NCBI RefSeq assembly: GCF_002890915.1
Contig: NZ_POUT01000001.1
Span: 186,001 to 250,000 of the forward strand
Length of the DNA: 64,000 bases
Source: Stutzerimonas stutzeri
GTDB lineage: Bacteria; Pseudomonadota; Gammaproteobacteria; Pseudomonadales; Pseudomonadaceae
Direction: 5' to 3'
Positions 1 to 64,000 of this stretch are shown in pieces. A program made the translations under genes and the position numbers. Numbering within the stretch: the first letter of the stretch is position 1; every line of letters begins with the position of its first letter. The notes beneath the pieces are model-generated. The model made no database searches and had not been told where the DNA came from. It saw nothing but the letters and a program-made list of their open reading frames with translations.

Positions 1-1
1 G

Positions 2-1429
<1,428 letters not shown>

Positions 1430-1505
1430 GGCCTGCGCGCACGGCGCATGTCGCTGCGGCTCCCTTGCCGATATGCTGGGCGCCTATCGCTGACGGAGCC
1501 GGAGT

Positions 1506-2270
1506 ATGGATTCCATTCCCTTGTGGTTGCAGGCCGGCTTCTGGGGCCTGCTGGCTGGCTCGGCGCTGCTGCTGGGCGCGGCCGCGGGCTACTGGTTGCC
1601 GATCCCCCGGCGGCTGATCGCCGCCATCATGGCCTTCGGCGCCGGCGCACTGATCTCCTCGCTGGCGTTCGAACTGATGGACGAGGCCCTGCGGATCGGC
1701 GGGCTGGGTGCCAGCGCGATCGGCTTCATGGGCGGTGCCGCCCTCTACACCGCGGCCAACCGGCTGCTCGCCACGGCCGGCGCCAAGCACCGCAAGCGTT
1801 CGGGCGACCTGCAGCCCTCGGAGCGGGACGACAGCGGCAGTGGCCTGGCGATTGCCGTGGGCGCACTGCTCGACGGCATCCCGGAGTCCATCGTCATCGG
1901 CCTCGGCCTGATACACGGCGGCGGCGTGGGCCTGGCGGCGGTGGTCGCGGTGTTCCTCTCCAACCTTCCCGAAGGGTTGTCGAGCGCCGCCGGCATGAGG
2001 CGGGCCGGGCGCTCGGCGCGCTACATCTTCGGGGTCTGGGGCGGCATCACCCTGGCCTCGGGGATTGCCGCCCTGGTCGGCTACGGTGCCTTCCAGGATC
2101 TCGACGGCGAAGCGATCGCCGCCACCACCGCGGTCGCCGCCGGCGCGATCCTCGCCATGCTGGCCGATACCATGATCCCCGAGGCGTTCGCCGATACCCA
2201 GGACTACGCGGGGCTGATCACCGCCCTGGGCTTTCTCACCGCCCTGGCATTTTCCGCCGGCATGCCCTGA
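1506..2270 (+). CDS. ZIP family divalent metal transporter
   Basis: A 254-residue polytopic membrane protein of the ZIP (SLC39-like) family, which moves zinc or related divalent cations into the cytoplasm. The two metal-site helices are visible: DGIPES (around residues 121-126) and SNLPEG (around 153-158), separated by a hydrophobic segment as in other bacterial ZIPs. At least seven hydrophobic segments are present, and a hydrophilic loop with HRKR and acidic residues sits around residues 92-112. It starts at ATG 1506 shortly after GGAGT. It lies just downstream of an FtsH-like zinc protease on the same strand, but the gap leaves room for its own promoter. Metal specificity cannot be read from the sequence. 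Confidence 0.85.
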   Translation: MDSIPLWLQAGFWGLLAGSALLLGAAAGYWLPIPRRLIAAIMAFGAGALISSLAFELMDEALRIGGLGASAIGFMGGAALYTAANRLLATAGAKHRKRSGDLQPSERDDSGSGLAIAVGALLDGIPESIVIGLGLIHGGGVGLAAVVAVFLSNLPEGLSSAAGMRRAGRSARYIFGVWGGITLASGIAALVGYGAFQDLDGEAIAATTAVAAGAILAMLADTMIPEAFADTQDYAGLITALGFLTALAFSAGMP

Positions 2271-2289
2271 ACCTAGCGGCGCAGCAGGC

Positions 2290-2907
2290 TCAAGGCAGCA
2301 GCACCAGGCGGTTGGGCAGCTCGTTGCGTGCGTGGGTCTTCGGCACGTGCTGCGCCAGCAACGCGCCGCTGGCCTCGATGCAACCGAGGAAGCCTTCGAG
2401 CACCTGGCCCTGTCTCACGCGTTCGGTGAAGGTCGCGACGATCGATTCCCAGGCGGCGTTGTCGATACGGCCGGCGACGCCGCGATCGACGAGGATTTCC
2501 ACGTAGCGCTCGGCCTCGGCGACGAAGATCAGCACGCCGGTGTCGGCATCGGTGTGGTGCAGGCCCAGTTCGATGAACTGCCGGCGGGCCAGGTTGCCGG
2601 CCCGCCAGCGGCGCACCGCGCGCGGGATCAGCCGGCTGGTCAGCGCCGGGCTGCGAAATACCCAGGCCAGCACGACGAAAGTCGCCCATTGCACCAGCAG
2701 CAGCTGCCAGGCGCCCAGCCAGCCGCTGAAGAACAGCGCGGCGCCGGGCACCAGCAGCGCGATCAGGCTGGCCCAGAGCAGCGGGATATAGCGATAGTCG
2801 TCGGCCTGGGCGGCGAGCACGGTCACCACCTCGGCGTCGGTGCCACGCTCGATCCGCTCGATCGCCGCGGCCACCTGTTGCAGTTCGCTTTCGCTCAGTA
2901 AGGTCAT
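2290..2907 (-). CDS. TPM domain membrane protein
   Basis: A 205-residue protein of the TPM (TLP18.3/Psb32/MOLO-1) domain family. The N-terminal part starts like other short TPM proteins (SESELQQVAAAIERIERGTDAEVV). Two hydrophobic helices follow at about residues 42-85. The C-terminal half carries the usual segment ending in GVLIFVAEAERYVEILVDRG. It is the last gene of a three-gene minus-strand group with a longer TPM protein and LemA, a pairing that is very common in proteobacteria. The cellular role of these proteins is not settled; membrane or envelope maintenance is usually proposed. The gap to the upstream gene is 18 bases, so co-transcription is likely. Confidence 0.8.
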   Translation of the reverse strand: MTLLSESELQQVAAAIERIERGTDAEVVTVLAAQADDYRYIPLLWASLIALLVPGAALFFSGWLGAWQLLLVQWATFVVLAWVFRSPALTSRLIPRAVRRWRAGNLARRQFIELGLHHTDADTGVLIFVAEAERYVEILVDRGVAGRIDNAAWESIVATFTERVRQGQVLEGFLGCIEASGALLAQHVPKTHARNELPNRLVLLP

Positions 2908-2925
2908 TGCGCATCCATCGTCGAA

Positions 2926-3675
2926 TTACCAGCCGCCCGAGGCGCCACCGCCGCCGAAGCCGCCTCCACCGCCGCCGAAACCACCACCACCGAAGCCGCC
3001 ACCGCCAAAACCGCCACCGCGGCCCATGCCGCCGAGCAGGGCCCCGAGCAGCAGGGCACGACGGCCGCCGCCACGACCACCACCGCCGCCGATGAGGAAG
3101 ATCGCCACCAGCATCAGGAAAAAGCCCAGTATTCCCAGCCCGCCGGGTTGCTGCTGACCCACCGGCATGACCGGGCGCAGCTCCGGTGGCAGCGGGTCGC
3201 CGCCAAGCACGGTGATCATCGCTGACGCCCCCTCGCTGATGCCGGCGGCGAAATCGCCGCGCTGGAACGCCGGGACGATGATGCGGTTGATGATCACCGA
3301 GGATTGCGCATCGGTCAGCCGATCCTCCAGCCCGTAGCCGACTTCGATGCGGACCTTGCGGTCGTCACGGGCGACGATCAGCAGCGCACCGTTGTCCTCG
3401 CCCGCCTGACCGATGCCCCAGGCACGCCCCAACGTCACACCGAACGCCTCGATGCTGCGCCCCTGCAGGTCCGGCACGGTGACCACCACCACCTGCTCAC
3501 CCGTCGCCTGCTCGTGGGCGGCGAACAACCGGGTCAGGCGCGCCTCGGTCTGCGCGTCGAGCAATTCGGCCCGATCCACCACCCGGCCGCTCAGCGCCGG
3601 CAGCGCGGCTTCCTGGGCGACGGTACCGCCGGCGCACAACAGCAGGCCGAGTGCCAGCGCGAGTGCATGGATCAT
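2926..3675 (-). CDS. TPM domain protein, YgcG type, Gly-rich tail
   Basis: A 249-residue exported membrane protein. Residues 1-20 form a signal peptide (MIHALALALGLLLCAGGTVA). The TPM domain covers about 25-165, with EARLTRLFAAHEQATGEQVVVVTV near its start and RKVRIEVGYGLEDRLTDA further on. A membrane helix follows at about 175-195. The last 45 residues are an almost pure Gly/Phe repeat (GGGGFGGGGFG style) ending in GGW, characteristic of the YgcG subgroup. The start codon overlaps the lemA stop by four bases (ATGA), so translation is coupled with lemA. The opposite strand reads as a Pro-rich open frame, which is an artefact of the Gly repeats. Confidence 0.85.
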   Translation of the reverse strand: MIHALALALGLLLCAGGTVAQEAALPALSGRVVDRAELLDAQTEARLTRLFAAHEQATGEQVVVVTVPDLQGRSIEAFGVTLGRAWGIGQAGEDNGALLIVARDDRKVRIEVGYGLEDRLTDAQSSVIINRIIVPAFQRGDFAAGISEGASAMITVLGGDPLPPELRPVMPVGQQQPGGLGILGFFLMLVAIFLIGGGGGRGGGRRALLLGALLGGMGRGGGFGGGGFGGGGFGGGGGGFGGGGASGGW

Positions 3676-4280
3676 CGGAACTGGACTTGCGGCGCCTGCT
3701 CGGCGTTCTCGGCGGTGGCCTCGAAGTTCTCGCGGATCGGCATGTCGCTGTACATCAGCATGTGCCAGATGCGCCCGGGGAAGGTGCGGATCTCGGTGTT
3801 GTAGCGCTCCACCGCGGCGATGAAATCGCGCCGGGCCACGGCGATGCGGTTCTCGGTGCCTTCGAGCTGCGACTGCAGGGCGAGGAAGTTCTGGTTCGAT
3901 TTCAGGTCCGGATAGCGCTCGGACACCGCCATCAGCCGGCTCAGGGCGCCGGTCAGCTGGTTCTGCGCCTCCTGGAAGCGCTGCAGTTGCTGCGGATCGT
4001 CCAGGGTGCTGGCATCGACCTGGATCGAGGTGGCCTTGGCCCGCGCCTCGACCACGGCGGTAAGGGTTTCCTGCTCCTGGCGGGCGAAGCCCTTGACCGT
4101 TTCGACCAGGTTGGGGATCAGGTCGGCGCGCCGCTGGTACTGGTTCTCCACCTGCGACCAGGCGGCCTTGACCTGCTCGTCGTAGGTCGGAATGTTGTTG
4201 ATGCCGCAGCCGGCCAGCAGCCAGGACATGAGAACGACAACCGTCAATTGCCAGGTGTATCGAAAACGCTGCGTTTGCAT
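3672..4280 (-). CDS. lemA: LemA family lipoprotein
   Basis: A 202-residue LemA family protein. With the start at 4280 it begins with a short hydrophobic segment ending in a lipobox LLAGC (Cys 25), so it is a probable lipoprotein. The family signature follows at once: YDEQVKAAWSQVENQYQRRADLIPNLVETVKGF. The rest is a long helical bundle with VEARAKATSIQV and LSRLMAVSERYPDLKSNQNF. An ATG at 4295 in the same frame would add five residues; neither has a strong ribosome binding site. It is the first gene of the lemA-TPM-TPM group and overlaps the next gene by four bases. The function of LemA proteins is not firmly known. Confidence 0.88.
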   Translation of the reverse strand: MQTQRFRYTWQLTVVVLMSWLLAGCGINNIPTYDEQVKAAWSQVENQYQRRADLIPNLVETVKGFARQEQETLTAVVEARAKATSIQVDASTLDDPQQLQRFQEAQNQLTGALSRLMAVSERYPDLKSNQNFLALQSQLEGTENRIAVARRDFIAAVERYNTEIRTFPGRIWHMLMYSDMPIRENFEATAENAEQAPQVQFR

Positions 4281-4341
4281 GATGCGCTTGTCCATTCTGT
4301 TAGCCAGTACGCAGATAAGAATAGCCAAGCGCCACAAGAGT

Positions 4342-5289
4342 TCAGGCCAACGATGAAACTCCCTTCGCCGCGGGCTGCGCCCACGGTGCCTGCGCCAACA
4401 GGGCCGCACAACGCGCCTGCAGATGCTCGTGGAGCAGCCGTACCGGCTTGCTCAGCTGGGCCCGATGAGCGCAGAGCAGGCTGAGCGGCGCCGCTTCGCC
4501 GAGGCACTCCGGCAACAGCACCCGCAGGCGACCGGCCGTCACGTCATCGGCGATGTCCAGCCACGACTTGTAGGCCAACCCGGCGCCGGCCAGGGCCCAG
4601 CGGCGCACCACGTCGGCATCGTCGCTGACCCGGTCGCCCACGACCTGCACGGTGCGCCCCCGGCGGCCCTCCTGAAAGCACCAGCGGTCGTGCACCCGCC
4701 CGGCGAGCATGAAGCGCAGGCAGTTGTGCCCGGCCAGTTCGTCCAGCCGCTGCGGCGCGCCGTGGCGCTGCAGGTAGGCCGGCGAAGCGCACAGCACCCG
4801 GCGATTGCCCGCCGCCACCGGCAGCGCCACCAGGCTCGAATCCTGCGGCTCGCCGTAACGCAGGACCAGGTCCACCGGCTGCCGGAACAGGTCGGTCAAC
4901 CCGTCGCCCAGCAGCAGGCGCAGCTGCAACTGCGGATGGCGCGCCTGGAATTCGTCGAGCCAGGGCAGCAGGACGTTGCGACCGAAGTCCGAGGGCGCCG
5001 ACAGCTGCAGCACGCCGCTGATCGCCTCGCGGCCGCCAGCGAGTGCCTGGGCGCCCTCGTGCAGGCTGGCCAGCGCCGCCCGGGCATGCAGCAGATACGC
5101 CTCGCCCTCGGCGGTCAGGCGCAGGCTGCGGGTGGAGCGCGCGAACAGTCGCGCGCCCAGGCTCGCCTCCAGGCGCTTCAAGGCCGCGCTGGCCACCGCC
5201 GGCGACACGTCGAGCCCGCGCGCGGCCGCGGAAAGGCTACCGCTGTCGGCGGTGCGGACGAACAGCTGGAGGTCGTCGATACGCAGCAT
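4342..5289 (-). CDS. LysR family transcriptional regulator
   Basis: A 315-residue LysR-type regulator. The start at 5289 gives the usual N-terminus (MLRIDDLQLFVRTADSGSLS) with the winged helix-turn-helix in residues 5-65 (AAARGLDVSPAVASAALKRLE). The effector domain runs from about 90 onward. The longer in-frame ATG at 5391 would add 34 residues unlike the family and run into the neighbouring gene, so it was not used. It is divergent from a zinc-free quinone-oxidoreductase-like gene starting at 5390, with a 100-base shared promoter region. LysR regulators usually control the divergent neighbour, so that enzyme is the likely target; the inducer is unknown. Confidence 0.88.
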   Translation of the reverse strand: MLRIDDLQLFVRTADSGSLSAAARGLDVSPAVASAALKRLEASLGARLFARSTRSLRLTAEGEAYLLHARAALASLHEGAQALAGGREAISGVLQLSAPSDFGRNVLLPWLDEFQARHPQLQLRLLLGDGLTDLFRQPVDLVLRYGEPQDSSLVALPVAAGNRRVLCASPAYLQRHGAPQRLDELAGHNCLRFMLAGRVHDRWCFQEGRRGRTVQVVGDRVSDDADVVRRWALAGAGLAYKSWLDIADDVTAGRLRVLLPECLGEAAPLSLLCAHRAQLSKPVRLLHEHLQARCAALLAQAPWAQPAAKGVSSLA

Positions 5290-5389
5290 TGTCAAAATTC
5301 CGTTGAAAGAGCCTCGCTTATCACCCCGTTTTTCCGCCGAGTCAAATAGCTGAGCATGCCCGCCTACCGAACCCATACGGAGCAACAGC

Positions 5390-6403
5390 ATGAAAGCGGT
5401 CGCCTACTTCGAATCCCTCGCCATCGACGATCCCCGCGCGCTGCAGGATGTGGAACTGCCCGAGCCGGTACCCGGTCCGCGGGACCTGCTGGTGGAGGTG
5501 CGCGCCATTTCGGTCAACCCGGTGGATACCAAGGTACGCCGCAACACACAGCCCGAGGGCGGTCAGCCGAAGGTGCTGGGCTGGGACGTGGCCGGCGTGG
5601 TGGTCGGGGTGGGCAGCGAAGTCAGCCTGTTCAAGGTCGGCGACGAGGTGTTCTACGCCGGCTCCATCGCCCGCGCCGGCGGCAACAGCGAACGTCATCT
5701 GGTGGACGAGCGCATCGTCGGACGCAAGCCGCGGAGCCTGAGCTTCGCCGAGGCCGCCGCACTGCCGCTGACCGCCATCACCGCCTGGGAGCTGCTGTTC
5801 GAACGCCTGCAACTGGTGGAAGGCCAGGGCGCCGGGCAGCAGCTGCTGATCGTCGGTGCCGCCGGCGGGGTCGGTTCGATCATGCTGCAGCTGGCCCGCC
5901 AGCTCACCGAGGTCAGCGTGATCGCCACCGCCTCGCGCCCGGAAACCCAGGCCTGGGCCCGCGAACTCGGCGCCCAGCATGTCATCGACCATAGCCAGCC
6001 GCTGCACGCCGAGCTGCAGCGCGCCGGTTTCGCCAGCGTCAGCCATGTCGCCAGCCTGACCCAGACCGATCAGCATTTCGACCAGCTGGTCGAGGCACTG
6101 ACGCCCCAAGGCCGCCTGGCGCTGATCGACGATCCGGCCCAGCCGCTGGACGTGATGAAGCTCAAGCGCAAGAGCTTGTCGCTGCACTGGGAGCTGATGT
6201 TCACCCGCTCACTGTTCGAGACGCCGGACATGATCGAGCAGCACCACCTGCTGCAGCGCGTCAGCCAGCTGGTCGATCAGGGCGTGCTGCGCACCACCCT
6301 CGGCGAGCACTTCGGCACCATCAACGCGGCCAACCTGCGCCGCGCCCATGCCCTGCTGGAAAGCGGCAAGGCCAAGGGCAAGATCGTGCTGGAAGGCTTC
6401 TGA
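5390..6403 (+). CDS. Zinc-free alcohol dehydrogenase / quinone oxidoreductase family protein
   Basis: A 337-residue medium-chain dehydrogenase/reductase of the QOR-like group. The N-terminal GroES-like fold carries SVNPVDTKVRR (about residues 43-53) and lacks the cysteine cluster of structural-zinc enzymes. The Rossmann domain carries the NADPH-binding stretch LIVGAAGGVGSIMLQLA (about 154-170). The C-terminus ends in ALLESGKAKGKIVLEGF, as in many members of the family annotated as zinc-type alcohol dehydrogenase-like. The family reduces quinones or activated double bonds with NADPH. It is divergent from a LysR regulator, the likely controller. Start ATG 5390 follows a GGAGCAACAGC ribosome binding site. 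Confidence 0.85.
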   Translation: MKAVAYFESLAIDDPRALQDVELPEPVPGPRDLLVEVRAISVNPVDTKVRRNTQPEGGQPKVLGWDVAGVVVGVGSEVSLFKVGDEVFYAGSIARAGGNSERHLVDERIVGRKPRSLSFAEAAALPLTAITAWELLFERLQLVEGQGAGQQLLIVGAAGGVGSIMLQLARQLTEVSVIATASRPETQAWARELGAQHVIDHSQPLHAELQRAGFASVSHVASLTQTDQHFDQLVEALTPQGRLALIDDPAQPLDVMKLKRKSLSLHWELMFTRSLFETPDMIEQHHLLQRVSQLVDQGVLRTTLGEHFGTINAANLRRAHALLESGKAKGKIVLEGF

Positions 6404-6420
6404 GCTAGATAGCCTCCAGG

Positions 6421-7644
6421 CTAGATCACTCCGGCCACGCGCAGGCCGGCGATCTGCTCGTCGTTCATGCCCAGCAGGCGCTGCAACAGCGCCTCGCTGT
6501 GCTCGCCGAGCAGTGGTGGCGGGTTGCGGTACGCCACTGGCGAAGCGGACAGCCGCAGCGGGCTGGCCACCTGCGGCACGCGGCCGGCCAGCGGGTGCGG
6601 CATCTCGACGTTCAGCCCGCGATGCTGCACCTGCGGGTCGGCGAATACCTGGGCCAGGTCATTGATCGGCCCGCAGGGCACGCCGGCCTGCTCCAGCGCA
6701 CTGACCCATTCGGCCGTGGTGCGGAACACCGTGACCTGGCGGATCAGCGGAATCAGCTCGGCGCGATGGGCAACGCGCGCGCGATTGGTGGCGAAGCGAT
6801 CATCGGCCGCCCACTCGGGACGCCCGGCCACCTCGCAGAACTTGCGGAACTGACCGTCGTTGCCGACGGTGAGGATGATGTCGCCATCGGCAGTAGGAAA
6901 ATCCTGATAGGGCACGATGTTCGGATGGGCATTGCCCATGCGCCTGGGCGCCACGCCGGTGGTGAGGTAATTCAGCGCCTGGTTGCCGAGGCAGGCGACC
7001 TGCACGTCGAGCAGCGCCGTGTCGATATGCTGGCCCTCGCCGCTGCGTTCGCGATGTGCCAGCGCAGCGAGCACGCCAACGGTGGCGTACAGGCCGGTGA
7101 GGATATCGGTCAGCGCCACGCCGACCTTCACCGGCCCGGCGCCCTCCTCCGCATCGCTGCGGCCGGTCAGGCTCATCAGCCCGCCGAGGCCCTGGATCAT
7201 GAAGTCGTAGCCGGCGCGTGTGGCGTAAGGCCCGTCCTGGCCGAAACCGGTAATCGAGCAGAAGATCAGCCGCGGATTGATCGCCTTCAGACTTTCGTAA
7301 TCCAGCCCGTAGGCGGCCAGCCCGCCGACCTTGAAGTTCTCCAGCAGCACATCGCATTGCGCCACCAGCTCGCGGATGATGCGCTGGCCCTCGGGCCGGG
7401 TGAAGTCGACGGTCAGCGACTGCTTGTTGCGGTTGGCGGTCAGGTAATAGGCCGCCTCCGAAGTGTTCTCGCCGTGCGGGTCCTTGAGATAGGGCGGGCC
7501 CCAGTGGCGGGTATCGTCGCCCGTGCCAGGGCGCTCGACCTTGATAACCTCGGCGCCGAGATCACCGAGGATCTGCCCGCACCAGGGCCCGGCGAGCACG
7601 CGCGACAGGTCGAGAACACGGATATGCGACAAGGCGCCGGGCAT
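6421..7644 (-). CDS. Class III (CaiB/BaiF) CoA-transferase, glutarate pathway
   Basis: A 407-residue family III CoA-transferase. The start at 7644 has AAGGAA seven bases upstream and gives MPGALSHIRVLDLSRVLAGPWC. The nucleotide-fold start, GPPYLKDPHGENTSEAAYYL, and the segment GEGQHIDTALLDVQ with the catalytic-type Asp (about residue 170) are all present. The C-terminal half has PYQDFPTADGDIILTVGNDGQF. Family enzymes move CoA between organic acids without ATP. It sits 125 bases downstream of glutaryl-CoA dehydrogenase, as in other pseudomonads, so transfer of CoA to glutarate in lysine/glutarate breakdown is the likely role (inference from context). A palindromic repeat lies in the gap between the two genes. 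Confidence 0.88.
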   Translation of the reverse strand: MPGALSHIRVLDLSRVLAGPWCGQILGDLGAEVIKVERPGTGDDTRHWGPPYLKDPHGENTSEAAYYLTANRNKQSLTVDFTRPEGQRIIRELVAQCDVLLENFKVGGLAAYGLDYESLKAINPRLIFCSITGFGQDGPYATRAGYDFMIQGLGGLMSLTGRSDAEEGAGPVKVGVALTDILTGLYATVGVLAALAHRERSGEGQHIDTALLDVQVACLGNQALNYLTTGVAPRRMGNAHPNIVPYQDFPTADGDIILTVGNDGQFRKFCEVAGRPEWAADDRFATNRARVAHRAELIPLIRQVTVFRTTAEWVSALEQAGVPCGPINDLAQVFADPQVQHRGLNVEMPHPLAGRVPQVASPLRLSASPVAYRNPPPLLGEHSEALLQRLLGMNDEQIAGLRVAGVI

Positions 7645-7660
7645 CGCGATTTCCTTCATG

Positions 7661-7763
7661 CGTAGGGTGGAAAACGACCGCAGGTCTTTTCCACCGATTG
7701 GTACGAGACCGTAACGGCGGGGCAGCAAAGGTGGAAAACGCTGTCGCGGTTTTCCACCCTACG
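7661..7763. repeat. Palindromic repeat doublet (REP/BIME-like), GTAGGGTGGAAAAC type
   Basis: The 103-base block begins with CGTAGGGTGGAAAAC (7661-7675) and ends with its exact reverse complement (7749-7763). Inside are two hairpins, each with GGTGGAAAA/TTTTCCACC arms. Close relatives lie at 17074-17155 between glcG and glcF. This is the arrangement of a BIME: two inverted REP hairpins in an intergenic gap. It lies between the CoA-transferase gene and gcdH and could affect mRNA stability (inference). Confidence 0.85.
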
Positions 7764-7768
7764 GCGCC

Positions 7769-8950
7769 TCAGAAGAACGCCTGGATGCCAGTCTGCGCGC
7801 GGCCGAGGATCAGCGCATGCACATCGTGGGTGCCCTCGTAGGTGTTCACCACCTCCAGGTTGACCAGGTGCCGGGCCACGCCGAACTCGTCGCTGATGCC
7901 ATTGCCGCCGAGCATGTCTCGGGCCAGGCGGGCAATCTCCAGGGATTTGCCACAGCTGTTGCGCTTCATGATCGAGGTGATTTCAACCGCAGCAGTGCCT
8001 TCGTCCTTCATGCGACCCAGGCGCAGGCAGCCTTGCAGGGCCAGGGTGATCTCGGTCTGCATGTCGGCCAGCTTTTTCTGGATCAGCTGGTTGGCGGCCA
8101 GCGGCCGGCCGAACTGCTGACGGTCCAGGGTGTACTGGCGTGCGGTGTGCCAGCAGAACTCGGCGGCGCCCAGCGCGCCCCAGGCGATGCCGTAGCGGGC
8201 ACTGTTCAGGCAGGTGAACGGCCCCTTCAGCCCGCGCACATCGGGGAAGGCGTTCTCTTCCGGGCAGAACACGTTGTCCATGACGATCTCGCCGGTGATC
8301 GAGGCGCGCAGGCCGACCTTGCCGTGGATCGTCGGGGCGGACAGTCCTTCCCAGCCCTTCTCCAGCACGAAGCCGCGAATCTCGCCGGCGTCATCCTTGG
8401 CCCAGACCACGAAGACATCGGCGATCGGGCTGTTGGTGATCCACATCTTGCTGCCGGACAGGCGATAGCCGCCGTCGACCTTCTTGGCGCGGGTGATCAT
8501 CGAGCCGGGGTCGGAGCCGTGGTTCGGTTCGGTGAGGCCGAAGCAGCCGATGTATTCGCCGCTGGCCAGCTTGGGCAGGTACTTCTGCCTGGTCGCCTCG
8601 TTGCCGAACTCGAAGATCGGCACCATCACCAGCGAGGACTGCACGCTCATCATCGAGCGGTAGCCCGAATCGATGCGCTCGACCTCGCGGGCGATCAGGC
8701 CGTAGCACACGTAGTTCAGCCCGCTGCCGCCGTAGGCTTCGGGGATGGTCGCGCCGAGCAGGCCGGTCTCGCCCATCTCGCGGAAGATCGCCGGATCGGT
8801 GCGCTCATGACGGAAAGCTTCCAGCACCCGTGGCGCCAGCTTGTCGGCAGCGAACTGCGCGGCGCTGTCACGCACCATGCGCTCTTCTTCGGTCAGTTGC
8901 TGGTCGAGCAGCAGCGGGTCGATCCAGTTGAAACTTTCTTTGCCGGCCAT
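7769..8950 (-). CDS. gcdH: Glutaryl-CoA dehydrogenase
   Basis: A 393-residue acyl-CoA dehydrogenase matching the glutaryl-CoA dehydrogenase group. The start at 8950 ([18 protein letters not shown]) has AGAGGAGG eight bases upstream; the longer frame to 9070 has no such site. Visible motifs are [16 protein letters not shown] (about residues 134-149), KMWITNSP, and the C-terminal [18 protein letters not shown] with the catalytic Glu in YEGT. The enzyme oxidises and decarboxylates glutaryl-CoA to crotonyl-CoA using FAD, in lysine, tryptophan and glutarate breakdown in the cytoplasm. It is followed by a class III CoA-transferase and divergent from a LysR regulator, the standard Pseudomonas arrangement. 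Confidence 0.93.
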
Positions 8951-9124
8951 TCGGGGCCTCCTCTTGTTGTCTTCGGCACCGCGGGCACGCGGGCGGGATG
9001 AGCTGATCCTAGGCGCCGCAACGGCGCGTCGCAAACGAGGATTTCGCACCGACCTGTGCGCGTTGCTCACTCCGAGCTAAGCTCTGCGGCCAATAATCGG
9101 AAAATTCCGTGAGGTCTTCGCATA

Positions 9125-10036
9125 ATGCGCCGCAAGATTCCCAGCACCGCCGCGCTGGTCGCCTTCGAGGCCGCCGCCCGCCACGAGAGCTTTACCCGAG
9201 CGGCCGATGAGCTGGCGCTGACCCAGAGCGCCATCTGCCGGCAGATCGGCGGGCTGGAGGAATTCCTCGGCCTGGCGCTGTTCCGCCGTTCGCGGCGCGG
9301 CGTGAAGCTCACTGCCGCCGGCCAGTCCTACGCCCGCCGCATCGCCGCGCAGCTGGACGCGGTGGAGCGCGACACGCTGTCGGTGATGGGCCAGCAGGGC
9401 GCCATGAGCCTGGAGCTGGCCGTGGTGCCGACCTTCGGTACCCAGTGGCTGGTGCCGCGCCTCAGGCACTTCCAGGCGCTGCATCCGGAGATCACGGTGA
9501 ACCTGACCAACCGCACCCGGCCCTTCCTCTTCGCCGACACCGAGTTCGATGCTGCCATCTACTTCGGCGATGCCGACTGGTCCGGTACCGAGGCGCACTA
9601 CCTGATGCCCGAGGACCTGCAGCCAGTCTGCAGCCCCGCCCTGCTGCGCGAGGGACAGCTGTTCACGACCCAGACCCTGGCCGAATTGCCGTTGCTGCAG
9701 CAGACCACCCGCCCCTACGCCTGGCGCCAGTGGTTCGACGCGCAGGGAATGAAGGTCGCCCGCGACATGACCGGTCCGCGGCTGGAGCTGTTCTCCATGC
9801 TGGCGCAGGCGGCCGAGCATGGCATGGGTGTGGCGCTGATCCCGCCGTTCCTGATCCAGCGGGAACTGGCCGAGGGGCGGCTGGTGCTGGCGCATCCGCA
9901 CGCCTATCGCAGCGAGACGCGGGCGTACTACCTGATGATTCCCGAGCGCAAGGTGGAGTCGGCAGGGCTGGTGGCGTTTCGCGATTGGTTGAAGGATGAG
10001 GCGAGGCTGTGGCGGGAAGAGCAGCCACAAGCTTGA
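9125..10036 (+). CDS. LysR family regulator of the glutaryl-CoA genes (GcdR-like)
   Basis: A 303-residue LysR-type regulator of the GcvA-like subgroup. The helix-turn-helix lies in residues 6-65 (AFEAAARHESFTRAADELALTQSAICRQIGGLE). The effector domain follows, with PTFGTQWLVPRLRHFQALHPEI. It is divergent from gcdH with a 174-base shared region, which contains the spaced inverted repeat CGGAA-AA-TTCCG at 9098-9109. In pseudomonads the regulator at this place controls gcdH and its CoA-transferase in response to glutarate; that role is transferred here by synteny. Confidence 0.87.
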   Translation: MRRKIPSTAALVAFEAAARHESFTRAADELALTQSAICRQIGGLEEFLGLALFRRSRRGVKLTAAGQSYARRIAAQLDAVERDTLSVMGQQGAMSLELAVVPTFGTQWLVPRLRHFQALHPEITVNLTNRTRPFLFADTEFDAAIYFGDADWSGTEAHYLMPEDLQPVCSPALLREGQLFTTQTLAELPLLQQTTRPYAWRQWFDAQGMKVARDMTGPRLELFSMLAQAAEHGMGVALIPPFLIQRELAEGRLVLAHPHAYRSETRAYYLMIPERKVESAGLVAFRDWLKDEARLWREEQPQA

Positions 10037-10045
10037 AGCCGCTTC

Positions 10046-10420
10046 TCAGGCCTTCTTGCGGGGCTTCAGGTATTTGCTCAGCCCCTGAAACCACATCACC
10101 AGCGCCGGGTTTCCCTGAATCTGGATGTCCTTGTTCTGAATTCCCTGCATGAACGCCAGCTGCTTGTTCTTCGCCGTCAGGGTGGCGAAGCCATAGGCGG
10201 CATCCTTGAACCCCAGGGAGAAGGCCGGTTCGCTCGCCGGGCCGCGCTTGCTGGTGATGCGCTGGTCCTTGACCACGAAATGCCGGGCGATCTTGCCGTC
10301 CAGCGTATGCAACTGGAAGCTCAGGTCCTTGTCGCCCAGCTGCTGCTGGAACTCGGGATTGGTGCGGCTGGCCTTGGCCATCAGGCGGCCCAGCATCCAA
10401 AGCAGGAAGCGGAATTTCAT
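10046..10420 (-). CDS. Small protein with SCP2-like sterol-binding fold (tentative)
   Basis: A 124-residue protein, probably cytoplasmic. It begins MKFRFLLWMLGRLMAKASRTN and ends in a basic stretch (YLKPRKKA). The middle and C-terminal pattern (FATLTAKNKQLAFMQGIQNKDIQIQGNPALVMWFQGL) resembles the C-terminal half of SCP2-type lipid-binding domains, where a similar stretch precedes the last helix. This assignment rests on pattern recognition only. Orthologues are commonly found beside the glutaryl-CoA regulator in Pseudomonas. It converges on the LysR gene with a nine-base gap. No signal peptide or catalytic motif is visible. Confidence 0.65.
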   Translation of the reverse strand: MKFRFLLWMLGRLMAKASRTNPEFQQQLGDKDLSFQLHTLDGKIARHFVVKDQRITSKRGPASEPAFSLGFKDAAYGFATLTAKNKQLAFMQGIQNKDIQIQGNPALVMWFQGLSKYLKPRKKA

Positions 10421-10525
10421 GGGAGTGTCCGACCGGTACGAGGGAGAGGCCGCATTGTAGTGGCCTGGTCGGCGGAGGGAAGCATGGGTACGGGGCGGTC
10501 CGGGACGGACCCGGCGGTCAGGTTG

Positions 10526-10549
10526 ACCCGGAGCCCAACGGCTCCGGGT
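10526..10549 (-). terminator. Hairpin downstream of the HU gene
   Basis: A perfect 10-base stem (ACCCGGAGCC / GGCTCCGGGT) with a four-base loop lies nine bases after the stop codon of the HU gene. There is no strong T tract on the minus strand side, so it may act with Rho or only as a 3' stabiliser. Confidence 0.6.
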
Positions 10550-10557
10550 GGCGCAGG

Positions 10558-10830
10558 TCAGTTGACCGCGTCTTTGAGCATCTTGCCGGGCTTGAAGGCG
10601 ACGGTGTTGCTGGCCTTGATGGTGACCGGCTGCCCGGTCTGCGGGTTCTTTCCGGTACGGGCGCCACGATGGCGCTGTATGAAGGTGCCGAAACCGACCA
10701 GGGTGACGCTGTCCTTGCGGTTCAGCGCGTTGGTGATTTCATCCAGCACGGCGTTGAGTACGCGATTGGCCTGGTCCTTGGACAGATCGGCCTTCTCGGC
10801 GATGGCGGCGGCGAGTTCCGGTTTACGCAT
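10558..10830 (-). CDS. hupA: HU family nucleoid DNA-binding protein
   Basis: A 90-residue histone-like HU protein, full length for the family. The helical base (MRKPELAAAIAEKADLSKDQANRVLNAVLDEI) is followed by the DNA-binding beta arm FGTFIQRHRGARTGKNPQTG, and the C-terminus is FKPGKMLKDAVN. HU dimers bind and bend DNA without strong sequence preference and organise the nucleoid. It lies beside the rubredoxin genes, the position of the HupA-type paralogue in other pseudomonads; the symbol rests on that synteny. A 149-base gap upstream can hold its promoter, and a hairpin lies directly downstream. Confidence 0.9.
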   Translation of the reverse strand: MRKPELAAAIAEKADLSKDQANRVLNAVLDEITNALNRKDSVTLVGFGTFIQRHRGARTGKNPQTGQPVTIKASNTVAFKPGKMLKDAVN

Positions 10831-10979
10831 TGGGAGCCTCTGAGACGTTTTTGTTGTTGTGTCCGTACTGTTCGCGAGAACAGCGCTAAAGGCGCTGCAA
10901 CAGCTCTAGGCTGGGGCAGACCCTTGGAGAATGGCACGGCGCTAGCACCTGCGCCAGTCCCTCAAGGTACATGTCGGCC

Positions 10980-12164
10980 TCAACCCGGGGACTTTAGCGA
11001 CAGAATTTGCGGTAGTTCCGCCAGCACCGGCGGCAGCTGCTTGTTCAACGCCAGCCGCTGCTGCACCGCCGCACCGGTCAGCGCATAGCCGAGCAGCTGG
11101 CCGTCAGGCCCGAGATAGAGCGCTTTGACGTCGTTTCCGGAGGCTTCCACCGTCCAGCTGCCGACGGCTCCCAATGCCGGCGGCGAGACCACCAGCGGGC
11201 ATGCCGGGGTCTTCACCGTGACCGGCATCGGGCCGTAACTGACGAAGGTCGGATTGCCAAACAGGGTTTTCGCCAGCGCCCGCGCGCCAGCCATCAACGG
11301 CATCACGTAGAGCAGGTTGAGGCCCTCGACCTCGGCGCAATCACCCAGTGCGTAGACGTGGGGCTGCGAGGTCTGCAGCAGGCGATCGACGACGATGCCG
11401 CGCGCCACGTGCAGCCCCGCCGCGGCCGCCAGCTCGGTGCGCGGGTGCAGCCCCACCGCGCTGACCACCAGATCGCAGGACAGCCGCGTGCCGTCCGACA
11501 GCTGCGCGGCCAGGCCGTCGGCGCCATGCTCGAGCCGCTCCAGCACCGGCCCGAGGTGAAAACGCGCGCCCAGCCCTTCCAGGCCGTTCTGTACCGCGCG
11601 GGCGGCTTCCTGCGGCAGCAGGCCAGGCATGATCTGCTGGCTCGGCGCGACCAGCTCGACCTCATAGCCGCCGTGCAGCAGGTCGTTGGCGAACTCGCAG
11701 CCGATCAGCCCGGCGCCGAGGATCAGCACCCGGCGCTTGCCGGCGGCGGCGGCGCGGAAGCGGCCGTAGTCGAGCAGATCGTTGATCGGAAAGATCGCTT
11801 CATCGGCGTCGCCAGCGACCTCCACCTTGCGCGTCTGCGCGCCCCAGGCCAGCACCAGGTCGCGGTAGGCCACCGGCTCGTTGCCGATCCAGACGCGCCG
11901 GTTCGCCGGGTCGAGCCGGGTCACCCGGGTATGCGTGCGGATCTCGGCGTTCAGCTGCTCGGCCATGGCGCCGGCGCTGGCCATGCCCAGGCTCTCGGCA
12001 TCCTTGCTGGCGGCGAAGCCGGTGGACAGCAGCGGCTTGGAATAGGAACGCCCGTCGTCCGCGGTAATCAGCAGCAGCGGCGTGTCGCTATCGAGCTTGC
12101 GCCATTCGCGCGCCAGGTTGTAACCGGCCAGGCCGGTGCCGATGATCACTACGGGTGCCGTCAC
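10980..12164 (-). CDS. rubB: Rubredoxin--NAD(+) reductase
   Basis: A 394-residue FAD/NAD(P)-dependent reductase that passes electrons from NADH to rubredoxin. The GTG start at 12164 has GAGGG eight bases upstream and gives the family N-terminus [20 protein letters not shown] with the FAD-binding GxGxxG. The NADH-binding Rossmann motif is [17 protein letters not shown] (about residues 145-161). The late FAD motif is [15 protein letters not shown]. Rubredoxin (12201-12368) lies 36 bases upstream, so the two form an operon. In Pseudomonas the pair serves alkane hydroxylases and oxidative stress defence; no alkane hydroxylase gene is present in this window. Confidence 0.92.
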
Positions 12165-12200
12165 GTCATTTGCCCTCGTTGGTTCTGTTGAAGCACGCAA

Positions 12201-12368
12201 TCAGGAGATGGCGATCATCTCGAAGTCCACCTTGCCGACGCCGCAGTCCGGGCAGACCCAGTCTTCCGGTACGTCTTCCCAGCGCGTGCCGGGGGCGATG
12301 CCCTCTTCCGGCAGGCCCAGGGCCTCGTCATAGATGTAGCCGCACACCACACATTGCCATTTCTTCAT
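12201..12368 (-). CDS. rubA: Rubredoxin
   Basis: A 55-residue iron-only electron carrier. Both cysteine pairs of the single Fe site are present: CVVCGY near residue 6 and CPDCGVGK near residue 39, with the aromatic core residues and the usual PEDWVCPDC. The start at 12368 has GAGGT six bases upstream; a longer in-frame start at 12419 has none. Length and sequence match the AlkG-like, reductase-coupled class. It precedes its reductase in the same direction with a 36-base gap. Confidence 0.95.
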
Positions 12369-12443
12369 GCAAGACCTCGATGCTCGTCGATTGCGACGCA
12401 CGCTATACCAGAACGCCACGTCGCACCATGTCTACAAATGAAA

Positions 12444-12465
12444 ACGGGCGGCCGAAGCCGCCCGT
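12444..12465 (-). terminator. Rho-independent-like terminator of the glc operon
   Basis: A perfect nine-base stem (ACGGGCGGC / GCCGCCCGT) with a tetraloop lies 16 bases after the stop codon of the permease gene. On the minus strand it is followed by TTTTCATTTG, a short T-rich tract. It would end the glcDEFGBA transcript before the rubredoxin promoter. Confidence 0.8.
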
Positions 12466-12481
12466 CAGCAGGGCACCGGAC

Positions 12482-14185
12482 TCAGCCGGCAGCGCCCACC
12501 AGCGGATCGCTGATACCCATCACGTAGAACCCGATCAGGCCGATGCTACCGGCCAGGATGAGGTAGTACAGGGTCGGCAGCATGGTCTTGCGCAGGGTGA
12601 TGCCTTCGCGTCCGAGCAGCCCCACGGTCGCCGAAGCGGCCACCACGTTGTGGATGGCGATCATGTTGCCCGCCGCCGCGCCGACCGACTGCAGCGCCAC
12701 CATCAGCGCACCGGAGAGGCCCAGTAGGCCGGCGGTGTTGAACTGGAACTGCGAGAGCATCAGATTGGACACGGTGTTGGAACCGGCGATGAACGCGCCC
12801 AGCGCACCGACCGCCGGGGCGAAGAACGGATACACGTCGCCCACGCTGTTGGCCACCAGTTGCGCCATGGCCACCGGCATGGACACCAAGTCCGAACCGT
12901 TGACGCCGGAGTTGATCAGGATGCGCACCATCGGGATGGTGAAGATCAGCACGAAGCCGGCGCCGAGCAGGGTCCGGCTCGATTCGCTGACCGCCGCGCC
13001 CAGCTCCCGCGCACTCATGCGGTGCAGGAAGAAGGTCAGGATCACCACCATGCAGAGGATGCCACCCGGCAGGTACAGCGGCTCCAGGGTCCCGGAGACG
13101 CCGGTTTCACCGAGGATGTCCTTCCAGCCGAAGGTGAACGACATCAGCAACGCCTTGAACTGCGGGAATACCCGCGAGGCGACCAGCAGCGCGGCCAGCA
13201 GCAGGTAGGGAGCCCAGGCCATCGGCACGGAGACCGGCGTCTTGCCGGCCACGTCCTCGATCTTCATCTCGATCCGGCCCATCCACTCCGCCGGCCATTC
13301 GCTGGCCGGGGCGAAGTCCCAGCTGTCCTTGGGCAGCAGGAAGCCGGCCTTGGCTGCCGGCACCACGATGGCCAGGCCCACCAGCGCGCCGATCATCGAG
13401 GGGAACTCCGGGCCGAGGAACACGCCGGCGGCGGCGTACGGGATGACGAAGCACAGCCCGGTGAACACCGCGAACGGCGCCACGGCCAGGCCTTCGGTCC
13501 AGGATTTGTTGCGGCCGAAGTAGCGGGTCATGATGCTGATCATGATCAGCGGCATGAGAATCCCGCACAGCGCGTGGATGATCGCGACGCGCGAGAAGAT
13601 CAGGTGGAAGAAGGTATCCCAGTTACTGCCCAGCGCGGCCATCTGCGCGCCGATGCCAGTCTGGTCCAGGCCTGCGCCGACGCCGACCAGGATCGGCGTA
13701 CCGACCGCACCGAAGGAAACCGGCGTGGACTGTACCATCATCCCCATCACCACCGCGGCCAGTGCCGGGAAGCCCAGCGCCACCATCAGCGGCGCGGCCA
13801 CCGCGGCCGGCGTACCGAAGCCCGAAGCCCCCTCGATGAAGCAGCCGAACAGCCAGGCGACGATCAGCACCTGCACGCGACGGTCGGGGCTGATGTTGGA
13901 GAAGCCACGCCGAATCGCACTGATCCCCCCGGAGTGCTTCAGCGTATTGAGCAACAGGATCGCACCGAAGATGATCCAGAGGATCGCCGCGGTGAGAATC
14001 AGGCCCTGCAAGGTCGAGGCGATGACCCGGTTGAGCGTCATGTCCCAGGCCAGCAGGCCGATCAGTGCAGTAAGGACGAAAACCAGCGGCATCGCATACT
14101 TGGCCGGCCAGCGAAAGCCGATCAGCAGCACACCCGCCAGCACCAGCGGCACGAAGGCCAGGATGGACAGTAGTGTTTGACTCAT
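12482..14185 (-). CDS. glcA: Glycolate/lactate permease, LctP family
   Basis: A 567-residue inner-membrane proton symporter of the L-lactate permease family with more than ten hydrophobic segments. The start at 14185 ([20 protein letters not shown]) has GGGA upstream. Family segments seen include [39 protein letters not shown] and [17 protein letters not shown]. Sequence alone does not separate lactate from glycolate permeases. Its place as the last gene after glcB in the same order as Escherichia coli glcDEFGBA makes glycolate uptake the likely main role. A 231-base gap separates it from glcB and a terminator follows it. Confidence 0.82.
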
Positions 14186-14416
14186 TTGTTGGGTCCCTGT
14201 TTTTTTGTTGTGAACCACTTTTAGTTATGTCCGGGCGTGCCCGGCGCCTAGCATGGACCCCGCCACAAGGGCGGAACCCCGACTGCCGGCCCCCGCGCGC
14301 GGCGACCTGCAGCCCATGCTCGAAAGCCCCAGGCACCTTGCGGTACCTGAGGCCTGTAACCATCACGCCGGCAGAAGCGCATCGCCTTCAGCCGCCGTGA
14401 CCATTGCTCCCGTTGC

Positions 14417-16594
14417 TCAGTTGGCCTGCTTGAAACGCTGGCGCCAGGCATGCAGCAAAGGCTCGGTGTAACCCGACGGCTGCTCGCGGCCCTTGAACAC
14501 CAGATCCGACGCCGCCTGGAACGCGATTGACTGAGTGTAGTCGCTGGACATGGCGCGGTAGAGCGGATCGCCCGCATTTTGCTGGTCCACCACCTTGGCC
14601 ATGCGCTCGAGGGTTTCCTGCACCTGCTCGCGGGTCACCACGCCATGGTGCAGCCAGTTGGCCACGTGCTGGCTGGAGATACGCAGGGTGGCGCGGTCCT
14701 CCATCAGGCCGACGTTGTGGATGTCCGGCACCTTGGAGCAACCGACGCCCTGCTCGACCCAGCGCACCACGTAGCCGAGGATGCCCTGGCAGTTGTTGTC
14801 CAGTTCCTGCTGCTTCTCTTCGGCGCTCCACGTGTCTTCGGCGACCACCGGGATGGTCAGCAGGTCGTTGAGCAGCTGCTCGCGCTCGGCGGCCAGGTCG
14901 ACTTTCTCCAGCTCGCTCTGCACGGCCTGCACGTCTACCTGGTGGTAGTGCAGCGCATGCAGGGTGGCGCCGGTCGGCGACGGTACCCAGGCGGTGTTGG
15001 CGCCGGATTTCGGGTGGCCGATCTTCTGCTCGAGCATGGCCGCCATCAGGTCCGGCATGGCCCACATGCCCTTGCCGATCTGCGCCTTGCCGCGCAGGCC
15101 GCAGGCCAGGCCGACCAGCACGTTGTTGCGCTCGTAGGACTGGATCCACGGAGTGGACTTCATGTCGCCCTTGCGCAGCACCGGGCCGGCTTCCATGCAG
15201 GTGTGCATCTCGTCGCCGGTGCGGTCGAGGAAGCCGGTGTTGATGAAGGCCACGCGGTGCTTGGCCGCGCCGATGCAGGCCTTGAGGTTGGCGCTGGTGC
15301 GGCGCTCCTCGTCCATGATGCCCATCTTCAGGGTGTAGCGCGGCACGCCGATCAGGTCCTCGACGCGGCCGAACAGTTCGTCGGCGAAGGCGACTTCCTT
15401 GGGCCCGTGCATCTTCGGCTTGACGATGTAGAAGCTGCCGGTGCGCGAGTTGCCCTTGCGCTTGAGATCATGCTTGGCGATCAGGCTGGTGAACACGCCG
15501 TCCATGATGCCTTCGGGAATCTCGCGCCCCGCCTCGTCGAGGATCGCCGGGTTGGTCATCAGGTGGCCGACGTTGCGGATGAACAGCAGCGAGCGGCCGT
15601 GCAGTTTCAGCTCGCCGCCATTGGGCGCGCTGTACTCTCGGTCCGGATTCAGACGACGGACGAAGCTCGAGCTGCCCTTGGCGACTTCCTCGCTGAGGGT
15701 GCCCTGGACGATGCCCAGCCAGTTGCGGTAGGCCAGCACCTTGTCATCGGCGTCCACCGCGGCGACCGAGTCTTCGCAGTCGAGGATGGTGGAGACCGCG
15801 GCCTCGATCAGCAGGTCCTTGATGCCGGCGGCATCGGTCTGGCCGATCGGGCTGTTCGGGTCGATCTGGATCTCGATGTGCAGGCCGTTGTTCTTCAACA
15901 GCACTGCCCGGGGTTCGAGCACGTCGCCCTGGAAGCCGGCGAACTTCTCCGGCTGCGCCAGCGCGGTGACGCTGCCGTTCTCCAGGGTGACCTTCAGCTG
16001 GCCGTCCTGCACGCGGTAGTTGACCGCATCGGCATGGCTGCCTTCGGCCAGCGGCGCGGCCTGATCGAGGAAATTGCGGGCGAAGGCGATGACCTTGGCG
16101 CCACGCACTTCGTTGTAGCCCGGGCCCTTCTGCGCACCGCCCTCTTCGGAGATCGCGTCGGTGCCGTACAGCGCGTCGTACAGCGAGCCCCAGCGGGCGT
16201 TGGCGGCGTTCAGCGCATAGCGCGCATTCATGATCGGCACCACCAGCTGCGGGCCGGCCTGGGTGGCGATCTCGCTGTCGACGTTGGCGGTCTCGATCTT
16301 CACCTCGCCCGGCACCGGCTGCAGGTAGCCGATGGATTCGAGGAAGGCGCGGTAGGCCGGCATATCCTCGATCGGCCCCGGATTGGCCTTGTGCCAGGCG
16401 TCCAGCTCGGCCTGCAGGCGATCACGCTCGGCGAGCAGTTCGCGGTTCTTCGGCGCCAGATCGTGGACCAGGGCGTCCAGGCCCTGCCAGAAGGTCGCGG
16501 CTTCGACGCCGGTGCCCGGCAGGACTTCGTCCTCGATGAAACGCTGCAGGTTGGCCGCCACTTGCAGGCGGCCCAGGGTTACACGCTCGGTCAT
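14417..16594 (-). CDS. glcB: Malate synthase G
   Basis: A 725-residue malate synthase of the G isoform, which condenses glyoxylate with acetyl-CoA to malate. Length and sequence fit the monomeric G type: the N-terminus [29 protein letters not shown], the central [14 protein letters not shown], the [11 protein letters not shown] segment, and [14 protein letters not shown] before the C-terminal plug. The start at 16594 has AAGGAGAA eight bases upstream. It consumes the glyoxylate made by GlcDEF. It follows glcG by 24 bases and so lies in the same transcript. Confidence 0.96.
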
Positions 16595-16618
16595 CTATTG
16601 TTCTCCTTCTTGCCTGAA

Positions 16619-17023
16619 TCAGTTGGCCAGGGCGGCGGCGCCGGCTTTGGCGATCTGTGCATCCTGGGCGGCGGTGACGCCGGAGACGCCCACCGAGCCG
16701 ATCACCTGGCCGTCGACGATCAGCGGCACGCCGCCTTCCAGCGAGCACACCACCGGCGCCGAGAGGAAGGCGCTGCGGCCGCCGTTGACCATGTCCTCGT
16801 AGCCCTTGGTCTCGCGGCGGCCCAGCGCGGCGCTGCGCGCCTTCTCGGTGGCGATGTAGGCGGCGATCGGCGCGCAGCCGTCCAGGCGCTCGAGTACCAG
16901 CGGGTGGCCGCCGTCGTCGGCGACGACGATGGTCACGGCCCAGCCGTTGCTCTGCGCTTCGGCGCGGGCGGCGGCGAGGATGGTGGCGACTTCGGTCTGG
17001 CTCAGTACGGCTTTGCTTTTCAT
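16619..17023 (-). CDS. glcG: GlcG/HbpS-like protein of the glycolate operon
   Basis: A 134-residue GlcG/HbpS family protein. The start at 17023 has AGGAG eight bases upstream and gives MKSKAVLSQTEVATILAAAR. The family core follows: VTIVVADDGGHPLVLERLDG, STEKARSAA-type segment (IATEKARSAALGRRE), and the C-terminal GGVPLIVDGQVIGSVGVSGV. Homologues bind haem or other small molecules in some bacteria, but the role of GlcG in glycolate use is not established. It lies between glcF and glcB as in Escherichia coli. The 133-base gap upstream holds two REP-like hairpins. Confidence 0.92.
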   Translation of the reverse strand: MKSKAVLSQTEVATILAAARAEAQSNGWAVTIVVADDGGHPLVLERLDGCAPIAAYIATEKARSAALGRRETKGYEDMVNGGRSAFLSAPVVCSLEGGVPLIVDGQVIGSVGVSGVTAAQDAQIAKAGAAALAN

Positions 17024-17073
17024 CTCGATTCTCCTGTCTTCGTATTTCGGTTGTTCGTTGGCGGGCGGCGGGC

Positions 17074-17155
17074 GGTGGAAATTCGCTTGGCGAGATTTCC
17101 ACCCTACGGTCAGCTCGCTCGTCGTAGGGTGGAAAACGGCGCAGCCTTTTCCACC
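17074..17155. repeat. REP-like hairpin doublet inside the glc operon
   Basis: Two hairpins, 17074-17103 (GGTGGAAAT / ATTTCCACC arms) and 17128-17155 (GGTGGAAAA / TTTTCCACC), are joined by inverted CCACCCTACG / CGTAGGGTGG. The unit is the same type as 7661-7763. It fills most of the glcF-glcG gap and could set different stability of the two halves of the operon mRNA. Confidence 0.82.
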
Positions 17156-17156
17156 G

Positions 17157-18374
17157 TTACCCCATCGATTCCTCGACCACTTCGATCCAGTGCTTGACCG
17201 GTGTACGCCCGGCACCGTCCAGGTGGGTCTGGCAGCCGATGTTGGCGGTGACGATCACCTCCGGCTTGCCGCTCTCCAGGGCCTCGAGCTTGTTGTCGCG
17301 CAAGCGCATGGAAATCTCCGGCTGGGTGATCGAGTAGCTGCCCGCCGAGCCACAGCACAGGTGCGCATCGGGCACCGCGGTGAGCTGGAAGCCCAGGCGG
17401 GTGAGCACGTCTTCGACCGCGCCGCCGAGCTTCTGTGCGTGCTGCAGGGTGCACGGGCAATGGAAGGCCATGCGCTTGTCGGGGCATACGTTGAGCTTTT
17501 CCAGCTCGGTGCCGCGCAGCACCTCGACCAGGTCCTTGGCCAGTTCGCTGACGCACGCAGCCTTGGCCGCGTAGGTCGGGTCGTCCTTGAGCAGGTGGCC
17601 GTATTCCTTGACGAAGGCGCCACAGCCGCTGGCGGTCTGCACGATGGCTTCGGCACCGGCCTCGATCGCCGGCCACCAGGCGTCGATGTTGCGCCGGGCG
17701 CGCTCCAGACCGGCCTCCTGGGCGTTGAGGTGGTAGTCCACCGCACCACAGCAGCCGGCTTCGCGCGCCGGGCTGACGCTGATGCCCAGGCGGTCGAGCA
17801 CGCGCGCCGCGGCGGCGTTGGTGTTCGGCGACAGGCTCGGCTGCACGCAGCCTTCGAGCATCAGCACACGGCGGCCGTGCATGACCTGTGGGCGCGGCTT
17901 GGCCGGGCGGATTTCGCGCGGCAGGTGCCCCTGGAGTGCGGCCGGCATCAATGGCTTGAGCGCATTGCCGGCACCCAGCAGCGCCTTGAACAGCCCCGGG
18001 CGCGGAATCACCGTGCGCAGGCCGCCGCGCACCACGCGCTCGCCCAGCGGGCGCGGCACCTGGCGTTCGATGAAGTCGCGGCCGATGTCCAGCAGGTTGT
18101 GGTACTTCACCCCCGACGGGCAGGTGGTTTCGCAGTTGCGGCAGGTCAGGCAGCGGTCCAGGTGCAGCTGGGTACTCGCGGTCACCTCGCCGCCCTCGAA
18201 CATCTGCTTCATCAGGTAGATGCGCCCGCGCGGGCCGTCCAGCTCGTCGCCGATCAACTGGTAGGTCGGGCAGGTGGCATTGCAGAAGCCGCAGTGCACG
18301 CAGGAGCGCAGGATGCTCTCGGCTTCCTCGGCGCGCGGCAGCTGCTTCGCCGCTTCGCTCAGATTGGTTTGCAT
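17157..18374 (-). CDS. glcF: Glycolate oxidase iron-sulfur subunit
   Basis: A 405-residue iron-sulfur subunit of the membrane-associated glycolate oxidase. Two ferredoxin-type [4Fe-4S] motifs are visible: CVHCGFCNATCPTY (from about residue 24) and CLTCRNCETTCPSG (from about 75). The C-terminal half holds two CCG domains, with GCCGAVDYHL and HLCCGSAGSYS. It passes electrons from the flavin subunits to the respiratory chain. The start at 18374 lies seven bases after the glcE stop; length matches Escherichia coli GlcF. The REP doublet follows its stop codon at once. Confidence 0.95.
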   Translation of the reverse strand: MQTNLSEAAKQLPRAEEAESILRSCVHCGFCNATCPTYQLIGDELDGPRGRIYLMKQMFEGGEVTASTQLHLDRCLTCRNCETTCPSGVKYHNLLDIGRDFIERQVPRPLGERVVRGGLRTVIPRPGLFKALLGAGNALKPLMPAALQGHLPREIRPAKPRPQVMHGRRVLMLEGCVQPSLSPNTNAAAARVLDRLGISVSPAREAGCCGAVDYHLNAQEAGLERARRNIDAWWPAIEAGAEAIVQTASGCGAFVKEYGHLLKDDPTYAAKAACVSELAKDLVEVLRGTELEKLNVCPDKRMAFHCPCTLQHAQKLGGAVEDVLTRLGFQLTAVPDAHLCCGSAGSYSITQPEISMRLRDNKLEALESGKPEVIVTANIGCQTHLDGAGRTPVKHWIEVVEESMG

Positions 18375-18381
18375 AACGTCG

Positions 18382-19443
18382 TCAGACCTCGGAATACATG
18401 CGGCCGGGATTGAAGATGCCCTGCGGATCGAGCGCCGCCTTGAGCTGCTGGTGGTAGCGCAGCAGCGGCGCGGGCAGCGGCTGGAACGGGCTGGCCGTGG
18501 CGCCGGCGCTGAAGCAGGTGGCATGGCCGCCGACTTCGTGGGCGATGGCGCGGATCGTCTCGGCATCGGCATCGCTCTTCAGCCAGCGCTGGGCACCGGC
18601 CCAGTCCAGCAGCTGCTCGCCCGGCAGCCCCAGCACCGGCGTGTTGTTCGGCAGCGACAGACGCCACAGCGGGCGCGCATCGGCGAAGAACGCCAGGCGC
18701 TGTTCGCGCAGCGCATTCCAGTAATCGGAATCGAGCTCCGCGCAACCGATACGCCCGCAGGCGGCCCGGACCGAGCCCTCGCCACCTTCCAGGCGCAGGT
18801 AGAGCGCCTGGCCGTCATGGCTGGCGGCGCTGATCGGAATCGGCTGCTGGCCCCATTCGGCGAGCTCGAGCAGCGCGCGCTCCTGGTCGATTTCCAGGCG
18901 CAGGCTGCTGCACAGGCGCGGCTTGGGCAGTACCTTGAGCGAGACCTCGGTGAGCACGCCGAGGCAGCCGAAACTGCCGGCCATCAGCCGCGACAGGTCG
19001 TAGCCGGCGACGTTCTTCATCACCTCGCCGCCGAAACGCAGGTGCTTGCCCTGGCCGGTGATGATCCGGCTGCCGAGCACGAAATCGCGTACCGAACCGC
19101 TCCACGGACGGCGCGGCCCGGACAGGCCGGCGGCGATCATGCCGCCGACGGTGGCATCGGGCCCGAAGTGCGGCGGCTCGCAGGGCAGCATCTGCCCGGC
19201 TTCATCCAGCACCGCTTCCAGCTCCGCCAGCGGAGTGCCGGCGCGCACGGTGATCACCAGTTCGGTGGGGTCGTAGCTGACGATGCCGCGGTGCTCGCGC
19301 ACGTCGAGCAGCTGGCCTTCGACCGGGCGGCCGAGAAAGGCCTTGCTGCCGCCGCCCTGGATGCGCAGCGGGGTCTTCGCGGCGAGCGCCTGGTTGACCT
19401 GGTCCAGCAGTTGCGCGCTGGCGTCGTTTGCGAATACGGACAT
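18382..19443 (-). CDS. glcE: Glycolate oxidase FAD-binding subunit
   Basis: A 353-residue FAD-binding protein of the PCMH-type oxidoreductase family, shorter than GlcD as expected for GlcE. The flavin fold begins with LRIQGGGSKAFLGRP near residue 28 and continues with AGTPLAELEAVLDEAGQMLPCEPPHFGPDATVGGMIAAGLSG. The C-terminal cap is reduced. It overlaps glcD by one base (TGATG), which couples translation. Together with GlcD and GlcF it oxidises glycolate to glyoxylate. Confidence 0.95.
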   Translation of the reverse strand: MSVFANDASAQLLDQVNQALAAKTPLRIQGGGSKAFLGRPVEGQLLDVREHRGIVSYDPTELVITVRAGTPLAELEAVLDEAGQMLPCEPPHFGPDATVGGMIAAGLSGPRRPWSGSVRDFVLGSRIITGQGKHLRFGGEVMKNVAGYDLSRLMAGSFGCLGVLTEVSLKVLPKPRLCSSLRLEIDQERALLELAEWGQQPIPISAASHDGQALYLRLEGGEGSVRAACGRIGCAELDSDYWNALREQRLAFFADARPLWRLSLPNNTPVLGLPGEQLLDWAGAQRWLKSDADAETIRAIAHEVGGHATCFSAGATASPFQPLPAPLLRYHQQLKAALDPQGIFNPGRMYSEV

Positions 19444-20942
19444 CAGAAGCGCTCCAGTTCGGGGAAAGGCAGCTCGCCGTTGTGGATATGCATGCGGCCG
19501 AACTCGGCGCAGCGATGCAGCGTCGGGATGTTCTTGCCGGGGTTGAGCAGGCCGCTGGGGTCGAAGGCTGCCTTGACCGCGTGGAACAGGGTCAGCTCGT
19601 CGGCATTGAACTGCGAGCACATCTGGTTGATCTTCTCGCGGCCGACGCCATGCTCGCCGGTGATGCTGCCGCCGACCTCGACGCACAGCTCGAGGATCTT
19701 GCCGCCCAACTCCTCGGCGCGCTCCAGCTCGCCCGGCTGGTTGGCATCGAAGAGGATCAGCGGGTGCATGTTGCCGTCGCCGGCGTGGAACACGTTGGCC
19801 ACGCGCAGGCCGAAGCGCTCGGAGAGTTCGCTGATGCCCTTGAGCACGCCCGGCAGCTCGCGGCGCGGAATGGTACCGTCCATGCAGTAGTAGTCCGGCG
19901 AGATGCGCCCGACCGCCGGGAAGGCGTTCTTGCGCCCGGCCCAGAAGCGCACGCGCTCGGCTTCGTCCTTGGCCAGGCGCACTTCGGTGGCGCCGGCCAG
20001 CTTCAGCACCTCGCTGACGCGCGCGCAGTCGTCGTGCACGTCGGCTTCGACGCCATCCAGCTCGCAGAGCAGGATCGCCTCGGCATCCACCGGGTAGCCG
20101 GCGTGGATGAAGTCCTCGGCGGCGCGGATCGACAGGTTGTCCATCATCTCCAGGCCACCGGGGATGATGCCGGCGGCGATGATGTCGCCCACCGCGCGCC
20201 CGGCCTTCTCCACCGAGTCGAAGGCGGCCAGCAGCACCTTGGCCACCTGCGGCTTGGGCAGCAGTTTGACGGTCACCTCGGTGACGATGCCGAGCATGCC
20301 CTCGGAGCCGGTGAACAGCGCCAGCAGGTCGAAGCCCGGCGAATCCAGCGCGTCGGAGCCGAGCGTCATGCGCTCGCCTTCGACAGTGAGGATTTCCACC
20401 TTGAGCAGGTTATGCACGGTCAGGCCGTACTTCAGGCAGTGCACGCCGCCGGCATTCTCGGCGACGTTGCCGCCGATGGAGCAGGCGATCTGCGACGACG
20501 GGTCCGGCGCGTAGTACAGCTCGTAGGGCGCAGCGGCCTGGGAGATCGCCAGGTTGCGCACGCCGGGCTGGACGCGGGCGAAGCGCCCGGCCGGGTCGAC
20601 TTCGAGAATCTTGTTGAAGCGCGCCATCACCAGCAGGATGCCCTGCTCCAGCGGTAGCGCGCCGCCGGACAGGCCGGTGCCGGCGCCACGGGCGACCACC
20701 GGTACGCCGCGTCGATGGCAGAGCTTGAGCAGGTGCTCGACCTGCTCGACGCGCTCGGGCAGTACCACCAGCATCGGCGTGGTGCGGTAGGCGGACAGGC
20801 CGTCGCACTCGTAGGGCTTGAGGTCCTCGCGACGGTGGAGGATCTCCAGGTCAGGCAGCTGTGCTTGCAGCTCGGCCAGCAGCGCGGCCTTGTCGACCTT
20901 GGGCAACGCGCCATCGACGCGTTCGTCGTAGAGAATGTTCAT
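19443..20942 (-). CDS. glcD: Glycolate oxidase subunit GlcD
   Basis: A 499-residue FAD-linked oxidase, the same length as Escherichia coli GlcD. The PCMH flavin domain includes VPVVARGAGTGLSGGALPLEQG (about residues 78-99) and the segment CSIGGNVAENAGGVHCLKYG (about 148-167). The C-terminal FAD-oxidase domain ends with EHGVGREKINQMCSQF and FDPSGLLNPGKNIP. The start at 20942 agrees with the family; an ATG 36 bases further upstream exists but is not favoured. It is the first gene of glcDEFGBA. A FadR-type palindrome lies about 85 bases upstream. Confidence 0.95.
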   Translation of the reverse strand: MNILYDERVDGALPKVDKAALLAELQAQLPDLEILHRREDLKPYECDGLSAYRTTPMLVVLPERVEQVEHLLKLCHRRGVPVVARGAGTGLSGGALPLEQGILLVMARFNKILEVDPAGRFARVQPGVRNLAISQAAAPYELYYAPDPSSQIACSIGGNVAENAGGVHCLKYGLTVHNLLKVEILTVEGERMTLGSDALDSPGFDLLALFTGSEGMLGIVTEVTVKLLPKPQVAKVLLAAFDSVEKAGRAVGDIIAAGIIPGGLEMMDNLSIRAAEDFIHAGYPVDAEAILLCELDGVEADVHDDCARVSEVLKLAGATEVRLAKDEAERVRFWAGRKNAFPAVGRISPDYYCMDGTIPRRELPGVLKGISELSERFGLRVANVFHAGDGNMHPLILFDANQPGELERAEELGGKILELCVEVGGSITGEHGVGREKINQMCSQFNADELTLFHAVKAAFDPSGLLNPGKNIPTLHRCAEFGRMHIHNGELPFPELERF

Positions 20943-21041
20943 GGCAGGTTCAGTGCTCTTGTGGTTCACCGGCAGCACGACCCGCTGCGGTGCATTGCCG
21001 CATGATTAGCGTCGGCGCGCTTGGCCGTCTACCGCAACCTG

Positions 21042-21058
21042 AACTGGTCCTACCAGTT
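21042..21058. promoter_or_regulatory. Predicted GlcC operator 1 (glcD promoter side)
   Basis: The sequence AACTGGTCCTACCAGTT is a near-perfect palindrome around TGGTCCTACCA. This matches the TGGTNNNACCA pattern known for PdhR/LldR/GlcC-type FadR-family regulators. It lies about 100 bases upstream of the glcD start in the gap shared with glcC. Confidence 0.82.
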
Positions 21059-21148
21059 TTTTGTAGTCGGCCAGCCGGAACACTACCGAAATACCGCCCC
21101 AGGGCGCGGGCGTACAACTCTCCAGCCATTCAGGCTAAACTCCCCGGC

Positions 21149-21165
21149 AACTGGTCCTACCAGCT
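21149..21165. promoter_or_regulatory. Predicted GlcC operator 2 (glcC proximal)
   Basis: A second copy, AACTGGTCCTACCAGCT, shares the 13-base core CTGGTCCTACCAG with operator 1 exactly. It ends 13 bases before the glcC start codon, next to its GGAGAGAG ribosome binding site, so it would serve autoregulation of glcC. Confidence 0.82.
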
Positions 21166-21178
21166 GGAGAGAGACTGC

Positions 21179-21952
21179 ATGTTGAGCGAAAAGCACAATG
21201 ACCGTCGTCAAGTTGCCGATGTGGTGGCCGAGCGCATCGAACGATTGATCGTCGACGGCGTGCTCAAGGTCGGCCAGGCGCTGCCCTCGGAGCGGCGCCT
21301 GTGCGAGAAGCTCGGTATCTCCCGCTCGGCGCTACGCGAGGGGCTGCGCGTACTGCGCGGGCGCGGCATCATCGAGACCGCGCAGGGTCGCGGCTCGTTC
21401 GTCGCCGAGCTGTCGGGCAACCACGACGCCAGCCCGCTGATGCATCTGTTCAACTCGCAACCGCGCACGCTCTACGACCTGCTGGAGGTGCGCGCCCTGC
21501 TCGAGGGCGAGTCCGCCCGGCTGGCGGCGCTGCGCGGCACCGATGCCGACTTCATCCTGCTGCGTCGGCGCTACGAGGAGATGCTCGCCGCCCACGCCGA
21601 CGAGCAAGGCGGCGACCCCCGGGAACACGCACGGCTCGATCACGCCTTCCACCTGGCGATCTGCGAGGCCTCGCACAACCCGGTGCTGGTGCATACGCTG
21701 CAGTCGCTGACCGACCTGATGCTCTCGACCGTGTTCGCCTCGGTGAACAACCTCTATCACCGGCCGGCGCAGAAGCGGCAGATCGACCGCCAGCACTCGC
21801 GCCTGTTCCACGCCGTCACCGAGCGCCTGCCGGAGCAGGCCCAGCGCGCGGCACGCGACCACATCCACAGCATTCGCGACAACCTCAAGGAAATCGAGCA
21901 GGAGGAGCAGCGCCTGGTGCGCGCCACCATGCGGTTGGAGGGGTGGGCGTAA
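21179..21952 (+). CDS. glcC: GntR/FadR family regulator of the glycolate operon
   Basis: A 257-residue FadR-subfamily GntR regulator. The N-terminal winged helix (residues 10-75) carries LPSERRLCEKLGISRSALREGLRVL. The C-terminal FCD ligand domain follows, with LEVRALLEGESARLAALR and the metal/ligand residues in RLDHAFHLAICEASHNPVL. The start at 21179 has GGAGAGAG before it; the longer upstream frame has no family match. It is divergent from glcD, and two copies of its predicted operator lie between them. Activation by glycolate is known for Escherichia coli GlcC and is inferred here. Confidence 0.93.
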   Translation: MLSEKHNDRRQVADVVAERIERLIVDGVLKVGQALPSERRLCEKLGISRSALREGLRVLRGRGIIETAQGRGSFVAELSGNHDASPLMHLFNSQPRTLYDLLEVRALLEGESARLAALRGTDADFILLRRRYEEMLAAHADEQGGDPREHARLDHAFHLAICEASHNPVLVHTLQSLTDLMLSTVFASVNNLYHRPAQKRQIDRQHSRLFHAVTERLPEQAQRAARDHIHSIRDNLKEIEQEEQRLVRATMRLEGWA

Positions 21953-21953
21953 A

Positions 21954-22035
21954 AAAGCAGCTGGAAGCCAGTGTGCGGGGCTGGTGCCAGAGCCTCGTCA
22001 AGCTCGTCTTCCAGCTTCAGGCTTCAGGCTGCTTT
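21954..22035 (+). terminator. Inverted repeats downstream of glcC
   Basis: AAAGCAGC (21954-21961) pairs with GCTGCTTT (22028-22035), and AGCTGGAAG (21959-21967) pairs with CTTCCAGCT (22008-22016). The two pairings overlap, so alternative folds are possible. They sit between the glcC stop and ubiC and probably end glcC transcription. Confidence 0.5.
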
Positions 22036-22086
22036 AACCCTCCATGCTAGACTCGCCGCTCTTTTCGCTACGCCCCGACTGCGCCC

Positions 22087-22626
22087 GTGTCCGAATTCAA
22101 AGACTGGCTGAGTGCCGACCGCCTACCCCGCCCGCTCGATCCCGCCCTGCATGACTGGCTGTACGTCGACAAAGGCTCGCTGACCCGCCGCCTCACCGAA
22201 CTGGCCGATGGCGCGTTCAGCGTCGTCCCGCTGCAACAGGCCTGGCAAGCGCTGCGCGCCGACGAGTGCGCGGCGCTGGGCGTGGCGCCCGGCAGCGAAG
22301 GCTGGGTGCGCGAGACCTACCTGTGCGGCCACCACCAGCCCTGGGTGTTCGCCCGCAGCGTCGCCGCACGCGAGGCTCTGGAGCGCTCCGGGCTGGACCT
22401 GCGCCACCTCGGCGAGCGTTCGCTGGGCGAGCTGCTGTTCAGCGACCCGGCATTCGCCCGCGGCGCGCTGCAGGCCTGCCACTATCCGGCGCCCTGGCTG
22501 CCGTCCGAATACCGCCAGGATGGGCTTTGGGCCCGGCGCTCGTGCTTCAGCCAGGACCGGCTCGGCATCCTGGTCGCCGAGGTGTTCCTGCCCGCGCTGT
22601 GGCAGGCCGCGGGCGTCACACCTTAA
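22087..22626 (+). CDS. ubiC: Chorismate pyruvate-lyase
   Basis: A 179-residue UbiC, which splits chorismate into 4-hydroxybenzoate and pyruvate, the first committed step of ubiquinone synthesis. The GTG start at 22087 gives MSEFKDWLSADRLPRPLDPALHDWL. Family signs are the DKGSLTRRL segment, GWVRETYLCG with the chorismate-binding Arg, and the late ARRSCFSQ followed by LLVAEVFLP-type sequence (ILVAEVFLPALW). ubiA follows in the same direction 57 bases on, so the two probably share a transcript. Confidence 0.95.
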   Translation: MSEFKDWLSADRLPRPLDPALHDWLYVDKGSLTRRLTELADGAFSVVPLQQAWQALRADECAALGVAPGSEGWVRETYLCGHHQPWVFARSVAAREALERSGLDLRHLGERSLGELLFSDPAFARGALQACHYPAPWLPSEYRQDGLWARRSCFSQDRLGILVAEVFLPALWQAAGVTP

Positions 22627-22683
22627 GAGCTTGGGGTGCGGGTCCACCTTATATAATCGCCCTCTTTCGCATGGAGACCGCCG

Positions 22684-23577
22684 ATGTATCTGAAACTGCT
22701 GCAATCGTGCAATCGCCTGCATCCACGCGCCTGGGACTTCATCCAGCTGATGCGCCTGGACCGCCCCATCGGCATCTACCTGCTGCTGTGGCCGACGCTG
22801 TCGGCGCTGTGGATCGCCGCCGAGGGCATGCCCAGCGCCAAGCACCTGTTCATCTTCACTGCCGGGGTGATCCTGATGCGCGCCGCCGGCTGCGCGATCA
22901 ACGACTTCGCCGATCGCAACTTCGACGGCCACGTGCAGCGCACCAACATGCGCCCGCTGGCCACCGGGCGAGTGCGCACACACGAGGCCTGGGCGACGTT
23001 CGCCGTGCTGGTGGCGCTGAGTTTCGGCCTGGTGCTGCTGACCAACGCCATTACCGTCTGGCTGTCCTTCGGCGCACTGGCGGTAGCCTCGCTGTATCCG
23101 TTCATGAAGCGCTACACCTACTACCCACAGGTGGTGCTCGGGGCCGCCTATTCCTGGGGCATCCTCATGTGCTTCACCGCCACGCGCGGCACGCTGCCGC
23201 CGGAGGCCTGGCTGCTGTTCATCGCCAACGTGCTGTGGACGGTGGGCTACGACACCTATTACGCCATGGCCGACCGCGAGGACGACCTGAAGATCGGCAT
23301 CAAGTCCACCGCCATCCTCTTCGGCGACGCCGACCGGGTGATCATCCTCACGCTGCAGGGCCTGGCGCTGTTCTGCCTGCTGCTCGCCGGCGTGCGCTTC
23401 GAGCTGGGCCAGTGGTTCCACCTCGGCCTGGTGGGCGCCGCCGCCTGCTTCGCCTGGGAATTCTGGAAGACCGCCTCGCGCAAACCGCAGACCTGCTTCA
23501 AGGCCTTCCTCCACAACCACTGGGCGGGGCTGGCCATTCTTGTGGGCATCGTCCTCGACTACGCGTCGAAAGCGTAG
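22684..23577 (+). CDS. ubiA: 4-hydroxybenzoate polyprenyltransferase
   Basis: A 297-residue inner-membrane prenyltransferase that joins a polyprenyl chain to 4-hydroxybenzoate in ubiquinone synthesis. The first Asp-rich motif is [15 protein letters not shown] (about residues 76-90) and the second is [13 protein letters not shown] (about 198-210), both Mg-diphosphate binding. At least eight hydrophobic helices are visible. It follows ubiC, the source of its substrate. GC-rich inverted GGCAGCGC/GCGCTGCC arms lie in the 60 bases after its stop. Confidence 0.96.
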
Positions 23578-23639
23578 GCAATGGCAGCGCCTGCGCGCCG
23601 CGCGCGCAGCCTGCCCCCGGGCGCGGCGCTGCCGCCAGC

Positions 23640-23657
23640 TTGTCACATGGCTGCAAT
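23640..23657 (+). promoter_or_regulatory. Pho-box-like site upstream of phoB
   Basis: TTGTCAC-ATGG-CTGCAAT has the 7-4-7 layout of a Pho box (two CTGTCAT-like repeats 11 bases apart). Each half matches 5 of 7 bases. A possible -10 (TATCTA, 23666-23671) follows. It would give the known positive autoregulation of phoBR by phosphorylated PhoB. Confidence 0.6.
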
Positions 23658-23705
23658 AATTCCGTTATCTAATGCCGGACGACAAGAAACGACCGAGGCT
23701 TGACC

Positions 23706-24395
23706 ATGAATGGCAAGAGCATACTGATCGTCGACGACGAGGCGCCAATCCGCGAGATGATCGTCGTCGCCCTGGAAATGGCCGGCTACGACTGCCTGGA
23801 GGCGGAAAACACCCAGCAGGCCCATGCCCTGATCGTCGATCGCAAGCCCGATCTGATCCTGCTCGACTGGATGCTGCCCGGCACGTCCGGCATCGAACTG
23901 GCCCGCCGGCTCAAGCGCGACGAGCTGACCGCCGACACCCCGATCATCATGCTCACCGCCAAGGGCGAAGAGGACAACAAGATCCAGGGCCTGGAGGTCG
24001 GCGCCGACGACTACATCACCAAGCCGTTCTCCCCGCGCGAACTGGTGGCGCGCCTCAAGGCCGTGCTGCGCCGCGCCGCCCCCACCGACAGCGAGGCGCC
24101 GATCGAGATCGGCGGGCTGCTGCTCGACCCGATCAGCCATCGCGTCACCATCGACGGCAAGCCGGCCGAGATGGGCCCCACCGAATACCGCCTGCTGCAG
24201 TTCTTCATGACCCACCAGGAACGCGCCTACACCCGCGGCCAGCTGCTCGACCAGGTCTGGGGCGGCAACGTCTACGTCGAGGAGCGCACCGTCGACGTGC
24301 ACATCCGTCGCCTGCGCAAGGCGCTCGGCGAAGCCTACGAAAACCTCGTGCAGACGGTGCGCGGCACCGGCTATCGTTTCTCCAGCAAGAGCTGA
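23706..24395 (+). CDS. phoB: Phosphate regulon response regulator PhoB
   Basis: A 229-residue OmpR-type response regulator. The receiver domain (residues 1-120) has [11 protein letters not shown], the phospho-acceptor Asp in [11 protein letters not shown], and [12 protein letters not shown]. The winged-helix output domain (about 130-228) ends VRGTGYRFS. The ATG at 23706 has GAGG upstream; the in-frame TTG at 23700 is less likely. Phosphorylated PhoB activates phosphate uptake genes. It is followed by phoR and preceded by a Pho-box-like site. Confidence 0.95.
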
Positions 24396-24475
24396 GCGCC
24401 CGACGTGAGCGTGGATTCCACCGCCGGCCTCACCGCCTACCGTGCCGCCCGCGGCCGTCTCCAGGAGCGTTTCCG

Positions 24476-25771
24476 TTGAATCAGGATTGGCAAGCAGCCC
24501 TCGTACGTCGCCTGCTGCTTCTGCTCGGCGGCTGCCTGCTGCTCGGCCTGATCACCGGCGAGTACGCCTGGATGCTGGTGCTCGGCCTGGCCGGCTACCT
24601 CGCCTGGACGCTGCGCCAGTTGCTGCGCCTGCAGAAATGGCTGCGGCGCACCGATCCCGACGAGCCGCCGCCGGACTCCGCCGGCATCTGGGGCGACGTG
24701 TTCGACAACCTCTACCAGCTGCAACGCCGCGACCTGCGCCTGCGCGGCCAGTTGCAGGCGGTGATCGACCGCGTGCAGGGTTCCACCGCCGCGCTCAAGG
24801 ACGCCGTGATCACCCTCGACAGCGACGGCAACCTGGAATGGTGGAACATCGCCGCCAACCGCCTGCTGGGGCTGAAGAAGCCGCAGGACAGCGGCCACCC
24901 GATCACCAACCTGGTGCGCCACCCGGCATTCAAGGAATACTTCGAGCACGGCAACTACGACCAGCCGCTGGAACTGGTCTCGCCGGTGAACGACCGCATT
25001 CGCCTGCAGTTCAACATCACCCGCTACGGCAAGAGCGAGCACCTGCTGCTGGTGCGCGACATCACCCGGCTGCATCAGCTCGAGCAGATGCGCAAGGATT
25101 TCGTCGCCAACGTCTCCCATGAACTGCGCACCCCGCTGACGGTGATCGCCGGCTACCTGGAGACCCTGCTGGAAAATACCGACCAGCTCAATCCGCGCTG
25201 GCTGCGCGCGCTGCAGCAGATGAACCAGCAGGCCGGGCGCATGCAGCACCTGCTCAACGACCTGCTGTTGCTGGCCAAGCTGGAGGCCACCAGCCACCCG
25301 GCCGACAATGCGCCGGTGGCGGTGGCGCTGCTGCTGCAGTCGATCGTCAGCGATGCCCGCGCATTGTCCGGCGCGCGCGGCCACGGCATCAGCCTCGATG
25401 CCGACCCGGCGCTGCAGCTCAAGGGCAGCGAGGCGGAGCTGCGCAGCGCCTTTTCCAACCTGGTGTTCAATGCGGTGAAGTACACCCCGGACGGCGGCGA
25501 CATCCACGTGCGCTGGTGGCGCGACGAGACCGGCGCGCACCTGTGCGTCGAGGACAGCGGTATCGGCATCGAGCCCAAGCACCTGCCGCGCCTGACGGAG
25601 CGCTTCTACCGGGTCGATTCGAGCCGCGCCAGCAGCACCGGCGGCACCGGGCTGGGGCTGGCCATCGTCAAGCACGTGCTGCTGCGCCACCAGGGCCGGC
25701 TGGACATCAGCAGCATTCCCGGCCAGGGCAGCCGCTTTTCCTGTCACTTCCAGCCGTCGCAGCTGGCATAG
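24476..25771 (+). CDS. phoR: Phosphate regulon sensor histidine kinase PhoR
   Basis: A 431-residue membrane histidine kinase. The TTG start at 24476 has AGGAGC eight bases upstream. Two N-terminal hydrophobic segments (about residues 8-45) are followed by a PAS domain (about 90-190), the H-box VSHELRTPLTVIAGYLETLL with the phosphorylated His, the N-box NLVFNAVKYTPDGG and the G-box GTGLGLAIVKHVLLRH. It phosphorylates PhoB when phosphate is scarce. The reading frame is open through phoB, but that part is only the off-frame of phoB. Confidence in the exact start is lower than in the gene. Confidence 0.94.
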   Translation: MNQDWQAALVRRLLLLLGGCLLLGLITGEYAWMLVLGLAGYLAWTLRQLLRLQKWLRRTDPDEPPPDSAGIWGDVFDNLYQLQRRDLRLRGQLQAVIDRVQGSTAALKDAVITLDSDGNLEWWNIAANRLLGLKKPQDSGHPITNLVRHPAFKEYFEHGNYDQPLELVSPVNDRIRLQFNITRYGKSEHLLLVRDITRLHQLEQMRKDFVANVSHELRTPLTVIAGYLETLLENTDQLNPRWLRALQQMNQQAGRMQHLLNDLLLLAKLEATSHPADNAPVAVALLLQSIVSDARALSGARGHGISLDADPALQLKGSEAELRSAFSNLVFNAVKYTPDGGDIHVRWWRDETGAHLCVEDSGIGIEPKHLPRLTERFYRVDSSRASSTGGTGLGLAIVKHVLLRHQGRLDISSIPGQGSRFSCHFQPSQLA

Positions 25772-25775
25772 GAAG

Positions 25776-25891
25776 GTCGGGTTGAACCGCGTAGCGGCGA
25801 AGCCCGGCACCGACGGAGCCGAGATATTGCGATGGCCGGATATTCCGTTCGTTGGGCTTCGCGGAGCTCAACCCAACCTACCCGGCGCCCA
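25776..25891. repeat. Imperfect inverted pair of GGTTGGGTTGA...CGAAGCCCAAC repeat
   Basis: A unit reading AGGTCGGGTTGAACC...GCGAAGCCCGGC (25776-25812) is mirrored by GTTGGGCTTCGCGGAGC-TCAACCCAACCTAC (about 25850-25881). A better conserved relative of the pair lies at 35473-35555. This is a dispersed intergenic palindrome in the phoR-CNNM gap, with no coding sign. Confidence 0.75.
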
Positions 25892-25970
25892 TCCCGCACG
25901 ACGCAAGTCTGCTTGAAATGCCAACCAGCCGACCCCATGCTGTGCGCTCCTTCGGCTCTTCGAACTATTC

Positions 25971-27311
25971 ATGGACCCTTCCCCCAGTTACGCCGCCTCC
26001 TCCTACTTCGCCGATTTCGGCCTGATCCTCTTCGCCCTGTTCCTCGTGCTGCTCAACGGCTTCTTCGTCGCCGCCGAGTTCGCCATGGTCAAGCTGCGCG
26101 CCACCAAGGTGGACGCCATCGCCAGCCAGCACGGCTGGCGCGGGCACATCCTGCGCACCGTGCACACCCAGCTCGACGCCTACCTGTCAGCCTGCCAGCT
26201 GGGCATCACCCTGGCTTCGCTGGGCCTCGGCTGGGTCGGCGAACCGGCCTTCGCCCACCTGCTCGAACCGCTGCTGGCCGCCCTCGGCATCCAGTCGCCG
26301 GCGCTGGTGCACGGCATCGCCTTCTTCACCGCGTTCTTCATCATTTCCTACCTGCACATCGTGGTCGGCGAGCTGGCGCCCAAGTCCTGGGCGATCCGCA
26401 AGCCCGAGCTGCTGTCGCTGTGGACGGCCGCCCCGCTGTATCTGTTCTACTGGCTGATGTACCCGGCGATCTACCTACTCAACGCCAGCGCCAACGCCAT
26501 CCTGCGCATTGCCGGCCAGGGCGAGCCCGGCGCCGATCACGAGCACCACTACAGCCGCGAAGAACTCAAGCTGATCCTGCATTCCAACCGCGCACGCGAC
26601 CCCAGCGACCAGCAGATCCAGGTGCTGGCCTCGGCGGTGGAGATGAGCGAGCTGGAGGTCGTCGACTGGGCCAACTCCCGCGAGGACCTGTTGCAGCTCG
26701 AGCACGGCGCGCCGCTGGCGGAAATCCTCGAGGTGATCCGCCGCCACAAGTACAGCCGCTATCCGGTCTATGACAGCGCACAGGGCGAGTACGTCGGCCT
26801 GTTGCACATCAAGGACCTGCTGCTGGCGCTGGCCGGCGATGACGGGCTGGCCGAGCATTTCGATCTCGACGAGCTGCTGCGGCCGCTGGAACGGGTGTCC
26901 AAGCACATGCCGCTGAGCGAGCTGCTCGAGCAGTTCCGCCAGGGCGGTGCGCATTTCGTCCTGGTGGAGGAAGGCGACCACAAGGTCATCGGCTTCCTGA
27001 CCATGGAGGACGTGCTGGAAGTGCTGGTCGGCGATATCCAGGACGAGCACCGCAAGACCGAGCGCGGCATCCTCGCCTACCAGCCGGGCAAGCTGCTGGT
27101 GCGCGGCGACACGCCGCTGTTCAAGGTCGAGCGCCTGCTGCACGTCGACCTCGACCACATCGAGGCCGAAACCCTGGCCGGCCTGATCTACGAAACCCTC
27201 AAGCGAGTGCCCGAGGAGAACGAGGAGCTGCAGGTCGAAGGGTTGCAGATCGTCATCAAGAAGATGCGCGGGCCGAAGATCGTCCTGGCCAAGGTGCTCA
27301 AGCAGGGGTGA
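25971..27311 (+). CDS. CNNM/CorC-HlyC family transporter (DUF21-CBS)
   Basis: A 446-residue inner-membrane protein. The DUF21 membrane domain covers residues 15-200 and has LVLLNGFFVAAEFAMVKLR and VVGELAPKSWAIRKPE. A pair of CBS domains follows at about 215-345 (RRHKYSRYPVYD, HFVLVEEGDHKVIGFLTMEDV). The CorC_HlyC domain ends the protein at about 360-440. The family exports magnesium or other divalent cations; the ion is not evident here. It stands alone, with repeat elements in both flanking gaps. Confidence 0.9.
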   Translation: MDPSPSYAASSYFADFGLILFALFLVLLNGFFVAAEFAMVKLRATKVDAIASQHGWRGHILRTVHTQLDAYLSACQLGITLASLGLGWVGEPAFAHLLEPLLAALGIQSPALVHGIAFFTAFFIISYLHIVVGELAPKSWAIRKPELLSLWTAAPLYLFYWLMYPAIYLLNASANAILRIAGQGEPGADHEHHYSREELKLILHSNRARDPSDQQIQVLASAVEMSELEVVDWANSREDLLQLEHGAPLAEILEVIRRHKYSRYPVYDSAQGEYVGLLHIKDLLLALAGDDGLAEHFDLDELLRPLERVSKHMPLSELLEQFRQGGAHFVLVEEGDHKVIGFLTMEDVLEVLVGDIQDEHRKTERGILAYQPGKLLVRGDTPLFKVERLLHVDLDHIEAETLAGLIYETLKRVPEENEELQVEGLQIVIKKMRGPKIVLAKVLKQG

Positions 27312-27330
27312 AGCAGCTGCAAGCGAGTAT

Positions 27331-27397
27331 AGGGTGGATGTCGCTTTTTACATCCACCCTGCCCCCCACTCGCCGGGTCGGTAAAGCGTGAACCGAC
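27331..27397. repeat. Two small palindromes downstream of the CNNM gene
   Basis: AGGGTGGATGT (27331-27341) pairs perfectly with ACATCCACCCT (27350-27360) around an eight-base loop. A second hairpin, GTCGGT/ACCGAC, lies at about 27377-27397. The first resembles the GGGTGGAAAA family seen elsewhere in this window. The position between convergent genes would also suit a bidirectional terminator. Confidence 0.7.
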
Positions 27398-27447
27398 CTA
27401 CACGAGCGCTTTTCCGCTTTTACTTGAAGCTTGTAGCTATCTATTCC

Positions 27448-28344
27448 CTATTCCCCGCCGACGGCGAAGTTCGGCAGGCTGTCGACCGGCTGGGAGAAGT
27501 CGAAGGGAATCGATTCGATGGCCAGGCCGACGTTGCGCTGCACGACGAAATGCAGGTGCGGGCCGGTGCTGTTGCCGGTGTTGCCGGAACGGGCGATGCG
27601 CGTACCGGTTTCCACCCGCTGGCCTTCGCGCACGGCCACCGAACCCTGCATCAGGTGCAGGTAGACGCCCATGGTGCCGTCGTCGTGGATGATGCGCACG
27701 AAGTTGCCGGCCGGGTTGTTGCCCCGCCCGCTCTGTTCGTTCTCCACTTTCACCACCACGCCGCCGCGCGCGGCAATGATCGGCGTGCCCTCGGGCATGG
27801 CGATGTCCATCGCATAACGGCCTTTCGGAGTGAAGTGGCTGTACTGGCCATTGGCGCCCTGGGTCAGGCGGAACGGCCCGCCGCGCCAGGGCAGCGGATA
27901 CTTGTAGGGTTTGGGCAGCAGGCGCGGGTCGCCCAGGGCGTGGCGCAGCCTGGGCGTGTATTTCAGCGGCTTGGAGGCATCGCGCGGCGCCAGGGTCGCC
28001 AGGCGGATCTGGCTGCGCGGCGGCAGGATCCAGCGGATCGGCTTGGCCGGCGCACCGACGGCGTTCTCGACGTTGTCCAGCTTGAGTTCGATGTCCACCG
28101 GCGCGTAGAGATCGTTGCGTACCAGCAGCGTCTCGCCGGCGGCGTGCTTGCGGGTCTCCAGCCTGACCTGGGTATCGGTCTTTTCCACCATGCGATCGCG
28201 GAAGACGAACACCTGCGCACCAGGGGCGGCCTGGTCGCTGTAGGTCACCACGCCATTGGCATCGGTGTATTTGTAGATGGTCAGGGCCAGCGCCGGCGAG
28301 GCCAGCAGCGGCAGCCCGAGCAACAGGAGAAGGCGCCCCAGCAT
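27448..28344 (-). CDS. M23 family metallopeptidase with DUF4124 domain
   Basis: A 298-residue exported protein. Residues 1-20 are a signal peptide (MLGRLLLLLGLPLLASPALA). A DUF4124-like segment follows (YKYTDANGVVTYSD). The LytM/M23 domain lies at about 165-285 with GRYAMDIAMPEGTPIIAARGG and the HLHF zinc motif (about 263-266). The family cuts peptidoglycan cross-bridges. At the first zinc position the usual HxxxD reads RYAMD, so the first His is missing at the canonical place; a His lies eight residues earlier (SHFTPKGRYAMD). The protein may use that His or may be a non-catalytic member. Confidence 0.87.
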   Translation of the reverse strand: MLGRLLLLLGLPLLASPALALTIYKYTDANGVVTYSDQAAPGAQVFVFRDRMVEKTDTQVRLETRKHAAGETLLVRNDLYAPVDIELKLDNVENAVGAPAKPIRWILPPRSQIRLATLAPRDASKPLKYTPRLRHALGDPRLLPKPYKYPLPWRGGPFRLTQGANGQYSHFTPKGRYAMDIAMPEGTPIIAARGGVVVKVENEQSGRGNNPAGNFVRIIHDDGTMGVYLHLMQGSVAVREGQRVETGTRIARSGNTGNSTGPHLHFVVQRNVGLAIESIPFDFSQPVDSLPNFAVGGE

Positions 28345-28511
28345 AACGGCAGAGTTCTAACGGTCAGGGTGTTGGAGCGGCAAGCCTAGCAGTGGCGTTG
28401 CGCCTGTGCGAGCCACCGACCGTCGGGGTGTGACGCCGATCAGCTTGTGTGGCGCGGCAACCGCCGAACGGTCAGCCAACGGCCCAGGACCGGCTCAGGC
28501 TGAACCGCTTC

Positions 28512-29408
28512 TCAGGCGCCGGGAATGAAATGCCGTTGCGCCGTGCCGCGGGCGATCAGCCGCGACAGGTAGTCGAGCTTCTGCGGGTCGCAGTCGACGA
28601 AGCGCAAGGACAGCTGCAGCCACTCGCTGTCGGGTTTGGGCTCGAACGCCGCGACCGCATGCAGGTAGCCGTTGAGACGGGCGATTTCGCCGCCCTCGCC
28701 CTGCTCCAGGTCGAGCACGGCGCTTTCAAGTACCTGCGGCAGCGTTTCGCCGCGCCTGATCACCAGCTGTGCATCCTTGAGGCTGAGGGCCTTGATCACG
28801 CAGGCCAGGGTGCCCGAAGCCAGTCGCAACTGGCCCTGGCCGCGCCCGGCGGCAGTGGTCGCCGCTTTGGCCGGCGCCTGCACCAGGGGCGCCGGCGCAG
28901 CTGCGGCTGGTGGCGCAGCGGGGCGCACCACTTCGGCCTTGCCGCCGGTCAGCGCGGCCAGCGAATCGTTGGCCATGCCGGTGGCCATGTTCCTGACCGG
29001 CGCGCTGGCGGCCAGGGCGTCGAGCTTGCCGGCGCGGCCCAGGGCCTTGCGCACCTTGCTGGTCAGCTGCTCGTTGGAGAACGGCTTGCCGATGAAGTCC
29101 GACACGCCGGACTGGATCGCCTGCACCACGTTCTCCTTGTCGCCGCGGCTGGTGACCATGATGAACGGCAGGGCCTTCAGCGCATCCTGCGCACGACACC
29201 AGGTCAGCAGCTCGAGCCCGGACATTTCCGGCATTTCCCAGTCGCAGAGGATCAGGTCGAAGCGCTCGCGCGTGAGCATCTGCTGGGCCTTGCGCCCGTT
29301 GACCGCGTCCTCGATGCGGATACCCGGGAAGTGGCCACGCAGCGCCTTCTTCACCAGGTCGCGGATAAAGGGCGCGTCATCCACCACCAGCACACTGACC
29401 TTGCTCAT
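28512..29408 (-). CDS. CheY-like response regulator with C-terminal PilZ-like part
   Basis: A 298-residue cytoplasmic response regulator. The receiver domain (1-125) has VVDDAPFIRDL, the phospho-acceptor Asp in LCDWEMPEMSG, VTSRG and GKPFSNEQL. A low-complexity Ala/Pro linker follows (about 160-190). The C-terminal 110 residues have no DNA-binding motif; the pattern is loosely like PilZ but lacks a clear RxxxR. The ribosome binding site GGAGTGAAGG precedes ATG 29408. The same gene follows the M23 peptidase near phoR in other pseudomonads. No kinase is nearby. Confidence 0.82.
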   Translation of the reverse strand: MSKVSVLVVDDAPFIRDLVKKALRGHFPGIRIEDAVNGRKAQQMLTRERFDLILCDWEMPEMSGLELLTWCRAQDALKALPFIMVTSRGDKENVVQAIQSGVSDFIGKPFSNEQLTSKVRKALGRAGKLDALAASAPVRNMATGMANDSLAALTGGKAEVVRPAAPPAAAAPAPLVQAPAKAATTAAGRGQGQLRLASGTLACVIKALSLKDAQLVIRRGETLPQVLESAVLDLEQGEGGEIARLNGYLHAVAAFEPKPDSEWLQLSLRFVDCDPQKLDYLSRLIARGTAQRHFIPGA

Positions 29409-29607
29409 CCTTCACTCCTGCTCGAATGCCGGCAAGCATAGCGGCAGGACCGTCCCGACAAAAGCGCGAGTCGCCGCCAGCGGCAAACTTGTTGCGCTCA
29501 ATCAACCCACGGCAGCGCCATCCTCGCCGAGCGCGACGACGCACCAGCGGACAGAAGCGCGCCGGCGCGGCATACTCGCGGTTTCCCGCCAGCGTTCCGA
29601 GGCCGCC

Positions 29608-30405
29608 ATGGTTCAGCACATTCTCGTTGCCCACGATCTGACTCCGGAAGCCGACCGGGCCCTGCAGCGCGGCGCCCAGCTGGCCCGGCAGAGCGGGGCG
29701 CGCCTGAGCCTGCTGCACGTGCTCGACGAGCGCGACAACGGGGCCGACGAGGTCGCCGCACGCAGCCTCCTGCAAAACCGCCTGCAGCACAACGGGCTGG
29801 GCGACCAGCAGCCCTGGCTTCGCCGCGGCAACCCCGTCGAGGAAGTACTGACCCAGGCCCGCGGGCTGGAGGCGGACCTGCTGGTACTCGGCCGCCATCA
29901 CCGCGATTCGACCCAGGGCTTCGCCGGCACTACCCTGGAACGCATCCTGCTCGCCACCCCGGCACCGCTGCTGCTGGCAATCGCCCCGGCAGAGACGCCC
30001 TACAGCCAGGCCCTGGCTGCCCTGGACTTCTCGCCCTGCGCCACCCGCGCCCTGCAATGCGCCTGGCGCCTGCTGCCGGCCGGCGCCGAGCTGCATGCAC
30101 TGAACGTCGATGAAGTGGCCGAAGTGCACGGCCCGGACGAGAGCGGCCTGGCCCTGCAGCAGGAGCTGTTCGACCAGTTGCTCGAGGACATCCAGGCCTG
30201 GCTGCCGGACAGCGGCGTGCGGCTCAGCTACAGCCTCTACCAGGGCGAGCGCAGCAATTGCCTGGAAGCCGCCATCGGCGAGCTGCAACCGCAGTTGCTG
30301 GCGCTGGGCGGACACAGCCGCGGCGAACTCAGCAGCGCCCTGCTCGGCAGCCTGACCCGGCAATTTCTAGACCAACCGCCTTGCGACGTGCTGGTGGCGC
30401 GCTGA
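29608..30405 (+). CDS. Tandem universal stress protein (UspA family)
   Basis: A 265-residue protein with two Usp domains. The first (about residues 1-130) begins ILVAHDLTPEADRAL and has the nucleotide loop LVLGRHHRDSTQGFAGTTLERIL, which fits the ATP-binding G-2x-G-9x-G(S/T) pattern only loosely. The second (about 135-262) has ALDFSPCATRAL and ALGGHSRGELSSALLGS. Usp proteins support survival under starvation or stress in the cytoplasm. Start ATG 29608 has GAGG upstream. It is a single-gene unit; a 199-base gap separates it from the divergent response regulator gene. Confidence 0.87.
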   Translation: MVQHILVAHDLTPEADRALQRGAQLARQSGARLSLLHVLDERDNGADEVAARSLLQNRLQHNGLGDQQPWLRRGNPVEEVLTQARGLEADLLVLGRHHRDSTQGFAGTTLERILLATPAPLLLAIAPAETPYSQALAALDFSPCATRALQCAWRLLPAGAELHALNVDEVAEVHGPDESGLALQQELFDQLLEDIQAWLPDSGVRLSYSLYQGERSNCLEAAIGELQPQLLALGGHSRGELSSALLGSLTRQFLDQPPCDVLVAR

Positions 30406-30600
30406 CCCCGACCGGCGCCGCGAACCACGGCGCCCGCCCCCCCTTCTCCCGGCCGGCCCGGCAGCGACGTGCAACGCGTCCAGCCCCGAAACGCCCCCAC
30501 CCACCGCGACACGAAACATCCGCCGCGCAGTTGCTTCCGCGAAATCCCCTGCTACGTTTAGTTTCTAGAACAACAATAAACAATAAGAAGAAGGCGCCCA

Positions 30601-30774
30601 TGACCATCGCTGCGACCCTACTCCGGCTGCGCTCCCCATCCCGCTTCCCCCGCCACCGCAACGCTCGCGGGGCCACAGTGCCCGGATGGCTCGCATTGCA
30701 GGCGCCTTTCACCGCATGCCCCGAGCTGACCTGCGCGACCGCGTTCGCGCGTACCTGCCCCGTTTTCCCCTAGA
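30601..30774 (+). CDS. Possible leader peptide / small ORF upstream of the ABC importer
   Basis: A 57-codon frame with AAGAAGAAGG placed seven bases before its ATG, in the 437-base gap between the Usp gene and the importer operon. The peptide is Arg- and Pro-rich at first, with three cysteines near the end, and matches no family I know. Its TAG overlaps the start of an inverted repeat (30774-30807). It could be a translated leader, a degenerate gene or chance; codon use is not convincing. Confidence 0.35.
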
Positions 30775-30807
30775 CCCCGCGCCGTCCTCGACAGCTCCGG
30801 GCGGGGT
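30774..30807 (+). promoter_or_regulatory. Hairpin between small ORF and the ABC importer
   Basis: ACCCCGC (30774-30780) pairs with GCGGGGT (30801-30807) around a 20-base loop. It begins at the last base of the small ORF and ends 35 bases before the binding-protein start codon. It may be an mRNA leader structure; no T tract follows. Confidence 0.4.
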
Positions 30808-30842
30808 TGTCCTGTAACGGTCCATCGTGCAAGGAGATACGC

Positions 30843-32048
30843 ATGAAGCTTCCAGCAATTGCAGCGGCAACCCTGACGGCGGCTATCGCCGTTCCCGCCT
30901 CGGCCGAGATTTCCGACGGCAAGGTGAAGATCGGCATCCTCAACGACCAGTCCGGCGTGTATGCCGATTTCGGCGGCAAATGGTCATACGAGGCGGCGAA
31001 GATGGCGGCCGAGGATTTCGGCGGCAAGGTGCTGGACGCGCCGATCGAGATCGTCACCGCCGACCACCAGAACAAGCCGGACATCGCCTCCAACATCGCC
31101 CGCCAGTGGTACGACCGCGAGCAGGTCGACTCGATCATGGAGCTGACCACCTCCTCGGTGGCGCTGGCAGTGCAGGGCATTTCCAAGAGCAAGAAGAAGA
31201 TCGACCTGGTCACCGGCGCCGCCACCACCGAGCTGACCGGCAAGCAATGCTCGCCCTATGGTTTCCACTGGGCCTACGACACCCACGCGCTGGCAGTCGG
31301 CACCGGTGGCGCACTGGTATCCCAGGGCGGCGACAGCTGGTACTTCCTCACCGCCGACTACGCCTTCGGCTATTCGCTGGAGGAGCAGACCGCGACGTTC
31401 GTCAAATCCAAGGGGGGCGAGGTCAAGGGCGCGGTCCGCCACCCCCTGGCGACCACCGACTATTCGTCGTTCCTGCTGCAGGCACAATCCTCCGGGGCCA
31501 AGGTCATCGGCCTGGCCAACGCCGGCCTGGATACCTCCAACAGCATCAAGCAGGCGGCGGAATTCGGCATCGTCGCCGGCGGCCAGCGCCTCGCCGCGCT
31601 GCTTTTCACCCTCGCCGAGGTGCACGGCCTGGGCCTCGACGCCGCGCAGGGGCTGACCCTGACCGAAAGCTTCTACTGGGACCGCGACGACAAGTCGCGC
31701 GAGTTCGGCGAACGCTTCTTCAAGCGCACCGGGCGCATGCCGAACATGGTCCATGCCGGCACCTATTCGGGCGTGATGCAGTACCTCAAGGCCATCGAGA
31801 AGGCCGGCACCGATGCCACCGAGCCGGTGGCCAAGGCGATGCACGAGATGCCGGTGGACGACGTCTTCGCGCGCAACGCCAAGGTCGGCGCCAACGGCCG
31901 GCTGATCAGCGACGTCTACCTGATGGAGGTGAAGAAGCCCGAGGAAAGCAAGCGCGCCTGGGACTACTACAAGGTGCTGGCCACCGTGCCGGGCGACGAG
32001 GCCTACATCAAGCCGGCCGACAGCGGCTGCGATCTGGCCGGGCAATGA
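30843..32048 (+). CDS. ABC importer periplasmic substrate-binding protein (branched-chain amino acid type)
   Basis: A 401-residue Leu/Ile/Val-binding-type receptor (Peripla_BP_6). The signal peptide is MKLPAIAAATLTAAIAVPASA. The fold starts with VKIGILNDQSGVYADFGGKW and has ITTLE-free family landmarks such as NKPDIASNIARQWYDREQVD and MVHAGTYSGVMQYLKAIEKAG. ATG 30843 has AAGGAGATACGC before it. The five-gene operon (receptor, two ATPases, two permeases) takes up an unknown substrate; this receptor subgroup also binds amides, urea-like compounds or aromatic acids. The next gene overlaps it by four bases. Confidence 0.9.
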   Translation: MKLPAIAAATLTAAIAVPASAEISDGKVKIGILNDQSGVYADFGGKWSYEAAKMAAEDFGGKVLDAPIEIVTADHQNKPDIASNIARQWYDREQVDSIMELTTSSVALAVQGISKSKKKIDLVTGAATTELTGKQCSPYGFHWAYDTHALAVGTGGALVSQGGDSWYFLTADYAFGYSLEEQTATFVKSKGGEVKGAVRHPLATTDYSSFLLQAQSSGAKVIGLANAGLDTSNSIKQAAEFGIVAGGQRLAALLFTLAEVHGLGLDAAQGLTLTESFYWDRDDKSREFGERFFKRTGRMPNMVHAGTYSGVMQYLKAIEKAGTDATEPVAKAMHEMPVDDVFARNAKVGANGRLISDVYLMEVKKPEESKRAWDYYKVLATVPGDEAYIKPADSGCDLAGQ

Positions 32049-32860
32049 GCATGGCCGCCGCAGCTCACGCCGGCTTCGCCGGTTCGCCGGCCAGCGAGGT
32101 CGAGCAGGACGCGCCCGTGGTGCTCTCGGCGCGCGGCCTGCGCCGTGAGTTCGGCGGCTTCGTCGCGGTCAACAACGTCGATCTGGACGTGCGCCATGCC
32201 CGGGTGCACGCCTTGATCGGCCCCAACGGCGCGGGCAAGACCACGGTGTTCAACCTGCTGACCAAGTTCCTGCAGCCCACCGCTGGCAGCATCCGCCTGC
32301 TCGACCACGATATCACCCGCACCGATCCGGCCAAGGTGGCCCGGATGGGCCTGGTGCGTTCGTTCCAGATTTCCGCGGTGTTCCCGCACCTGTCGGTGCT
32401 GGACAACGTGCGCGTGGCCCTGCAGCGCCCGGGCGGGCTGGCCACCCAGTTCTGGCTGCCGATGCGCTCGCTCAACCGCCTGAACGAGCGCGCCATGCAG
32501 CTGATCGAAGCGGTCGGCCTGGCCGACAAGCGCCACGAGCTGGCCGCCGACCTCTCCTACGGACGCAAGCGCGTACTGGAAATCGCCACCACCCTGGCAC
32601 TGGAGCCCAAGGTGCTGCTGCTCGACGAACCCATGGCCGGCATGGGCCATGAGGACGTGCACGTGGTCGCCGAGATCATCCGCGAGGTCGCCACCCAGCG
32701 CGCCGTGCTGATGGTCGAGCACAACCTCAAGGTGGTCGCCGACCTGTGCCATCAGGTGACCGTATTGCAACGCGGCGAAATCCTCACCTCCGGCGACTAC
32801 CGCACGGTCAGCCAGGACGAGCGCGTGCGCGTGGCCTACATGGGGACCGAACATGACTGA
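32045..32860 (+). CDS. ABC importer ATPase, LivG type
   Basis: A 271-residue ATP-binding subunit. Walker A is GPNGAGKTT (about residues 59-67), the signature is LSYGRKRVLEIA instead of the classical LSGGQ, as is normal for LivG, Walker B is VLLLDEPMAGM, and the switch His lies in VEHNLKVV. A 30-residue Ala-rich extension precedes the core fold. The start overlaps the receptor stop (ATGA), and the stop lies inside the next gene, so translation is coupled along the operon. Confidence 0.92.
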   Translation: MSMAAAAHAGFAGSPASEVEQDAPVVLSARGLRREFGGFVAVNNVDLDVRHARVHALIGPNGAGKTTVFNLLTKFLQPTAGSIRLLDHDITRTDPAKVARMGLVRSFQISAVFPHLSVLDNVRVALQRPGGLATQFWLPMRSLNRLNERAMQLIEAVGLADKRHELAADLSYGRKRVLEIATTLALEPKVLLLDEPMAGMGHEDVHVVAEIIREVATQRAVLMVEHNLKVVADLCHQVTVLQRGEILTSGDYRTVSQDERVRVAYMGTEHD

Positions 32861-33563
32861 AAGCGCACCCCTGCTGTCGGTACGCGACCTCAACGCCTGG
32901 TATGGCGAAAGCCACGCCCTGCACGGCATCGACCTGGACGTTCATCAAGGCGAGACGGTGACCCTGCTCGGGCGCAACGGCGTGGGCAAGACCACCGCGC
33001 TGCGCGCCATCGTCGGCATCATCCGCAAGCGCAGCGGCAGCATCCGCTTCGACGGCAAGGACATGCTGCGCGTGCCGCTGCACCGCACCGCGCGCCACGG
33101 CATCGGCTACGTGCCGGAGGAGCGCGGCATCTTCTCCACGCTTACCGTCGAGGAAAACCTCACCCTGCCACCGGTGATCGCCAAGGGCGGCATGAGCCTG
33201 GCGGAGATCTACCAGCTGTTCCCCAACCTCGAGGAACGCCGCAAGAGCCCGGGCACCAAGCTTTCCGGCGGCGAGCAGCAGATGCTGGCGATGGCGCGCA
33301 TCCTGCGCACCGGCGCCCGCTTGCTGCTGCTCGACGAACCCACCGAAGGCCTGGCGCCGGTGATCATCCAGCGCATCGGCGAGGTGCTGGTGACACTCAA
33401 GCAGCGCGGCATGACCATCCTGCTGGTGGAGCAGAATTTCCGCTTCGCCAGCAAGGTCGCCGACCGCTTCTACGTGGTGGATCACGGCAAGGTCATCGAT
33501 ACCTTCGTCGTCGACGAACTGCCTGGCCGCATGACCATGCTCAACGAAGTCCTGGGGGTCTGA
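32853..33563 (+). CDS. ABC importer ATPase, LivF type
   Basis: A 236-residue ATP-binding subunit paired with the LivG-type protein. Walker A is GRNGVGKTT (about residues 40-48), the signature LSGGEQQMLAMAR, Walker B LLLLDEPTEGLAP, and the switch His position reads VEQNFRF as usual for LivF. It overlaps the upstream gene by eight bases and the downstream permease by one base (TGATG). Confidence 0.93.
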   Translation: MTESAPLLSVRDLNAWYGESHALHGIDLDVHQGETVTLLGRNGVGKTTALRAIVGIIRKRSGSIRFDGKDMLRVPLHRTARHGIGYVPEERGIFSTLTVEENLTLPPVIAKGGMSLAEIYQLFPNLEERRKSPGTKLSGGEQQMLAMARILRTGARLLLLDEPTEGLAPVIIQRIGEVLVTLKQRGMTILLVEQNFRFASKVADRFYVVDHGKVIDTFVVDELPGRMTMLNEVLGV

Positions 33564-34450
33564 TGACGACGATTTTCGATGTGCCGATCCAGGCGTTCCT
33601 CGGCCAGCTGCTCATCGGCCTGATCAACGGCTCGTTCTACGCCATGCTCAGCCTGGGCCTGGCGATCATCTTCGGCATGCTGAAGATCATCAACTTCGCC
33701 CACGGCGCGCAGTACATGATCGGCGCCTTCGCCGGCTACCTGCTGCTGGCCACCCTGGGCATCGGCTACTGGCCGGCGCTGATCCTCGCACCGATCGTGG
33801 TCGGCCTGTGCAGCGCGGTGGTCGAGCGTGTGGCACTGTCGCGGCTGTACAACCTCGACCACCTCTACAGCCTGCTCTTCACCTTCGGCCTGGCGCTGGC
33901 CCTGGAAGGTGCCTTCCGCTACTACTACGGCTCATCCGGGCAACCCTATGCGGTGCCCAAGGAGCTGGCCGGCGGCTACAACCTGGGCTTCATGTTCCTG
34001 CCCAAGTACCGCGCCTGGGTGGTGCTGGCCTCGCTGGCGATCTGCATCGCCAGCTGGCTGTTGATCGAAAAGACCAAGCTCGGCGCCTACCTGCGCGCCG
34101 CCACCGAAAACCCGACGCTGGTGCGCACCTTCGGCATCAACGTGCCGCTGCTCTTGACCTTCACCTACGGCATGGGCGCGGCACTGGCCGGGCTGGCCGG
34201 CATTCTCGCCGCGCCGATCTACCAGGTCAGCCCGCTGATGGGCTCGAACCTGATCATCGTGGTGTTCGCCGTGGTGGTGGTCGGCGGCATGGGCTCGATT
34301 CTCGGCGCGATCATCACCGGCTACATGCTGGGCATTCTCGAGGGGCTGACCAAGGTGTTCTATCCCGAGGCATCGAACATCGTGATTTTCGTGATCATGG
34401 CCATCGTACTGCTGGTGCGCCCGGCCGGCCTGATGGGGAGGGACGCCTGA
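33563..34450 (+). CDS. ABC importer permease, LivH type
   Basis: A 295-residue inner-membrane permease with about eight hydrophobic helices. The family segment LGLAIIFGMLKIINFAHGAQYMIGAF lies at about residues 32-57, and the conserved FGINVPLLLTFTYGMGAALAGLAG at about 190-215. The coupling loop for the ATPases is in the ENPTLVRTFGI region. Start and stop codons overlap both neighbours by one base, so it is tightly coupled within the operon. Confidence 0.93.
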   Translation: MTTIFDVPIQAFLGQLLIGLINGSFYAMLSLGLAIIFGMLKIINFAHGAQYMIGAFAGYLLLATLGIGYWPALILAPIVVGLCSAVVERVALSRLYNLDHLYSLLFTFGLALALEGAFRYYYGSSGQPYAVPKELAGGYNLGFMFLPKYRAWVVLASLAICIASWLLIEKTKLGAYLRAATENPTLVRTFGINVPLLLTFTYGMGAALAGLAGILAAPIYQVSPLMGSNLIIVVFAVVVVGGMGSILGAIITGYMLGILEGLTKVFYPEASNIVIFVIMAIVLLVRPAGLMGRDA

Positions 34451-35439
34451 TGAACAGCCAAGCCACCGGCACGATCACGCCGACCAAGCGCCCGCTGCTG
34501 CGCCTGGAAACCGTGCTGATCCTGATCGGCATCCTCGCGCTGGCCCTGGCGCCGTTCTACTTCTACCCGATCTTCCTGATGAAGGTGCTGTGCTTCGCGC
34601 TGTTCGCCTGCGCCTTCAACCTGCTGCTCGGCTACACCGGCATCCTTTCCTTCGGCCATGCGGCGTTCTTCGGCGGCTCGGCCTATTTCACCGCCCACGC
34701 GGTGAAGGAATGGGGCCTGCCGCCGGAACTGGGCATTCTCGTCGGCGTCGCCGGCGCGGCGTTTCTCGGGCTGGTCATCGGCTTCCTGGCGATCCGCCGG
34801 CAGGGCATCTACTCGACGATGATCACCCTGGCGCTGTCGCAGATGTTTTTCTTCTTCTGCCTGCAGGCCGGCTTCACCCATGGCGAGGACGGCATCCAGG
34901 GCATTCCGCGCGGGCATCTGTTCGGCTTCATCGATCTCGAGGAGCCGCTGTACATGTACTTCTTCGTGCTCTCGGTGTTCCTCGCCGGGATGTTCGTGAT
35001 CTGGCGCGTCATCCACTCCCCGTTCGGCATGATCCTGCGCTCGATCCGCGAGAACGAGAACCGCGCGATCTCCCTCGGCTACACGGTGTCGCGCTACAAG
35101 CTCGGCGCCTTCGTCATGTCCGCCGCGCTGGCGGGGCTGGCCGGCGGGCTGAAGGCGCTGGTGTTCCAGTTCGCCACGCTGACCGACGTCAGCTGGCAGA
35201 TGTCCGGCGAGGTGGTGCTGATGACCCTGCTCGGCGGCATCGGCACCCTGGTCGGGCCGATCTTCGGCGCGGCGCTGGTGACCACCCTGGGCAACTACTT
35301 CGCTACCTCCGAGCTGCCGGTGACGCTGGTCACCGGAATCATCTTCATGGTCTGCGTGCTGGTATTCCGCCGCGGCATGATCGGCGAACTCTACGCCTCG
35401 CGGCTGGGCAAGAAGCTCGAACGGCGCGCCGAGGATTGA
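34450..35439 (+). CDS. ABC importer permease, LivM type
   Basis: A 329-residue inner-membrane permease, the last gene of the operon. Hydrophobic helices begin at about residue 20. Family landmarks are FNLLLGYTGILSFGHAAFFGGSAYF (about 56-80), IRENENRAISLGYTVSRYK (about 200-218) and GGIGTLVGPIFGAALV (about 262-277). A dispersed palindromic repeat follows 34 bases after the stop. Confidence 0.93.
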   Translation: MNSQATGTITPTKRPLLRLETVLILIGILALALAPFYFYPIFLMKVLCFALFACAFNLLLGYTGILSFGHAAFFGGSAYFTAHAVKEWGLPPELGILVGVAGAAFLGLVIGFLAIRRQGIYSTMITLALSQMFFFFCLQAGFTHGEDGIQGIPRGHLFGFIDLEEPLYMYFFVLSVFLAGMFVIWRVIHSPFGMILRSIRENENRAISLGYTVSRYKLGAFVMSAALAGLAGGLKALVFQFATLTDVSWQMSGEVVLMTLLGGIGTLVGPIFGAALVTTLGNYFATSELPVTLVTGIIFMVCVLVFRRGMIGELYASRLGKKLERRAED

Positions 35440-35472
35440 GGCCGGGGAGAGCGAAGCGGCAGGATGGAACAC

Positions 35473-35555
35473 GTAGGTTGGGTTGAGGGGCGCAGCACCG
35501 AAGCCCAACATCCCACCCGCATGCGTTGGGCTTCGCTGCGCTCAACCCAACCTAC
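35473..35555. repeat. Dispersed palindromic repeat, GTAGGTTGGGTTGA type
   Basis: GTAGGTTGGGTTGA at 35473 and TCAACCCAACCTAC ending at 35555 are exact inverse ends. The inner parts CGAAGCCCAAC (35499-35509) and GTTGGGCTTCG (35525-35535) are also exact inverses. It is the same family as 25776-25891. It lies downstream of the ABC operon, convergent with parA, and shows no coding sign. Confidence 0.85.
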
Positions 35556-35651
35556 GAGATCGATCGGTGAAGGGTGGCGCGTAGCCTGGAGTGCGCAACG
35601 CCGAAGCCCGACGGGCTGCATCCACGCCAATCCCCGGCGGCGGCGCCCCGC

Positions 35652-36425
35652 TCAACCCTGCCCTTCGAGCAGGTCGTGCAGCTCGACGAACTGTTGGCTC
35701 AGCTTGTGCCGCGGGTCGAAGTAGACCAGCGGCATGCAGGCCTGGTGCGATTCGCGCATCCGCACCGAGTTCATCAGGTTGACCGGCAGCACCGGCAGGC
35801 CTTCGCCGAGCAGTTGCTCGATCATTTGCTGTGGCAGTGCCGCCCGCGGCTGGAACTGGTTGACCACGATGCCCTCGACCTCGAGCGTCTCGTTGTGGTC
35901 CTCCTTCAGCTCCTCGATCTCCTCCAGCAGGCCGTACAGCGCCTGACGCGAGAAGCTGTCGCAGTCGAAGGGAATCAGGCAGCGGTCGGCCGCGATCAGC
36001 GCCGAAACGGTATAGAAGTTCAGTGCCGGCGGCGTATCCAGGTAGAGTCGGTCGTACTCCTCGGCCAGGCCGTCGAGCAGTTTGCGCAGCTTGTTGATCT
36101 TGTGCTTGGCCTCCAGCTTGGGCTGCAGGTCGGCCAGTTCGGCGGTGGCGCTGACCAGGTGCAGGTTGTCGAAGGCCGTCTCGAGGATCGGCGGGCGCGC
36201 CTTCTTGCCGGCGCTGCCACCGGCCAGCACCTGCTTGAAGAAATCGGCGATGCCGGTGGGCACCGCGTCGCCGGTGAGCCCGGTCAGGTAGTGGGTGGAG
36301 TTGGCTTGGGCATCCAGGTCCACCAGCAGCGTGCGGTAGCCCTGCGACGCGCTGACCGCCGCCAGGTTGCAGGCGATGCTCGACTTGCCGACCCCGCCCT
36401 TCTGATTGAACACGACCCTGCGCAT
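35652..36425 (-). CDS. ParA family ATPase, orphan
   Basis: A 257-residue ParA/MinD-type ATPase. The start at 36425 gives [21 protein letters not shown] with the deviant Walker A motif KGGVGKSS (residues 9-16). The A' and B motifs follow ([17 protein letters not shown] and [18 protein letters not shown]). No parB-like gene or parS-like site is adjacent, so it is not the chromosomal partition ATPase. Orphan ParA proteins place cell-surface, chemotaxis or other complexes; the cargo here is unknown. The C-terminal part (about 190-257) has no recognised extra domain. Confidence 0.87.
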
Positions 36426-36512
36426 GACTCGACCCCTGAGAATCCCTGAGTGGTCGAGTCTATACGGCAAACATGACAGTCAGGTTATCCGCAGCGGCAA
36501 ACCCGACCAAAG

Positions 36513-37307
36513 TCAGACAGCGACGGGTGCCTTGATGTGCGGATGCGCCTCGTAGCCGACCAGCTCGAAATCCTCGAAGCGGAAGGCGAACAGGTCCTTC
36601 ACCGCCGGGTTGAGTTTCATCGTCGGCAGCGGCAGCGGTTCGCGGGTCAGCTGCAGGTCGGCCTGCTCCAGGTGGTTGGCGTACAGGTGGCAGTCGCCGC
36701 CGCTCCAGATGAACTCGCCCGGCTCGAGGTCGCAGACCTGCGCCATCATCAGCGTCAGCAGCGCGTAGCTGGCGATGTTGAAGGGCACGCCGAGGAAGAT
36801 GTCCGCCGAGCGCTGGTAGAGCTGGCAGCTGAGCTTGCCGTCGGCGACGTAGAACTGGAACAGCGCGTGGCACGGCGGCAGCGCCATCTGCTCGACCAGC
36901 GCCGGGTTCCAGGCCGAGACGATCAGCCGGCGCGAATCCGGGTTCTTCCTGATCATCGCCAGCAGGTTGGCGATCTGGTCGATGGACTCGCCGTTCGGCG
37001 CCGGCCAGGAACGCCACTGGTAGCCGTAGACCGGGCCGAGATCGCCGTTCTCGTCGGCCCACTCGTCCCAGATCGAGACACCGTTTTCCTTCAGGTAGGC
37101 GATGTTGGTGTCGCCTTTGAGAAACCACAGCAGCTCGTGGATGATCGAGCGCAGATGGCACTTCTTGGTGGTCACCAGCGGGAAGCCCTGGCCCAGGTCG
37201 AAACGCATCTGATGGCCGAACACCGAGTAGGTGCCGGTGCCGGTGCGATCGCTCTTGAAGGTGCCGTGTTCGCGCACATGGCGCATCAGGTCGAGGTACT
37301 GTTTCAT
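36513..37307 (-). CDS. thyA: Thymidylate synthase
   Basis: A 264-residue ThyA, the standard length, which methylates dUMP to dTMP with methylene-tetrahydrofolate. The start at 37307 gives [26 protein letters not shown]. The catalytic Cys lies in [11 protein letters not shown] (about residue 146), followed by [26 protein letters not shown]. The C-terminus KAPVAV is typical. It follows lgt on the minus strand with a 90-base gap, the usual Pseudomonas arrangement. Confidence 0.97.
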
Positions 37308-37397
37308 CGATGGGCTCGGAGGGGAAAAGGCTGCGCGAATAGTAAAAGGCCGGGCCCGGCTTGTCGCGTACACTGCGACGAGCCGGGCAACGGCCTG

Positions 37398-38198
37398 TCA
37401 GGCCGGGGCGTTGGAAGCGTCGCGCCGATAACCCCAGGCGATCATGCCGACGCCGAGCAACACCATGGGGATGCACAGCAGTTGGCCCATGGTCAGCCAG
37501 CCGAACGCCAGGTAACCCAGCTGCGCGTCCGGCACGCGGACGAATTCGACGATGAAGCGGAAGATGCCGTAGCACACCGCGAACAGCCCGGACACCGCCA
37601 TGGTCGGCCGCGGCTTGCGCGAATAGAGCCAGAGGATGACGAACAGCGCAACGCCTTCCAGGGCGAACTGGTAGAGCTGCGACGGATGCCGCGCCAGCTG
37701 CTGCGGATCGGTGGGGAAGACCATCGCCCAGGGCACGTCGGAAGCCTTGCCCCACAGCTCGGCGTTGATGAAGTTGCCGATGCGTCCGGCACCCAGGCCG
37801 ATCGGCACGAAGGGCGCGATGAAGTCCATCAGTTCGAAGAAGCTCTTGCCGTTGCGCCGGGCGAAGATCCAGGAGCACAGCAGCACGCCGATCAGCCCGC
37901 CATGGAACGACATGCCGCCCTTCCACACCTGCAGGATCAGGCTGGGCTGATTGATGTAGGCAGCCAGGTCGTAGAACAGCACGTAACCCAGGCGCCCACC
38001 GACGATCACGCCCATGGCCACCCAGAACACCAAGTCCGACAGCTTGTCCTTCGGCCATTCCGGCGCGAAGCGCTGCACCCGCAGCGATGCCAGCCACCAG
38101 GCGCCGCCGATGCCGACGAGGTACATCAGGCCGTACCAGTGAATCTGTAGCGGGCCGATGGCGATCGCCACCGGATCGATCTGCGGGTAGGGCAGCAT
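37398..38198 (-). CDS. lgt: Prolipoprotein diacylglyceryl transferase
   Basis: A 266-residue inner-membrane enzyme that adds diacylglycerol to the lipobox Cys of prolipoproteins. The start at 38198 has GAGGAGG upstream. Seven hydrophobic segments are visible. The family signature [13 protein letters not shown] lies at about residues 143-155, and HPSQLYQ-type sequence ([13 protein letters not shown]) follows. It is 10 bases downstream of the TauE-like gene and upstream of thyA. Confidence 0.96.
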
Positions 38199-38208
38199 CC
38201 GCGCCTCC

Positions 38209-39000
38209 TCAAACAAGAAAATTGATGCCGACGCTCAGCAGCAGCAGAGCGAACAACCGTCTCAGGACCCTGGCCGACAGCCGATGCGCAAGGTTCGCGC
38301 CGATACGCGCGAAGAACATGCTGGTGATGGCAATGCCGACCAGCGCGGGCAGGTAGATGAAGCCGAAGCTCCATTCCGGCAGTTGCGGATCGTGCCAGCC
38401 GACCAGCATGAAACTCAGCGCACCGGCGATGGCGATCGGCAGGCCGCAGGCCGCGGAAGTGGCCACCGCCTGCTGCATCGGCACGCTGCGCCAGCTGAGA
38501 AAGGGCACCGTCAGCGAACCACCGCCGATGCCGAAGATTGCCGAAGCCCAGCCGACCACAACGCCGGCCACGGTCAGCCCCGGCTTGCCCGGCACGCCGC
38601 GCGAGGCCTTGGGCTTGATGTCGAGCACCATCTGGATCGCCATGAGGATGGCGAACACGCCGATGATCTTCTGCAGCATCGGCCCCTGGATGGCCGCCGC
38701 GGTCAGCGAGCCGAGCGCGGCGCCGACGAGAATGCCGAGGGTCATCCACAGCACGATCGGCCAGCGCACCGCGCCTCTGCGATGGTGCGCCCGGATCGAA
38801 TTGATCGAGGTGAAGACGATCGTCGCCAGCGAAGTGCCGACGGCCAGATGGGTCAGTACCTGCTCCGAGAAGCCGTGTGCGGTGAAGCTCAGGACCAGCA
38901 CCGGGACGATGATCATTCCGCCGCCGACGCCGAACAGCCCGGCCAGCACACCGGCGAAGCTCCCCAGCAGCAGATACAGCAGAAACTCCATGTGGTCCAT
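38209..39000 (-). CDS. TauE/SafE family sulfite/anion exporter-like membrane protein
   Basis: A 263-residue membrane protein with about eight hydrophobic helices. The family repeat is seen twice: [19 protein letters not shown] (about residues 17-35) and [15 protein letters not shown] in the second half. The family exports sulfite, sulfoacetate or related organosulfur anions; the substrate here is unknown. ATG 39000 was used; ATG 38991 is equally possible. It is 10 bases upstream of lgt and probably co-transcribed with it. Confidence 0.87.
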
Positions 39001-39112
39001 CCGCAAGGCAAAGCGGCATGGTAGCCGAAAAAGCGGGCGGAAGCCGAACGCGGTTGCCGAGCCGGCCAGTTGGCTTCAAGCTCTCGCTTCGAACCTTCCA
39101 CCGAGCGACCCC

Positions 39113-39868
39113 ATGTGCCTGATCGTTTTCGCCTGGCGCCCGGAACATGCACTGCCGCTGGTGCTGGCCGCCAACCGCGATGAATTCCATGCGCGCCCCA
39201 GCCTGCCGCTGGGCTGCTGGGAGGACGCGCCCTGGATCGTCGGCGGGCGCGACCTGCAGGCCGGTGGCACCTGGCTGGGCATCACCGCGCGCGGACGTTT
39301 CGCCGCGCTGACCAACATCCGCGCGCCCGGCCAGCCGCCGGGCCTGCGTTCGCGCGGCGAGCTACCGGAGCGTTACCTGCGCGGCGAGCTGACGCCGGGC
39401 GATTACCTGGCCGAGCTGGCCGGACGCTGCGCCGACTATGCGGGATTCAATCTGCTGGTCGGCGATCACCGACAACTCTGGCATCTGCATTCGCACACCG
39501 GCGAACCACGACCGCTCGCGCCCGGCCTCTATGGGCTGTCCAACGCCGGCCTGGATACCCCCTGGCCGAAACTGACCCGGGCGCGCGCGGCCCTGGCCAG
39601 CCAGCTCGCCCGGCCCGATCCGGAGCACCTGCTGGAGCTGCTCGCCGATACGCAGCCGGCCGCCGAGCACGAGCTGCCACGCACCGGGGTATCGCTGGAA
39701 TGGGAACGGCGGTTGTCGAGCATCTTCATTGCCAGCCCGGAATACGGCACCCGCGCCAGCACCGCGCTGATCCGCCGGGCCGACGGCACGCTGGATATTC
39801 TCGAACGCAGCTTCGGCCCGCAAGGTCCACTGGGCGAGGTGCACTATCGCCATCCGCCGGGGGCCTGA
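39113..39868 (+). CDS. NRDE (TANGO2-like) family protein
   Basis: A 251-residue protein of the NRDE family, related to eukaryotic TANGO2. The N-terminus MCLIVFAWRPEHALPLVLAANRDEFHARP contains the name motif NRDE with Cys 2 exposed after Met removal, as in Ntn-hydrolase-like folds. The segment GGTWLGITARGRFAALTNIR follows. Enzyme activity is not established for the family; links to haem handling have been proposed for TANGO2. It is divergent from the TauE-like gene and converges on ptsP with a 15-base gap. Confidence 0.88.
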   Translation: MCLIVFAWRPEHALPLVLAANRDEFHARPSLPLGCWEDAPWIVGGRDLQAGGTWLGITARGRFAALTNIRAPGQPPGLRSRGELPERYLRGELTPGDYLAELAGRCADYAGFNLLVGDHRQLWHLHSHTGEPRPLAPGLYGLSNAGLDTPWPKLTRARAALASQLARPDPEHLLELLADTQPAAEHELPRTGVSLEWERRLSSIFIASPEYGTRASTALIRRADGTLDILERSFGPQGPLGEVHYRHPPGA

Positions 39869-39883
39869 GGGCACCCCAGCACC

Positions 39884-42157
39884 TCAGACGGCAGCGGAAG
39901 GATTGATCAGCTTGCTCAGGCCGAGATTGCGCAGGGTCAGCTGCACGGTGCTGTGGATCACCTGCGGGCTGTCGAGGAGCATGACCCGGCCCAGCAGTTG
40001 CTGGGCGGTATCCATGCTGACCTGGCGCAGCAGCCATTTCACCTTGGGCAGGTTGGTGGCGTTCATCGACAGGCTGTCGAAGCCCATCGCCAGCAGCAGC
40101 ATGGCCGCCGCCGGATCGCCGGCCATCTCGCCGCAGATGCTCACTGGCTTGCCTTCGCCATGCGCTTCATTGACCACCCGCTGCAGCGCTTCCAGCACGG
40201 CCGGATGCAGGTAGTCGTAGAGGTCGGCGACCCGCGGGTTGTTGCGGTCCACGGCCAGCAGGTACTGGGTCAGGTCGTTGGAGCCGACCGAAATGAAGTC
40301 GACCAGGCGCGCCAGTTCACGGGTCAGGTAGACCGCCGCGGGCACTTCGATCATCACCCCCACCGGCGGCATCCGCACGTCGAGCCCTTCGTCGCGCACC
40401 TCGCACCAGGCGCGGTGGATCAGGTGCAACGCTTCTTCCAGTTCGCGGATACCGGAGATCATCGGCAGCAGGATGCGCAGGTTGTTCAGCCCGGCGCTGG
40501 CCTTGAGCATGGCGCGGGCCTGCAGCAGGAAGATTTCCGGATGGTCGAGGGTGACGCGGATGCCGCGCCAGCCGAGGAAGGGGTTTTCTTCCTTGATCGG
40601 GAAATACGGCAGGCACTTGTCGCCGCCGATATCGAGGCTGCGCATGGTCACCGGCAGCGGATGGAAGGCCTCCAGCTGCTCGCGGTAGATGGCCATCTGC
40701 TCCTTCTCGCTGGGGAAGCGCTCCTTGATCATGAAGGGCACTTCGGTGCGGTACAGGCCGACGCCCTCGGCGCCGCGCTCCTGGGCACGCACCACGTCGG
40801 CGAGCAGGCCGGTGTTGACCCACAGCGGTATGCGATGGCCGTCGGTGGTCTCGCAGGGCAGCTCGCGCAGCACGTCGAGCCCCTCGGAGAGCTGGCGCTC
40901 CTGCTCGGCGAGCACTTCGTACTGTTCGCGCAGCACCTTGCCGGGGTTGGTGATGATCTCGCCGCGGTAGCCGTCGATGATCAGCTCGATCCCATCGACC
41001 TTGGAATACGGCAGGTCCACCGCCCCCATCACCGTGGGAATGCCCATGGCGCGGGCGAGGATGGCGACGTGCGAGTTGCTCGAGCCGAGCACCGAGACCA
41101 TGCCGACCAGCTTGCCTTCCGGCACCTCGCCGAGCATCGCCGGCGACAGTTCCTCGCTGACCAGGATGGTCTTGTCGGGGTAGACCAGGGTCTGCTGGCG
41201 GGCTTCCTGCAGATAGGCAAGCAGGCGCCGGCCGATGTCCTTGACGTCCGAGGCACGCTCGCGCAGGTAGGCATCGTCCATCAGCTCGAAGCGCCGCACG
41301 TGCTCGTTGACCACCTGGCGCAGCGCGCCCTGGGCCCACTGGCCGGTGCGGATCACCTTGACCACTTCGCCGCCGAGGGCGGAGTCGTCGAGCATCATCA
41401 GGTACACGTCGAACAGCGCACGCTCTTCCTTGCGCATCTGCGTGGCGAGCTTTTCCGAAAGCCCGCGCATATCGGCGCGTACCGCTTCCAGCGCCGCCTC
41501 GAACAGCGTCAGCTCGGCTTCGATGTTGTCGACGGTCTTGTCCGGCACCACTTCGAGATCGGCCGGCGGCAGCACCACCAGGGCGGTCCCGACCGCAGCA
41601 CCCGGCGCGCCCGGAATGCCGACGAAACGGGTTTCCTGGATGCCCTTGCCCTGGCGGCCGAGACCGCGGATCGAACCGGTCGCCTCGGCGTGGGCGATGA
41701 CGCCGGCGAGCTGCGCGCTCATCGTGACCAGGAAGGCCTCCTCGCCCTCGTCGAACTGGCGGCGTTCCTTCTGCTGGATGACCAGCACGCCCATCACCCG
41801 CCGGTGGTGGATGATCGGCGCGCCGAGGAAGGAGGCGTAGCGTTCCTCGCCGGTCTCGGCGAAGTAGCGATAGCGGGGATGTTCGGAAGCGTGTTCGAGG
41901 TTGAGCGGCTCCTCGCGGGTGCCGACCAGGCCGACCAGGCCCTCGTTGGGTGCCATGCTGACCTTGCCGATGGCGCGCTTGTTGAGGCCTTCGGTGGCCA
42001 TCAGGACGAAGCGTTCGGTCTCCGGATCGAGCAGATAGACCGAGCAGACCTGGCTACCCATGGCCTCCCTGACTCTCAGCACGATGATGCCCAATGCCGC
42101 CTTGAGGTCCTTGGCGGCATTCACTTCCTGGACAATCTTGCGCAGCGTGCCGAGCAT
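39884..42157 (-). CDS. ptsP: Phosphoenolpyruvate-protein phosphotransferase EI-Ntr
   Basis: A 757-residue nitrogen-PTS enzyme I. The N-terminal GAF domain covers about residues 5-155 (SQVCSVYLLDPETERFVLMATEGL). The EI part begins at about 170. The phosphorylated His lies in SSNSHVAILARAMGIPTVMG (about 355-375). The C-terminal PEP-binding barrel includes LYRTEVPFM, EVPAAVYLTRELARLVDFISVGSNDLTQYLLA and the active Cys in VSICGEMAGDP. It starts the phosphorelay to NPr and EIIA-Ntr, which links nitrogen and carbon state to gene control. It follows rppH by 22 bases, as in other gammaproteobacteria. Confidence 0.96.
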   Translation of the reverse strand: MLGTLRKIVQEVNAAKDLKAALGIIVLRVREAMGSQVCSVYLLDPETERFVLMATEGLNKRAIGKVSMAPNEGLVGLVGTREEPLNLEHASEHPRYRYFAETGEERYASFLGAPIIHHRRVMGVLVIQQKERRQFDEGEEAFLVTMSAQLAGVIAHAEATGSIRGLGRQGKGIQETRFVGIPGAPGAAVGTALVVLPPADLEVVPDKTVDNIEAELTLFEAALEAVRADMRGLSEKLATQMRKEERALFDVYLMMLDDSALGGEVVKVIRTGQWAQGALRQVVNEHVRRFELMDDAYLRERASDVKDIGRRLLAYLQEARQQTLVYPDKTILVSEELSPAMLGEVPEGKLVGMVSVLGSSNSHVAILARAMGIPTVMGAVDLPYSKVDGIELIIDGYRGEIITNPGKVLREQYEVLAEQERQLSEGLDVLRELPCETTDGHRIPLWVNTGLLADVVRAQERGAEGVGLYRTEVPFMIKERFPSEKEQMAIYREQLEAFHPLPVTMRSLDIGGDKCLPYFPIKEENPFLGWRGIRVTLDHPEIFLLQARAMLKASAGLNNLRILLPMISGIRELEEALHLIHRAWCEVRDEGLDVRMPPVGVMIEVPAAVYLTRELARLVDFISVGSNDLTQYLLAVDRNNPRVADLYDYLHPAVLEALQRVVNEAHGEGKPVSICGEMAGDPAAAMLLLAMGFDSLSMNATNLPKVKWLLRQVSMDTAQQLLGRVMLLDSPQVIHSTVQLTLRNLGLSKLINPSAAV

Positions 42158-42179
42158 GCTCAGAGGCTTTCTCCTCGTC

Positions 42180-42659
42180 TCAGTCCCGCACCGGCAGACG
42201 CGGGGCGAGTTCTTTAAGTGCGCGACGATAGACCTCGCGCTTGAATGTGACCACCTGTCCCAGCGGGTACCAGTAGCTGACCCAGCGCCAGCCGTCGAAC
42301 TCGGGCTTGCCGGTCAGGTCCATGCGCACCCGCTCCTCGGTACTGGTCAGGCGCAGCAGGAACCATTTCTGCTTCTGGCCGATGCACAGCGGCTGGCTAT
42401 GGGTGCGCACCAGACGCTGCGGCAGACGATAACGCAACCAGCCGCGGGTGCAGGCGAGGATGTTCACATCCTGCTCCTCCAGGCCGATTTCCTCGTTGAG
42501 CTCGCGCAGCAGAGCCTCTTCCGGCGTTTCACGGGCATTGATCCCGCCCTGCGGAAATTGCCAGGCATCCTGATTGATCCGCCGAGCCCAGAGCACCTGA
42601 CCGACATCATTGGTCAGGATGATGCCGACATTGGGGCGAAAACCATCGGAATCGATCAC
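42180..42659 (-). CDS. rppH: RNA pyrophosphohydrolase
   Basis: A 159-residue Nudix hydrolase that removes pyrophosphate from the 5' end of mRNA and triggers decay. The GTG start at 42659 gives the family N-terminus [17 protein letters not shown]. The Nudix box is complete: [22 protein letters not shown] (about residues 36-57). The segment WLRYRLPQR and KWFLLRL are also typical. It is co-oriented with ptsP 22 bases downstream. GAGG lies about ten bases before the GTG. Confidence 0.95.
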
Positions 42660-42849
42660 GGCATACAACCTCGCTGACGCATGTCGCGGCATTGTTCCAC
42701 AAAACCGCAACGAGTCGAAAGCACGGCAAGCGGCCATCCGGCGCAGGAGAGCCTCGGCGCGGCACCGCACGCGGTCATCGCCGAGGCTGCCGCACAGGCG
42801 CGCCAACCGTTATGCTTGGTGCCTCCCCAACAGTCCGAGGAAACCATCC

Positions 42850-43503
42850 GTGCGCCTGGCTCTATTCGATCTCGACAACACCCTGCTGGCCGGTGACAGC
42901 GACCACGCCTGGGGCGAATACCTGTGCCAGCGCGGCATCGTCGATGCCGACAGCTACAGGGCGCGCAACGATGCCTTCTACCAGGACTACCTCGCCGGCA
43001 GCCTCGACGTGCATGCCTACCAGAACTTCTGCCAGGAAATCCTCGGCCGCAGCGAATTGCCGCAGCTGCAGCAATGGCACGCGGAGTTCATGCGCGACTT
43101 CATCGAGCCAATCGTGCTGGCCAAGGGCGAGGCGCTGCTGCGCCAGCATCTCGAGGCCGGCGACCGGGTGGTGATCATCACCGCCACCAACCGATTCATC
43201 ACCGGCCCGATCGCCGCACGGCTGGGCGTCGACACCCTGCTGGCCACCGAATGCGGGATGGAGGATGGCCGCTACACCGGGCGCCTCACCGACATCCCCT
43301 GCTTCCAGGAAGGCAAGGTGGCGCGCATCGAGCGCTGGCTGGCGGAGAACGCGCTAACCCTGGAGGGCAGCTATTTCTACAGCGATTCGCGCAACGACCT
43401 GCCGCTGCTCGAGCGCGTCAGCCACCCGGTGGCGGTCGACCCGGACCCGACCCTGCGCAAGACCGCCGCAGAGCGCGGCTGGCAGATCATCTCGCTGCGC
43501 TGA
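42850..43503 (+). CDS. HAD-IB family phosphatase (SerB-like)
   Basis: A 217-residue HAD hydrolase. The GTG start at 42850 gives [20 protein letters not shown], with the nucleophile and acid Asp of motif I (DLDNT). Motif II is VVIITATNR, and motif III/IV is [15 protein letters not shown] helical cap lies between about residues 20 and 85. The group includes phosphoserine and histidinol-phosphate phosphatases; the substrate is not clear from sequence. It is divergent from rppH, its normal neighbour in Pseudomonas. Confidence 0.88.
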
Positions 43504-43535
43504 GGCAGCGCAGCGGCCAGGCCGGGCGGGAGGAA

Positions 43536-43976
43536 TCAGGCCGGCTTGGCGCCCATCAGGCCGCTGATCGCCAGCAGCACCAGCAGGATCAGCCCGGCAT
43601 AGGCGAGGGCAAAGCGCAGCAGGCGCGCCGGTGCCGGTGTATCGCCCAGCGTCGCGCAGGCGCGCAGGCGCCCGGCGAGCAGCAACCCGAGCGGCAACAG
43701 CAGGACGAACAGCAGCGAACTGGCCAGCAGCCACAGCTGGCCCAGCGGCCAGCCGGCCAGGTGCGCCAGCCACCAGCCGCTGGCCGGCAGGCTCAGCGCC
43801 AGCAATGCCAGCAGCGGCAGGGCAATCAGCCGGGTACGCCGCAGTTTGCGCTGCAGCAGCGCGGCATCGCCGCCGCGCCAGGCCTTCCACAGCAACAGCA
43901 CGTGGGCGATCAGCCCGAGGATCAGCAGCACCGCCGATACGGCGTGGACGATTCTCAGCAGCAGGTAGTGTTCCAT
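43536..43976 (-). CDS. Four-helix membrane protein, DUF2269-like
   Basis: A 146-residue hydrophobic protein with four predicted membrane helices (about residues 8-30, 50-72, 80-100, 120-142). The N-terminal HAVSAVLLILGLIAHVLLLWKAW and the spacing of helices resemble DUF2269 proteins, for which no function is known. The start at 43976 has AGGAGAG upstream. It lies 24 bases after ilvA in the same direction and may share its transcript. Confidence 0.75.
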   Translation of the reverse strand: MEHYLLLRIVHAVSAVLLILGLIAHVLLLWKAWRGGDAALLQRKLRRTRLIALPLLALLALSLPASGWWLAHLAGWPLGQLWLLASSLLFVLLLPLGLLLAGRLRACATLGDTPAPARLLRFALAYAGLILLVLLAISGLMGAKPA

Positions 43977-44000
43977 GTGCTCTCCTGGCAGCCCGTTCGC

Positions 44001-45515
44001 TCAGCCGAGAAACAGCTTGTAGGCCGGGTTGTCGCTTTCATCCCAGTAGCGGTAGCCGATCTTGTCCAGCGCCGCCGGCAGCAGGTGCAGTTCCTGCTCC
44101 GGCACCTGCAGCCCGGCGACCACGCGGCCATCGGCGGCGCCATGGTTGCGGTAGTGGAACATGGAAATGTTCCAGCGCCCGCCCAGCTTGTTGAGGAAAT
44201 TGAACAGCGCGCCGGGCCGTTCGGGAAATTCGAAACGCAGCACCCGTTCGTCGCTGACCCCGGCCGCATGGCCGCCGACCATGTGCCGCGTGTGCAGCTT
44301 GGCCAGCTCGTTGTCGGTCAGGTCGAGCACCGGGAAGCCCTTCTCGCGCAGGCTCTCCACCAGCGCCGCGCGCGGATCGGTTTCCGGGTGGGTCTGCACG
44401 CCGACGAAGATGTGCGCCTCGCGGTTGGTGTGGTAGCGGTAGTTGAACTCGGTGATCTGGCGCTTGCCGATGGCCTCGCAGAAGGCCTTGAAGCTGCCCG
44501 GCTGCTCGGGAATGGTGACGGCGATGATCGCCTCGCGCTTCTCGCCCAGCTCGGCGCGCTCGGCGACGTGGCGCAGGCGGTCGAAATTGACGTTGGCGCC
44601 CGAATCGATGGCCACCAGCACCTGGCCGCTGGCCCCCTCGCGCTCGACGTACTTCTTGATCCCGGCCACGCCCAGCGCGCCGGCCGGCTCGGTGATCGAG
44701 CGGGTGTCGTCGTAGATGTCCTTGATCGCCGCGCAGATCTCGTCGGTGCTGACGGTGATCACCTCGTCGACGTAGCGCCGGCAGATGTCGAAGGTGTGCT
44801 CGCCGATCTGCGCCACCGCCACGCCGTCGGCGAACAGCCCGACCTGATCGAGCACCACCCGCTGGCCGGCGGCCATGGCCGCCTGCAGGCAGTTGGAATC
44901 GTCCGGCTCGACGCCGATCACCTTGGTGTGCGGATAGAGGTATTTCACGTAAGCGGCGATCCCGGCCACCAGCCCGCCGCCGCCCACCGGCACGAAGATC
45001 GCGTCGATCGGCCCCTGGTGCTGGCGCAGGATTTCCATCGCCACGGTGCCCTGGCCGGCGATCACGTCAGGATCGTCGTAGGGGTGGATATAGACATAGC
45101 CCTTCTCTTCCACCAGCTTCAGCGAATAGGCCAGCGCCTCGGGGAACGCGTCGCCGTGCAGCACCACCTTGCCGCCGCGGGCGCGCACGCCCTGCACCTT
45201 CAGCTCGGGGGTGGTGCGCGGCATGACGATGGTCGCCTTGATGCCCAGCTGCTTGGCCGCCAGCGCCACGCCCTGCGCATGGTTGCCGGCCGAGGCGGTG
45301 ACCACGCCGCGTGCCAGTTCCTCGGGCGAAAGCTGTGCCAGCTTGTTGTAGGCGCCACGGACCTTGAAGGAGAACACCGGCTGCAGATCCTCGCGCTTGA
45401 GCAGAATCTGGTTGCCGATGCGTTCGGACAGCTGGCGGGCAGGCTGCAGCGGGGTTTCGATGGCGACGTCGTAGACGCGCGAGGTGAGGATCTTCTTGAC
45501 GTAGTGTTCGAGCAT
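44001..45515 (-). CDS. ilvA: Threonine dehydratase, biosynthetic
   Basis: A 504-residue IlvA, which deaminates threonine to 2-oxobutyrate, the first step of isoleucine synthesis. The PLP Lys lies in [12 protein letters not shown] (about residue 57), and the glycine loop is [16 protein letters not shown] (about 183-198). Two ACT-like regulatory domains occupy about 325-500 and would bind isoleucine and valine. The start at 45515 ([17 protein letters not shown]) is the family one. It is divergent from rpiA with a 167-base gap. Confidence 0.96.
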
Positions 45516-45682
45516 TCTGGCTATCTTGGCGGGAATTGCGGGCAATCCGGCGAGTCTACTCCGCGACACCGGCCTCGACCACAGACAATGCGCACGCAAA
45601 AATGCCGGTACAGCCGGCGGGCGAGACCCGTCGGCGACGCAGGGCTATAATCGACACCCCGTCTTCCCGCCCGGACCCTCCC

Positions 45683-46354
45683 ATGACCCAGGATCAGCTC
45701 AAGCAGGCCGTCGCCCAGGCCGCCGTCGACCATATCGTGCCCAAGCTCAACGACCGCAGCATCGTCGGCGTCGGCACCGGCTCCACCGCCAACTTCTTCA
45801 TCGACCTGCTGGCTCGGCACAAGGGCTTCTTCGACGGTGCGGTGGCCAGCTCCGAGGCCACCGCCGAGCGCCTGAAGCAGCACGGCATCCCGGTCTACGA
45901 CCTGAACACGGTGAGCGAACTGGAGTTCTACGTCGACGGCGCCGACGAAGCCAACAAGCACCTCGAGCTGATCAAGGGCGGCGGCGCGGCGCTGACCCGC
46001 GAGAAGATCGTCGCGGCGGTGGCCAGGACCTTCATCTGCATTGCCGATGGCAGCAAGCTGGTCGAGCAGCTCGGCACCTTCCCGCTGCCGGTGGAAGTCA
46101 TTCCCATGGCGCGCAGCCACGTCGCGCGCGAGCTGGTCAAGCTCGGCGGCGACCCGGTCTACCGTGAAGGCGTGGTGACCGACAACGGCAACGTCATCCT
46201 CGACGTGCACAACCTGATGATCGGCTTCGCGCCGGAGCTGGAAGGCAAGATCAACGACATTGTCGGCGTGGTCAGCAATGGCCTGTTCGCCATGCGGCCG
46301 GCCGATATCCTGCTGCTCGGCACCGCAAGCGGCGTGCAGACACTGGAACGCTGA
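45683..46354 (+). CDS. rpiA: Ribose-5-phosphate isomerase A
   Basis: A 223-residue RpiA of standard length, which interconverts ribulose 5-phosphate and ribose 5-phosphate in the pentose phosphate pathway. Substrate-loop motifs [13 protein letters not shown] (about residues 28-40) and VDGADEAN (about 81-88) and the catalytic [14 protein letters not shown] (about 94-107) are all present. It is divergent from ilvA as in other pseudomonads. Confidence 0.97.
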
Positions 46355-46442
46355 AGCGAAGCGGCGATATCCCCCGCTTGCGGCTACGCTTGCCTTTGCT
46401 GCATCACCAGCAAGCGCAGACCACCAACAGGAGGGTGTCGCC

Positions 46443-46790
46443 ATGTCCGGCAAGTTCCAGCTGAAGAAATCCAGCAACGGCCAGTTCCATTTCAACCTGC
46501 TGGCCAGCAACGGCCAGGTCGTGCTGTCCAGCGAACAATACAAGGCCCATGCCTCGGCGCTGAACGGCATCGACTCGGTACGCAAGAACGCCGTGCGCGA
46601 AGGTGCGTTCGAGATCAAGGAATCCAGCAACGGCAAGCACTACTTCGTGCTCAAGGCCACCAATGGCCAGGTCGTCGGCCAGAGCCAGATGTATGCCAGC
46701 CTGCACAGCGCCGAACAGGGCTGCGACTCGGTTCGCCGCCATGCCCCCGATGCGGCGCTGCAGGACGAGAGCGCCGCACCGGTCACCTGA
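46443..46790 (+). CDS. YegP family protein (two DUF1508 repeats)
   Basis: A 115-residue small soluble protein made of two DUF1508 repeats: FQLKKSSNGQFHFNLLASNGQVV (from residue 5) and FEIKESSNGKHYFVLKATNGQVV (from about 60), each followed by a helical half with SVR. The tail is acidic and Ala-rich. The family function is unknown. The start at 46443 has AGGAGGG upstream. It is 88 bases downstream of rpiA on the same strand and may be expressed with it. Confidence 0.9.
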   Translation: MSGKFQLKKSSNGQFHFNLLASNGQVVLSSEQYKAHASALNGIDSVRKNAVREGAFEIKESSNGKHYFVLKATNGQVVGQSQMYASLHSAEQGCDSVRRHAPDAALQDESAAPVT

Positions 46791-46829
46791 CCGGCGCCGG
46801 GTGGTCAGCGCGACAGCCGGCCACCCGGA

Positions 46830-46865
46830 TCACTTGCGGGACACGTAGAACGGGCCCGGTTCGCC
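46830..46865 (-). pseudogene. Possible remnant of a second SdiA-regulated-type gene (3' tail)
   Basis: On the minus strand this stretch reads GEPGPFYVSRK followed by a stop. The gene just upstream ends GEPNRFYVFSRKR and a stop, and the nucleotides also align with small gaps. The frame stays open for over 100 bases upstream but has no start codon or family sequence. It looks like the end of a lost tandem copy. Confidence 0.45.
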
Positions 46866-46969
46866 AGAAGGAATTTCAATGCGCGCATGACACCTGCGCT
46901 CTTCTAGTTTTCTGGCATCGCGATTGCGTCCGGCCGGGCTTAGCTCAGGCTTAACGGGCGCACTGCGCC

Positions 46970-47881
46970 TCAGCGCTTGCGGCTGAACACGTAGAAGCGG
47001 TTCGGCTCGCCCACCACATAGATGTTGCCCTCGCCATCCATGGCGACGCCCTCGGCCTGCGCAATGCCGTGCGCCAGACCGTTGAGGCCGCCGAACAGGC
47101 TGATGAAGCTGCGCGGCTGCCCCTGCAGGTCGAGCTCCACCAACAGGCGCGACTCGTCGGAGAGCAGCAGGGTATGGCCACTGCGCGGATCGATCGTCAC
47201 CGACGACAGGTCGCGCACCAGCAGCGGCTGGCTGGGCAGCGCCTGCAGCGCACCGACGGCACCGTCCTCGCCGGGGAAGGGCAGCTCGAACAGCCCCTGC
47301 GGGTCGCGTTCCTTGGCCAGCAGCAGGCGTTGCGTATGCGGGTTCCAGGCCAGCCCCTCGAAGCCCTTGTTGCCGGCATCGGCGAAGCCCAGGTCATAGC
47401 TGGCGAGGTCATCCAGATCCAGCGTTGCCACGTCCGGTTCCAGGCGGAACACCGCGACCAGCCGACGGCGCTCGTCGACGATCGCCAGGCGGCCGTCGCC
47501 CAGCGCTTCCACCGCTTCCGGGTCGGCGAAGCCGCTCAGGCGGATACGCCGCAAGACGACGCCGGCGGGCGTGAACTCGACGAGTTGCGGATTCCGGCCG
47601 GTCACGGTGAACAGCGTGCCGGTCAGCGGGTTCCAGGTCAGCCCGGAGGTTTCATCTTCCTCCAGGCCGGCCAGCGTGGTTTCCAGCACCAGTTGGTAGT
47701 CCGGCAACCAGATGCCCGCCGCACGCTGCTCCGGGCTGGCCGAACGTTCGTCCCAGTACAGCTGCAGCTGATCGTCCCAGTGCAGCAGGCGCCCGGCGAC
47801 GAGCAGCGCGACGAACAGCAGCGACAGGACGACGGCGACGAGCAGGCGCCAACGGGAACAACGAACGGCCATGGGAAGCAT
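46970..47881 (-). CDS. SdiA-regulated (YjiK-like) beta-propeller protein
   Basis: A 303-residue protein with one N-terminal membrane helix (about residues 8-30, LLVAVVLSLLFVALLVAGRLL), so it is anchored or secreted to the periplasm. The rest is the SdiA-regulated domain, a six-bladed propeller, with EDETSGLTWNPLTGTLFTVTGRNPQLVEF, GNKGFEGLAWNPHTQRLLLAKE and the terminal GVAMDGEGNIYVVGEPNRFYVFSR. Start at 47881 or 47872; neither has a strong ribosome binding site. The function of the family is unknown. Related genes often occur as tandem pairs; here only the tail of a possible second copy remains. Confidence 0.85.
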   Translation of the reverse strand: MLPMAVRCSRWRLLVAVVLSLLFVALLVAGRLLHWDDQLQLYWDERSASPEQRAAGIWLPDYQLVLETTLAGLEEDETSGLTWNPLTGTLFTVTGRNPQLVEFTPAGVVLRRIRLSGFADPEAVEALGDGRLAIVDERRRLVAVFRLEPDVATLDLDDLASYDLGFADAGNKGFEGLAWNPHTQRLLLAKERDPQGLFELPFPGEDGAVGALQALPSQPLLVRDLSSVTIDPRSGHTLLLSDESRLLVELDLQGQPRSFISLFGGLNGLAHGIAQAEGVAMDGEGNIYVVGEPNRFYVFSRKR

Positions 47882-47931
47882 TCCAGCGGAGGGTGCCGGA
47901 TTACAGTACGGCCCGCGAGGAAGCGGCAAAC

Positions 47932-47952
47932 GCGGCGGGGGAGTCCCGCCGC
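47932..47952 (-). terminator. Hairpin after the FAH-family gene
   Basis: GCGGCGGG (47932-47939) pairs with CCCGCCGC (47945-47952) around a five-base loop, 10 bases past the stop codon of the hydrolase gene. On the minus strand it is followed by GTTTG, a weak T tract. Confidence 0.55.
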
Positions 47953-47962
47953 GGCGGGGAGA

Positions 47963-48628
47963 TCAGAGCACGCGGCTCTCGAACCGCGACAGCCCGACCA
48001 GCTCCAGCACCAGTTGGTCGCCCTGCTCGAGCGGGCCGACGCCGGCCGGCGTGCCGGTCAGCACCACGTCGCCCGGTTGCAGGCTGAAATGCCCGGCGAT
48101 GTGCTGCAACAACGGCACGATGGCGTTGAGCATCTGGTTGCTGTTGCCGTCCTGGCGGACCTCGCCGTTGATGCTCAGGCGGATGCCGATGTCGTTCAGG
48201 TCCTCCACCGCATCGCCCGGCACGAAGGGCGCCAGCACGCAGGCGCCGTCGAAGCTCTTGGCGATCTCCCACGGATGGCCCTTTTCCTTGAGCCTGGCCT
48301 GCACGTCGCGCAGGGTCAGGTCCAGAGCCGGGGCGAAGCCGGAGATGGCGTCGCGCACCTCTTCCTCGTTCGGCTTGCGCGACAGCGGCTTGCCGATCAG
48401 CACGGCGATCTCCGCTTCGTAGTGCACCGCGCCGCGGTCGGCGGGAATGCCGAAGCCACCTTCCAGCGGCACGGCGCAGCTGCCGGCCTTGATGAACAGC
48501 AGCGGCTCGCTCGGTACCGGGTTGTTCAGCTCCCTGGCGTGTTCGGCATAGTTGCGGCCGATGCAGACCACCTTGCCCAGCGGGAAGTGGATCGGCGTGC
48601 CATCGGTGTAGTGGTGCTGGTAGCTCAT
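47963..48628 (-). CDS. Fumarylacetoacetate hydrolase family protein (YcgM-like)
   Basis: A 221-residue FAH-family enzyme. The N-terminal VVCIGRNYAEHARELNN, the metal ligands in VHYEAEIAVLIGK (about residue 69) and GYALALD-type segment (GFAPALDLTLRDVQ), and the late LQPGDVVLTGTPAGVGPLEQGD are all typical of the short acylpyruvate hydrolase group. These enzymes hydrolyse acylpyruvates or decarboxylate oxaloacetate using Mg. The start at 48628 has AGGAG upstream. It is 28 bases downstream of the D-2-hydroxyglutarate dehydrogenase gene and probably in its transcript. Confidence 0.9.
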   Translation of the reverse strand: MSYQHHYTDGTPIHFPLGKVVCIGRNYAEHARELNNPVPSEPLLFIKAGSCAVPLEGGFGIPADRGAVHYEAEIAVLIGKPLSRKPNEEEVRDAISGFAPALDLTLRDVQARLKEKGHPWEIAKSFDGACVLAPFVPGDAVEDLNDIGIRLSINGEVRQDGNSNQMLNAIVPLLQHIAGHFSLQPGDVVLTGTPAGVGPLEQGDQLVLELVGLSRFESRVL

Positions 48629-48656
48629 CGAAGACTCCTGATATCCCTGGGCCCGG

Positions 48657-50051
48657 TCAGGCCGCGAAGATCTTGCCGGGGTTCATGATGCCGTTCGGGT
48701 CGAATGCCGCCTTGACCGCCTTCATGTAGGCGATCTCGGCCGGCGAGCGGCTGTACTCGAGATAGTCGCGCTTGGTCATGCCGACACCGTGTTCGGCGGA
48801 GATCGAGCCGTTGTACTTCTCGACGGTCTCGAACACCCACTTGTTCACCGACGCGCACTTGTCGAAGAACTCTTCCTTGGACAGCGCCTCGGGCTTGAGG
48901 ATGTTCAGGTGCAGGTTGCCATCGCCGATATGGCCGTACCAGAGCACCTCGAAGTCCGGGTAGTTGCTGGTGACGATGGCGTCGATGTCGGCGAGGAAGG
49001 CCGGCACCTTCGACACGGTGACCGAGATGTCGTTCTTGTACGGCGTCCAGTGGCTGATGGTCTCGGAGATGTACTCGCGCAGTTTCCACAGGTTCTGCAG
49101 CTGCTGCTCGCTCTGGCTCATCACGCCGTCGATCACCCAGCCTTCGTTGACGCAATGCTCGAAGGTCGCCAGCGCCTGCTCGGCGCGCTCCTCGGTGGTG
49201 GCCTCGAATTCCAGCAGCGCATAGAAGGGCGCGCGCGTCTCGAAGGGCGCAGGGATGTCGCCACGGCCGAGGATCTTGTCCAGGCACTTGTCGGAGAAGA
49301 ATTCGAAGGCGGTCAGGTCCAGCTTGTCCTGGAAGGCATGCAGCACCGGCATGATCGAATCGAAGTCCGGCGTGCCGAGCACCATCGCCGTGAGGTTGGT
49401 CGGCTGGCGCTCCAGGCGCATGGTCGCTTCCACTACAAATCCAAGCGTACCCTCGGCGCCGATGAACAGCTGGCGCAGGTCATAGCCGGTAGCGTTCTTG
49501 ACCAGGTCCTTGTTCAGTTCCAGCAGGTCGCCCTTGCCAGTGACGACCTTGAGCCCGGCAACCCAGTTGCGGGTCATGCCGTAGCGGATCACCTTGATGC
49601 CGCCGGCATTGGTGCCGATGTTGCCGCCGATCTGGCTGGAGCCGGCGGAGGCGAAGTCCACCGGGTAGTACAGGCCCTTGTCCTCGGCGAACTGCTGCAG
49701 GACGGCGGTGACCACGCCCGGCTGGCAGACCACGGTGCGGTCGGTGGCGTTGAAGTCGAGGATCTGGTTCATGTAGTCGAAGGCCACCACCACCTCGCCG
49801 TTGGCCGCCACGGCCGCGGCGGAAAGCCCGGTGCGCCCGCCCGAGGGCACCAGCGCGACCTTGTGCTGGTTGGCCCAGCGGACGATGGCCTGCACCTGCT
49901 CGATGGTCTTGGGGAAGACGATGGCCGAGGGCGCCGGGGCGAAATGCTTGGTCCAGTCCTTGCCGTAGGCGTTCAGCGAATCGGCGTCGGTCAATACCTT
50001 GCCGGGTTCGACCAGGGTTTTCAGCTCATCGATCAAGGCGGGATCGGTCAT
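48657..50051 (-). CDS. D-2-hydroxyglutarate dehydrogenase, FAD-linked
   Basis: A 464-residue FAD-linked oxidoreductase of the D-2-hydroxyacid dehydrogenase group. The PCMH domain has VALVPSGGRTGLSAAAVA (about residues 61-78) and GSSQIGGNIGTNAGGIKVIRYG. The C-terminal domain ends GSISAEHGVGMTKRDYLEYSR and FDPNGIMNPGKIF. Divergent pairing with serA is the key context: in Pseudomonas stutzeri and P. aeruginosa this enzyme is known to oxidise the D-2-hydroxyglutarate that SerA makes from 2-oxoglutarate, which pulls serine synthesis forward. It passes electrons to electron-transfer flavoprotein, not encoded here. The start at 50051 (MTDPALIDELKTLVEPG) was chosen over longer frames. Confidence 0.92.
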   Translation of the reverse strand: MTDPALIDELKTLVEPGKVLTDADSLNAYGKDWTKHFAPAPSAIVFPKTIEQVQAIVRWANQHKVALVPSGGRTGLSAAAVAANGEVVVAFDYMNQILDFNATDRTVVCQPGVVTAVLQQFAEDKGLYYPVDFASAGSSQIGGNIGTNAGGIKVIRYGMTRNWVAGLKVVTGKGDLLELNKDLVKNATGYDLRQLFIGAEGTLGFVVEATMRLERQPTNLTAMVLGTPDFDSIMPVLHAFQDKLDLTAFEFFSDKCLDKILGRGDIPAPFETRAPFYALLEFEATTEERAEQALATFEHCVNEGWVIDGVMSQSEQQLQNLWKLREYISETISHWTPYKNDISVTVSKVPAFLADIDAIVTSNYPDFEVLWYGHIGDGNLHLNILKPEALSKEEFFDKCASVNKWVFETVEKYNGSISAEHGVGMTKRDYLEYSRSPAEIAYMKAVKAAFDPNGIMNPGKIFAA

Positions 50052-50125
50052 CACGGGAACTCTCATACGATTCATGGTCACCCTGAGCACGCTTCAGCAC
50101 AGGGATGGGGGTGTTTCGCGGGGCT

Positions 50126-50141
50126 CGTATGCTAGCATACG
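50126..50141. promoter_or_regulatory. Perfect 16-base palindrome in the serA / D2HG dehydrogenase gap
   Basis: CGTATGCTAGCATACG is its own reverse complement. It lies midway in the 194-base divergent promoter region, 75 bases from the dehydrogenase start and 104 bases from serA. Its inner part could also serve as a -10 element (TATGCT). It is a candidate operator for a dimeric regulator. Confidence 0.55.
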
Positions 50142-50245
50142 CCCCCCTTTGAAACGTGCCTCGGCAGACTTCCGACACCGCTCCCGCCGGTTCGGTCAGC
50201 CTTCGCTGGACACATCAGTGATAACCTCCGGCCTTAAAGGTTTTA

Positions 50246-51481
50246 ATGCAGATGAGCCAGACCTCTCTCGACAAGAGCAAGATCAAGTTCCTTCTTCTGG
50301 AAGGCGTTCACCAGAATGCCATCGACACCCTGAAGGCCGCCGGTTACTCGAACATCGAATACCTCAAGACCGCGCTGTCCGGCGACGAGCTGAAGGCGAA
50401 GATCGCCGATGCCCACTTCATCGGCATCCGCTCGCGCACCCAGCTGACCGAAGAGGTCTTCGACGCGGCGAAGAAGCTGATCGCCGTCGGCTGCTTCTGC
50501 ATCGGCACCAACCAGGTCGACCTCAACGCCGCCCGCGAGCGCGGCATCGCGGTGTTCAACGCGCCCTACTCCAACACCCGTTCGGTGGCCGAGCTGGTGC
50601 TCGCCGAAGCCATCCTGCTGCTGCGCGGCATCCCCGAGAAGAACGCCTCCTGCCACCGCGGCGGCTGGATCAAGTCGGCGGCCAACTCGTTCGAGATCCG
50701 CGGCAAGAAGCTCGGCATCATCGGCTACGGCTCCATCGGCACCCAGCTTTCGGTGCTAGCCGAGGCACTGGGCATGCAGGTCTACTTCTACGACGTGGTG
50801 ACCAAGCTGCCGCTGGGCAATGCCACCCAGGTCGGCTCGCTGTACGACCTCCTGGGCATGTGCGACATCGTTTCGCTGCACGTGCCGGAACTGCCGTCCA
50901 CCCAGTGGATGATCGGCGAGAAGGAAATCCGCGCGATGAAGAAGGGCGGCATCCTGATCAACGCCGCCCGCGGCACCGTGGTCGAGCTGGACCACCTGGC
51001 CGCCGCGATCAAGGACGAACACCTGATCGGCGCCGCCATCGACGTGTTCCCGGTGGAGCCGCGCTCCAACGACGAGGAGTTCGCAAGCCCGCTGCGCGGC
51101 CTGGACCGTGTGATCCTCACCCCGCACATCGGCGGCTCGACGGCCGAAGCGCAGGCCAACATCGGCCTGGAAGTGGCCGAGAAGCTGGTCAAGTACAGCG
51201 ACAACGGCACCTCGGTGTCCTCGGTCAACTTCCCCGAAGTGGCCCTGCCGTCGCACCCGGGCAAGCACCGCCTGCTGCACATCCACCAGAACATTCCGGG
51301 CGTGATGAGCGAGATCAACAAGGTGTTCGCCGACAACGGCATCAACGTCTGCGGCCAGTTCCTGCAGACCAACGAGAAGGTCGGCTACGTGGTGATCGAC
51401 GTGGACAAGGAGTATTCCGACCTGGCGCTGGAGAAGCTGCAGCACGTCAATGGCACCATCCGTAGCCGGGTACTGTTCTGA
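50246..51481 (+). CDS. serA: D-3-phosphoglycerate dehydrogenase
   Basis: A 411-residue SerA with the NAD-binding motif IIGYGSIGTQLSVLAEALGM (about residues 159-178), the nucleotide-domain INAARGTVVELD, the catalytic His in LTPHIGGST (about 294), and a C-terminal ACT domain (about 340-410) with HQNIPGVMSEINKVF for serine feedback. It oxidises 3-phosphoglycerate and also reduces 2-oxoglutarate to D-2-hydroxyglutarate. ATG 50246 follows AAAGG by five bases; ATG 50252 is an alternative. It is divergent from the D-2-hydroxyglutarate dehydrogenase and followed by a clear terminator. Confidence 0.97.
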   Translation: MQMSQTSLDKSKIKFLLLEGVHQNAIDTLKAAGYSNIEYLKTALSGDELKAKIADAHFIGIRSRTQLTEEVFDAAKKLIAVGCFCIGTNQVDLNAARERGIAVFNAPYSNTRSVAELVLAEAILLLRGIPEKNASCHRGGWIKSAANSFEIRGKKLGIIGYGSIGTQLSVLAEALGMQVYFYDVVTKLPLGNATQVGSLYDLLGMCDIVSLHVPELPSTQWMIGEKEIRAMKKGGILINAARGTVVELDHLAAAIKDEHLIGAAIDVFPVEPRSNDEEFASPLRGLDRVILTPHIGGSTAEAQANIGLEVAEKLVKYSDNGTSVSSVNFPEVALPSHPGKHRLLHIHQNIPGVMSEINKVFADNGINVCGQFLQTNEKVGYVVIDVDKEYSDLALEKLQHVNGTIRSRVLF

Positions 51482-51503
51482 TACGAAGGCGTGAAGGTTG
51501 CTG

Positions 51504-51528
51504 AGGGAGGCTCCGGCCTCCCTTTTTT
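51504..51528 (+). terminator. Rho-independent terminator of serA
   Basis: A perfect stem GGGAGGC (51505-51511) / GCCTCCC (51516-51522), extendable by one A-T pair, with loop TCCG, is followed directly by TTTTTT. It lies 23 bases after the serA stop. Confidence 0.93.
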
Positions 51529-51561
51529 GTGGTTCATCGCGCTTTCTTGGGGAAGCAAGGA

Positions 51562-52500
51562 TTGACACCGGACTGGCAAGTTTGGGTGTGTTGAATGAAA
51601 GTTTTGCTTTCACTGGCGTTTAGCGAGTTGCTTGAGAGATTGGTTTCGCCCTGCTGGGCGACTCACTTTTTTCAGTCGCGAAAAAAGTAAGCAAAAACGC
51701 TTGCCCCTGCATCCGGCCCTGCGCTTCGCTCCGGGTCCGTTACTCGCTTCGCTCGCCCTCCGGGCCAGCCTGCGGCTGTTACTCCGCTACGCTCCGTTTC
51801 ACTCCATCGCCGCTCCAGGGGCACGCCGCGAAGGGACGTCCCTGTCCCTTCGCGTCTCTCGCGGCGTCCATGCCGCTCAACCCCCTACGCAACGATTCCG
51901 CTCACCCTCCTGAAGGGGCGTTTGGCGTCGCCTGATAGTTCGTGCATTGAGCAAAAAGCAACGATCTTCCAGGCGACTCGGACCCCGTTCCCGTCAGGAG
52001 GCTCGCGCAGGGGGAGGCAAGGCATGGACGCCGAGCGAGGAACGAAGGACGGGGCCGCCGAGGTAGGGACGTCCCATCGTGACGGCCTCGGAGCGGCACA
52101 GGACGGAGGGAAGCCTGGCCGCGCAGCGGCCAGACCCGGATGCCGGACGTAATGCTGTTCAGATAAGCACGGAGAGTACTTTGTAGGAGCGCGCCATGCG
52201 CGCGAATCGCGGGCGTGGCCCGCTCCTACAGATCCAACATCCAGCTTGAGTCGTTAAGTGAACAGCATTACGGATGCCGGGCGCGCTTTCTCTTTGATTG
52301 CTTTCTCGGCGAGCAACGAGATACAGAGCGTAGCGGAGTAACAGCCGCAGGCTGGCCCGAAGGGCGAGCGAAGCGAGTCAAGTGACTCGGCCGGGGGGCC
52401 GAAACCAGAAGTGTCAGCACGCTCGGTAAGCGCCCTGATCACCGAGGCGCAAGCCCAAACCAAATGGCAGCAACACCCAAACTTGCCAGTCCGGCGTCAA
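51562..52500. repeat. Gene-free 939-base block with nested inverted-repeat arms
   Basis: Outer arms 51562-51589 and 52473-52500 are inverse 28-mers (around CCGGACTGGCAAGTTTGGGTGT) with one mismatch. Inner arms 51742-51797 and 52323-52378 are inverse 56-mers with two mismatches (around GGCCAGCCTGCGGCTGTTACT). The left part (about 51640-51700, CACTTTTTTCAGTCGCGAAAAAAGTAAGC) also resembles the inverse of 52284-52317. A further perfect hairpin lies at 51827-51854 (CGCGAAGGGAC arms). Frames inside are short and unlike protein. This resembles the repetitive intergenic blocks of pseudomonads and holds a MITE-like insertion at 52150-52270. Confidence 0.8.
52137..52283. mobile_element. MITE-like insertion of 121 bases with target duplication
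   Basis: The element proper is 52150-52270. Its ends are perfect inverted 12-mers, TAATGCTGTTCA and TGAACAGCATTA. It is flanked by direct repeats CGGATGCCGGACG (52137-52149) and CGGATGCCGGGCG (52271-52283), 12 of 13 identical, which look like a target-site duplication. No transposase is encoded. Inside lies a palindrome with TGTAGGAGCG (52182-52191) and CGCTCCTACA (52221-52230) arms, a repeat core common in Pseudomonas intergenic DNA. A duplication of this size would fit mobilisation by an IS4-like transposase (inference). Confidence 0.72.
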
Positions 52501-52553
52501 GCAGCCTGTCCCCATGAAATGCGAAGAGGCTTTTTTGTGCCGCGGCACGGTCG

Positions 52554-52847
52554 CTAAGTCCTCGCTCCCCGCCGTTCTCCAGCCCGCTCGTCAGGCACCG
52601 CCGGGCCTTCCTCCCGATCAGGCAAGGGCGGCCTATCCGCCTCGCCCGGCGCCCGCTCCGAGGGCAGCGCCGGCGCCCCGCTTCGCGGGCCGCCACGTGG
52701 CCGCTCGATGACCTCCTGCCGCGGCTCGCTGCTGTCCAGCGGATGCTGGCGAGCCTTCTGCGGATGGGTCGGTCCCGTGCCTCCGGCAACGACTGCCTGG
52801 CTCCCCAGCAGGGCCAGGAACAGCACACACCAACGCAGCACCGACAT
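52554..52847 (-). CDS. Small exported Pro/Arg/Glu-rich protein
   Basis: A 97-residue protein with a clear signal peptide (MSVLRWCVLFLALLGSQAVVAGG) and a mature part of about 75 residues that is rich in Pro, Arg, Glu and Gly, with no Cys and no predicted fold (probably disordered). The start at 52847 has GGAGGT about six bases upstream, a strong ribosome binding site that supports it as a real gene. No family is recognised. It lies between the repeat block and another small exported protein on the same strand, with a 138-base gap that may carry its own promoter. Confidence 0.6.
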   Translation of the reverse strand: MSVLRWCVLFLALLGSQAVVAGGTGPTHPQKARQHPLDSSEPRQEVIERPRGGPRSGAPALPSERAPGEADRPPLPDREEGPAVPDERAGERRGART

Positions 52848-52985
52848 GCGACACCTCCAGCCATGGAGCCCATACCGTTTGGGCAAACCGGCACCGGGAA
52901 GGTTTCAGCGCGACGCCCAGTGGCAATGCGAACGCAAACGTCCCGGCGGACGCAACGCCCGCCGGGACGGCGTGGTTCACCGCGG

Positions 52986-53312
52986 TCAGTAGGCGCCGCG
53001 TGCGCCGCCTTCACCGCCCGTACCGGTGCTGCCCTGCTCGCCCCGCGGCGCACCGTCGGCGCCGGTATCGAGGTCAGCCGCGTCGTCATCATCGTCACGC
53101 TCCGGATCGGTGGTCGTGCCGGCCTTGCCTTCGGTATCCGGCATGCTGCCCATGCCGGTCCCGCTGCCCGTGCCACCCGCGGCGCCCTGCTCCATGGTGC
53201 CGTGCTCCATGGAATCATGGGTGGCATCATCGGACGTGCCGCTGCCGCCGGCGAAGCCCGTACTCGACAACAGGCCGGCAAGGATCACTACCGCAATCTG
53301 CTTGATGTTCAT
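52986..53312 (-). CDS. Small exported acidic, Gly/Asp/Met-rich protein
   Basis: A 108-residue protein. The signal peptide (MNIKQIAVVILAGLLSSTGFAGG) leads to a mature part of about 85 residues without hydrophobic core: Gly/Thr-rich, with HDSMEHGTMEQG and MGSMPD near the start and a DDDDD run near the middle. The start at 53312 has AGAGGTG seven bases upstream. No family is recognised. The His/Met/Asp content might allow metal binding, but that is speculation. It lies 85 bases downstream of the OPT transporter on the same strand. Confidence 0.62.
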   Translation of the reverse strand: MNIKQIAVVILAGLLSSTGFAGGSGTSDDATHDSMEHGTMEQGAAGGTGSGTGMGSMPDTEGKAGTTTDPERDDDDDAADLDTGADGAPRGEQGSTGTGGEGGARGAY

Positions 53313-53397
53313 GGTCGTCACCTCTTTTCAAGGGAGTACCTAATATCCGGCAACAGGGCGCCAGGAGGGTTTCGCGGCCCGGCATCCGCCGAGGGCG

Positions 53398-55116
53398 TTA
53401 TCCGCCCAGCAGCTGCCACAGCGAGGCGCCGACGCCGGCCATGCTTTCCCCGGCCACCAGCCCCGCCGCCGCGACGATCACGAAGCGCTCGCCGAGGCTG
53501 CGCCAGCGCGAGGCGAACGACCAGGCGAGCAACGCCCCGCAGGTCATCATCAACGAGATCGAGGCGGGGATGATGAAAGCCAGCCCGAGCGCCGCGGAGC
53601 TCGGCAACCAGCGCAGCCGCCGTTCCGGCAGCAGCCCCTCCAGCAGCCCCAGCAGCACCCCGCACGACGCCCCGGCCAGCATCGCCCAGCGGATATCGCT
53701 GGCCAGTGCGCCCAACCCGCCGGTCAGGGCCTCGGCCACCGCCTTCCAGGTCGCGACCGCCGGCGCCGGCCATTCGGCGCTGATCAACAGCGCCTGCGGA
53801 TCGGGGATCAGCACCCGGTAGACCAGCACGCCCACCACGCTGCCGAGCAGGATGCCCAGGCACTGCGCCACCGCCTGGCGCTGTGGCGCCGCGCCGATGA
53901 CATGGCCGACCTTGAAGTCGTTGAGCAGGTCGGTGCACTGCCCGGCCGCGCCGCCCGCCGTGTTGGCGCTCATCAGGTTGATCGGCACCTGCCCCGGAGC
54001 GAGCACGCCGAAGCCCAGCTGCGACAGCTGGCCGATGGCGCCGATCGGTGGAATCCCGGTGGCGCCCACCACCCGCGCGGCGACCACCGCCAGCAGCAGC
54101 GCCAGCGGAATCGACAGCAGCGCCAGCCACGGGTCGATGCCGAACAGGCCGACCTGCAGCGTCACCACCAGCCCCACCGCCAGCAGCAGCCCACAGGCGG
54201 GCAGCCCGGCCAGCCGCCGCAGCCGCAGCGAACCGCGCGCCGACGCGCCACGCCCGCGCCACAGGCGCAGCCCCAGCGCGGTGAGCGTGGCGCAGACCAT
54301 CAGGCTGACGCCCGGCCACAGCAGCCATTCGACGAGCACGGCGAACTGCGGCCCTTGCGCCGCGGACGGCAGCCGCACCAACCCCTCGGCCAGCAGCCAG
54401 GGTGCGAGCAGCCCCCAGGCCAGCACGGCGCCGAGCAACAGCGACAGGCCGACGCGCAGGCCGATGATGCCGCCGAAGCCCAGCAACAGCAGCGACGGCT
54501 CGACGGCGAAGGTCAGGCGCTCGAACTGCGCCGACGGCGCCCAGCGCGGCAACGCCCAGAGGAAGACGTCGCTCAACTTGGCGCCGGCGGCAAGCAGCGC
54601 CGCACCGCCCAGCACCCACAAGCGGCGGCCGGCCTCGGCGCCATGGCTGTAGATCTGCTGCAGGGTCGCCAGCGTCGCCATGCCCTCGGGAAAGCGCAGC
54701 CTGGACTCGACGATCAGCGACGGGCGCAGGTACCAGGCCACCCAGATGCCGAGAAAGCTCACCGAGAACACCCAGGCCATCAGCGCCAGGTTGTCCAGCT
54801 GCTGGCCGGTGAGCAGCGTGTAGGCCGGGATCGGCGCCACCAGCCCACCGGAGACGATGGAAGCGCAGGACGAGGCGGTGGTCTGGTTGATGTTGCTTTC
54901 CAGCAGGCTCCAGCGCGGCAGGCCGAAGCCGGCCGCGAGGCTGCGCCAGAGGGCGAAGCCGATCAGCAGGGCGATGATCGACATGTTGAACGACCAGCCG
55001 ATCTTCAGCCCCGAGTAGACGTTCGAGGGCGTCAGCAGGGCGCCCAGCAGCAGCCCGGTCGCCAGCGCGCGCAGGCTGAGTTCACGCGGCTGCACGCGAG
55101 AAGCGATCACACTCAT
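53398..55116 (-). CDS. OPT family oligopeptide transporter-like protein
   Basis: A 572-residue membrane protein with about 14-15 hydrophobic segments. The N-terminal LTPSNVYSGLKIGWSFNMSIIALLIGFALW and NINQTTASSCASIVSGGL, and the later NLMSANTAGGAAGQCTDLLNDFKVGHVIGAAPQRQAVAQ, are OPT-superfamily landmarks seen in bacterial members. The family carries oligopeptides or metal chelates by proton symport; the cargo of this subgroup is unknown. It lies upstream of two small exported proteins with which it may be co-transcribed. It is divergent from a CsgD-like regulator gene, with a 189-base gap. Confidence 0.87.
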   Translation of the reverse strand: MSVIASRVQPRELSLRALATGLLLGALLTPSNVYSGLKIGWSFNMSIIALLIGFALWRSLAAGFGLPRWSLLESNINQTTASSCASIVSGGLVAPIPAYTLLTGQQLDNLALMAWVFSVSFLGIWVAWYLRPSLIVESRLRFPEGMATLATLQQIYSHGAEAGRRLWVLGGAALLAAGAKLSDVFLWALPRWAPSAQFERLTFAVEPSLLLLGFGGIIGLRVGLSLLLGAVLAWGLLAPWLLAEGLVRLPSAAQGPQFAVLVEWLLWPGVSLMVCATLTALGLRLWRGRGASARGSLRLRRLAGLPACGLLLAVGLVVTLQVGLFGIDPWLALLSIPLALLLAVVAARVVGATGIPPIGAIGQLSQLGFGVLAPGQVPINLMSANTAGGAAGQCTDLLNDFKVGHVIGAAPQRQAVAQCLGILLGSVVGVLVYRVLIPDPQALLISAEWPAPAVATWKAVAEALTGGLGALASDIRWAMLAGASCGVLLGLLEGLLPERRLRWLPSSAALGLAFIIPASISLMMTCGALLAWSFASRWRSLGERFVIVAAAGLVAGESMAGVGASLWQLLGG

Positions 55117-55305
55117 GCCCCCAACCTTAGTGCAAAAACGCGCAGCTGCCAGGACGGCTACCCCCGATCACGGCCGAGCGGCGCACGCTCGCCCGGGATA
55201 ATGAGCGTTCGCCGATACGCAGCTGAACTTCGCCGCAAGGTGCTGGTCGTTTAGTAACTTTTTCATCGATTTCATCATTCATGCCCGACTGCCTAGGTAC
55301 CGAAC

Positions 55306-55962
55306 ATGGACGCGGATCTTACCCGGGACCCTCCCTCCCCGACTGTCACCCTCCTGACCGGCAATGAGCTGCTGGGGCTGTTCTTTCGCCATTTCCTCGG
55401 CGAGCAGGCGCAGCTCGAAGTCTCCCTGGCCGGGCTGGAATCCCGCCAGCATCGCGGTGCCGATCTGTTCCTGGTCGACGCCGGGCACAGCCAGGCCGAA
55501 CAGATTTCCAGCGTGATCGACCAACTCGACGAGCACACGCCGGTGGCGCTGGTGAACATCGTGCCCGAACAGGCCGAGCAGCTGGTGGACAAGCACCCGG
55601 TGATTCGCGGCGTGTTCTACAGCCACGCCACCCGCGAGCACCTGCTCGAAGGCATCCGCGTGCTGCTCGAAGGCGGCGACTGGCTGCCGCGCGTGCTCAC
55701 CGAACGCCTGCTCGGGCAATGGCGACGGATGCGTCAGCTCGCCGAAACCAAGACCAGCCTGACCCTGCGTGAACGGGAAATCCTCAGCCTGGCCGGCAAG
55801 GGCCTGTCCAACGCCGAGATCGCCGAACAGCTGTGCCTGAGCCCGCACACCATCAAGAGCCACATCCACAACCTGTTGCGCAAGATCGGCGCCTCCAATC
55901 GAGCCGAAGCGGCGTATCTGCTGCGCAGCCGCCTCGATTGGGACGAGTCGTGCCGCGCCTGA
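55306..55962 (+). CDS. CsgD-like LuxR family transcriptional regulator
   Basis: A 218-residue regulator close in length and layout to CsgD. The N-terminal receiver-like domain (about 10-130) lacks a standard phosphorylation pocket (LFLVDAGHSQ at the acceptor region) and contains VIRGVFYSHATREHLLEGI, like NGVFYS in CsgD. The C-terminal LuxR helix-turn-helix (about 150-212) is LTLREREILSLAGKGLSNAEIAEQLCLSPHTIKSHIHNLLRKIG. CsgD-type proteins switch on curli and matrix genes, but no curli genes lie here. The ribosome binding site is weak. Its target may be the divergent OPT operon or distant genes. Confidence 0.85.
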   Translation: MDADLTRDPPSPTVTLLTGNELLGLFFRHFLGEQAQLEVSLAGLESRQHRGADLFLVDAGHSQAEQISSVIDQLDEHTPVALVNIVPEQAEQLVDKHPVIRGVFYSHATREHLLEGIRVLLEGGDWLPRVLTERLLGQWRRMRQLAETKTSLTLREREILSLAGKGLSNAEIAEQLCLSPHTIKSHIHNLLRKIGASNRAEAAYLLRSRLDWDESCRA

Positions 55963-56092
55963 TCGCAGCTTCTTCCGAACGAACAGAAAAGGTAGGGCAA
56001 CCCGCTGAACGAAACAGCTGCCTGCCAGGTAGAGTGCCTGGCCGCGGCTCCGCTTCGCTCGCCAAGCGACCGGCGGCGGGCCATCCAGCACT

Positions 56093-56146
56093 CGTTCAGC
56101 GCAGGTTCAGGCGGGATTCAGTCGAGGTTCAGTGATCACCGTTCAG
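56093..56146. promoter_or_regulatory. Phased GTTCAG array upstream of oprH (predicted PhoP sites)
   Basis: Seven-base units CGTTCAG, GGTTCAG, GATTCAG and GGTTCAG start at 56093, 56104, 56115 and 56126, exactly 11 bases apart. A fifth, CGTTCAG, starts at 56140. The 11-base direct-repeat spacing is that of PhoP boxes, which are tandem hexamers separated by five bases. It ends 43 bases before the oprH start codon. Confidence 0.75.
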
Positions 56147-56189
56147 GCTAGGGGCCGTCAGTATCCCGCTGCCTGAAAAGGAGTCACCG

Positions 56190-56792
56190 ATGAAAACACT
56201 GCACACTCTGGCCATCGCCACGTCCCTCGGACTCTTCAGCCTCGGCACCCATGCCGCGGAAAACTTCGCCGGCATCACCTGGGGCGAGAGTACCGTCAAC
56301 ATCGACCGTTCCGGCTCGCTGAAACAGAACATGGGGCAAGACCGCTTCGATGACGTGATCAAGAACAGCGGCACCTGGGGCGTACGCGGCGGCCAGATGA
56401 CAGACCAAGGCCGCTACTACCTGACCTACGAGAACGTCTCCGACGACTACGGCAGCACCCTCAAGCTGCGCCAGCAGAACCTGATCGGCAGCTACGACCT
56501 GTTCCTCCCGCTGGGCGACAGCACCCGCCTGTTCGGCGGCGCCAGCGCCGGCCTGACCAAGCTGGAGCACGAATCGCGCGGCTACAGCCGCGACAGCGAC
56601 ATCGGCTACCTGGTCGGCCTGCAGGCCGGTATCCTGCAGACGCTGGCCGATAACGTCTCGGTGGAGGCCGGTTACCGTTACCTGCGCAGCAACGCCGGCA
56701 CCGAAGTGGCCGAGCGCGGCGTCGGCAAGCTCGGCTCGATCGACCTGCACAGCAGCAAGCAGGCCTATCTCGGGCTGAACTATCACTTCTGA
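56190..56792 (+). CDS. oprH: Outer membrane protein OprH
   Basis: A 200-residue eight-stranded outer-membrane beta-barrel, the same length as P. aeruginosa OprH. The signal peptide ends THA-AENF. Strand sequences NFAGITWGESTVNI, TWGVRGGQMTDQGRYYLTYENVSDD, KLRQQNLIGSYDLFLPLGD and YRYLRSNAGTE match OprH closely, and the C-terminal residue is Phe. OprH binds lipopolysaccharide and replaces bridging Mg when Mg is low, which gives polymyxin and EDTA tolerance. AAAAGGAG precedes ATG 56190. It heads oprH-phoP-phoQ behind a phased GTTCAG array. Confidence 0.93.
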   Translation: MKTLHTLAIATSLGLFSLGTHAAENFAGITWGESTVNIDRSGSLKQNMGQDRFDDVIKNSGTWGVRGGQMTDQGRYYLTYENVSDDYGSTLKLRQQNLIGSYDLFLPLGDSTRLFGGASAGLTKLEHESRGYSRDSDIGYLVGLQAGILQTLADNVSVEAGYRYLRSNAGTEVAERGVGKLGSIDLHSSKQAYLGLNYHF

Positions 56793-56850
56793 AGAATACG
56801 ATGAGCGACGGCCGGGCCGCCCGGCCGTCCATACAGGGAGCGCAGCCAAC

Positions 56851-57528
56851 ATGAAGGTGCTGGTGGTGGAAGACGAGGCGCTGCTGCGCCACCACTTGCA
56901 GACCCGCCTCGGCGAGAGCGGCCACGTCGTCGATGCCGTGCCCAACGCCGAAGAGGCCCTGTACCAGAGCCACGAATTCAACCACGACCTCGCCGTCATC
57001 GACCTCGGCCTGCCGGGCATCAGCGGGCTGGACCTGATCCGCCAGCTGCGCAACCGCGGCAAGAGCTTCCCCATCCTCATCCTCACCGCGCGTGGCAACT
57101 GGCAGGACAAGGTCGAAGGCCTGGCCGCCGGCGCCGACGACTACGTGGTCAAGCCGTTCCAGTTCGAGGAGCTGGAGGCGCGCCTGAATGCGCTGCTGCG
57201 GCGCTCCTGCGGCTTCACCCAGGCGAGCATCGAGGCCGGCCCGCTGAAGCTCGACCTCAACCGCAAGCAGGCCAGCGCCCATGGCGAACCGCTGGCGCTG
57301 ACCGCCTACGAATACCGCATCCTCGAATACCTGATGCGCCACCAGCAGCAGGTGGTGGCCAAGGAACGGCTGATGGAACAGCTCTACAGCGACGACGAGG
57401 AGCGCGATCCCAACGTGATCGAGGTGCTGGTCGGCCGGCTGCGGCGCAAGCTCGAGGCCCGCTGCGCGATGAAGCCGATCGAGACCGTGCGCGGCCTCGG
57501 CTACCTGTTCACCGAGCGCTGCCGATGA
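56851..57528 (+). CDS. phoP: Response regulator PhoP
   Basis: A 225-residue OmpR-type regulator nearly identical in pattern to P. aeruginosa PhoP. The receiver domain has VVEDEALLRHHLQTRLGE, the phospho-acceptor in AVIDLGLPGISGLD, LTARGNWQDKVEGL and KPFQFEELEARL. The winged helix has LTAYEYRILEYLMRHQQQVVAKERLMEQLY and ends VRGLGYLFTERCR. It controls the response to low Mg and cationic peptides, including its own operon. phoQ overlaps its end by four bases. Confidence 0.96.
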   Translation: MKVLVVEDEALLRHHLQTRLGESGHVVDAVPNAEEALYQSHEFNHDLAVIDLGLPGISGLDLIRQLRNRGKSFPILILTARGNWQDKVEGLAAGADDYVVKPFQFEELEARLNALLRRSCGFTQASIEAGPLKLDLNRKQASAHGEPLALTAYEYRILEYLMRHQQQVVAKERLMEQLYSDDEERDPNVIEVLVGRLRRKLEARCAMKPIETVRGLGYLFTERCR

Positions 57529-58922
57529 ACCGGCGCTGGCGCCGGTTGCGGGCACGCCTCGGCAGCCGCCGCGGCGGCGCCATGTCACTGCGCCTGCGGC
57601 TGATGCTCGGCGCCGCCAGCCTCGCGGCATTGTTCATGCTGGCGCTGCTGCCGCTGCTGCAGGGTGCTTTCAGCCTGGCCTTCGAAAAGGTCATCGAGCA
57701 GCGCCTGGCCGCCGACGCCAGCACCCTGATCAGCGCCGCGCAGCTGGAAAGCGGGCGGCTGGAAATGCCCGAGCGGCTGCCGGACGAGGAATTCGACCTG
57801 CCGGATGCCCAGTTGCTCGGCTTCATCTTCGACCAGCGCGGCGAACTGCTCTGGCGCTCGCGCTCGGCGGCCGACGAGCGCATCGACTACCGCCCGCGCT
57901 ACCAGGGCGGGGTCACCGAGTTCCTCCGCGTGCGCGACACCGAGGGCCTGGAATACTTCGTCTACGACGTCGAACTATACCTGCCCGGCAACCAAGACAC
58001 CGCCTTCAGCTTCGTCACCATGCAGCCGACCAGCGAATACCGCAGCCTCTACGAGGAATTCCGCCGCCAGCTCTACCTGTGGCTCGGCGGCGGCCTGCTG
58101 GTGCTGCTGGCGCTGCTCTGGCTCGGCCTGACCTGGGGTTTTCGCACGCTCAGGCGGGTCAGCGCCGAGCTCGACGAAGTGGAGGCCGGCCGCCGCGAGC
58201 ACCTCAGCGACCGGCACCCGCGCGAGCTGCTGCGCCTGACCCGCTCGCTGAACCGCCTGCTCGACGGCGAGCGGCACCAGCGCGAGCAGTACCGCAATTC
58301 CCTCGGCGACCTGGCGCACAGCCTGAAGACCCCGCTCAGCGTGCTGCAGGGCGTCGGCGAAAGCCTCTGCGGCCAGCCGCAGAGCCGCGAGCAGGCGCAG
58401 GTGATGCACGTGCAGATCGAGCGCATGAGCCAGCAGATCGGCTACCAGCTGCAGCGCGCCAGCCTCGGCAAGAGCGGCCTGGTGCGCCACCGCGTCGAAC
58501 TGCAACCGCTGCTGCACAGCCTGTGCAGCACGCTGGACAAGGTCTACCGCGACAAGCAGGTGCAGGTCGAACTGCGCCTGGCGGACGACTGCCTGGTATC
58601 GATGGAACAGGGCGCGCTGATGGAACTGCTCGGCAACCTGCTGGAGAACGCCTACCGCCTGTGCCTGCGACAGGTTCGCGTCAGCGCGACGAGCAGCGCC
58701 GGCGAACTGCTGCTCGACGTCGAGGACGACGGCCCCGGCGTGCCACCCGACCAGCGCGCACGCATCATCCGCCGCGGCGAACGCCTCGACGCCCGGCATC
58801 CCGGCCAGGGCATCGGCCTGGCCGTGGTCAAGGACATCCTCGACAGCTACGGTGGCGAACTCAGCCTCGACGAATCGCCGCTCGGCGGCGCCGCCTTCCG
58901 CATCAGGCTCGGCAGCGACTGA
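57525..58922 (+). CDS. phoQ: Sensor histidine kinase PhoQ
   Basis: A 465-residue two-helix membrane kinase. Membrane helices lie at about residues 27-50 and 185-210. The periplasmic PhoQ-type sensor domain between them is acidic, with PERLPDEEFDLPDAQ, which would bind divalent cations. A HAMP-like linker follows. The H-box is LAHSLKTPLSVLQGVGESL, the N-box LLENAYRLC and the G-boxes DDGPGVPPDQR and GQGIGLAVVKDIL. It phosphorylates PhoP at low Mg. Its ATG overlaps the phoP stop (ATGA). An internal ATG (57582) is an alternative start. Confidence 0.95.
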   Translation: MNRRWRRLRARLGSRRGGAMSLRLRLMLGAASLAALFMLALLPLLQGAFSLAFEKVIEQRLAADASTLISAAQLESGRLEMPERLPDEEFDLPDAQLLGFIFDQRGELLWRSRSAADERIDYRPRYQGGVTEFLRVRDTEGLEYFVYDVELYLPGNQDTAFSFVTMQPTSEYRSLYEEFRRQLYLWLGGGLLVLLALLWLGLTWGFRTLRRVSAELDEVEAGRREHLSDRHPRELLRLTRSLNRLLDGERHQREQYRNSLGDLAHSLKTPLSVLQGVGESLCGQPQSREQAQVMHVQIERMSQQIGYQLQRASLGKSGLVRHRVELQPLLHSLCSTLDKVYRDKQVQVELRLADDCLVSMEQGALMELLGNLLENAYRLCLRQVRVSATSSAGELLLDVEDDGPGVPPDQRARIIRRGERLDARHPGQGIGLAVVKDILDSYGGELSLDESPLGGAAFRIRLGSD

Positions 58923-59004
58923 CTCCGCCAGCGCTCCCGCAAGGGCCGAGGCACTGCTAGAGTGCACACTCGATCCCCCCCAACAGGAACAGCGGAGCGC
59001 ATGC

Positions 59005-59448
59005 ATGTCACTGGACGACCGCAAGAAACTGGCCCGCCAGCACATCGACCTGACCTGGAACCGCGGGCACATGGCCCTGGCCGAGCAACTGCACAGCAAG
59101 GACTTTCTCTACAAGAGCTCGTTCGCCGGCCGGCCGTTGAACAGCGCCGCCTTTCTCGACATGATCCGACAGATCCGCCATGCCATGCCGGACCTGGAAG
59201 TGGCCGTCGAGGAGTGCATCGCCGAGGGCAACAAGGTGGTCACCTGGAGCACCCTGATCGGCACCATCGAGCGCCCCGCGTTCGGCTATCCGCCCAGCGA
59301 CAAGGTGCTCAGCATCTCCGCCATGGCCTTCTGGACCCTCACCCCGGCCAGGCAGATCCAGGAAATCTGCACCATGTTCGACATGGAAAGCTTCCGCGCG
59401 CAGCTGGGCCTGGAGACGCGCCCCTTCGCCGAAAAAGCCTTGCCCTAA
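59005..59448 (+). CDS. SnoaL-like ester cyclase family protein
   Basis: A 147-residue NTF2-like fold protein of the SnoaL/ester cyclase group: MSLDDRKKLARQHIDLTWNRG, then FLDMIRQIRHAMPDLEVAVEECIAEGNKVVTWSTLIGT, then a C-terminal FDMESFRAQLG. The family includes polyketide cyclases, but most bacterial single-gene members have no known substrate. ATG 59005 is preceded by a GGAG about six bases upstream. It follows phoQ by 82 bases and converges on the antiporter operon with a seven-base gap. Whether it belongs to the PhoP transcript is unclear. Confidence 0.8.
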   Translation: MSLDDRKKLARQHIDLTWNRGHMALAEQLHSKDFLYKSSFAGRPLNSAAFLDMIRQIRHAMPDLEVAVEECIAEGNKVVTWSTLIGTIERPAFGYPPSDKVLSISAMAFWTLTPARQIQEICTMFDMESFRAQLGLETRPFAEKALP

Positions 59449-59455
59449 CAGCTGC

Positions 59456-61105
59456 TCACCAGAGCCAGCCCAGCCAGAGCAACCCCACCAGCAGCCAGGC
59501 GCTGATGGTCAGCGTGCCGCCCTCCCAGAGACGGTTCCAGCGCCGTTCGCGGCGACGCCAGCGGGCCTTGTCGAGGCGAATGGCCGGCTCGGGAAACGGC
59601 GGATTGCGCAGCACCCGGGTGAGGGCCAGCGACCACCACAGCGCCAGGTTCGGCAACCTGGCCAGGCGCGCCGGCGACCGCCAGCCACGCCGCTGGGCCA
59701 GCCCGGCCAGGCCCAGCGCCGCCAGCAACGGCCACAGCGCTTCCCAGAGAGCACCCGGGTATACGCTGGCCAGCAAGGGATCGCGCAGCGCCGGCCAGGC
59801 CCATGGCAGCACGACCGGCGCCATGCTCAGCAGCGTCCAGGGCAACCACTGGGCCGCAGGCGGACGCCGCCGCGGCGCCTGCCGCTGGTCACGCTGCATC
59901 AGCCACAGCGCACGCAGCAACAGCAGCGCGGTGGCGACGCTGGAAAGGCTCAGCCAGGGCGCCCAGGCCGCGAAGGCGCTGGCCTGCCAGGCGTCCTTGA
60001 GCAGCACTTTCACCGCCGCGCCGCTGGTGAATGGCGCGCCCAGCAGCGCCAACGCCGGCAACCACGACAGCACCCAGGCAGGGCGCGGCAGGCGGCTGTC
60101 ATGAAGCAGCCCGGCGGCCAGGAACAATGCGCCCTTGGCCAGGCCGTGATGCACGCCGAACAGCACCAGCGCCGGCAACAGCGCCGCGCCCGGCGTGCCG
60201 GGACTCCAGGCCAGCGCCAGGATCATCAGCATCAGGCCCATCTGGCTCACCGAGGAATACGCCAGCACCGCCTTGGTCTTGCCGGCGCACAGCCCCAGTA
60301 GCGCGGCATACAGCGCACCGCAGAAACCAACCCCGAGCAGCGGCGCGCTCCAGGCCGCGAGCGTCGGGTCGGCTTCCGGCAGGCAGCGCCAGAGGCCGAG
60401 GAAGCCGGCCTTGAGCATTGCCCCGGAAAGCACCGCGCTGGCCGGTGCCGGCGCTTCGGGGTGGGCCAGCGGCAACCACACGTGCAGCGGCCAGAACCCC
60501 GCCTTGAGGCCCAGGCCGAGCAGCAGCAACGCCAGGCTCAGGCTGTCGACCGGCTGCGCCTGCCAGCTGGCGAAATCGAACGAATTGCCGCCCGCGTGGC
60601 TGCGCAGCAGCAACCCCGCCAGCAGCAGTATCTCGCCGCAGATCGCCAGCTGCAGGTAGAGCCGGCCGGCACGACGCGGCCCCGGTCCGCCACGGTGAAC
60701 GACCAGCCCGTAGGCCGACAGGCTCATGACGCTGAAGCCGAGGTAGAAGCTCAGCGCATCGGTGGCGATCACCAGCAGCAGGTTGCCGGCCAGCGCCAGT
60801 TGCCAGAACATCCAGAAGCGCAGGCGCCGGGTGTCGGCGACGCTGCTGCCGGCGAAGCTCGCGGCGCAGCTCCAGAGCACCGCGGAAAAGCCCAGCCAGG
60901 CGCGGGTCAGGCTATCGCTCGCGCCCCAGCGCACGCCTTCCCATAGCCAGAGCAACTCCAGCGTCGGCGGCGGCAGCCATACCGCCAGCAGCGCCGGCAG
61001 GCAGCTCAACCACAGCCAGGGCGCAACCCGCGCACCCAGCCACGCCAGCACCAGCGCGGCGAGCAGCGGCGTCGCCGGCACCAGCAGCCACAGCCAGGCG
61101 CTCAC
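59456..61105 (-). CDS. MrpD/NuoM-like antiporter subunit 3 (divergent)
   Basis: A 549-residue protein with about 14 hydrophobic helices, of the proton-pumping antiporter family shared by Mrp/Mnh antiporters and complex I. The GTG start at 61105 overlaps the upstream stop (GTGA). The core helix with the pumping Lys reads LGLKAGFWPLHVWLPLAHPEAPAPASAVLSGAMLKAG. The fifth-helix Glu found in the family (YEM in the neighbouring gene) aligns with Ser 125 here (YLGFSVMSLSAYG), so this copy may not pump normally. The tail is basic with a last helix. It is the third of three such genes in a row. Confidence 0.85.
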   Translation of the reverse strand: MSAWLWLLVPATPLLAALVLAWLGARVAPWLWLSCLPALLAVWLPPPTLELLWLWEGVRWGASDSLTRAWLGFSAVLWSCAASFAGSSVADTRRLRFWMFWQLALAGNLLLVIATDALSFYLGFSVMSLSAYGLVVHRGGPGPRRAGRLYLQLAICGEILLLAGLLLRSHAGGNSFDFASWQAQPVDSLSLALLLLGLGLKAGFWPLHVWLPLAHPEAPAPASAVLSGAMLKAGFLGLWRCLPEADPTLAAWSAPLLGVGFCGALYAALLGLCAGKTKAVLAYSSVSQMGLMLMILALAWSPGTPGAALLPALVLFGVHHGLAKGALFLAAGLLHDSRLPRPAWVLSWLPALALLGAPFTSGAAVKVLLKDAWQASAFAAWAPWLSLSSVATALLLLRALWLMQRDQRQAPRRRPPAAQWLPWTLLSMAPVVLPWAWPALRDPLLASVYPGALWEALWPLLAALGLAGLAQRRGWRSPARLARLPNLALWWSLALTRVLRNPPFPEPAIRLDKARWRRRERRWNRLWEGGTLTISAWLLVGLLWLGWLW

Positions 61106-62598
61106 AAGGCGAACTCCCGCTCGACGATCAGCTGGCTCCAGCCCAGCGGGCTCACCGCGGTGGCGGCCAGCAGGCCGACCAGCAGCGACAGCAGCGCAGT
61201 GAGCAACGGCGGCAGCAGCAGCATCCAGTGGGTTTCGAGACGTTCGCCGGCCCAGCGGTCCTTGGACCAGCGTGCCGGTTCGGCGAACCAGCCGCGCCAG
61301 AGCAGCGGCAGGAAATAGGCGGCATTGAGCAGCGCCGAGCCGAGCAGCACCAGCAGCACCCAGGCCTGCCCGACCTGCAGCGCGCCGAGCCCCAGCGTCC
61401 ACTTGCTGATGAAACCGGCGATCGGCGGGATGCCGATCATGCCCAGCGCGCCGACCGTGAACGCCGCCATGCTCCAGGGCATGCGCCGGCCGACGCCGTC
61501 CATCTCGCGGATACGGCGGATGCCGAGGGTCTCGGCGAAATTGCCGGCGCAGTAGAACAGCGTCACCTTCATCAGCCCCTGGTGCACCAGATGCACCAGC
61601 CCGCCGATCGCGGCGATCGGCCCGAGCAGCGCCACGCCGAGGGTCACGTAGGACACCTGGCTGATGGTCGAATAGGCCAGGCGCTTCTTCAGCTCCTGCT
61701 GCTGCAGCGCACGCAGCGAGCCATAGAGAATGGTCGCCGCCGCCAGCCAGAGCAGCGGGCCGGCCAGCTCCAGGCGGGTCAGCGCCTCGGCGCCGAACAC
61801 GTCGTAGACCACCCGCACGATACCGAAGGCGCCCGCCTTGACCACCGCCACCGCATGCAGCAGCGCGCTGACCGGTGCCGGCGCCACCATCGCCTGGGGC
61901 AGCCAGCCGTGCAGCGGGATCAGCGCCGCCTTCACCCCGAGGCCGAGGATCAGCAGGACGAACGCCACGCGTAGCGCCACGTCATGTTCGCCCACCCGCT
62001 CCAGCAGATAGCCGGCCGCCTGGAAATCCGGGGTGCCGGCCAGGCTGTGCAACAGCGCCACGCCCATCAGCACCAGCGCGCCGCCGCCCACCGTATAGGC
62101 CAGGTAGATGCGCCCGGCGCGCAGCGCCTCCGGCGTGCCACGGTGCACCACCAGCGGGAAGGTGGCCAGGGTCAGCATCTCGTAGAACAGCAGGAAGCTG
62201 ACCAGGTTGCCCGCCAGCGCCACCCCCACGGTGGCACTGACGCACAGGCTGAAATAGCCGAAGAAGCGCGAGCGCAGCGGCGAATCCTCCAGGTAGGCGA
62301 TGGCGTAGACAGTGGTCACCGCCCACAGCAGCGACGACAGCGCGACGAACAGCAGCGACAGCGCATCGCCCTGCAAGACCAGCGCGGCACCGGGCAGCAG
62401 CGGCACGCTGAAGCGGAACCCGGCCCCCTGGCTGACGCCGTAGAGCATGCCACCGACCAGCAGCAGCTTCAGCGTCACCCCGAGCAGGTTGAGGCTCACC
62501 CGCAGGCGCTGCTGGTCTTCCCGCAGGGCGAAGATCACCAGCCCCGGCAGCAGCGAGCTGAGCACGATGCCCAGGGGCAGCACGCTGTTCCAGTTCAT
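61102..62598 (-). CDS. MrpD/NuoM-like antiporter subunit 2
   Basis: A 498-residue membrane protein with about 14 helices. ATG 62598 (MNWNSVLPLGIVLSSLLPGL) overlaps the stop of the upstream gene by four bases. The key family sites are present: the fifth-helix Glu in LLFYEMLTLATFPLVVHRG, and LGLGVKAALIPLHGWLPQAMVAPAPVSALLHAVAVVKAG with both Lys residues. The helix KKRLAYSTISQVSYVTLG and the later MIGIPPIAGFISKW are also typical. It is the most standard of the three copies. A frame reading on from here into the next gene region is only an artefact of overlapping genes. Confidence 0.88.
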   Translation of the reverse strand: MNWNSVLPLGIVLSSLLPGLVIFALREDQQRLRVSLNLLGVTLKLLLVGGMLYGVSQGAGFRFSVPLLPGAALVLQGDALSLLFVALSSLLWAVTTVYAIAYLEDSPLRSRFFGYFSLCVSATVGVALAGNLVSFLLFYEMLTLATFPLVVHRGTPEALRAGRIYLAYTVGGGALVLMGVALLHSLAGTPDFQAAGYLLERVGEHDVALRVAFVLLILGLGVKAALIPLHGWLPQAMVAPAPVSALLHAVAVVKAGAFGIVRVVYDVFGAEALTRLELAGPLLWLAAATILYGSLRALQQQELKKRLAYSTISQVSYVTLGVALLGPIAAIGGLVHLVHQGLMKVTLFYCAGNFAETLGIRRIREMDGVGRRMPWSMAAFTVGALGMIGIPPIAGFISKWTLGLGALQVGQAWVLLVLLGSALLNAAYFLPLLWRGWFAEPARWSKDRWAGERLETHWMLLLPPLLTALLSLLVGLLAATAVSPLGWSQLIVEREFAL

Positions 62599-64000
62599 TG
62601 GTCGAGCCCGCCGAGCCAGAGCAGCAGCGGTTCGCTGATCAGCGCCAGGCTCCACACCAGCAACCCCGGCAGCAGCGCCAGCCACTGCGCCAGGCGATCC
62701 GGATGAATACTCGGCGGATTCGGCCGCACACGGTCGAAGCCGTGGGCCAGCACGCGGAACACGTAGGCTGCGGACATCAGTGTGCCGAGCAGCACCGCCA
62801 GCACCCAGGGCCAGTGCTGGGGACGTTCGAACAGCGGCTGCAACAGCAGCCACTTGGCCAGGAAGCCACCACTGGGCGGCAAGCCGATCAGGCTGCCGCC
62901 GGCCACGGCGAAGGCCGTCAGCGCGACCGGCACGTTCTGGCTGGCGCCCTTCATGCCCTGCACACGGGTGCTGCCGAGAATGGTCTGCAGTTCGCCGGCG
63001 GCGAGGAACATCGACACCTTGGCCAGCCCATGGGTCAGCACGAACAACCACAGCGCCGCATGCAGACGCGGCTCCTCGAGGCGCAGCAGCAGGCCCAGGG
63101 CGAGCAACGCATAGCCGAGCTGGGCCACGGTGGAATAGGCCACCAGGCTCTTCAGCCGCGGCGCGCGCAGCGCCGACCAGCCTCCGGCGAGCAGCGCCAG
63201 CACACCGGCCGCGCCGAACAGCGCGCCGGCGTCGCGGCCGAGCGGCGCCGGCGCGACCTCGCTCCAGAGCAGCCAGAGGATGAACAGCGGCCCCTTGACC
63301 ACCAGCGCCGAGAGCAGTGCGCTGACCGCGGTCGGCGCGGCGGCATGCGCCGGCGGCAACCACAGGTGCAGCGGCCACAGCGCCGCCTTGAGCATCAGCC
63401 CCAGGCTCATCAGCAGCAGCGCCAGACGGGTCGGGGCGTCCGCCACGGCCAGCTGCGCCAGCAGTGCGATGTCCAGCAACCCGTAGCGCCCGTAGAACAG
63501 CGCCACGCCGAGCAGATAGGCGAGCGAAGCGGCCAGCGACAGCAGCAGGTAGTTCAGCGCCGGCCGCCAGGCCCTGCGCCCGGCCAGCGCCACCAGCGCC
63601 ACGGCCGCCAGGCCGAGCAGTTCCAGCGTCACATAGAGGTTGAACAGATCGGCCGACAGCCACAGCGCGGCCAGCGCCGCCTGCAGCAGGCAGGACAACG
63701 GCCAGTAGTCCTGGCCGCCGGCGGCATGCGGGATACGCGCCGCATACAACGCCACCAGCAGGTGCAGCCCGGCGCTGAACACCAGCAGCAGCGCCGCCAG
63801 CGGGGAAAGCTGGAAGCGGATCGCCAGGCCGCGTTCCCAACCGCCGATGTACAGCTGCTGCATGCCCTGCTCCATCGCCAGCTGCAAGGCCACGGCGGCG
63901 GCCAGCAGGCTGGCGAGGTTCAGCGCGATCACCCAGCGCCCGGCATGGCGCGGGCGCAGCAGAACCAGCAGCAGCGCGCCGGCCAGTGGCAACCACAGGC
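62595..64000 (-). CDS. MrpD/NuoM-like antiporter subunit 1, 5' end beyond window
   Basis: The visible 467 residues of a polytopic antiporter-family subunit; the frame is open to the right edge, so its start is outside. Family motifs are LYVTLELLGLAAVALVAL with the fifth-helix Glu, LMLKAALWPLHLWLPPAHAAAPTAVSALLSALVVKG, and KSLVAYSTVAQLGYALLALG. The last segment GLPPSGGFLAKWLL is the usual half-channel loop. Its stop overlaps the next subunit (ATGA). Other Mrp subunits (A, B, C, E, F, G) would be expected further to the right if this is a complete cation/proton antiporter operon. Confidence 0.87.
   Translation of the reverse strand, partial: LWLPLAGALLLVLLRPRHAGRWVIALNLASLLAAAVALQLAMEQGMQQLYIGGWERGLAIRFQLSPLAALLLVFSAGLHLLVALYAARIPHAAGGQDYWPLSCLLQAALAALWLSADLFNLYVTLELLGLAAVALVALAGRRAWRPALNYLLLSLAASLAYLLGVALFYGRYGLLDIALLAQLAVADAPTRLALLLMSLGLMLKAALWPLHLWLPPAHAAAPTAVSALLSALVVKGPLFILWLLWSEVAPAPLGRDAGALFGAAGVLALLAGGWSALRAPRLKSLVAYSTVAQLGYALLALGLLLRLEEPRLHAALWLFVLTHGLAKVSMFLAAGELQTILGSTRVQGMKGASQNVPVALTAFAVAGGSLIGLPPSGGFLAKWLLLQPLFERPQHWPWVLAVLLGTLMSAAYVFRVLAHGFDRVRPNPPSIHPDRLAQWLALLPGLLVWSLALISEPLLLWLGGLDQ

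Follow-up and report, generated by a model that had tools for sequence, protein, structure and literature searches.

Four half-sites for the response regulator PhoP stand head to tail, on a strict 11-bp period, in front of the oprH-phoP-phoQ operon in the window (the whole 64-kb stretch of the Stutzerimonas stutzeri genome that was analysed). The array is a genuine, conserved PhoP operator, to which, judging from published work, PhoP would bind. We consider it likely that two PhoP dimers bind the four half-sites head to tail and cooperatively, that they activate transcription with class II geometry, and that a fifth GTTCAG further downstream mostly reflects the -10 region of one species group. 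The regulator, the operon and the half-site are already known, and what appears to be new is the extended, gap-free layout. A literature search found no description of four direct repeats with PhoP, and an earlier account of four units at oprH is possible.

The array and its chance expectation

The four-unit run at 56094-56132 reads GTTCAG, GTTCAG, ATTCAG, GTTCAG and lies 5' of oprH-phoP-phoQ, ~60–100 bp ahead of the oprH-like gene (Table 1). Exact GTTCAG was found in the window at 56094, 56105, 56127, and 56141, and ATTCAG at 56116. A sequence-only reading of this DNA had counted five GTTCAG units; five RTTCAG copies are present, but the third one begins with A, which leaves four GTTCAG and one ATTCAG. 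The spacing given in that reading was found in the sequence, the unit starts being 11, 11, and 11 bp apart, with a further 14 bp to the fifth copy. The four-unit array is genuine and has the phase described.

Chance expectation was calculated from the base composition of the window, for 64 kb and both strands. At 11-bp spacing, it was 0.02–0.03 for two units, ~1e-5 for three and ~5e-9 for four, whereas one four-unit RTTCAG run on the 11-bp grid was observed in the window. This run was the sole one in the entire 4.77-Mb genome, and three of the five genome-wide matches to RTTCAGN5RTTCAG were located within it.

Table 1. Features of the oprH-phoP-phoQ promoter and operon (positions in the window).
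Feature	Position	Strand	Remarks
PhoP half-site unit 1, GTTCAG, upstream box	56094..56099	+	exact RTTCAG in 106/106 distinct promoters
PhoP half-site unit 2, GTTCAG, upstream box	56105..56110	+	exact in 96/106; the remaining 10 are GTTCAA
PhoP half-site unit 3, ATTCAG, promoter-proximal box	56116..56121	+	exact in 91/106; GACAG variants usual in genus g9
PhoP half-site unit 4, GTTCAG, promoter-proximal box	56127..56132	+	exact in 99/106; -10 element starts after 11 nt
GTGATCAC palindrome	56132..56139	.	only in the window's own promoter, 1/106
Fifth GTTCAG	56141..56146	+	overlaps the -10 element; in 15/34 distinct genus promoters, 0 in nine other genera
Predicted -10 element CAGGCT ([CT]ANNNT pattern)	56144..56149	+	A2 and T6 in 99% of promoters at exactly this distance
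Shine-Dalgarno AAGGAG of oprH	56178..56183	+	read from sequence
oprH-like outer membrane beta-barrel gene, 200 aa	56190..56792	+	PF13505 just below cut-off; homologues in 173/298 family genomes
phoP response regulator	56851..57528	+	best NCBIfam model PhoP, below its curated cut-off; OmpR family
phoQ sensor kinase	57525..58922	+	best NCBIfam model PhoQ, below its curated cut-off

The operon and the identity of the regulator

The barrel gene, the regulator and the kinase constitute the oprH-phoP-phoQ operon known from P. aeruginosa. A related Pseudomonas genome of 6,588,339 bp (G126) was used as the reference for the P. aeruginosa group. The PhoP of the window and the PhoP behind oprH in G126 shared 190 of 225 residues, and 83 of 100 in the DNA-binding domain; the likely recognition helix differed at one residue (region ERDxNVIEVLVGRLRRKLE). 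The gene 5' of oprH (55306-55962) encodes a LuxR/GerE-type regulator, for which the best NCBIfam model was CsgD, far under its cut-off.

The published PhoP consensus of P. aeruginosa is CGTTCAGNNNNNRTTCAG (CGTTCAGN5RTTCAG), and the motif recovered by ChIP-seq is G/ATTCAG (PMC7916210). Mutation of a PhoP box of the RTTCAG kind at retS had an effect (PMC3156716). The array carries the marks of such a Pseudomonas-type box: RTTCAG direct repeats with a 5-nt spacer, the known target oprH-phoPQ downstream with the phoP gene present, and a PhoP whose DNA-recognition region is conserved with that of the P. aeruginosa group (G126). It shares with the box at P. aeruginosa oprH-phoP-phoQ (CGTTCAGNNNNNRTTCAG) the half-site, the spacer, the operon and a near-identical recognition helix; however, the published consensus comprises two half-sites, whereas four abut in the promoters described here. 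The description of the site as a PhoP site with more half-sites than a simple box was supported: the units fit the consensus, four on-grid units face the two published ones, and ChIP-seq in strain PA14 supports the orthologous oprH promoter.

In the PA14 data, the top peak was at oprH (17.2-fold), followed by that at the pagP gene (15-fold; PMC7916210). Arrays of at least four units occurred in G126 only at oprH (four) and at a pagP-like gene (five). The top two PA14 peaks match these two G126 promoters, a correspondence that is only suggestive, with eight peaks in all and with the arrays read in G126, not in PA14.

Another response regulator might be the main user of the array. In P. aeruginosa, PhoP has envelope-stress targets in common with the PmrA, BqsR/CarR, ParR, and CprR systems (PMC7916210); however, the RTTCAG motif came from PhoP ChIP-seq and PhoP-dependent promoters, and the array precedes phoP itself. 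We regard this assignment as very unlikely and take PhoP as the regulator.

Conservation across the genus and family

Relatives of OprH were sought in 298 genomes of the family and found in 173. The DNA 5' of oprH was read at 120 loci; some promoters had been fetched twice, and removal of the duplicates reduced the set to 106 distinct promoters, which represent 10 genera. Every one of them keeps no fewer than three exact RTTCAG units in the common 11-bp register, and 74 keep four. The deviating units were GTTCAA, GTACAG, NGACAG or, once, GTTTGG. Several lineages tolerate a single degenerate unit (GTTCAA, GTACAG, NGACAG), so four perfect units are not a universal requirement. The genus-weighted mean information content of the 106 promoters was 1.84 bits in the units, 0.52 in the spacers and 0.14 upstream.

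Within the genus, the four-unit pattern was found in 38 of the 39 genomes with oprH and in none of the 17 without it, and a reversed control pattern occurred in none of the 298 family genomes listed. Conservation among Stutzerimonas had been named beforehand as a check, and the units are conserved in phase there and, beyond the genus, across the family.

A chance run or a neutral short tandem duplication would be a different origin for the array. Genome L077 carries six units, and its repeats are near-identical including the spacers (GTTCAGCGTCG), which indicates that expansion can occur. However, the chance expectation was 5e-9, and the spacers vary between lineages while units and phase persist. 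This conservation pattern refutes a chance or neutral origin, to which we assign a practically negligible probability.

In some genomes of genus g15 (L130, L133, L141, and L151), a four-unit array was located before phoP, with a short OprH-like ORF (~100 aa) in place of the full oprH. That suggests a porin that is decaying while its operator is retained.

Position relative to the -10 element

The gap between unit 4 and the -10 hexamer was 11 nt in 99% of the 106 promoters. The Salmonella PhoP hexamer is (T/G)GTTTA; in architecture I the box lies 12 nt from the -10 element, with class II activation by PhoP (PMC3335776). The Salmonella hexamer sits one base to the left, so that 11 nt after GTTCAG equals 12 nt after xGTTCA. 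Units 3-4 were assigned as the activating box because their distance to the -10 element equals this class II distance of 12 nt, and by analogy with the Salmonella work they would have class II geometry.

Units 1-2 form a second box abutting units 3-4, and in every promoter the spacing between the boxes was the same as that within them. A direct box ~12 nt 5' of the -10 element is shared with Salmonella architectures I and II (PMC3335776). Architecture I has only one box, whereas two abutting boxes were found here; the upstream second box is as in architecture II, with a spacing unlike that of the two promoters described in detail, where it lies 26 nt (virK) and 30 nt (ybjX) away (PMC3335776). 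In contrast to these second boxes 26–30 nt off, the second box in the present promoters keeps the 11-bp phase without a gap. A contiguous doubled box is absent from the five Salmonella architectures.

Here, two explanations were considered for the doubled box. One is that the boxes are independent: units 3-4 activate, units 1-2 have a separate job (e.g., silencer displacement), and no cooperativity exists between them. This would resemble architecture II, in which promoters cannot do without the proximal box and the one further upstream serves as enhancer or anti-silencer, the upstream box of virK overcoming H-NS (PMC3335776). However, the identical spacing between and within boxes in every promoter differs from the 26 and 30 nt of virK and ybjX, and the operon is widespread (173 of 298 family genomes) and GC-rich, which is atypical of silenced foreign DNA. 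We hold independent boxes to be unlikely, albeit worth weighing. The preferred explanation is that of two cooperating dimers. At low Mg2+, phosphorylated PhoP would line up along the four direct half-sites in head-to-tail order; with a subunit every 11 bp, all would lie on roughly the same side of the DNA. The dimer on units 3-4 would replace the -35 contact and touch RNA polymerase, as in class II activation. A second dimer on units 1-2 would be packed directly behind the first and would most likely raise affinity and steepness via protein-protein contact with it. The outcome would be that PhoP activates its own operon at low Mg2+.

The layout of four units in a row probably gives tight, cooperative PhoP binding, on the analogy of a related regulator. 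Arrays of three and four motifs with an 11-bp period were bound by M. tuberculosis PhoP more tightly than two-motif sites (PMC4832192). These tri- and tetra-repeat sites likewise hold as many as four motifs, set head to tail at 11 bp, with an affinity above that of pairs; however, M. tuberculosis PhoP is another regulator of the same structural family and not the Mg2+ PhoP, its motif is TCACAGC, and its binding as trimer or tetramer serves here as an analogy. The complex operators (PHO boxes) of Streptomyces coelicolor PhoP also comprise a variable number of 11-nt direct repeats for a regulator of the OmpR/PhoB family, but they differ in serving the phosphate response and in motif and organization (PMC4415409). 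The cooperative or graded response to PhoP that had been proposed for the array is plausible by comparison with M. tuberculosis PhoP.

Throughout the family, the operon of the Mg2+ regulator itself carries a doubled operator, with no gap between the boxes and with a constant distance to the -10 element. This design permits a clean test of how the number of half-sites sets the threshold and the steepness of response in an autoregulatory two-component loop governing envelope genes, and natural variants with three, four, five, and six units are on hand for the comparison.

The fifth copy, the palindrome and the leader

The first three letters of the -10 element are the CAG of the fifth GTTCAG. 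Its offset of 47 from unit 1, ~4.5 helical turns, places it roughly on the opposite face of the helix, and sister groups have GGCAGGAT or similar where it stands. The fifth copy had been taken for a further PhoP unit; this was rejected as the main reading, the copy being out of phase with the 11-bp grid (14), overlapping the -10 element and confined to one Stutzerimonas subgroup. Most likely, it is just core promoter.

It might instead be a weak PhoP half-site through which high levels of phosphorylated PhoP repress their own promoter in that subgroup, which would be compatible with the main explanation. In E. coli phoB, a weak, off-spacing PhoB site at the -10 element gives auto-repression (PMC6194859), PhoP boxes lie over the -10 element in Salmonella architecture V (PMC3335776), and the sole change within the fifth unit across the subgroup is G to A, which RTTCAG permits. 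Against this stand its spacing of 14 off the grid as a single half-site, the identity of its CAG half with the -10 element itself, the conservation of the entire surrounding stretch in that subgroup, and its absence from nine other genera. We consider such auto-repression improbable and keep to the core-promoter reading of the fifth copy.

The GTGATCAC palindrome reported at 56131-56138 is present, one base further on, at 56132-56139. It had been suggested as a second regulator site, and this was not supported: GTGATCAC was missing from the other 105 promoters, and at 1/106 it was rejected as a conserved dyad. Three further copies of GTGATCAC were found elsewhere in the window. The hexamer TGATCA occurred 35 times in the whole window against ~10 expected from dinucleotides; this excess may reflect codon usage only.

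Inverted repeats at 56142-56148 and 56171-56177 link the -10/start region with the Shine-Dalgarno region of oprH. They were also observed in the leaders of L054, L064, L078, and L006, and the arms differ between genera yet stay complementary (e.g., CTCCCGTCAA/TTGACGGGAG). Leader inverted repeats beat shuffled sequences at p < 0.05 in 28% of promoters and were strongest in genus g9. The folding signal disappeared when the leader was started 7 nt after the -10 element, and the presence of both arms in the RNA depends on the true start site.

Related arrays and the wider regulon

Arrays of four to six units were found in relatives before slyB and a pagP-like gene. The name slyB was given by resemblance by eye plus a glycine-zipper Pfam match, and pagP-like by resemblance by eye only, a Pfam search of that protein having returned no match. 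A [CT]ANNNT hexamer 11 nt past the array was also seen at slyB and at one pagP-like promoter, the ones inspected by eye. In genus g9, whose oprH promoters mostly have a GACAG variant as unit 3, four to six perfect units precede slyB or a pagP-like gene (L167, L168, L171, and L172).

A broader proposal is that the core PhoP promoters of Pseudomonadaceae (oprH-phoPQ, slyB, and pagP-like) consist of three to six adjoining half-sites along which PhoP polymerises, that array length and single weak units tune the Mg2+ threshold of each gene, and that the half-site at the -10 element adds auto-repression in one Stutzerimonas subgroup. We put it forward tentatively and with rather little confidence.

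Outside the array, the exact two-unit pattern occurred only twice more in this genome, once ahead of hslO and once between mlaF and kdsD. By eye, neither had a convincing -10 element at the right distance, and both are regarded as leads only. The former (G000:C11:313070-313086, L124) was located 120 bp before hslO (Hsp33), with no obvious -10 at the right distance. The latter (RTTCAGN5RTTCAG at G000:C34:172611-172627, L125; also L166, L183, and L186) was located before kdsD, beside a divergent mlaF-like ABC gene. It recurred in three of the five genus members inspected, and the corresponding intergenic region of G126 also held a match; in other genera, RTTCAG stood there with a GACAG-type half. 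The kdsD/mlaF site is a possible PhoP-linked LPS/lipid target.
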